From assembly GCA_000825765.1 (NCBI GenBank), contig CDGH01000009.1, positions 1 to 32,220 of the forward strand: a stretch of DNA of 32,220 nucleotides, in the 5' to 3' direction. The position numbers were made by a program, and so were the translations under genes. Below the pieces are notes generated by a model that was given only the letters and a program-made list of their open reading frames with translations, did not search any database and had not been told where the DNA came from. Shown here piece by piece: positions 1 through 32,220 of this stretch (its first letter is position 1; the number at the start of each line of letters is the position of its first letter). The DNA is from Ehrlichia minasensis (GTDB taxonomy: Bacteria; Pseudomonadota; Alphaproteobacteria; Rickettsiales; Anaplasmataceae).

Positions 1-372
1 ATAAAACAATTGCTAGATTACTCCTTCAATAATTTTAGCAGTAAAACCATATTTAATAAAGACAACAAAGTAAAGGAAATAGCAGTAAGAGGAGGCAACT
101 CAAAACATGTAGGAGCCGCCTTTAACAAAGATGTCACCATCTCATATCCCAAAGGCTCATATGACACAGTAAAAACCTTTTTTTCACATGATAATACAAT
201 CTCTGCACCAATAAAAAAAGGGCAAGAAATTGGTAAATGCCATATACAAATACCAGGGTTTACAGAAAAAATAATACCTATATATGCGACAGGTACTGTA
301 AAAAAAATAAGTTTTTTTGAAAGAATATGGTACATATTTTTTCAAAAAGCAGATGAAGCTATTGCTCAATAA
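1..372 (+). CDS. D-alanyl-D-alanine carboxypeptidase (PBP5/DacF-like), C-terminal part
   Basis: The frame is open to the left edge, so the gene is cut by the window and only its last 123 codons are seen. These codons resemble the C-terminal beta-rich domain of low-molecular-weight penicillin-binding proteins of the PBP5/DacF type: a segment asking for lysine-rich turns, then a short amphipathic tail (FFERIWYIFF, near the end) of the kind that holds these enzymes on the periplasmic face of the inner membrane. The family trims the terminal D-alanine from peptidoglycan stem peptides. The catalytic SxxK, SxN and KTG motifs would lie upstream, outside the window, so activity cannot be judged. A hairpin follows about 50 bases after the stop. 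The call rests on overall pattern only and could be another protein sharing this C-terminal domain. Confidence 0.7.
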   Translation: MKQLLDYSFNNFSSKTIFNKDNKVKEIAVRGGNSKHVGAAFNKDVTISYPKGSYDTVKTFFSHDNTISAPIKKGQEIGKCHIQIPGFTEKIIPIYATGTVKKISFFERIWYIFFQKADEAIAQ

Positions 373-1024
373 GTATCCAATACAGTTGAGTAAATAATGT
401 TTTTAAATTACTTTGATTTAACAAGTCTAATTACTAAAAATAATTAGACAATGAGTTTTTATATCCTTTCCCACTTTAAAAACTTAGTTTTTCATTTAAT
501 ACAATAATCAAAGTAACTTGTAGTCCATACAAATAATACTTCAACCTATTATCGAACTTTAACAGGTGTACTTACGAACAACAATTTAGAAAATCACAAA
601 TAAGTTTCTTAAATGCTTCCTCATTTTAATAAAATACAGCCTCCTACTACCAATCAAACTATCTCTAACTAATAATCAGCACAACCCGTATTTAGTAAAT
701 ATTTTAACATTAATATAACACTAGTAATAATCAAAAACTTATTTACAAAATCTGTATGATTTTTCTAGTAATTTACCGTAACTCATTAACATACATAAAC
801 TGAGTAACACATTACAACATTGCAAGTTCTAAACACTCAGTAATAATTATTTAATCATCATTATTTTTGAAAGTGATAAATATAAATTAAGAACACTGAC
901 AAAAATCTTTTTCATAAAACGCTTATTTTAACAATACAATATTGTTTTAAACTTTCAAATATAACAAACATTATTAACGCAATTAACTATTACACAAGCA
1001 TTATTATTACTAGCAATAAAAAAA
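373..1024. other. 652-base non-coding stretch between convergent genes
   Basis: No credible reading frame. It separates the 3' ends of the carboxypeptidase gene and dsbD. Apart from the nested inverted repeats at 408-516 I see only AT-rich sequence without clear tandem repeats. Confidence 0.6.
425..449 (+). terminator. Hairpin, possible terminator of the carboxypeptidase gene
   Basis: A perfect 9-bp inverted repeat (GTCTAATTA / TAATTAGAC) with a 7-base loop lies 52 bases after the stop; a run of five T follows 7 bases later. The stem is AT-rich, so strength is doubtful. It sits inside a wider 11-bp inverted repeat (408-418 with 506-516). Confidence 0.4.
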
Positions 1025-2254
1025 TTATTCTACATATTGCTTTATAATATCAATTACTGTCTTTTCACTGAGAACCTGCGGTAATACCTTCACTTTAACT
1101 CCACCTACATATAACACATAAAGTGGTATACTATTCTTATCTAGTTGATCAATATAAGCTGTTACTTCAGGATTCTTAGTAGTTAAATCACCTTTCATAT
1201 AATAAACATTCTTCTTTGCAAATAAAGCTTGTACAGTACTTAACTGAAAAACCTGTTCATTAACTTTACAAGTTAAACACCAATCTGCACCTACAGACAG
1301 TAACACTGTCTTTTTCTCCTTAAGAAGTTGATCCAATTTTGTTTGAGAAAATTCCATAGTGGTAATGCGCTTCGGTTCTTTATTTTGCATTACAAACTCT
1401 TTCACTGATTTAAAATACAAAGGAGAAGTTGTAAGAAGTAACAAACACAAACAAATCACAAATTTACTTACAGGTTTACATGATTTTACTAATTTCATAA
1501 TCCATATCCCCATGACAAATAATATAGCACACGATAACACAGTAAATAATATTTCTGTTCCCTTCTGTTTTACCAAGATACACAATAACCATGCTGCAGA
1601 AAAATACAGTGGAAAAGCAAGAAACCTCTGTAAAATTTCCATCCACCTACCTGGTTTAGGAAGAATTTTCAATAATCCTGGAAAAAATGATAATAATAAA
1701 TAAGGTAATGCCATCCCAAAACCAAGAACTTGAAAAATTAACAAAGAATAAGCACTTGGTTGATTTAAAGCCACAGTTACAGCAGATACCATAAAAGGAA
1801 CAGTACACGGAGTAGCTATAAATGTTGACAATACACCAACAAAAAAACTACCTATTAGTCCTTCTCTCTTAGTATTAATGCCATTTAAATTAGGAAAAAT
1901 AAACGGAAAATCATAAAACCCAGAAAAAGACAACCCCATTAAAAACATTATATACATCAAGAGTGTAATTAACATTGGAGACTGCATTTGATATCCCCAA
2001 CTTACTAAGTGACCAAAATGACGTAACATCAAAAGCACTGAAGATAGTACAAACATACTTGTCATAACCCCAAGTGTATATGACAAACCCTCACCTTTCA
2101 CTGACATTTTTTTCTTATATCTTGCACTTTTAATCAGTGACATTATTTTTAATGATAACACTGGAAATACACACGGCATACAGTTTAAAATAATTCCACC
2201 AAGCAAAGCCGATATCAAAATGTATATTAAATCCACATTAACACTAAAAAACAT
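1025..2254 (-). CDS. dsbD: Thiol:disulfide interchange protein DsbD, short form
   Basis: A 409-residue inner-membrane reductase that would pass electrons from cytoplasmic thioredoxin to periplasmic thiol proteins. The first ~280 residues form a hydrophobic transmembrane domain with the two expected conserved cysteines, C28 in an MPCVFP context and C150 in an ATPCTVP context. The C-terminal ~110 residues are a thioredoxin-like domain with the CLTC pair at C326/C329. E. coli DsbD (about 565 residues) has an additional N-terminal periplasmic alpha domain; this protein starts directly with the membrane domain, as many alphaproteobacterial forms do. The usual client paths are cytochrome c maturation and disulfide isomerisation. 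It stands alone on the minus strand, with sdhE further upstream on the same strand. An extra cysteine, C25, lies three residues before C28. The only clear -10-like element (TATAAT) lies shortly before the start without a good -35. Confidence 0.88.
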   Translation of the reverse strand: MFFSVNVDLIYILISALLGGIILNCMPCVFPVLSLKIMSLIKSARYKKKMSVKGEGLSYTLGVMTSMFVLSSVLLMLRHFGHLVSWGYQMQSPMLITLLMYIMFLMGLSFSGFYDFPFIFPNLNGINTKREGLIGSFFVGVLSTFIATPCTVPFMVSAVTVALNQPSAYSLLIFQVLGFGMALPYLLLSFFPGLLKILPKPGRWMEILQRFLAFPLYFSAAWLLCILVKQKGTEILFTVLSCAILFVMGIWIMKLVKSCKPVSKFVICLCLLLLTTSPLYFKSVKEFVMQNKEPKRITTMEFSQTKLDQLLKEKKTVLLSVGADWCLTCKVNEQVFQLSTVQALFAKKNVYYMKGDLTTKNPEVTAYIDQLDKNSIPLYVLYVGGVKVKVLPQVLSEKTVIDIIKQYVE

Positions 2255-2528
2255 AATTTATATAAATTATACTATACAATATACCAAATTTAAATCTATA
2301 AAAAACCCAGAGATAGCAACTATAAGTTTGTATAGCTAACAAATTATTAACAACAAATTCACATTGATCAATGATAAAGTATTAAACCTATTACTATATA
2401 AATATAAAACGCATCAGGTTTAAATTCTAAATTATTTATATAGTAAATCAATAATTAATAAAACTCCCCTTTATAATACCAATTAATATGACTTAAAATA
2501 TCAATATGTATTACATCTATATTAATTA

Positions 2529-2825
2529 CTATACTAACCTTGATTTTACCAATGACTCATTAAGTGCGATAATACTTCTCATAATGTTACTATCTAAGTC
2601 TTGTGGTATCAATTCTTCTCCTGTAATATATTTATAAAGCTGGTGATCATTAGTATCAACAATTTTTTCATATGCCTCAATGTCTTTGTCAGATAAAAGA
2701 TGTATATAATACGACGCAAAATTACCAAGTATTATATCCATTTCTTTACATCCTCTATGCAAACTTCTATATAACAACTTTTTGCGTTTCGTTAATAATT
2801 CATCCATAACATTTATGCTTAACAT
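2529..2825 (-). CDS. sdhE: Succinate dehydrogenase assembly factor SdhE (FAD assembly)
   Basis: A 98-residue soluble protein of the SdhE/CptB (YgfY) family, which helps attach FAD covalently to the flavoprotein subunit of succinate dehydrogenase. The diagnostic motif is present: R24-G25-x-x-E28 in the sequence RSLHRGCKEMD, followed by the helical remainder typical of the fold. Family members are usually 80-100 residues. Two in-frame ATGs exist. The first, at 2825, lies about 8 bases after the inferred transcription start and has a weak AGG upstream; the second, at 2807, starts at MDELLTKRKK and matches family N-termini slightly better, so the real protein may be 92 residues. It is divergent from rseP, with overlapping -35 boxes between the two genes. 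No sdh structural genes are in the window. Confidence 0.85.
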   Translation of the reverse strand: MLSINVMDELLTKRKKLLYRSLHRGCKEMDIILGNFASYYIHLLSDKDIEAYEKIVDTNDHQLYKYITGEELIPQDLDSNIMRSIIALNESLVKSRLV

Positions 2826-2839
2826 AGCTAAATTGCCTA

Positions 2840-2868
2840 ATTAAAATTATTACATATTATGTTGTCAA
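2840..2868 (-). promoter_or_regulatory. Predicted sigma70 promoter of sdhE
   Basis: On the minus strand TTGACA (2863-2868) and TTTAAT (2840-2845) are separated by 17 bases, ending 15 bases before the first ATG of sdhE. The -35 box overlaps that of the divergent rseP promoter. Confidence 0.6.
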
Positions 2869-2890
2869 CTATATAAATATACTATATTAT
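2862..2890 (+). promoter_or_regulatory. Predicted sigma70 promoter of the rseP-bamA-ompH-fabZ cluster
   Basis: TTGTCA (2862-2867) and TATTAT (2885-2890) are separated by exactly 17 bases, 32 bases before the rseP start. It is the only good promoter-like sequence seen upstream of the five-gene cluster. Confidence 0.6.
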
Positions 2891-2922
2891 CCAATTAGTT
2901 TTAGACATCTAGTGTTCTATTT

Positions 2923-4065
2923 ATGGCAAGTATTATTGATAATATATATCATATACTAAATAGTGGGTCATTCTATTTGCTGTCATTTCTTATAATAATG
3001 TCCGTTATTGTTTTTGTTCATGAGTATGGTCATTACATCGTTGCAAAGCTATGTAATGTCAAAATTGAAGTCTTTTCCATAGGATTCGGTCCTGAATTAT
3101 TCGGAATTAATGATAAATCTGGAACAAGATGGAAGTTTAGTATTATTCCAATAGGCGGATACGTAAAGATGTTAGGAGATGAAGATCCATCAAGTTCTCA
3201 ATGTGGGTCCAGTCATTTATCAGCAGAAGAAAAATCACGAGCATTTTGCGAAAAGCCTTTATTCAAAAAGTTCCTTATTGTTTTTGCTGGGCCATTAGCA
3301 AATTTAATATTTGCTATAATAGTACTTATGATGTTCTTTACTACTAAAGGAATAATGAAGCACAATTCTGTTATTGGTGGTGTATTACAAGACAGTGCAG
3401 CAGAACATGCTGGATTAGCACCTGGAGACATAATTTTGAAAATCAATGACCATAATGTCAAATGGTTTGAAGAAATTAAACATTATATTGAGAAATATGT
3501 AAAAGATACTCAAGAGCTAGTTATAGAATATTCAAGAGATGGGCATATTCATACAGTCAAAATCAAACCAAGTATTAAAGAAGAAAAAGGGAGTTTTAGT
3601 CAAACTAAGAAAAGAGCATTCTTAGGAATAACAATGAGTAATGTACTTAGTAATTATGAATTACAGAAGCTGAGTATCCCCAGTGCCTTTGTTCAATCTA
3701 TCAGCTATACTTACCTCTTGTCAAAGTCAATTTTTCAAGTATTAGGGCAAATGTTAACAGGAAAGCGTAGTATTTCTGAGCTAGGTGGGCCTATACGCAT
3801 TGCACAATATTCTGGAGAATCAGTGAAACATAATGAAATACTGCTGTGTATGGCTATGATTTCTATTAATCTAGGTGTAATGAATTTGCTACCAATCCCT
3901 ATGCTAGATGGTGGACACATTTTTCAATATTTTGTTCAAGCCATATTACGACGTAAGCAACTTAACCCTAAATATCAGAGGTATGTATCCACTATTGGGT
4001 TAATGCTTCTTCTATCTTTAATGATTTTTGTCACTTTTAATGATATCAAAAGTATGTTTAAGTAG
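2923..4065 (+). CDS. rseP: Site-2 intramembrane metalloprotease RseP
   Basis: A 380-residue zinc protease of the site-2 family, which cleaves transmembrane segments of regulators (anti-sigma factors in E. coli, MmpA substrates in Caulobacter) and clears signal-peptide remnants. The first membrane helix carries the zinc motif HEYGH (H33, E34, H37); the last metal ligand is in LDGGH (D329) near the C-terminus. A single PDZ domain is visible around residues 125-200 (SAAEHAGLAPGDIILKIN), whereas E. coli RseP has two. The length fits alphaproteobacterial homologues. It heads the cluster with bamA, ompH and fabZ, the usual alphaproteobacterial order. bamA begins 4 bases after its stop, so the two are probably translationally coupled. 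No strong ribosome binding site precedes the ATG. Confidence 0.93.
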   Translation: MASIIDNIYHILNSGSFYLLSFLIIMSVIVFVHEYGHYIVAKLCNVKIEVFSIGFGPELFGINDKSGTRWKFSIIPIGGYVKMLGDEDPSSSQCGSSHLSAEEKSRAFCEKPLFKKFLIVFAGPLANLIFAIIVLMMFFTTKGIMKHNSVIGGVLQDSAAEHAGLAPGDIILKINDHNVKWFEEIKHYIEKYVKDTQELVIEYSRDGHIHTVKIKPSIKEEKGSFSQTKKRAFLGITMSNVLSNYELQKLSIPSAFVQSISYTYLLSKSIFQVLGQMLTGKRSISELGGPIRIAQYSGESVKHNEILLCMAMISINLGVMNLLPIPMLDGGHIFQYFVQAILRRKQLNPKYQRYVSTIGLMLLLSLMIFVTFNDIKSMFK

Positions 4066-4069
4066 TTTT

Positions 4070-6379
4070 ATGAAATACATTACTATTATTTTAATATTAT
4101 TTTTCTCTTCTTTTGCTTGCGCAGAGGTTTTAAATATTAAGGTTAAGCAAGTACAAATAAATGGAAACCATAGACTGGATTATAAAACTATATATTTCTA
4201 CTCAAAAATCAACTTAGAAGATAATGTTACACAAGAAACTATTGATCAAATCATTAAAAACTTACACTCAACACAATTATTTTCACATATTGATGTACAC
4301 GTTAACAAAGATAATTACCTAGTAATTAATGTTAAGGAAAATCCTGTTATTAACAACATTACTTTCTATGGTAACAAAGAATTTAACAAAAAAGATTTGC
4401 AAAATGACATTTTAAAGTTAAAAAAATTGGCAGTGTTTACAAAATCAAAATTGCAACAAGATATATCAAATTTACTAATGCTATACCAAAGTAAGGGCAA
4501 GTTAGGTGCAAAAATTGCTTATGAAGTAAAAGAACTAGAAAATAACAAAATAGATGTCATTATTAAAATAAATGAAGGCCCAACATCAAGAATAAAAAAT
4601 ATTAAATTTATTGGTAACAAATTTTTTTCAGATGCTATATTAAAAAAAGCCATACAGTCAACTGAACATTATATTTATAAAATATTCAGCAGTAACACAA
4701 AATTTGCTTCTGAAAGATTAATGCTTGACCAAGCAGGTTTATACAATTTCTATATATCCAAAGGTTTTATAGATTTTAAAGTTAAGTCAGTAGTCCCAGA
4801 ACTAAGAGATGATCATAATATCAACTTAATTTTTTCTGTTGAAGAGGGAATAAGATATAAGTTTGGCAATAGTAATATAATTATAGATAAACAAGTCACT
4901 AATCATCAACAATTAAAGGAAGAAATCCAGAAACTTGTAATGTCAAAAAGTGGAGACACATTCAACAGAGAAGTCATTAATAATTCAATTGAAAAAATAA
5001 CACAACATTTAAGCAATAATGGCAACTTTTTTTCAGACGTCAAATATGAGTATAACATAAAAAATGACACAGTTGACATAGATTACATAATATACACAGG
5101 AAACAAAGTTTATATTAATAAGATAAATATCACTAATAATAAGACTACTTTGGATCAAGTAATTAGACAGAAGTTAAACATTTCTGAAGGTGATATATAT
5201 AATGCAAGTGTTATTAATAGGTCTTATAAAAATATATTAGGGTTAGGTTTTTTTGAATCTGTCAATGTAGAAAACCACAAGATAAATGACAGCTTAGTTG
5301 ATTTGACATTTCAAGTCAAAGAAAGAGGTACTGGTACATTTGCTGTATCTGCAGGGTTTTCCAGTGTCACTGGACTTGTAGGCAAAATAAATATACAAGA
5401 GAGGAACTTATTAGGTACTGGGAAGGTATTATCCTTACAAGCAGAAAAATCTACTTCTTCTTTATCCAGCAGTATTGACATTGTAATGCCAAATTTTTTA
5501 GATACCGACTCAGCTATAGGTTTTGGTTTATTCTACGCACACCAAAATAAGCCAGGAGGAAAAAGCTATAGTCCTAATAAATTTATAGGTAATTCAGATA
5601 GCGCTTTTAGTAGCAGTAATGCTGGCTTTATGCTACACACATCCCATGACATAACAGATGACCTAGGTCTCTCATTAAATTACGCTTATAAGCACGTCAA
5701 TATATTTAATATCAAAGATACCGCATCTGATTTAATTAAAGAACAAGGTGGTAAAAGCATTGATTCATCCATTGGTTATGCTTTGCAATTCCGCAAGTTT
5801 GACAATTTATCCAAAATTAGAGATGGATACCTCATTAAACTCCGTCAGAATTTCTCTGGGTTAGGTGGTACATTACACTATATTAAAACTGAAGGTTCAA
5901 TTAATTACAGTAGAGAACTCTTTCCAAAAATTAGCAATGATATCTTACTAAGCATTAAAACCTCTATGGGGTATGTCTTCTCATACAAAAGCGATGAACA
6001 AGTAAAAATAAATCAACGCTTCATAATAGGTAGTAATGAAATTAGAGGATTTCATGTATCAGGGATCGGACCAAGAGATAAAAAGACTTTAGATGCGTTA
6101 GGTGGAAAGTTCTATTTTAGCATGATAAATCAAGTCGATTTCCCTATAGGGTTACCAGATGATTTAGGGATCAAAGGCTCTTTATTTATTGATGCAGCAA
6201 CCTTATTTGGTCTTGACTACACAGATAAAGAATACTATGAAAACAAATCACTAAGGGTTTCTGCTGGATTCGGTTTTTCATGGCGCTCTCCATTTGGACC
6301 AATGAGATTAGATTTTGGTTTCCCTATCTTAAAAGAAGACTATGATGTTACAGATATGATAAGATTTTCAATGCAGTAA
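4070..6379 (+). CDS. bamA: Outer membrane protein assembly factor BamA (Omp85)
   Basis: A 769-residue outer-membrane insertase that folds beta-barrel proteins. I chose the ATG at 4070 over the in-frame TTG at 4028 because it lies just after the rseP stop and begins a clear signal peptide (MKYITIILILFFSSFACA, cleavage before EV). Repeated POTRA domains fill residues ~20-420, and the C-terminal ~350 residues form the 16-strand barrel. The conserved loop-6 motif is present as IRGF (residues 658-661). The C-terminus ends in MIRFSMQ, whereas most outer-membrane barrels end in an aromatic residue, so the last strand looks a few residues short. ompH follows after 12 bases. In this family of bacteria lacking lipid A, BamA remains needed for the major P28/MAP1-type porins. 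Confidence 0.95.
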   Translation: MKYITIILILFFSSFACAEVLNIKVKQVQINGNHRLDYKTIYFYSKINLEDNVTQETIDQIIKNLHSTQLFSHIDVHVNKDNYLVINVKENPVINNITFYGNKEFNKKDLQNDILKLKKLAVFTKSKLQQDISNLLMLYQSKGKLGAKIAYEVKELENNKIDVIIKINEGPTSRIKNIKFIGNKFFSDAILKKAIQSTEHYIYKIFSSNTKFASERLMLDQAGLYNFYISKGFIDFKVKSVVPELRDDHNINLIFSVEEGIRYKFGNSNIIIDKQVTNHQQLKEEIQKLVMSKSGDTFNREVINNSIEKITQHLSNNGNFFSDVKYEYNIKNDTVDIDYIIYTGNKVYINKINITNNKTTLDQVIRQKLNISEGDIYNASVINRSYKNILGLGFFESVNVENHKINDSLVDLTFQVKERGTGTFAVSAGFSSVTGLVGKINIQERNLLGTGKVLSLQAEKSTSSLSSSIDIVMPNFLDTDSAIGFGLFYAHQNKPGGKSYSPNKFIGNSDSAFSSSNAGFMLHTSHDITDDLGLSLNYAYKHVNIFNIKDTASDLIKEQGGKSIDSSIGYALQFRKFDNLSKIRDGYLIKLRQNFSGLGGTLHYIKTEGSINYSRELFPKISNDILLSIKTSMGYVFSYKSDEQVKINQRFIIGSNEIRGFHVSGIGPRDKKTLDALGGKFYFSMINQVDFPIGLPDDLGIKGSLFIDAATLFGLDYTDKEYYENKSLRVSAGFGFSWRSPFGPMRLDFGFPILKEDYDVTDMIRFSMQ

Positions 6380-6391
6380 ACGAGGTATCCT

Positions 6392-6940
6392 ATGCGATTA
6401 AAATTATTCTTAACTATCTTCATATTAGCCATCGTGCTAAATCAGCAGGCTTTAGCAAAAAATGATCAAAATATTCCTGTAGCTTTTATTGACCGTGATA
6501 TAATAATATCAGAAGCATTATCAGTAAAAAGCATCAGAACACAATTAGATGACAAACGTGCAGCACTACAACAGGATTTCGCTGCAAGAGAAGAAGAATT
6601 GCATAAAGTTGAAGAAGAACTAAGCAAACAAAAAACCATTTTAAGTTCTGAAGCTTTTGAAAAGAAAGTTGCAGACTTTAAAACAAAAGTATCAAATTTA
6701 CAACAAGACATCTCTGTAAAAGGAGCAGAACTAGAAAACATGTATATGAATGCCATGGAAATGGTCTATAACAAAATCAAAAATATCTCAACAAAAATAG
6801 CAAAAGAAAAAAATATCAACTTAATCTTATTTCTAATAAAAAAGAACCAAGTATTTTATGCTACTGACGGCATAGATTTTTCTAATGAAGTACTTGAAAG
6901 ACTAAATAAAGAGTTACCAAATATAGAAATAAAGAAGTGA
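6392..6940 (+). CDS. ompH: OmpH/Skp-family periplasmic chaperone
   Basis: A 182-residue protein with an N-terminal signal peptide (MRLKLFLTIFILAIVLNQ, cleavage likely after QALA), then a beta segment (IPVAFIDRDIIISEA) and a long charged coiled coil (residues ~50-125) rich in K, E and Q, followed by a returning beta segment. This is the Skp plan: trimers with helical tentacles that hold unfolded outer-membrane proteins on their way to BamA. Its position directly after bamA (12-base gap, GAGG seven bases before the ATG) supports the role. The family is usually 160-200 residues long. The coding strand is rich in AAA and GAA codons, which explains the antisense frames seen here. Confidence 0.88.
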   Translation: MRLKLFLTIFILAIVLNQQALAKNDQNIPVAFIDRDIIISEALSVKSIRTQLDDKRAALQQDFAAREEELHKVEEELSKQKTILSSEAFEKKVADFKTKVSNLQQDISVKGAELENMYMNAMEMVYNKIKNISTKIAKEKNINLILFLIKKNQVFYATDGIDFSNEVLERLNKELPNIEIKK

Positions 6941-6961
6941 TATGTTAATTAGGTAGTTCAT

Positions 6962-7405
6962 ATGCAATTCAATATTCAAGAAATCATAAAAATGATACCA
7001 CATTCCTATCCTTTTTTACTGATTGATAAAGTGATTGCATGTACACCTAATGAGTCTGCAACAGCAGTAAAAAATGTGACTTTTAATGAGCCTTTTTTTA
7101 TTGGTCACTTTCCTGGTAACCCTATTATGCCTGGTGTACTTATCGTAGAAGCCATGGCACAAGCATGTATGGTATGTGTTATAAGTGAAGCCGAAGAGAA
7201 TATACATGATTACTCAGTATATTTCATGTCAATAGAGCTTGCGAAATTTCGTAAACCTGTCATTCCAGGAGATACATTAATCATTGAAGTAAATGTGATA
7301 CACAGAAGGAAAAATACATGCAAATTCCAATGTCACGCACAAGTAGATAACATATTGGTTGCTGAAGCACAAATTTTAGCAATGATTAAACAAAATGAAG
7401 CGTAA
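6962..7405 (+). CDS. fabZ: 3-hydroxyacyl-ACP dehydratase FabZ
   Basis: A 147-residue cytoplasmic enzyme that dehydrates 3-hydroxyacyl-ACP to trans-2-enoyl-ACP in fatty acid elongation. The hotdog fold and active site are intact: H49 in the stretch GHFPGNPIMPGVL and E63 in VEAMAQ, equivalent to the catalytic pair in E. coli FabZ. Length is typical (about 150). It has a ribosome binding site (AGGTAG) a few bases before the ATG and lies 21 bases after ompH. In most alphaproteobacteria fabZ is flanked here by lpxD on one side and lpxA/lpxB on the other. Those genes are absent, consistent with the loss of lipid A in Ehrlichia, so fabZ now serves only phospholipid acyl chains. Confidence 0.95.
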   Translation: MQFNIQEIIKMIPHSYPFLLIDKVIACTPNESATAVKNVTFNEPFFIGHFPGNPIMPGVLIVEAMAQACMVCVISEAEENIHDYSVYFMSIELAKFRKPVIPGDTLIIEVNVIHRRKNTCKFQCHAQVDNILVAEAQILAMIKQNEA

Positions 7406-7438
7406 TTTATTTTATGTAGATGTCAATTACAGAAAAAT

Positions 7439-8953
7439 ATGAAAGTCAAAAGAGCAATTATATCTGTATATAATAAAACAAATATTATAGAACTTGCAAA
7501 GTTTCTTATTGCACAAAAAGTAGAAATTATTGCAACAAGTAGTACTTGTCAAACTTTACTAGATGCAGGATTACAAGTAACAGAAGTCTCTGATTACACA
7601 AATTTCCCAGAAATAATGAGTGGAAGAGTAAAAACTTTGCACCCAAAAATTCATGGTGGAATATTAAGTAACCGAGATAATCACGCTACAGAATGTTTAA
7701 ATTTAGGAATATATGAAATAGACCTAGTTATAGTAAATTTATATCCATTTTCCCAAATAGCAAGTCTCGAAACTTCAACTGAAAGTGAAATAATAGAACA
7801 AATAGACATAGGAGGGATCACCCTCTTAAGAGCTGCAGCAAAAAACTTTCATAATGTAACAGTAGTATCAGACATCAATGACTATGAAACATTAAAATTA
7901 GAAATGGCTAATAACCAAAACACTACAACTCTAGCATACAGGAAACAGCTAGCAAAAAAGGTATTTGCTATAACTTCATCTTACGATAGTAATATATATA
8001 GTTGGATTAATAAAGATAGCAACGAAACTTTACCAGAAACATTCATTATACATGGCAGAAAAATACAAACACTGAGATGTGGGGAGAATCCACATCAACA
8101 AGGTGCATTTTATAGTAGTGTAAAAAATAAATATCCACTAGAACAACTACATGGAAAAGAGTTAAGTTATAACAACATAGTAGACATAGAATCTGCCATA
8201 AATATAGTATCAGAATTTACACAACCAGCAGCAACTATCATAAAACATAGTAATCCTTGTGGAACAGCAATCGCTGATGACATTACAAGTGCCTATAACA
8301 AGGCTTTTTCTTGTGATACAAAAAGTAGTTTTGGTGGAATTGTTGCACTTAATAGACAAATTAATGAAGACATAGCAGAAGAAATTAACAAAATTTTCAT
8401 TGAAGTAATAGTTGGTCCATCTATTACAGATAAAGCATTGGAAATTATACAAAAAAAGAAAAACGTGCGAGTTATATTATCTACACAATATAATCCGCCA
8501 AAATATATAATTAAAAACGTAAGCAACGGGTTTTTATTACAAGAAAGTAACAGTAATCAATTATCAGAGAAAGACCTAATACAAGTAACAAATTTTCCAG
8601 TATCAGATGATACTATTTCTAACTTACTTTTCGCATGGAAAGTATGTAAACATGTAAAGTCCAATGCAATTGTTATCGCAAAAGATCACCGTACAATAGG
8701 AGTTGGCGCTGGTCAAATGAGCCGTGTTGACAGTCTTGAAATTGCAATAAAAAAAGCCCAAGATTGTACAGGAGCAGTTTTAGCATCTGATGCGTTTTTT
8801 CCATTTACAGACAGTATATTACTAAGTGCATCTGTCAGCATCAGTGCAATCATTCAACCTGGAGGGTCACTAAAAGATAAGGAAGTAATAGAGGAAGCAA
8901 ACAATCAAAAAATTGCAATGTTCTTTACTAATATTAGAAATTTTTATCATTGA
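7439..8953 (+). CDS. purH: Bifunctional AICAR transformylase/IMP cyclohydrolase PurH
   Basis: A 504-residue cytoplasmic enzyme catalysing the last two steps of de novo purine synthesis: formylation of AICAR using 10-formyl-tetrahydrofolate, then ring closure to IMP. The N-terminal ~190 residues form the cyclohydrolase (MGS-like) domain with the motif SGRVKTLHPKIHGG; the remainder is the transformylase with the catalytic Lys-His in IKHSNPCGTA and the conserved SDAFFPF and QPGGS segments near the C-terminus. The length is close to the family norm of ~520. It follows fabZ after a 33-base gap and has no strong ribosome binding site. It may be read through from the envelope cluster. De novo purine synthesis is known to be kept in Anaplasmataceae. 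Confidence 0.96.
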   Translation: MKVKRAIISVYNKTNIIELAKFLIAQKVEIIATSSTCQTLLDAGLQVTEVSDYTNFPEIMSGRVKTLHPKIHGGILSNRDNHATECLNLGIYEIDLVIVNLYPFSQIASLETSTESEIIEQIDIGGITLLRAAAKNFHNVTVVSDINDYETLKLEMANNQNTTTLAYRKQLAKKVFAITSSYDSNIYSWINKDSNETLPETFIIHGRKIQTLRCGENPHQQGAFYSSVKNKYPLEQLHGKELSYNNIVDIESAINIVSEFTQPAATIIKHSNPCGTAIADDITSAYNKAFSCDTKSSFGGIVALNRQINEDIAEEINKIFIEVIVGPSITDKALEIIQKKKNVRVILSTQYNPPKYIIKNVSNGFLLQESNSNQLSEKDLIQVTNFPVSDDTISNLLFAWKVCKHVKSNAIVIAKDHRTIGVGAGQMSRVDSLEIAIKKAQDCTGAVLASDAFFPFTDSILLSASVSISAIIQPGGSLKDKEVIEEANNQKIAMFFTNIRNFYH

Positions 8954-9022
8954 TAGACAGTATGTTATTTAACACTATAATGCTAGTAAGACAATATAAA
9001 AACCTACAGTGCAATTATATTT

Positions 9023-9059
9023 AGCTGCTGCAACAATTTCAATTTACATAGCAGCAGCT
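9023..9059 (+). terminator. Probable intrinsic terminator after purH
   Basis: A perfect 9-bp GC-containing stem (AGCTGCTGC / GCAGCAGCT) with a 19-base loop lies 69 bases after the purH stop and runs into TTTTAT. It stands out in this AT-rich tract. The U tract is short, so termination may be partial. Confidence 0.55.
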
Positions 9060-9159
9060 TTTATAAATGTAACTACTAGAAGTTATTTTTTCAATGCACA
9101 GAAACTAGATGATTATTTTGTAAATACATGCACTAGCAATACATAATAAAGATAAGTAA

Positions 9160-10473
9160 ATATATATCAATTTGCAACTGCTAATATAATATTATTTTAC
9201 TATATAAACATTATACCACCCTAAATAGCTCATGAAAATTACCTATTACTGCAATATATTAGGAGTATTTTTCTATATATGCTAAAAGAGTACAATTACT
9301 TTTGTAAATATTCCATTACAATACAAATACATACAGCATATATCTATCAACGTAATATTTATAATATTAATATAAAAAATTTTCTAAATATTGCTTATAG
9401 AAACTACGTGTTTGCAATTACATTAAAAGTGCTCTTCCAACACATATTAATACTAGAAAGACAACTTTTTCATAAACATATGTATTTTATATAATACAAA
9501 ATATAAAAAACACAACAGAACATATCCACATTAATACACATGTTAAATATTATTATCTTACTACATCAATACTAGACCACTCTTAGTTTCTGAAAATTAT
9601 TTATTATTACAATTACATTAGAAATACTCTCTTTCATATATGTAAAGTAAGAACTATTATCTTTGCAAACATTTCATCATAATACAAACACATACAGTAT
9701 ATATTTCAAATGTTCATAGTATGACTACATTAATGTATAAAATCTAGATTTTGCAAACATAGTTAATGAAAATTACTTGTCTTTGCATCATGAGCAGGAC
9801 TTTCTTATACACACAAATAGAATATATGTTTTTAAAGACAACATAAAATTAAGATATATAACACATACTCTTATCAACCACATGTTCTATAGTAGACTTT
9901 CCAATGCATCATTAGACTTGTAAATACAGTACTTGCAAACTATTTTTATTCGAATGATTATAAGAACTTTTTTACATACACAGAAAAATATATTTTTTAG
10001 AACAATATAAAATTAAAAACATACAGTACATACTCTTATCAACTACATGTTCTATAGTAGACTTTCTAATGCATCATTAGACTTGTAAATACAGTACTTG
10101 CAAACTATTTTTATTCGAATGATTATAAGAACTTTTTTACATACACAGAAAAATATATTTTTTAGAACAATATAAAATCAAATACATATAGCACATACTC
10201 TTATCAACCACATGTTCTATAGTAGACTTTCCAATGCATCATTAGACTTGCAAATACAGTACTTGCAAACTATTCTTATTCGAATGATTATAAGAACTTT
10301 CTTACATACACAGAAAAATATATTTTTTAGAACATATAAAATTAAAGACATATAGTACATATTCTTATCTACCACATGCTCTATAGTATCACTCCTTAAT
10401 GCATAAATATTAGATTTTTGTGGCACAATACATAGTGTCTTTAATCATTAGATGAATTCTTAAAACAAGACTA
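9160..10473. repeat. Degenerate tandem-repeat tract downstream of pgsA
   Basis: The non-coding tract between purH and pgsA. The anchor word TATAGTA(T/G) recurs at 9888, 10053, 10218 and 10382 and again inside pgsA at 10553, giving spacings of 165, 165, 164 and 171 bases. Earlier, weaker copies can be followed at about 9715 and 9551 and possibly further left. The segment 9661-9745 is colinear with the last ~110 bases of pgsA (TTGCAAACAT, then AATACA, then a TAGTAT-containing block). The array therefore seems to have grown from the 3' coding end of pgsA together with its downstream spacer. No gene is supported in it. Confidence 0.75.
9888..10381. repeat. Three near-identical 164-165 bp tandem units
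   Basis: Units 9888-10052, 10053-10217 and 10218-10381 follow one another without spacers and differ at only scattered positions. They are the homogeneous core of the pgsA-tail tract. Fresh identity between neighbours suggests recent expansion by slippage or unequal exchange. Confidence 0.92.
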
Positions 10474-11031
10474 TCATTCTTGCAAACATATGTACTTTAT
10501 CGCAATACAGACATAAAGATATGCAGAATATATAGTCAATGCAGCCGCAAAATATAGTATCACTTCACCAATATACAATATCAAACTATCATTTAACATT
10601 AACATAGCAATAGCAGCCATTTGTATAAATGTTTTGATTTTTCCCAACTTAATCACTGGCAGTTCAACATTCATGGAAATCAAAAATTCTCTTAACCCAG
10701 AAATTAAAATTTCTCTACAAATTATCACTACCACAGGAATAATAGTCACACCTGTGATTTTACCAATGTAAATTAACATAATTACAGTCGCAGCAACAAT
10801 TAGCTTGTCTGCAATTGGATCAAACAATTTCCCAAATTTAGATTGTGTTTTCCATATACGTGCCAAGTAACCATCAAAGAAATCTGTAACACATGCAAAA
10901 ACAAAGATAATAAATGCTATATAATTTGAATTATTATCACCAATATAAAAGCTATACACTATTGCAGGAATTGCAAATACTCTCAATATAGTTAACAAAT
11001 TAGGTAAAGTTCTTCTAAAATCATCAACCAT
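10474..11031 (-). CDS. pgsA: CDP-diacylglycerol-glycerol-3-phosphate 3-phosphatidyltransferase
   Basis: A 185-residue inner-membrane enzyme making phosphatidylglycerol phosphate, the first committed step to phosphatidylglycerol. The CDP-alcohol phosphotransferase signature is complete: D50-x2-D53-G54-x2-A57-R58-x8-G67-x3-D71-x3-D75. Several hydrophobic helices follow, as expected for the fold. The N-terminus begins MVDDFRRTLPNLLT, typical for PgsA. I used the ATG at 11031 rather than the in-frame GTG at 11055, because an AGGATAT element precedes it and family proteins start here. The stop codon is TGA. The last ~110 coding bases appear to be the seed of the repeats downstream; its own C-terminus (KYICLQE) is therefore possibly young or variable between strains. 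A promoter-like pair lies at 11059-11086. Confidence 0.92.
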   Translation of the reverse strand: MVDDFRRTLPNLLTILRVFAIPAIVYSFYIGDNNSNYIAFIIFVFACVTDFFDGYLARIWKTQSKFGKLFDPIADKLIVAATVIMLIYIGKITGVTIIPVVVIICREILISGLREFLISMNVELPVIKLGKIKTFIQMAAIAMLMLNDSLILYIGEVILYFAAALTIYSAYLYVCIAIKYICLQE

Positions 11032-11058
11032 AATGCATAATATCCTATATCCCACCCT

Positions 11059-11086
11059 ATAATAATGATAATCTCAATAACTTCAA
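11059..11086 (-). promoter_or_regulatory. Predicted promoter of pgsA
   Basis: On the minus strand TTGAAG (11081-11086) and TATTAT (11059-11064) are 16 bases apart, 27 bases before the chosen pgsA start. Confidence 0.45.
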
Positions 11087-11266
11087 TATTTATATTAAAG
11101 TTATATATTGCTTGAGTATATAACATCAAATATACAGTATCTAAATAACAAACACTACTTGTATTCTATGAGTTATTTTCATTCATGTACTTTATACTAA
11201 CATAATGTACTAATGTTGCCTTATTAAATTTAATATTAATTATATCCAGAATAAGATTAAATATTC

Positions 11267-11294
11267 TTGAGTATTTTAACAGTAGATTTATAAT
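11267..11294 (+). promoter_or_regulatory. Predicted promoter of the oxidase-like gene
   Basis: TTGAGT (11267-11272) and a perfect TATAAT (11289-11294) are 16 bases apart, 28 bases before the ATG at 11323. Confidence 0.5.
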
Positions 11295-11322
11295 TCAGCT
11301 TTTAGTAAGGTTGTTTACACCA

Positions 11323-12633
11323 ATGCTCAATGTTAATACCTATAACTTAAAATTGTGTCATAAGTGGCTGGTGCTAGGTGTATCTGCCTTAGGAATATCT
11401 GGACTTTTATCTATATTTGTCATATTGCTTAGACTCCCCATATCAAAATCTTTCATCTTGGATGTAGATAAAGTTTTCGATACGTCACTAGTAATACATG
11501 TCAACCTATCAGTATTAGTATGGGCATCCTCTATTGTCTCCATAATCTCAAGTTTGATGATTTCCACTCACAAGTATTCAAAATGCTTCACATATTTGTG
11601 TTATCTTGCATTTATTGGTACACTTTTAATGGTGATATCCGTATTCCTCCCCAATGCAGAACCAATAAAAAACAACTATGTACCTGTTATCAATAACACA
11701 TGCTTTCTATCAGGATTAATAATATTCATTGCAAGCATACTTTTTTATTCAATATTATCAACTAAATCTCACAATTTAAAAATCCACCAAGATGTTGCAT
11801 TAGGAGTTCAAGGTATTTCAATAATATTCATATGTGCTGTCCTATGCTTTACAATGTCTTATTATACAATACACAAAAACAATTACTTTTCTATAATATC
11901 ATTCTATGAAAACGTATTTTGGGGAGGAGGACATATACTACAAATGGCTTTTAGTCAAGCATTACTAATAGTGTATCTAATCATGCTTGGAACAAATAAT
12001 AAACTACTCAATAAAAACTTAATCAATACTATATTTATAATCAACACTTTATCTACTGTTATAGGACCAATAGTATACATATATCACCCATCTGATTCTC
12101 AATTTGCCATAGACTTTTTCATATGGCATATGCGTACTCTTGGAGGAATAATTCCTATATTTGTTTTCATATTAACACTATTTAATTTAAAAACATTATT
12201 AAAGAATCATTATCATAGTCTAATATGCACAACATTACTATTTAGCTATGGCGGTATACTAGGCATATTGACTATCCATGGAAATGTAACAATACCTGCA
12301 CACTACCATGGATCTATTGTTGGTATGACTCTTGCATTTATGGGATTTATTTATTGGCTCTTACCAAAATTAAATTTTGGAAATACAAACAACTTTTATA
12401 CTAACTTACAAATATATGTATATAGCTTAGGACAATTCTTACATATAACCGGATTAGAATGGTTAGGTGGATATGGAGCCTTACGAAAAGTAGCATATTT
12501 ACCTGATACAGCATCAAAGATTGCAAAACACTGCTTCACACTTGGTGGTCTCATGGCAATAATTGGTGGGTGCATGTTTGTAGTCATAGTACTATTACAA
12601 ATTTGCAAAAAAAAATCTAACGATGCATCATAA
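11323..12633 (+). CDS. Heme-copper oxidase subunit I-like membrane protein
   Basis: A 436-residue polytopic protein with about 12 hydrophobic segments, resembling the subunit I family (cbb3/NorB side) of heme-copper oxidases. Likely low-spin heme ligand H59 lies in helix 2 (IHVNLSVLVW). H204 in the GGGHILQM segment matches the helix VI CuB ligand, and H327/H329 in AHYHG match the helix X H-x-H pair. The usual helix VII HH pair of CuB ligands is not seen: at that place I read Y254-H255 (IYHPSD). The crosslinked tyrosine of aa3 enzymes after H204 is also missing. A normal oxygen-reducing centre is therefore doubtful. I chose the ATG at 11323 over the TTG at 11311, which touches the TAAGG element directly. 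No other oxidase subunit adjoins it, though SURF1 lies downstream on the other strand. Confidence 0.72.
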   Translation: MLNVNTYNLKLCHKWLVLGVSALGISGLLSIFVILLRLPISKSFILDVDKVFDTSLVIHVNLSVLVWASSIVSIISSLMISTHKYSKCFTYLCYLAFIGTLLMVISVFLPNAEPIKNNYVPVINNTCFLSGLIIFIASILFYSILSTKSHNLKIHQDVALGVQGISIIFICAVLCFTMSYYTIHKNNYFSIISFYENVFWGGGHILQMAFSQALLIVYLIMLGTNNKLLNKNLINTIFIINTLSTVIGPIVYIYHPSDSQFAIDFFIWHMRTLGGIIPIFVFILTLFNLKTLLKNHYHSLICTTLLFSYGGILGILTIHGNVTIPAHYHGSIVGMTLAFMGFIYWLLPKLNFGNTNNFYTNLQIYVYSLGQFLHITGLEWLGGYGALRKVAYLPDTASKIAKHCFTLGGLMAIIGGCMFVVIVLLQICKKKSNDAS

Positions 12634-12994
12634 ATTACCAATAGTAAATCAGTGTATACGCTTTATTCAAAAACATTCCTAAAATATTATTGCTATCAAT
12701 ACATTACCTTCCAGATTATTTACAGTAGTATAGATATCTTATCAACCATATCAAAACTAACAAATTACTGCAGCTACCCCTCATTAAATAAGTTCTAGAA
12801 TACTATATAAATTTACATTAAATACATCAGTCTACAGACTAGTGCAATAACACGAATATATTACGTATATCAAAACACACAGTAAATCAGGTACTACACT
12901 AAGAAATTTTCAATTACTTGTGCAATACTTTATATCAAATATAAAATAACTTATTAAAAATCTAACATACAAGATCTATATACTATCCCAAATA
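12634..12994. other. Non-coding stretch between two 3' ends, holding a gene-tail copy
   Basis: No gene is supported. It lies between the 3' ends of the oxidase-like gene and SURF1, and its one recognisable content is the SURF1-tail copy at 12716-12763. Confidence 0.6.
12716..12763 (-). repeat. Truncated copy of the 3' end of the SURF1 gene
   Basis: Read on the minus strand this segment encodes LLVLIWLIRYLYYCK and a TAA stop, against LLALIWLVGYVYLCYCK and TAA at the true end of the SURF1 gene (12995-13048). After one 6-base in-frame gap, 41 of 48 bases are identical by my count. It lies 279 bases downstream of the original. It has no start codon of its own and is not expected to be expressed. 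Confidence 0.85.
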
Positions 12995-13621
12995 TTATTT
13001 ACAATAGCACAAGTATACATACCCTACCAACCATATCAAAGCCAACAAGTACCAAGTAATAATATATTCAAGATGATCATTTCTAACTTTTAGTGGAACA
13101 TTAGGGTTGATAGCATCAAAAGTATTATCAGCCCATATTACACAACTTTCTAAAGGTATATTAATTTGCTTCATCATACTCTCTATATCAAACCAAAACC
13201 AAATATTAGCATCAACATCATTTTTAACAAACCATCCTACTTTTTTATTACTATCACATGATAAAATTCCTTGAATACTAAGTAAATTTGTATCAAAAAG
13301 CTCAAACTTATCTTCTTTATTCAATACCGTACCTTTATTAACTAATATATATCTACCATCACTTAAATGAAACGGTTGCAATAAGTAATAACCTAATGTT
13401 TTAGCAAAAACAAAAAATTTATAATTATTGTCAAAAATTCCATTCACACTCACATGTTTATAATTCTGTTTTACTATATCATGATTCTCTAATTTAGAAG
13501 GTGGATCTTGCATACTATGTATGATGTTAATTTTCTCTTTCAATCTAAATATTTGCCATGTACCAAGCAAGACCATTGTAGAAAATGGCAGAACAAAAAT
13601 TATAAGCAATTTTAACCACAT
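12995..13621 (-). CDS. SURF1 family cytochrome oxidase assembly protein
   Basis: A 208-residue inner-membrane protein of the SURF1/Shy1 family, which assists insertion of heme a into subunit I of aa3-type cytochrome c oxidase. The typical plan is complete: an N-terminal membrane helix (residues 3-20) running into GTWQIFRLKEK, the family signature, then a periplasmic domain with a conserved strand (GRYILVNKGTV), and a C-terminal helix (residues ~188-205, WYLLALIWLVGYVYL). Length is slightly short of the usual 220-250. It is alone on the minus strand; the start ATG opens directly into the first helix. The last ~16 codons have been copied downstream. Oxidase structural genes are not in the window, although an oxidase-like protein lies nearby. 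Confidence 0.9.
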   Translation of the reverse strand: MWLKLLIIFVLPFSTMVLLGTWQIFRLKEKINIIHSMQDPPSKLENHDIVKQNYKHVSVNGIFDNNYKFFVFAKTLGYYLLQPFHLSDGRYILVNKGTVLNKEDKFELFDTNLLSIQGILSCDSNKKVGWFVKNDVDANIWFWFDIESMMKQINIPLESCVIWADNTFDAINPNVPLKVRNDHLEYIITWYLLALIWLVGYVYLCYCK

Positions 13622-14016
13622 GATATTAATTATCCATTATCAATCTGCAAGTAAGCTACTACACCAGATGTAATATTTACACTGTAAATAAAACATTTTT
13701 ATGAGAATTATAAAATAAAATATCAACCTATTTTTATGATATATAATAACAAAATATAGATATCCAACACAAGAAATCACTTACAACTTATTATCAGTAA
13801 TATAATTTCAAGTATATTATCCGTTATTTGATAATGAAGCTAAGATACATAAGAAAAGTTACATAAGTATGTTATGTCAAAAATTAAGTACAGCACAAAC
13901 TTTTAATACCTAATATGCAATAAAAAATATATAATTAAGAAACTAACATTAACAATTTTATGACACTTATTACTTATAATCAGCTATATTACATTATCAG
14001 ATTATACAAATATAAT
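13622..14016. promoter_or_regulatory. Divergent spacer between SURF1 and the pentapeptide-repeat gene
   Basis: About 395 bases with no gene. It must hold both upstream regions, but I found no convincing -35/-10 pair for either. A 6-bp inverted repeat (ACATAA / TTATGT) lies at 13861-13877. Confidence 0.35.
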
Positions 14017-15867
14017 ATGAAGCATTACATAAAATACAATTTTACAGTTCTAATAATATGTGCTTTATTCTTCAACGCTAATATATGTCATGCTAATGCA
14101 ACAAATCAAAATCAACAACAAGATGACACTACAAACCAAGAAAACTTCTTTACTGTGAAACGTACATCACTTACCAAAGAAGATTTTGTAAGTTTTATAG
14201 TAAAATGCCATGCTAAAGGCATACCTTTAGATTTTAGAAAAGAGTTTGGCAATAATTTATCTGGAGCAGACTTTAGTGATTTAGACCTTCGAGGGTCAGT
14301 CTTCAATAATGTTAATCTATTACATGCAAATTTTACAAGAGCTAACTTATCTAGTTCTACTTTCACAGATACCAATATGCAAGGAGCATCATTCATAAAT
14401 GCCAATTTAAGCAGATCTAATATAAAAAATTCAAATCTAAATTTTGCAAACTTTACATCTGCAGACTTACAAAAAACTATAATTACACAAGCAAAGATCA
14501 ACAACACAAACTTTAGTGATGTAGACATGCGCTTTTCTATTTTGACAGAAATAGATGGCTCATTTGCAAACTTTTCTGAAGCAGAGCTAACATTAGTTTC
14601 AATACTTAATTCTAGAATAGAAAAAACAAATTTTCATGACATTGAAGGTGAAAGTATATTAATTCAAAATTGTAACTTATCAGATTCAAATTTTTTTGGA
14701 GCAAACTTACACAACTCAAAAATCCAATTTTCTAACCTAACAAATACAATCTTGTATGGAGTAAATTTGGATTCATCAGATGCAACAGGCAGCAATTTAA
14801 GTCACAGTAACATGGAAGTATCAAACATCTCCTTTGCAAATTTCCAGAATGCTGACTTAAGTCATACAAACATGCACCTTGTAGATGCGTATTATACCAA
14901 CCTAAATAATACAAACTTACACAAAGTATGCATGAGTAATGGAACACTAGTTGGTGTAAATTTAAAAAATTCTACACTATCCAACGTAGATCTAAGTAAC
15001 GCAAACTTAATCAATGCCATCATGGAAGAATCAGATATGCAAGAAGTTCTATTCAATAACACCCATGTTACAAAATCAAATATGAAGTATGCTATCTTAA
15101 ATAATACAACTATCAACAACACAGTTTTCCTAAACTCAGACCTTACAATGACATCAATAAGAAACGCAAAATGGCATAACTCCAGTATTTATTCAAGCAA
15201 ACTCACTTCCGCAATTATAGATCATAATACCATTAAAAACAGTACATATGATAAAGTAACTGCAACAAATACAATATGGTCTAACTCAACAATAGAAAAC
15301 AGTAATATTAGTCACACCAACCTTGACTTTTCAACATTTAACAAGAATAAAATACATAAAGTTAGCTTTTTCAGCAATCATTTAGAATCTGCCAAGATAG
15401 AAAATTCAAATATAACTGGATCAAGCATTTATAAAAATATTCTAACTAATTTTGTAACCAACAATTGTGACACTGAAAACACAATAATGATTGAGAACAA
15501 AAACTTTATTTTAACAGAACTTCCTAAAACAGCAATTACATCTCTTAAATCTTTACAGAACACTATAACAAATAATAAAAAATTTGATGTCAATTTTTCC
15601 AATTTTGATTTTAGAAAAATTAACTTGAATAATTCAAATTTTTCAAGTTCTATATTAAAGAACGCAAATTTTTCAGGTTTAAAATTAGAAAATGTCAACT
15701 TTTCCTTTGCAGATTTACAATCTTCTCATTTTAAGAATTCACAACTTAAAAATGTAGATTTTTCTAATGCAAACTTAGAAAACGCAGATTTATCACATAG
15801 TAAATTAAATGAAGTCAATACATACAAAACAAACTTAAGAAATGTAAAAACAGATCTCACTAACTGA
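14017..15867 (+). CDS. Exported pentapeptide-repeat protein
   Basis: A 616-residue protein built mostly of A(N/D)Lxx-type pentapeptide repeats, which fold into a right-handed quadrilateral beta-helix. I chose the ATG at 14017, because it opens a clear signal peptide (MKHYIKYNFTVLIICALFF, cleavage near CHA); an upstream in-frame ATG at 13960 would bury it. A non-repeat head spans residues ~30-75. A first, degenerate beta-helix runs from ~77 to ~485, a non-repeat insert (~486-522) follows, and a second block covers ~525-616. The protein is thus exported to the periplasm or beyond, unlike cytosolic quinolone-protection relatives. The function is unknown; a surface, secreted or host-facing role is possible but only inferred. 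It sits alone, convergent with the glycerol-1-phosphate dehydrogenase gene. No strong ribosome binding site is visible. Confidence 0.85.
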   Translation: MKHYIKYNFTVLIICALFFNANICHANATNQNQQQDDTTNQENFFTVKRTSLTKEDFVSFIVKCHAKGIPLDFRKEFGNNLSGADFSDLDLRGSVFNNVNLLHANFTRANLSSSTFTDTNMQGASFINANLSRSNIKNSNLNFANFTSADLQKTIITQAKINNTNFSDVDMRFSILTEIDGSFANFSEAELTLVSILNSRIEKTNFHDIEGESILIQNCNLSDSNFFGANLHNSKIQFSNLTNTILYGVNLDSSDATGSNLSHSNMEVSNISFANFQNADLSHTNMHLVDAYYTNLNNTNLHKVCMSNGTLVGVNLKNSTLSNVDLSNANLINAIMEESDMQEVLFNNTHVTKSNMKYAILNNTTINNTVFLNSDLTMTSIRNAKWHNSSIYSSKLTSAIIDHNTIKNSTYDKVTATNTIWSNSTIENSNISHTNLDFSTFNKNKIHKVSFFSNHLESAKIENSNITGSSIYKNILTNFVTNNCDTENTIMIENKNFILTELPKTAITSLKSLQNTITNNKKFDVNFSNFDFRKINLNNSNFSSSILKNANFSGLKLENVNFSFADLQSSHFKNSQLKNVDFSNANLENADLSHSKLNEVNTYKTNLRNVKTDLTN

Positions 15868-16456
15868 AATAAAAAAATCTATCAATACTTATTAACTAAA
15901 TAAAGCTAAGATTTTAGCGGAGTTATATAATTGTAAACCAAAACTATCCAACTTTTACATAACAAACAAAAAAGTATTGTAAATATATCTACTTAAAAGT
16001 AACACAATACAAGTTAAGATATAATCTAACTTTAAATATTGTACTTAAAAAGTTATTGTATCATGAGAAGAAAAAGACATGATTATCATATAAAAAAACA
16101 GTTAAATATCAGGATTTTATGCTTATAATCCACCATATAATTAAGAAGTATACATATAGATTACAATAATACACAACAACACTACCTGACTCAGTGCTAT
16201 TTACACTTTTTTAGCACAAAATGAATATTGCACTATAAGTATTATAGTATACATAATCACCAACAATGAAAACATTTAAAAATTGTATCATCTAAATCAA
16301 TTTCATTTACAGCAAGCATTAAATCTTTTCATTATCATACAAATACATTTAACATATTATGGAAGTTAAAGATATATTAATAGTTAACTATCACATTATT
16401 TAAAATCATCCTATTTAACGCTACAATATTAGTAAAACTTAAAATATACTGAAGGC
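15868..16456. other. 589-base non-coding stretch between convergent genes
   Basis: No gene supported. A short hairpin (GCTAA / TTAGC) lies near 15903-15916 and a 6-bp stem (GTGCTA / TAGCAC) with a T-rich loop at 16194-16217. Neither is a clear terminator. I found no tandem array or copy of either gene tail here. Confidence 0.5.
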
Positions 16457-17716
16457 TTATATATCATCAATGATTGGTAACCTAGCATGATGTGCAATAT
16501 CAAGAAATGTAAACCTTTGCCTAGTAACAAATGCAAGCTCTATAACCTTACTATACTTACTAGTGTTCCACCCAATATGTTCTGGTTTATTAGGACATCC
16601 TATATTAACTAGCATTTCCTTAATTAATAAATCAGACAATACCTTTTCTCTAATATTTTCAACAACAAAAGACCACTTATCACTTATTAGGCTGTTTAAG
16701 TAATCTGCTCTTTGCTGATTAATAAATTTCTTCTCTAATATATCACAAAACTCCTCAGCATATTGTATATGAAAATATTGTTTCACGTTTTGAGCATTTA
16801 TCAATGTAGGATAAAGTTTCGGTACCACTTTCAAAATTCTATGCTGTAAACACGCCATGGTGATAGTACTTACACCAATAAATTCACCATGGAAGAAAGA
16901 CATATCACTTTGCAAAAGCTCTATTGTATGTGCAACCATATGTTCACCCTGACTAGCAGATTGGCTCCCTCCCACAATAAACATACCTAACCCTGACAGA
17001 AGCAAAGCTTGCATTAAAACCATAATACTATATTCATCACGTCTTATTAATCCCAAGTGATCAACAATCAATGCACTTTCACTTTCTTTACTGATTAAAA
17101 ACGGCAATTCAGTATATTCACTTCCTAACAATAAATGTGACAACAACCAATCTGCTTGCACTGTAGATCTACAAATAAAATCAGCAAAACCACTTACTAT
17201 TAATCTTTTTGGAGCATTGACAATAATATCAACATCTAAATATATTGCTTTAGGTAAATGAGATTGTAGTGATTGTTTATACCCATTGTTTAGTATTATA
17301 GATGCATTAGATGATGTATATCCATTCATGGAAGGAGCAGTAGGAAATGAGATATAACTCTTATTTGTCACATAACTCACATATTTACAAATATCATTAA
17401 TTGTACCACTACCAAAGGATACCAAAACATCTGAATCTTGTGATTTCTCCTTAACTAATTCTACTAGTTTTTGAGAAGCAGAAGCTAAATACGGTATTAT
17501 TAAATGCTCAAAACCATTCAACACAGATTTACTCAACAGAGGTGCAATATTAACGTCCGTTACAATAAAACCATTATTACCATATTGTTTAACTATATCA
17601 CATATGTCATTACTTATTCCTCTACCAATATGTATACTCTTTATAGTATTAACTACTGATTCCAACCCACAAAAATTTTCATCAATCAAAATCTGCTTTA
17701 GAAATTCATTATACAT
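16457..17716 (-). CDS. sn-glycerol-1-phosphate dehydrogenase homologue (AraM/EgsA type)
   Basis: A 419-residue cytosolic member of the iron-containing alcohol dehydrogenase superfamily, closest in motifs to glycerol-1-phosphate dehydrogenases, which reduce dihydroxyacetone phosphate to sn-glycerol-1-phosphate with NAD(P)H. Visible features are the nucleotide motif GSGTINDICKY, the PTAPSMNGYTS loop, and three metal-ligand motifs: SGFADFI (D179), GEHMVAH (H259) and FHGEF (H276). Archaeal homologues and Bacillus AraM are ~350-400 residues, so this is slightly long. The ATG at 17716 is preferred to the TTG at 17728. Glycerol-1-phosphate heads archaeal lipids; in bacteria the product is used rarely, so the role here is open. 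No partner prenyltransferase (PcrB/GGGP synthase) is in the window. Confidence 0.8.
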   Translation of the reverse strand: MYNEFLKQILIDENFCGLESVVNTIKSIHIGRGISNDICDIVKQYGNNGFIVTDVNIAPLLSKSVLNGFEHLIIPYLASASQKLVELVKEKSQDSDVLVSFGSGTINDICKYVSYVTNKSYISFPTAPSMNGYTSSNASIILNNGYKQSLQSHLPKAIYLDVDIIVNAPKRLIVSGFADFICRSTVQADWLLSHLLLGSEYTELPFLISKESESALIVDHLGLIRRDEYSIMVLMQALLLSGLGMFIVGGSQSASQGEHMVAHTIELLQSDMSFFHGEFIGVSTITMACLQHRILKVVPKLYPTLINAQNVKQYFHIQYAEEFCDILEKKFINQQRADYLNSLISDKWSFVVENIREKVLSDLLIKEMLVNIGCPNKPEHIGWNTSKYSKVIELAFVTRQRFTFLDIAHHARLPIIDDI

Positions 17717-17743
17717 AATAAGAAACAAGGAATGTGTCAGCTA

Positions 17744-17773
17744 TTTATATTATCTAATAAACTAGTAACACAA
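17744..17773 (-). promoter_or_regulatory. Possible promoter of the glycerol-1-phosphate dehydrogenase gene
   Basis: On the minus strand TTGTGT (17768-17773) and TATAAA (17744-17749) are 18 bases apart, 27 bases before the start. Moderate match only. Confidence 0.35.
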
Positions 17774-18078
17774 AAAACATTTTATTTACTAAAGTACATA
17801 TCAACCTATGATTTACATCTTTTTTATAGAATCAACTCTATCAACAAACTACACAACTATATCAACAAACACTAGTTCTATACAGTAACATATTATACAA
17901 AGTCACAAGATTAAAGTAATTGATTAAAAACATACATCTATGCAGATTATATTAGTATACTTCTACTTATTTCTGAAATCCTATCATTTATAACACAATA
18001 CTATAATTTCATTTTACCAAATAAATATACATGAACTTACAAAACCATATATAATTCTTCACAGCAGTGTAACTCTAA

Positions 18079-18106
18079 TTGACTAACTTTTTGCAGTTGA
18101 TATGAT
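18079..18106 (+). promoter_or_regulatory. Predicted promoter of atpB
   Basis: TTGACT (18079-18084) and TATGAT (18101-18106) are 16 bases apart, 49 bases before the atpB start. It lies in the 427-base divergent spacer 17729-18155, which otherwise shows no gene. Confidence 0.5.
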
Positions 18107-18155
18107 TAAATACAAATAATTCTTATTAACAATATTGTGTTTGTATGGAGCATAA

Positions 18156-18887
18156 ATGTCAGCAAGCCCACTAGATCAATTTAAAATTCTGACTATATTT
18201 AAGTTACCTAACGTTGCCGGGTATAACATAGATTTTACCAATGCATCATTGTTTATGGTACTATCGACAATTTTGGTCGCACTATTCTGCTACATTGGAT
18301 TAAAGAAAGAAAGTATCATCCCAAATGGAATACAATCAATTGTTGAATTTATCTATGAGTTTATTGCATCAACAATAGAAAGTAATGTAGGAAAAGAAGG
18401 ATTACAATATATTCCACTGGTCTTTACAGTATTCATGTTTATTGCAACATGTAATTTATTAGGAATCCTACCATCAGGATTTACTGCTACCAGTCATATT
18501 GCAGTAACATTTGCAATATCCATGGTAGTGTTTGTTAGCGTCACAATCATAGGATTTAAACATCAAGGAGTTCATTTCTTACGTATATTATTACCAAAAG
18601 GTACCCCAGGTTGGTTAGCTCCAATGATGGTATTTATTGAACTATTTGCATATTGTGCACGGCCTGTAAGCTTATCAATACGTCTCGCTGCTAATATGAT
18701 AGCAGGACATACTATAATTAAAGTAATTGCAGGATTTGTAGTAAAAATGAATATATTTCTCACCCCTTTACCTATGATATTTATCATTATTCTAATTGGA
18801 TTTGAAATATTCGTTGCAATATTACAAGCATACATATTTACAGTATTAACTTGTGTATATCTATCAGATGCAGTTAAAGAACACTAA
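18156..18887 (+). CDS. atpB: ATP synthase F0 subunit a
   Basis: A 243-residue inner-membrane subunit that forms the proton half-channels of the F0 motor beside the c-ring. Six hydrophobic segments are visible. The essential arginine lies in the conserved helix segment [17 protein letters not shown], and the last helix carries the typical [19 protein letters not shown] ending. Length is normal for alphaproteobacteria. The start is supported by GGAG five bases before the ATG. In most alphaproteobacteria atpE follows within tens of bases; here a 1.2 kb repeat tract intervenes. The last ~47 codons have served as the template of those repeats. The C-terminal sequence itself still matches the family, so the gene copy is intact. 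Confidence 0.96.
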
Positions 18888-19248
18888 AAAGTTAATATGC
18901 TTTGCTGACATAAAATAATAATAGCAAGTACTTAATAGTAACAGCAACTATAGACCTTCTCATTTGCGTTTTTTATTAACACTTCATTAGATTTGAGATA
19001 TCTTAACATTCACAGTATTAATTTGTGTACACCCACAAAACCAAATCCGTAAACTCTTATAATATGATTTGCTACTACAAAATGATAACAAAATATACTT
19101 AATTAATAAGCAGTATGCAATAAATATAGAATACATTCTTTACATTTTACTTATAACTTTTTAAATATGCTGTAACCTTCACGCATGCATGTTCATAATA
19201 TTAACTTGCGTATACTAACTAGACTGAGCCAATAAATTCTCATAAACT

Positions 19249-19822
19249 ACTATACCTCACTATTAAAAAATAACTGGACATATTAAAAGCAACAGCGTCA
19301 AAACAATGCATACATCATTACTATTTTATCTATAATTTTTACCTGATGAAACATTACTACAATACTGACATGCACGTATTTTATATAAAATACTAATTTG
19401 TTATAACTAATCAGATTGAGTCAAGAAACTCTCACAAACCACTATACTTCACTGCCAAACAATAACAGGACATATTAAAAGCAACAGCGTCAAAACAATG
19501 TATACATCATTACTATTTTATCTATAATTTTTACCTGGTGAAACATTACTACAATACTGACATGCACGTATTCATATAAAATACTAATTTGTTATAACTA
19601 ATCAGATTGAGTCAAGAAACTCTCACAAACTACTATACTTCATTGCCAAACAATAACAGGACATATTAAAAGCAACAGCGTCAAAACAATGCATACATCA
19701 TTATTATTTTATCTATAATTTTTACCTGATGAAACATTACTACAATACTGACATGCATGTATTCATATAAAATACTAATTTGTTATAACTAACTAGCCTG
19801 AGCCAATAAATTCTCATAAGCC
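19249..19822. repeat. Three near-identical 191-192 bp tandem units
   Basis: Units 19249-19440, 19441-19631 and 19632-19822 directly adjoin and share long identical stretches, for example around AGCAACAGCGTCAAAACAAT. They are the homogeneous core of the atpB-tail array and a likely site of copy-number variation. Confidence 0.93.
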
Positions 19823-19880
19823 ACTATATTTTGCCAGTACAACATGATAATCAAAATACTAAACAAATAACAAATTAATA

Positions 19881-20022
19881 AATATGAATACATTTTTTAT
19901 GTTTTATCTATAATTTTTATCATCATTTTAATCTGCTTTTGAAACATTCCTGCAATATGACAAGAACACAACTTACAGTACCAACTTGTGTATATTTATC
20001 AAACACAGCTAATAAACACTAA
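19881..20022 (+). repeat. Terminal copy of the atpB 3' coding end, frame and stop kept
   Basis: This segment aligns with atpB 18746-18887. Its last 45 bases (19978-20022) read VPTCVYLSNTANKH and stop, against [14 protein letters not shown] and stop in atpB, with 36 of 45 bases identical and no gap by my count. Upstream, the TTTGAAA-ATTC and TTAT(C)-TAATTT blocks are also colinear with atpB, with small frame-breaking gaps, so it is a relic and not a gene. Confidence 0.88.
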
Positions 20023-20032
20023 ATTTTATCAA

Positions 20033-20061
20033 TTGACTTCATATATTGATGAACTTATAAT
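20033..20061 (+). promoter_or_regulatory. Strong predicted promoter of atpE-atpF'-atpF
   Basis: TTGACT (20033-20038) and a perfect TATAAT (20056-20061) are separated by 17 bases, 30 bases before atpE. It begins 11 bases after the stop of the last atpB-tail copy and is the best promoter match in the window. Confidence 0.72.
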
Positions 20062-20091
20062 ACTCTTAACTTTTTATAAAGGTAGGAGTGT

Positions 20092-20313
20092 ATGGAGTCT
20101 TTAAAGTTCATTGCTGTAGGATTAAGCGTTTTTGGTATGGTTGCTTCTGCTCTAGGGGTAGCAAATATATTTTCTACCATGCTAAATGGCTTAGCACGCA
20201 ATCCTGAAACCGAAGATAAACTAAAAAAATATGTTTATACTGGTGCTGCATTAGTTGAAGCTATGGGTCTATTCTCTTTTCTTTTAGCTCTATTACTAAT
20301 TTTTGTAGCCTAG
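20092..20313 (+). CDS. atpE: ATP synthase F0 subunit c
   Basis: A 73-residue proteolipid of two membrane helices joined by the polar loop RNPETEDK, forming the rotating c-ring. The ion-binding carboxylate is E56 in the second helix (ALVEAMGLF). The first helix keeps the small-residue pattern (G10, G15, G22) needed for tight packing. Length is typical (70-80). An AGGAG element lies directly before the ATG. It is separated from atpB by the repeat array and has its own promoter-like sequence. atpF' begins 8 bases after the stop. Confidence 0.97.
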   Translation: MESLKFIAVGLSVFGMVASALGVANIFSTMLNGLARNPETEDKLKKYVYTGAALVEAMGLFSFLLALLLIFVA

Positions 20314-20321
20314 TGTAAATC

Positions 20322-20825
20322 ATGGATATAATACCACAATTAGATATAACCTCTTACCCATCTCAGTTATTTTGGTTTTTCTTATCTTTTGGCATTTTGT
20401 ACTTAGTAATTAGTAAGAATATTTTACCAAAAGTTGAAAATGTTATAAAAAAAAGGTACAATACTACAAGAGGTTCTATTGATTCTGTTGAAAACGATTT
20501 AAATCTGATACAACACGAATTAAAGAAGCAGTTGTTCAGTTTAGATGAAGTAAAAGCTGAAGCAGATAAGATTATAAGCTCTGCTCTTCAAGAGGTAAAG
20601 AATACTAATGCAGATTTAATCTCTGCACTAAATGAAGAACTAAAGAAAATGTTTAGTACAGCAGATGAATATATGCATAACCTAAAACATCAAGTGGAAC
20701 AAGAGCTAATTGATCTTACATGTGAAATAGCTTTGCTGTATTATAAAAAAATGTTAGGAACTGAGTATACTGATAAAGACAAATTACGAGATATTACTAT
20801 TAGATTATACAAGGAGAAAATATGA
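20322..20825 (+). CDS. ATP synthase F0 subunit b' (first of two b-type stalk subunits)
   Basis: A 167-residue peripheral-stalk subunit: one N-terminal membrane helix (about residues 12-32) and a long charged helix for dimer formation. The N-terminal phrase PQLDITSYPSQLFWFFLSFG, ahead of LPKVE, is typical of the b' (AtpF2/AtpG) form found in alphaproteobacteria and cyanobacteria, where b and b' form a heterodimer. It follows atpE at 8 bases. Its stop overlaps the start of the next gene in an ATGA arrangement (20822-20825), so b' and b are probably made in equal amounts by coupled translation. Confidence 0.92.
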   Translation: MDIIPQLDITSYPSQLFWFFLSFGILYLVISKNILPKVENVIKKRYNTTRGSIDSVENDLNLIQHELKKQLFSLDEVKAEADKIISSALQEVKNTNADLISALNEELKKMFSTADEYMHNLKHQVEQELIDLTCEIALLYYKKMLGTEYTDKDKLRDITIRLYKEKI

Positions 20826-21307
20826 TATCTTCATATTTCGTTATTAATCTTGCATTTTGCATAGGAGCTTTATTAGTTTTTCGTCCTTTGTACAGAAAAA
20901 TTAATCAGTTTTTATCCACAAGGCTGAATAAGGTAAAACAGGAAGTTATATTACCTTCTGATGTACAAAAGCAATCCAAAGATTTATTAGATAGTGTAGT
21001 TGTGCAAAACCTTGAAACTGAAAAAATTCTTAAAGAGATACTAAAGAAAGCACATGAAGAATATGACCTTATCATCACTTCTAACAAAAAGGATATAGAA
21101 AATATCTTAGAGAAACATCTTGATGTAGCTATAAAAAAGATATCTCATCAAGTATCAACAATGACACAATCATTAAAACTTAGTACCATTGATGTTGCAA
21201 CAAGTGCTATTCAGGAATTAATTAAAGAATCTAATTATACCCAAAAGCAGGATAATACTGGTGTCATCTCTACATTAGATCGTGATTTAAGGAAAAAATT
21301 ACACTAA
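20822..21307 (+). CDS. atpF: ATP synthase F0 subunit b
   Basis: A 161-residue second stalk subunit with an N-terminal membrane helix (residues ~5-21, ending in RPLYRKI) and a long charged coiled-coil tail that reaches to the F1 head. A clear AAGGAG lies 5 bases before the ATG, inside the end of b'. Length matches b subunits. Sequence identity between b subunits is low, so order and topology carry the call. The stop overlaps the convergent ftsA stop by 4 bases, so both messages must end inside each other's coding sequence. The F1 genes are not in the window. Confidence 0.9.
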   Translation: MISSYFVINLAFCIGALLVFRPLYRKINQFLSTRLNKVKQEVILPSDVQKQSKDLLDSVVVQNLETEKILKEILKKAHEEYDLIITSNKKDIENILEKHLDVAIKKISHQVSTMTQSLKLSTIDVATSAIQELIKESNYTQKQDNTGVISTLDRDLRKKLH

Positions 21308-22539
21308 GCTTTTACTGGTATCAAGTCTAAAATTTTCTTTAATATGTTGTTTTTTCTCTGTATAGGTTTTCTTTTATTATGTATCCTATTTGAAACCAGT
21401 AAAGCTGTACCTATTGCTGCAGAAAAAGATGGATTACGCTTATAGTCATTACTTATTCCTTTTAACTCTAATGGGAAACCAATCCTTACTTGTTTTTTTA
21501 ATACATAACTAGCCACTTCTTTAATATTAATCAATTGGCTAGAACCACCTGTAATTACTACCCTATTAATTAAATCTTTCTGTTTAACTATTCTACTGCC
21601 TACTATATCAAAAATTTCTTCTACCCTGGGCTTAATTATTTTTACTAAATCAGAACGTACAACTGAGATAATTTCATCCTCACCAACATCAGCTTCTATT
21701 ATACCATCCTTATCTGGAGATACTAACATAGCATCACCATATAATACTTTTATACGTTCAGCATCCCTAACACTAATACACAAACCATATGCAATATCAT
21801 TAGTAATATGCATACCACCTAAAGGTACACTATCTGCATATATTAATTTCCCTTTATAAAAAATTCCAAGAGATGTATATCTACCTCCAATATCTAAAAC
21901 CATTGCCCCAATTTCTTTCTCATCATCAGTAAGACATGACAATCCTGAAGAATAAGGTTCTGCTATATATCCAGTAACATCCAAACTACTACAACTAGTT
22001 ATGCAGTTTTCTATATTCAACAATGCAAACTTAGAAGCAGCAATCACATGCATACTTGCTTTCAACTTACTTCCATATAATCCTTTTAACTCTGTAATAT
22101 TGTTTAAATCATCAAGAGAATACACTATTGGAATGTTATGAATTATAATTTGGTCATCACGACATTTATTATAAGTTTGTAACATTATATTTCTTATATC
22201 AATATCCGAAATTTCATGAATTGCTGCATTAATCTCATTGACAACATTTGTAGAACAAATATCACATCCAGAAATATTAACAAAAACTTGATTTATTACT
22301 GATTCCTGAGCCATCTTTTTAGCTGATTCTATACAAGACAATACAGAATAACTTGCAGGCTCCATATCAGTAATAGTACCACCACTGATTCCCTCAGCAG
22401 CCTTATACCCTATTCCAATAACTTCAGGACTGCTATTACGAGAAACTCTAATTATAAAACAAACTATTTTCGTAGATCCAAGATCTACAACAGCAAAAAT
22501 ACCCCTTCCTGGATCTGTGATAACAGCAGAATGTAACAT
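21304..22539 (-). CDS. ftsA: Cell division protein FtsA
   Basis: A 411-residue actin-like ATPase that anchors FtsZ filaments to the inner membrane. The nucleotide-binding signatures are present: VDLGSTKIVCFI at residues ~18-29 (phosphate 1), MVLDIGGRYTSLGIF in the middle (phosphate 2) and VVITGGSSQL near residue 340 (adenosine motif). The C-terminal stretch NNILKKILDLIPVKA is a good amphipathic helix for membrane targeting, after a flexible basic linker. Length is typical (~410-420). It stands apart from ftsZ and the mur genes, as is common in Rickettsiales with scattered division genes. It converges on atpF with overlapping stop codons. Confidence 0.94.
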   Translation of the reverse strand: MLHSAVITDPGRGIFAVVDLGSTKIVCFIIRVSRNSSPEVIGIGYKAAEGISGGTITDMEPASYSVLSCIESAKKMAQESVINQVFVNISGCDICSTNVVNEINAAIHEISDIDIRNIMLQTYNKCRDDQIIIHNIPIVYSLDDLNNITELKGLYGSKLKASMHVIAASKFALLNIENCITSCSSLDVTGYIAEPYSSGLSCLTDDEKEIGAMVLDIGGRYTSLGIFYKGKLIYADSVPLGGMHITNDIAYGLCISVRDAERIKVLYGDAMLVSPDKDGIIEADVGEDEIISVVRSDLVKIIKPRVEEIFDIVGSRIVKQKDLINRVVITGGSSQLINIKEVASYVLKKQVRIGFPLELKGISNDYKRNPSFSAAIGTALLVSNRIHNKRKPIQRKNNILKKILDLIPVKA

Positions 22540-22814
22540 ACAATATACATGCTAAATGATTAAAATTTACAATATTACTACTCTAAATACTCAATGTTAT
22601 ATCCTTACAAAAGAATATCAAGCTTTTTTCAAATTTAAGCACACAAATAAAACTTAGTTGCAATATTTCTTATAAATATCATATTTAGTGTAAAAACTAA
22701 CCAAACATTTTAACTATCACAACTAATAGCTCAAAAACTTAACATTTTTTTTACATTTATAAGCAATAACATATATATCTTAAATATACATAATGCACTT
22801 CAAATATAAGAATT

Positions 22815-24266
22815 TTACCTATTTTTCAACAGAACATTTGCCATTAGATACATACAAGAAAAAAATGGTATTATTTCTAATCTTCCCATTAACATAAAAA
22901 AAGACAATAGGATTTTCACTGAAGGCAATAAATTATAATAGTTAGCACTTGGACCTATAACATGTCCCATACCAGGTCCCACATTGCTAAAAGTTCCAGA
23001 CACTGCACTAAAAGCAGTAATAAAATCCACTCCACTACTAGAAACAATTGCACTTCCTATAAACAACAAAAAAATATATAGTGAAAAGAATAATCCTATA
23101 TTACAAATGAAATCTTCACTTACACATTTTCTATTATATTTGACAGTACTTATTTGCGTAGGATATACAATATTACTCATATAAGCATGCAATGCTTTTA
23201 CCAATAACACAATTCTATAGACCTTAATTCCACTATTAGTAGAACCGCTACAGCCACCTATTAGCATCATCAAAATACCAAAAATTGAGAAAAAATGCCA
23301 ATTAGTATAATCACAATTTACAAGTCCAGTGGAAGTACTTAATGACACAACAGAAAATACAGAGTATCTCAAAATATCAAGAAAAGAATAACCTGACATT
23401 GTTTCATCAAAATAGCAATTTATTACAGATATCATTACAAAAAGAAAAACAATAATAGCAAAAAACACAATTTGTTCATCATAAAAGCACTGCTTTGTAA
23501 TAATTTTCAAATACACCATAAAAGGACAAGAACTCAATAACATGAATATGACTGCTATAACTTCAATGTACACATTATTAAAATGTTGCAGAGAATTATC
23601 ATAATTAGAGAAACCACCAGTAGATACAGTTGACATTGCATGACATATAGCATCAAATCCTGACATACCAGAAATCCAATATAGTATTGTACACGAAGCC
23701 ATTAACATACAATATATAATAAAAATGTACATTGATGATCTAACAATTCCATATTTAAACTTCTTAGATTGCTCAGAGGATTCAGAGCGGTATAATCCAT
23801 GTAAATTGTAAATTTTTAAGTAAGACAGTAGAAAAATACCACTTGTAATAATTCCCAGTCCTCCTATCGCATTCAGTAAAGCTCTCCAAATTAAAATTCC
23901 AGGAGACTGATTTTGCAAATCAGTTAATATTGTAGCTCCAGTAGTAGTTAAGCCAGATACAGACTCAAAAAAAGCATCTATGTAATGGAGATCACAGTCA
24001 TAAATAAATGGTATTGCAGATATTACAGATAAAACAATCCATATAATCACTGTAACAATAACAACATTCATTTGTTTCAAATTAGATGGCCTTCCCAAAA
24101 AAATACATATCAAACTAAATAATACTACAAAAAGACATGTACAAAAAAAGTGTTGCCATACATAGCCAGTATAATAATTCACTATTGTTGGGATAAACAT
24201 AAGAAGCGCAAAAATTAGCGAAAACACGCCAGTAATAAAAATTACGCTAAGTAAACTCTTATACAT
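22815..24266 (-). CDS. trkH: Trk/Ktr-type potassium uptake membrane subunit TrkH
   Basis: A 483-residue inner-membrane potassium transporter built of four repeated helix-pore-helix units. The four selectivity-filter loops are visible in order: SGLTTTGAT, MSTVSTGGFS, SLSTSTGLVN and TFSNVGPGMG, each with the expected glycine. Length and the FESVSGLTTTGAT phrase are typical of TrkH. It works with the cytosolic NAD-binding regulator TrkA, which is not in this window. The gene stands alone on the minus strand, downstream of ftsA's start. No ribosome binding site is obvious. A perfect inverted repeat lies about 170 bases upstream of the start. Confidence 0.93.
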   Translation of the reverse strand: MYKSLLSVIFITGVFSLIFALLMFIPTIVNYYTGYVWQHFFCTCLFVVLFSLICIFLGRPSNLKQMNVVIVTVIIWIVLSVISAIPFIYDCDLHYIDAFFESVSGLTTTGATILTDLQNQSPGILIWRALLNAIGGLGIITSGIFLLSYLKIYNLHGLYRSESSEQSKKFKYGIVRSSMYIFIIYCMLMASCTILYWISGMSGFDAICHAMSTVSTGGFSNYDNSLQHFNNVYIEVIAVIFMLLSSCPFMVYLKIITKQCFYDEQIVFFAIIVFLFVMISVINCYFDETMSGYSFLDILRYSVFSVVSLSTSTGLVNCDYTNWHFFSIFGILMMLIGGCSGSTNSGIKVYRIVLLVKALHAYMSNIVYPTQISTVKYNRKCVSEDFICNIGLFFSLYIFLLFIGSAIVSSSGVDFITAFSAVSGTFSNVGPGMGHVIGPSANYYNLLPSVKILLSFFMLMGRLEIIPFFSCMYLMANVLLKNR

Positions 24267-24437
24267 GATATATACTTTTATTTTAAACAGAATGTTAGTA
24301 AATTAGCAAATTTAAGAATCAGCAATAACACGCATTACAAAAACTTAACATTAACTACATTTATAAATGCGTAAATTTTATAAATATATATATTTTCTTT
24401 CTGAACTGTAATATAGAATCATTAATACATAATTAAT

Positions 24438-24457
24438 GAGATTAAAAATTTAATCTC
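24438..24457. promoter_or_regulatory. Perfect inverted repeat upstream of trkH
   Basis: GAGATTAAA and TTTAATCTC are separated by two bases, making a 20-base near-palindrome in the spacer 24267-24850. The two-base gap suits a dimeric repressor site better than a terminator hairpin. No regulator can be named. The rest of the spacer shows no gene. Confidence 0.35.
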
Positions 24458-24810
24458 TGATAATCAAGACATACATATTACTAACCTTATTATCCAAATT
24501 ATAATAAAACTAATAAATGAAGTACGACAATATCAAGGATACAAATCTTTACTAGAGCATAGTGTAATACACCAAGAAAATTCAAACAGATTATTCACAA
24601 ATCTTTAGTAGTTATTACAGCAAAACTTACTATACATTAAGAAACAATTGTATCTCAAATAATAAAATAAATACCGCAACACAATAAAAGAACTGTAGTA
24701 TTATACCAACTAAAGAAAAATCTTTGATATTCAGTAGGAACATAATTTTCAGAGAACACAAAATAAACATTAATAAAATCACTTCCTGAAATCAATAACA
24801 TTTTTACCAC

Positions 24811-24839
24811 TAGACTGTATAAAAACTCACAACTATAAT
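24811..24839 (+). promoter_or_regulatory. Predicted promoter of tRNA-Ser (and perhaps tilS-ftsH)
   Basis: TAGACT (24811-24816) and a perfect TATAAT (24834-24839) are 17 bases apart, 11 bases before the mature tRNA 5' end. Confidence 0.5.
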
Positions 24840-24850
24840 AATGTCAGCCT

Positions 24851-24941
24851 GGAAAGGTGGCTGAGTGGTCTAAAGCGCACGCCTGGAAAGTGTGTATGCA
24901 GTAATCCTGTATCGAGGGTTCGAATCCCTCTCTTTCCGCCA
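24851..24941 (+). tRNA. tRNA-Ser, anticodon GGA, CCA encoded
   Basis: Acceptor stem GGAAAGG (24851-24857) pairs with TCTTTCC (24931-24937) with one G-U pair; discriminator G and encoded CCA follow (24938-24941). The anticodon stem CACGC/GTGTG encloses the loop CTGGAAA with anticodon GGA at 24885-24887, reading UCC and UCU. A long variable arm and the T arm GAGGG-TTCGAAT-CCCTC complete a class II serine tRNA. tilS begins 23 bases after the CCA, so the tRNA may be processed from a common transcript. Confidence 0.97.
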
Positions 24942-24964
24942 TTTGTTTTTATTAGTAAAAATTA

Positions 24965-26266
24965 ATGAGAGATTTAAAACTGTTATTCCAAAAGAAAATA
25001 CAAAACTTGAACGGTACTTATGCAGTTGCAGTTTCTGGTGGGATAGATAGTATGGTTTTGTTACATTTGTCAGCACAATATAGTAATTGTAATACTCCAA
25101 TAATCCTGACAGTAAACCATGGATTGCGCCAAGAAGCAGAGCAAGAAGCGTTATTTGTATTTCAACATTCACAAAATTTAAACTTAAAATGCCATATATT
25201 AAATTGGCATGGCAAATTACCAGAAAGCAATATACAATCTTCTGCCAGACAAATAAGATATGGCTTATTATTGCAATGGTGTAATGAGAATAGAATAAAC
25301 TATTTAATGGTAGCGCATCAGAAAAATGACCAAGCAGAGACTATTATGATTAGATTAGAAAGAGGTAGTGGATTAGATGGGTTAGCTGGTATGCAAGAAT
25401 GTACATATCTAAACGGAATATGTATACTCAGACCACTTTTAAGCGTTAGTAGGATAGAATTGCTACAATATGCAAACCAAAATAATATTTCCTGGATAAA
25501 CGACCCAAGTAACAACAACAAAAAGTATAAAAGAACACTATATCGTAATATGTTAGAAACTACAGATAACTCTGAAGTATTCATTAACAGACTTTATACT
25601 GCATCAACACATATAAAACGATCTTTAGATTGTATCTTACATTATGTAAGGGAAGCTACAGATCAATGCTTAGAATTCACAAATTTAGGACATATTAACA
25701 TTAAATTGGATGTATTTTTAAACCTTCCAGAAGAAATATCATTAAGGCTTTTAACATATTCTATCATGACTATTGGTCAACAAAAATATAAGCCAAGATA
25801 CAACAAGATCAACAGGATATTCTACAAAATACAAAACAATGAATTCAATTCAGCCCAAACTTTGTGTAATTGTAAAATTGTAAAAAACCAGAACAATACT
25901 ATTTCTGTCATTAGAGAGGTATCAACTATCAAAGAACTAACTGTTACCTATCCTACAAATACACCAATAATATGGGATAACAGATTTAAAATAAGCATTG
26001 CACACCACAATGCAAACAGTCTCACTGTTTGTAGCTTAAATAACAGCAATATTCCAGATGATCTTAAAAAATTAAATAGGGAAGCTGTACGCTGTTTACC
26101 TGTATTAAAACACCAAAATAAAATTGTTGCTTACCCCCTACAAAATAATAACAAGAATGACTATATTGACATTAAGTCATACATCAGAATTGAAGAGGTA
26201 TTGGTAAAACAAAATCTTATCAATTTAACTTATAGTGAATTTATAAGCAAGGAGCCTTTACTATGA
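24965..26266 (+). CDS. tilS: tRNA(Ile)-lysidine synthetase
   Basis: A 433-residue cytosolic enzyme that joins lysine to C34 of the tRNA-Ile CAU anticodon using ATP, changing both its codon and amino acid identity; it is essential in most bacteria. The PP-loop ATP pyrophosphatase motif SGGIDS lies at residues 24-29, followed by the conserved [13 protein letters not shown] segment and SSARQIRY. The C-terminal half is diverged but has the expected length. The ATG at 24965 precedes the PP-loop by a normal distance. It overlaps ftsH by 4 bases (ATGA at 26263-26266); the tilS-ftsH pair is common in bacteria. Confidence 0.94.
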
Positions 26267-28098
26267 GAAAAATCATTGAAGGATTATCAATTTGGATTAT
26301 AGTAATTGTTCTGGTTACTGCAGCATATGTCCAATTTAACGACAAAGTTATTAACGGAAACGTACTAAAATTACCATTCTCAGAATTCTTAAACAAGATT
26401 GATAATAATGAAATAGAAACTATTAACATCAGCGAACACAATATTACTGGAAGACTGAAAGACAGTTCTAAATTCCAAACAACTGGTGTAATATACGACA
26501 GTTTAATAAAAACATTACACAGTAAGCAGGTTACCTTTACTTTTTTACCTGAAGATACATTATTTGGAATATTAGGGAGCATATTGATATCTTGGTTCCC
26601 TATGCTGCTACTTGTCATAATATGGTTCATATTTCTCAAACGAATGCAAATAGGAGGTAATAGAACTATTAACTTCAGTAAATCACGTGCTAAACTGATG
26701 ACTGAACACCGCAATAAAGTTACTTTTAACGATGTAGCAGGTATTGATGAAGCAAAAGAAGAACTAATTGAAATAGTAGATTTTTTAAAACATAGGCAAA
26801 GGTTTCAAAAATTAGGAGGCAAAATACCAAAAGGGTGCTTGTTAATAGGGTCACCAGGAACAGGAAAAACTTTATTGGCACGTGCAATTGCAGGTGAAGC
26901 AAATGTTCCTTTTTTTAGCATATCTGGCTCAGATTTTGTAGAAATGTTTGTAGGTGTAGGTGCAAGCCGCGTACGTGATATGTTTGAACAAGGCAAAAAA
27001 AATGCACCATGCATCATATTTATTGATGAAATAGACGCAGTAGGAAGACATAGAGGAATTGGTTTAGGCGGAGGAAATGACGAACGCGAACAAACATTAA
27101 ATCAATTATTAGTAGAAATGGATGGTTTTGAATCTAATGAAGGAGTAATTATTATCGCTGCAACCAACCGTCCGGATGTATTAGATTCTGCACTTCTTAG
27201 ACCAGGAAGATTCGACAGACAAGTCACTATTAGTATTCCTGACATTAACGGGCGAGAAAAGATCATTAACGTACACATCAAAAAAGTCCCTACAGCACCT
27301 GATGTAGATATCAGAACCATTGCGCGTGGTACTCCAGGATTTTCAGGAGCTGACCTTGCAAATTTAGTAAATGAAGCAGCACTAATAGCAGCAAGGCTGA
27401 ATAAAAAAATCGTCACAATGAGTGATTTTGAATATGCAAGAGATAAAGTCATGATGGGAGCTGAAAGAAAATCATTAATGATGACAGAAGAAGAAAAAAA
27501 ATTAACAGCCTATCATGAAGCAGGACATGCTGTTATTGCATTTTTTACAGCGGCATCGGATCCTATACATAAAGCAACAATAATTCCAAGAGGAAGAAGT
27601 CTAGGGTTAGTAATGAGGTTACCGGAGTCAGATCGTGTATCTCATACAAGAGAAAAAATGATCGCAGACTTAACAGTAGCAATGGGTGGAAGAGCAGCCG
27701 AAGAATTAATTTTTGGATACCACAAAGTAACAAGCGGCGCATCATCAGACATAAAACAGGCAACAGATTTAGTAAGAGCAATGGTCATGAAGTGGGGTAT
27801 GAGTGATAAAGTAGGTCCGCTATACCATAGTGATGAAAAAAATGAAACTATCTCTAATAACTTAGCAAATTTGATAGATGAAGAAGTTAAATCCATAGTT
27901 ACATCTGCACTAGAAAGAGCAAAAAGTCTTTTACATGAGCATTTAGAATCATTACATATAGTTGCTAAAAACTTACTAGAATTTGAGACTTTAACTGGAG
28001 AAGACATTAAAAATATAATTAATGGAAAAGAATTAACCAAAAATAATGAAGATGAATCTCAACCTTTAAAAAGATCATTTGCATCAAAAGAACAGTAA
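26263..28098 (+). CDS. ftsH: ATP-dependent zinc metalloprotease FtsH
   Basis: A 611-residue membrane-anchored AAA+ protease that removes unassembled membrane proteins and short-lived regulators. Two N-terminal membrane helices (about residues 5-22 and 98-122) flank a periplasmic domain. The AAA domain has Walker A GSPGTGKT (196-203), Walker B with D255-E256 and the second region of homology ending in LRPGRFDR. The zinc site HEAGH spans 418-422. Length is close to the family norm (~610-640). AAGGAG eight bases before the ATG lies within tilS. The 3' tail seems to have seeded decayed repeats downstream. Confidence 0.98.
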
Positions 28099-29533
28099 CT
28101 TCACATCTGAATAAGTTACATGCATCACTTTACGTAAGGATGCATAAGTGAAAAATTCATATTTTTACTTATGTTAAATAATTCTATGCAGACACAAATA
28201 GTATATCTGTACTGAAACAAACACTACTACACCTAGAAATAATACACTACAATCACTACAACGTCATGTAGAACTTACAAAACTACTTTACCAACATCTT
28301 AATCAACAGAAACTTGTATGCACAATATCCACAGATGTAACAGACAAGTACCACCACTATATTATATAACCTGCACTTTAAATAAGTACATTCCTTCTAA
28401 AAAACTATTTTGCTACACAACAAATGTAACATAAAACTATACTCATTGAAGAGACCAATATGTACACAAATAACATGTATAAAATTAAATTTTACCTTTG
28501 CTGAATAACTTTTCAAACAAGAGTATTTATTATAAAACTAATAGCAGACACGAAATGCATATACCACACTCTACATATATTATATAGCGTTTCAGATATT
28601 TGAGACCAACTTTTCTAATTAATATGATAGACCTATATGTATAAGTTGATATTAACGTACATCAAACTAATACTATATATACATTGTGCACTTAAACAAG
28701 CACACTTGTACCAAAACAAATCATTACAGTTATGGATACACAATTTACAATACACTATAACCTTACAGATTACCGAAACTGCTTTATTAGCAATTTTAAA
28801 TCAACCTGAAAAATTGCAGCTATGCGCACAAATTGACATTATACACACAAGGCCACACTATACATATTGAATAACAATGTATTGAAACAAGCATATATTC
28901 CAAAAATTAAATACTACTCCACCATAAACATAAAAGCACAAACAATAAATCACATAATATTACACGCAATATCAATTTCTCTTTATTTCAATGTTAAACC
29001 CATTTGACAAGACCAGTTCTCATATACACATTAACACATATAAGACCAACAAACACTACTGAACTACTTCTTATTTAAACAAGTATGTTACAAAATTTAA
29101 CACTACCGCTATAGATTACAAAACACATAATACACCATAAACTACTTAACATTATGCAGCAGCGTTACCAATTTTATATTCCTACAACTCTAAATTAAAC
29201 TGAAAAGACAATTCCACATATGTACAAACTAACATACATAAGATCAACAAATACTACTGAATAATTTTGCACTTTAAATAAGCGTATTTGCCTTAAAAAT
29301 TAAATACTACTTCTAAATATAAGGCCATAACATACAGTAAACTATGAAATATCATCTAGTATTACTTTCCAATAACGTACAAGAATACTATCAAACGTAC
29401 TATATACATACCATATTTACATTACCACAGCCTGTAATTCATTACATTATTGCTTATACAAGTTTGCACATCAACCAAAATATCACTAGATCATCAAGCA
29501 TATGTAGGCTTATCATTCAAATATAACAGTACA
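28099..29533. repeat. Decayed tandem repeats downstream of ftsH
   Basis: A 1.4 kb tract with no supported gene. A block resembling the ftsH tail (CTTTAAAAAG, then ATTTGC, then AAAA and TAACTTC, at 28064-28105) recurs in weak form at about 28212, 28376, 28511, 28691, 28882, 29073 and 29272, with steps of roughly 135-200 bases. The best pairs are the units at 28882 and 29272 (both carry AAAAATTAAATACTAC) and those beginning at about 29043 and 29242 (AGA(C/T)CAACAAA(C/T)ACTACTGAA). Because the region is AT-rich, the link to ftsH itself is less sure than the repeat structure. A weak hairpin lies near 28122-28143. Confidence 0.62.
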
Positions 29534-29803
29534 TTATTCTACATTTAATGACCTAGAATTTACAGCTTCTACACTCACATCTACACAATAAGTAGCAGGA
29601 AAAAGATCATTTCCGTTACTTTTTATATTTAAATACAAACCTTGTAATAGTGAGGCTCTTTGGCTACTTGAAGTAAATGGAGTTAATAATGGTGTGTTCA
29701 TTACATGAGCCAAAATTATATTAATTTTAGTATATTCACACACTATATTACCTTTTCCATCAAAAGGCAACTGTGTCTTACAGACTAATTTAATTAGCCA
29801 CAA
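29534..29803 (-). pseudogene. Unrecognised small reading frame, probably a gene remnant
   Basis: An 89-codon frame with coding-like composition: balanced residues, few Lys/Asn runs and less AT-rich than the flanking spacer (phrases PFTSSSQRASLLQGLYLNIK and NDLFPATYCVDVSVEA). It has no convincing start: the first codon after an upstream stop is TTG, without a ribosome binding site, and the only internal ATG (M35) would give 55 residues. It lies 97 bases downstream of the lgt stop on the same strand. I do not recognise the family. It may be the 3' remnant of a decayed gene, or a short lineage-specific gene with an atypical start. Confidence 0.4.
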
Positions 29804-29900
29804 CTAACACTTTAAAAAACAAACACTAATACTCAAAACAACTTGTTCTTTCAAACCATAACTTATAAAAATTTTCTAAAATTACATAAAAACAACATCT

Positions 29901-30686
29901 TTAAATTGAAGATTTATCTTGCGTTTTAGCCAATTTTATAAAATAAAAACCCATAATTATCATAAAAATAGACAATAACTGTCCCATAGTTATTTGATCA
30001 AAAATAATATATCCAATTTGCGCATCTGGCTCTCTAACAAACTCAATAAAAAATCTTATTACACCGTACCATATACAAAAAACAGAACTCAGCATTCCTT
30101 TAGATGTTTTGATTTTTGTAAAAAAGAAAAGAGAATTCGTCACTACAAATAACAAAAATCCTTCACCAAAAGCTTCATACAACTGACTTGGATGTCTATA
30201 AAGTAGGTCACCACTTGCAGGAAAAGTCATTCCAATTTTCATATCGGTTACTTTACCATACAATTCACCATTAATAAAGTTCGCAATACGTCCAAAAAAT
30301 ATACCAACAGGTACAGCACATGCACCTAAGTCAAGAGCAGCAAGAACATCTATTTTATTCTTTCTACAAAAAATATACATACCAGTCATTACTCCAACTA
30401 AAGCCCCATGAAATGACATGCCTCCATTCCATAATTTAAGCATTTCAATAGGAAAGTGTATATAAAAATCCAGATTATAGAACAATATGTATCCGATTCT
30501 GCCACCAAGAATTACAGAAATCACCCACCAAGATATTACTGATTCATAACTCTCTTTGTTAAAAACTTGATATTTATCTACCTTTTTTATATACCAGTAA
30601 GCAAACATTATACCAAATACATATGATAAAGAGTACCATCTTATTTGCAAAGGCCCAATATTAAAAGCTACTTGATCTATAACCAT
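29901..30686 (-). CDS. lgt: Prolipoprotein diacylglyceryl transferase
   Basis: A 261-residue inner-membrane enzyme that transfers diacylglycerol from phosphatidylglycerol to the lipobox cysteine of prolipoproteins, the first step of lipoprotein maturation. Seven hydrophobic helices are visible. The Lgt signature GRIANFINGELYGK lies near the middle, with the arginine and asparagine known to be essential, and RHPSQLYEAFGEG and the FIEFVREPD segment follow. The N-terminus MVIDQVAFNIGPLQIRWYSL is typical, so I use the ATG at 30686 and not the TTG at 30698. It links functionally with pgsA, whose product leads to the donor phosphatidylglycerol. Confidence 0.95.
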   Translation of the reverse strand: MVIDQVAFNIGPLQIRWYSLSYVFGIMFAYWYIKKVDKYQVFNKESYESVISWWVISVILGGRIGYILFYNLDFYIHFPIEMLKLWNGGMSFHGALVGVMTGMYIFCRKNKIDVLAALDLGACAVPVGIFFGRIANFINGELYGKVTDMKIGMTFPASGDLLYRHPSQLYEAFGEGFLLFVVTNSLFFFTKIKTSKGMLSSVFCIWYGVIRFFIEFVREPDAQIGYIIFDQITMGQLLSIFMIIMGFYFIKLAKTQDKSSI

Positions 30687-30714
30687 AAAAATACACAAAT
30701 TTTAAGTTTTAATA

Positions 30715-30743
30715 AGTATGAAACAAATGGTAAATTTTATCAA
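30715..30743 (-). promoter_or_regulatory. Possible promoter of lgt
   Basis: On the minus strand TTGATA (30738-30743) and CATACT (30715-30720) are 17 bases apart, 28 bases before the start. The -10 box is weak. Confidence 0.3.
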
Positions 30744-31214
30744 CTTTTACTATGGCTGCTATATAACCTAGCATAAAGATTATATGCATAAATTTTCTAT
30801 AACAATTAACCAGAATTATAGGAACCAATACTTTTATAGCAGTTGATACAATAAAGACTACTAATATTAATTTCTATAATATGGATACTAAATAGCAATA
30901 ATATCCTGTAAAAAACACCTGATACTGTAAGTTACATAAGTCTTTTATAAACAATATGTTATACAATAATTATATAAGATTTATCTGGTAAACTACTCCT
31001 TAACTTAACAGCAACTACAACTTTTACATATATGTAAAGCTAACCGTATTTACAGTAATAATATAATCCATATATTAATATGTAAAATATAATTGTACTT
31101 TTCTTAAGTAATTTACAATAAAATTGTCTTACTAAATTTATTATATCCAACATCATTAAATATAATTTTAGTATATTTTATAAAAATATTCAATGATAGC
31201 TCACTATATTATTT

Positions 31215-31253
31215 ATTTATTAATAAATGTTGAGCATAATATTAATATTCAAC
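31215..31253. promoter_or_regulatory. Palindrome and adjoining dyad in front of the 305-residue gene
   Basis: A perfect 14-base palindrome ATTTATTAATAAAT (31215-31228) is followed at once by an interrupted dyad GTTGA (31229-31233) ... TCAAC (31249-31253), ending 13 bases before the GTG start. The remainder of the 580-base divergent spacer 30687-31266 has no gene. Confidence 0.35.
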
Positions 31254-31266
31254 TTTAAAGAGAAAG

Positions 31267-32184
31267 GTGGTGATACAAAATATTCTTATTAGTGATGATA
31301 GTAATATAACAATATTTTTCACTGAAAAAAATGAAATAGAAAATTTTACTAAAATATTTACTGTACTAGATAAAAATAAAGCCGCTAAAACCCTATTCAA
31401 CAATGAAGTGAACATACAATATCAAGACATGTCTGCTACATTAATTACCCCCACACACTTTGAGTTTAGTGACCTCAATAAGATAATAACACACATGCTA
31501 CAGCATAGCTTTACAATCAGTACAAACATTATAGCACAATCTTTAGAACAAGGATGTAATATTTTAAAAACCAGCAATCTAGTTATTTGTAGATTCAATC
31601 ATCAACCACTATACAGTATCAACATGAGTATTAGAAATAATACAATAATGCTACATCCAATATCTACACAATACTTTGACTTATCTTCAGAAGACAACAA
31701 AAAATTAATTAGTTCACTTCAAACACATACAAACACCAATGACATTACAATAGACAATAAACAAAATGCTATTTTAATATCAATTAACACTGTAATATAC
31801 GAAGTACTACAATCACTTGTAAACATATTGATAAAAGTGCAAATCATAGAAGAAAATGATAAAGAAAAGATATTACAGCAATTGACTAAACTTGCTTTTC
31901 ATGATTTCACATCCAATGAGCTACAAATAGTAAAGAATATAGCACAATACCCTACTGATCATCCCTTAAGCAAATATAAAAACATAGCTAAAAATGTAGA
32001 AAACATCTTCTCACATCTAGCAAGTGACAAATCACTTGACTCATGCTCTGCTAAACTACTACAAGATGCAATTAATAGTACAGGTGAATTTTCTACAGCA
32101 CCACACATTATAATGCGTAGTTTTAACAAACTAAATAAAAATTTTCATGACCAAATACAGAACATAATCAACCAATCAGAATAA
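31267..32184 (+). CDS. Unrecognised 305-residue protein
   Basis: I do not recognise this gene. It encodes a soluble-looking protein of 304-305 residues with no signal peptide or membrane helix. It is rich in Ile, Asn, Thr and Gln, with a mixed alpha/beta N-terminal half (ILISDDSNITIFFTEKNEIENF) and a helical C-terminal half (ENDKEKILQQLTKLAFHDF onward). Two adjacent GTG codons (31267 and 31270) are the only plausible starts; AAAGAG a few bases upstream can serve as ribosome binding site, and the first ATG in frame comes much later. Codon use matches neighbouring genes. The low complexity is typical of lineage-specific Ehrlichia proteins, but a secreted-effector role would be a guess. Confidence 0.6.
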   Translation: MVIQNILISDDSNITIFFTEKNEIENFTKIFTVLDKNKAAKTLFNNEVNIQYQDMSATLITPTHFEFSDLNKIITHMLQHSFTISTNIIAQSLEQGCNILKTSNLVICRFNHQPLYSINMSIRNNTIMLHPISTQYFDLSSEDNKKLISSLQTHTNTNDITIDNKQNAILISINTVIYEVLQSLVNILIKVQIIEENDKEKILQQLTKLAFHDFTSNELQIVKNIAQYPTDHPLSKYKNIAKNVENIFSHLASDKSLDSCSAKLLQDAINSTGEFSTAPHIIMRSFNKLNKNFHDQIQNIINQSE

Positions 32185-32220
32185 TTGAGGCACTACACAC
32201 ATATTATCACAACTATCATC

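Follow-up and report, generated by a model that had tools for sequence, protein, structure and literature searches.

The genes atpB and atpE encode F0 subunits a and c, and in a 32,220-nucleotide contig of Ehrlichia minasensis (the whole stretch analysed, hereafter the window) they stand 1204 bp apart, with the atpB stop codon ending at 18887 and atpE starting at 20092. What is this DNA, and how did it come to lie between two genes of one cluster? The corresponding spacer is 69 bp long in five other Ehrlichia (E. muris, E. ruminantium Omatjenne, G003 and, by coordinates, G002 and G005) and 67 and 70 bp long in two Neoehrlichia, so the unduplicated state is present in outgroups. Anaplasma spacers at this junction measure 200-1386 bp, and we found no tail homology in them. 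Our analysis indicates that the gap in the window is very probably a tandem array in decay, built solely from the 3' coding end of atpB, neutral debris lying between a stop codon and the next promoter (Table 1).

Table 1. Features of the atpB-atpE locus, in window coordinates.
Feature	Position	Strand	Evidence
atpB, F0 subunit a, intact, 243 aa	18156..18887	+	ORF; 97% aa identity to E. canis over residues 1-243
Source segment, last ~212 coding bases of atpB	18676..18887	+	Profile matches, E 5.9e-9 (18676-18880) and E 5.1e-20 (18676-18887)
Decayed tail copy W1, orthologue of E. canis C1	18888..19062	+	nhmmer 18893-19061; UFBoot 100 with C1
Decayed tail copy W2, orthologous to E. canis C2/C3	19063..19246	+	nhmmer 19061-19244; UFBoot 99
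Decayed tail copy W3	19247..19437	+	nhmmer 19247-19436; 94% to W4
Decayed tail copy W4	19438..19628	+	nhmmer 19439-19627; TRF period 191
Decayed tail copy W5	19629..19819	+	nhmmer 19630-19818; 93% to W4; W3-W5 one group, UFBoot 100
Last tail copy W6, with stop codon, orthologue of E. canis C4	19820..20022	+	nhmmer 19821-20021; 110/142 to gene tail (19884-20022); UFBoot 99 with C4
Ancestral 69-bp atpB-atpE spacer, single	20023..20091	+	69 bp in five other Ehrlichia; 67/69 identical to E. canis
Promoter-like site TTGACT-17-TATAAT upstream of atpE	20033..20061	+	11/12 consensus positions; conserved hexamers; predicted from sequence
atpE, F0 subunit c, 73 aa	20092..20313	+	Translation; 100% aa match in E. 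canis and E. muris

The repeat unit and its source

Local alignment of the atpB tail (18747-18887) with 19884-20022 gives 110 identical columns out of 142 and a score of 144. The highest score among 1000 dinucleotide shuffles of the array was 57, as it was among 1000 shuffles of the tail. The sequence-only reading had placed tandem units derived from the atpB tail between the two genes and had proposed shuffled controls as the check; the location and the homology both survive it. Within the array, TRF reports a period of 191 with 3.2 copies and 91% matches at 19214-19828. An alignment of six window units, four units from E. canis and the gene tails resolves a head-to-tail series in noncoding DNA, in which each unit begins inside atpB and finishes at the equivalent of its stop codon, where we placed the unit borders by eye.

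We built a profile from the array units that excludes the gene itself and the last copy of both the window and E. canis. This profile matches window atpB at 18676-18880 (E 5.9e-9) and the atpB genes of E. canis (3.3e-10), E. muris (4e-7) and E. ruminantium (5.9e-5); a weak match to Neoehrlichia atpB (E 0.01) covers a similar stretch. The atpB matches span nearly the whole profile and fall inside the last ~212 bases of the gene. A profile of all units, searched on one strand, has seven matches in the window, namely the six array units and the gene tail. Because the unit profiles match the tail nearly end to end, we read 18888-20022 as the atpB 3' coding end (~212 bases) repeated six times. The 1204-bp gap thus divides into 1135 bp of atpB tail and 69 bp of old spacer. 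A source of ~140 coding bases had been suggested earlier; the atpB tail was the right origin, and its length is about 212 bases. The unit had also been described as tail plus spacer. Beyond the intact atpB stop, the DNA matches coding sequence from further upstream in atpB; it does not match the 69-bp spacer. The unit therefore has essentially none of the ancestral spacer, which is present once, after the last copy. A unit containing it is ruled out here, and only the tail part of that description holds.

Searches of the draft genome of the same organism at E<=0.001 found no match to the unit at 19438-19628 outside the array (38/38 candidates scored), and the 212-base atpB tail matched only itself and the last copy (32/32 candidates scored). 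A query with the whole spacer returned itself and the atpB tail among the 40 of 91 candidates scored. An array unrelated to atpB elsewhere in the genome, which would have spoken for another origin, was likewise absent from the results of the unit and tail queries. Foreign or mobile DNA inserted between atpB and atpE would explain why two genes that lie near each other in most relatives measured are split in the window, but nearly all 1135 bp match a unit profile that also matches atpB, and the array has no match elsewhere in its own genome. These two results rule insertion out, and we give it practically no chance. Tandem duplication of the atpB 3' coding end, with no foreign DNA, had been put forward from the sequence alone, and the profile matches and genome searches agree with it.

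The copies are homologous, in direct orientation, to a working neighbour gene, and they lack its start and, as judged for the last copies, its intact frame. The final array copy and the last 15 atpB codons share 36 of 45 bases without gaps, an identity that had been taken to mean that frame and stop were kept. The count is correct and the stop is there, but its preservation looks incidental given three in-frame stops upstream of it in W6. The E. canis copy has more such stops and an indel in that region, and a coding or frame-preserved last copy is thereby ruled out.

The 69 bp between the last copy and atpE align with the spacers of other genomes and are nearly unchanged between the window and E. 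canis, while the array beside them is far more diverged. They hold the promoter-like site, in which 11 of 12 hexamer columns are invariant among seven Ehrlichia and Neoehrlichia sequences. Promoter-like matches across the scanned region occur at chance number (13 against 12.6 expected from shuffles), so the promoter reading leans on conservation. The array sits between the atpB stop and this site. Since the ancestral spacer and the promoter-like site still adjoin atpE, transcription of atpE without atpB may still be possible. An old operon pair can in this way be separated while a downstream promoter-like site stays untouched.

Comparing the gene ends of the window with their own spacers (14 spacers, hand-listed genes, 200 shuffles each) gave z 20.6 for the atpB 3' end. 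Apart from it, the 3' ends of pgsA (z 5.1) and a SURF1 gene (z 4.2) were alone in exceeding every one of their shuffles; a tRNA 5' end reached z 3.0, but its score of 22 was below the shuffle maximum of 26. The pgsA match (p 6e-6 in the multi-species count described below) lies in the 1520-bp purH-pgsA spacer, where a second array occupies 9799-10388 with a 165-bp period and 3.6 copies by TRF. A 3' match also occurs for a pgsA-like gene in Neoehrlichia (L114), and SURF1 tail copies are found both at 12634-12994 of the window and in E. chaffeensis (L092 5533-6782).

History of the array in E. canis and E. minasensis

The sequence-only reading named E. ruminantium as known for intergenic tandem repeats. 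The host is not that species, and the arrangement is not peculiar to this genome. Window atpB is 97% identical to that of E. canis and 84% to that of E. ruminantium Omatjenne, whose 69-bp spacer carries no array. The comparison with E. canis that the same reading recommended reveals an array there too: the atpB-atpE spacer of E. canis Jake is 747 bp long and holds four units with the same anatomy, and tail duplication recurs across the genus. The Jake genome is a complete single record and thus displays the structure independently of the window assembly. Unit number differs between these close relatives, with six in the window, a draft assembly, and four in E. canis Jake. The published UFMG-EV assembly was built from 2x150 short reads, according to the available portion of PMC4319577. 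If the window belongs to that assembly, the count of the near-identical units W3-W5 (93-94% alike) could be unreliable.

At least three units are older than the split between E. canis and E. minasensis, because W1 pairs with C1, W2 with C2-C3, and W6 with C4 (UFBoot 99-100). Judged from the groupings of their sequences, W3-W5 are an apparent expansion in the window lineage and C2/C3 one in E. canis, although loss in E. canis may be why W3-W5 have no partner there. All copies form one group at UFBoot 68, and the placement of this group beside atpB tails of the canis lineage has a value of 55. With tree support at these levels, the date of origin rests mainly on the species distribution of the array.

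We propose that, in the lineage of E. canis and E. minasensis, head-to-tail duplication copied a segment of ~200 bp whose downstream border lay at the atpB stop or slightly beyond it. Selection would have continued to act on the copy attached to the gene body. The downstream copies, with neither start codon nor promoter, would have drifted, as their loss of identity and their stop codons suggest, and unequal exchange or slippage could then have altered copy number in each species.

The array might instead be kept for a function, either as a regulatory leader or insulator for atpE-atpF'-atpF or as a store of sequence for gene conversion into the end of atpB. The survival of at least three units since before the species split would suit such a role, and the available portion of PMC9937504 reports that a nearby partial ntrX copy in E. 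ruminantium converts its parent gene. Against this, indels and stops break the last copies, the array has diverged strongly next to a spacer that has barely changed, and promoter-like matches are no more frequent than chance predicts. Gene conversion into the atpB end has left no sign: the two species differ at 10 of 212 bases in the tail and at 29 of 520 in the body, so that tail and body diverge alike. We consider a retained function very unlikely and continue to favour neutral decay of tail copies.

Gene-end copies in spacers across Ehrlichia

Is atpB a special case? From each of E. canis, E. ruminantium and E. chaffeensis we sampled 400 kb, added the window, and tested the 250 bases at every gene end against the spacer next to it, accepting matches at p<1e-4 from a Gumbel fit to 100 shuffles. 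Spacers <100 bp or >3000 bp were left out of the count, as were ORFs <100 aa or without an ATG start; atpE, being under the ORF cut-off, was not called as a gene, and the window array was therefore counted in a spacer ending at 20321. Gene starts were set at the first ATG, which weakens the 5' test. Copies of the adjacent gene end were detected for 34 of 497 3' ends and for 2 of 501 5' ends (Fisher 5e-9). By sample, the 3' matches were 10/164 in E. canis, 5/146 in E. ruminantium, 16/176 in E. chaffeensis and 3/11 in the window; the 5' matches were 0/166, 1/140, 1/180 and 0/15, respectively. Matches include orthologous pairs (two junctions matched in two species, and one spacer was counted twice), so independent events are fewer than matches.

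Three controls accompany these counts; the mid-gene one was restricted to genes >750 bp, and the window was excluded from the other-gene one. For the 3' set, inverted ends matched in 3/497 cases, mid-gene segments in 0/301 (the own ends of the same genes in 21/301) and the tail of another gene in 0/486; for the 5' set the figures were 0/501, 2/307 and 0/486. The asymmetry persists among conserved genes that lack a paralogue within the same 20 kb (3' 26/360 versus 5' 1/361; Fisher 1.4e-7) and among genes >=600 bp without such a paralogue (27/347 versus 2/357). The 255 codirectional spacers, each bordered by one end of either kind, contain 15 3' matches and one 5' match, and a match was present in 18 of 121 convergent and 1 of 123 divergent spacers. 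The bias in Ehrlichia stands after the codirectional test, three controls and three filters, which rejects spacer length, composition, gene families and false genes as its cause. Strong inverted copies of the 3' end of the adjacent gene were seen in three Ehrlichia spacers (L035 1204-3500, L042 4207-4803 and L066 6701-8372) and for 0/501 5' ends.

Across loci, the usual unit starts within the gene, tens or hundreds of bases from its end, and extends some tens of bases beyond the stop, so that, unlike the atpB unit, it includes a short piece of spacer. Most periods fall in the range of about 116-430 bp, and borders vary by locus. A dispersed fragment of atpB (bases 140-373 or 377, 76% identical) lies far from atpB, in a spacer between two genes, in E. 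muris (L030 ~1501-1733) and G003 (L029 ~1501-1738); we take the flanking genes to be smpB and valS.

Outside Ehrlichia the picture is mixed. In Neoehrlichia, 15/158 3' ends and 8/156 5' ends matched, or 5/135 and 2/132 once genes with a paralogue in the same 20 kb are removed. The corresponding values are 10/133 and 3/179 (filtered 8/123 and 3/167) in G083, a member of the Anaplasmataceae, and 10/154 and 6/158 (filtered 6/130 and 5/134) in A. phagocytophilum, where the bias reverses for genes >=600 bp without a nearby paralogue (1/84 versus 3/89). The single genome from another family, G045, had no match at either kind of end (0/144 each). The 3' bias is thus clear in Ehrlichia, unclear in Neoehrlichia, weaker but present in G083, and absent or uncertain in A. 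phagocytophilum. One G083 spacer (L120 15225-17208) holds a direct 3' tail copy of a gene that is presumably ntrX.

TRF found 81 arrays in the three Ehrlichia samples, of which 18 cross a 3' gene end, one crosses a 5' end, 10 lie inside genes and 52 are confined to spacers. These counts bear on whether the atpB array could be an ordinary variable-number tandem repeat, like those of E. ruminantium, whose overlap with atpB is accidental and implies no special tie to gene tails. Its tandem form and changing copy number do resemble the intergenic repeats of that species (as described in the available portion of PMC10710844), and arrays lying wholly in spacers are the common kind, making up 31 of 34 in E. 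ruminantium. However, the atpB units map nearly end to end onto coding sequence, and the asymmetry between 3' and 5' ends, together with its controls, ties the copies to gene tails. The unit profile contradicts an ordinary repeat of this type at atpB; we judge it very unlikely, and duplication of the atpB tail remains our reading of the locus.

Spacers with matches tend to be long. Over 33 comparisons of a match spacer with orthologous junctions, the median was 893 bp for matches and 299 bp for 29 unflagged junctions, where the latter include L003, L004, L005 and L007, which contributed spacer lengths and were absent from the match test; among the junctions of these loci is the E. canis atpB junction, which does carry the array. 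Background orthologous pairs were similar in length (439 and 446 bp, 274 pairs), and tested but unmatched E. ruminantium junctions can be longer than those of the match species (2137, 1927, 1286 and 1114 bp). An 884-bp spacer with a tail array occurs in E. ruminantium (L053 12834-13717) within a gene pair whose coding regions overlap by 4 bases in both E. canis and E. chaffeensis.

Directly traceable tail DNA makes up 2.4% of 3'-adjacent spacer in E. canis, 0.9% in E. ruminantium, 3.1% in E. chaffeensis and 4.8% in the window. These shares are lower bounds: applied to the window, the pairwise method traces only 520 bp, against 1135 bp that the profile recovers at atpB alone. Tail duplication is one source of spacer, and traceable amounts of 0.9-4.8% do not establish it as the main one. 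As an explanation of all spacer in the genus it is unsupported by the detectable amount, and the 52 spacer-confined arrays touch no gene.

Why should the copies lie so one-sidedly at 3' ends? Selection could have removed duplications at 5' ends; most simply, a 5' copy would bring a start site, and with it a truncated protein, or would disturb a promoter. The main rival is that the bias is mutational, with duplications forming preferentially at 3' ends, for example at sites of stalled transcription or replication forks. Even where a spacer has one end of each kind the asymmetry is strong, and the present counts do not tell formation from survival, both of which leave room for this alternative. 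Unit lengths and borders that vary from locus to locus look unspecific and argue against it. We regard a formation bias as doubtful, while giving it serious weight, and prefer selective removal of 5' duplications.

Ehrlichia genomes are small yet rich in noncoding DNA. One spacer explained almost base by base offers a concrete, testable source for part of the excess, and tail leftovers found almost only at 3' gene ends suggest a way for unusually large gaps to grow. Tentatively, gene tails might seed intergenic arrays throughout Ehrlichia: duplications would arise everywhere, only those at 3' ends would survive, expand and decay, and many arrays that are no longer readable would have begun in this manner. 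If so, the unusually low coding density of the genus would in good part consist of decayed gene tails.

Comparison with known repeat systems

Mycobacterial MIRU repeats form a dispersed family, with members found, for example, between senX3 and regX3. Like the atpB array, such repeats stand in tandem between two co-oriented genes of a cluster and beside a promoter, and the senX3-regX3 intergenic region contains promoter activity according to the available portion of PMC4213456. Unlike MIRU, the atpB array derives from a neighbouring gene and has no match elsewhere in its own genome; in the draft genome, with all candidates scored, one unit and the atpB tail matched within the atpB locus alone.

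The available portion of PMC9937504 describes an inverted partial duplicate of ntrX in E. ruminantium that undergoes gene conversion. Like the atpB copies, it is a partial gene copy near its parent and presumed unexpressed. As that portion presents it, the ntrX duplicate is inverted, single and exchanging with its gene, whereas the atpB array is direct and multi-copy and gives no sign of exchange, its parent being equally diverged in tail and body. Orientation also separates the inverted E. ruminantium copy (PMC9937504, available portion) from the direct tail copy of the ntrX-like gene in G083. The literature matches listed include no report of a gene-tail origin or 3' bias of repeats, which is no proof of absence.

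The closest likeness is to the intergenic variable tandem repeats of Ehrlichia. These have units of about 100-200 bp. Collins and colleagues reportedly linked the repeats to truncated gene copies, and Frutos and colleagues are said to have described units of about 150 bp. In E. ruminantium, intergenic tandem repeats of variable copy number expand and contract (Collins et al. 2005 and Frutos et al. 2006, as summarised in the available portion of PMC10710844). Such repeats, and partial ntrX duplication with conversion (PMC9937504), were thus already known in that species, as far as the available portions of these sources extend. Like the E. ruminantium repeats, the atpB array consists of tandem units in noncoding DNA whose copy number differs between close relatives. 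Unlike them, it belongs to another lineage, the origin of its unit can still be read as the coding tail of the adjacent gene, and the gene-overlapping kind to which it belongs is one-sided in the samples compared, lying almost only at 3' ends.
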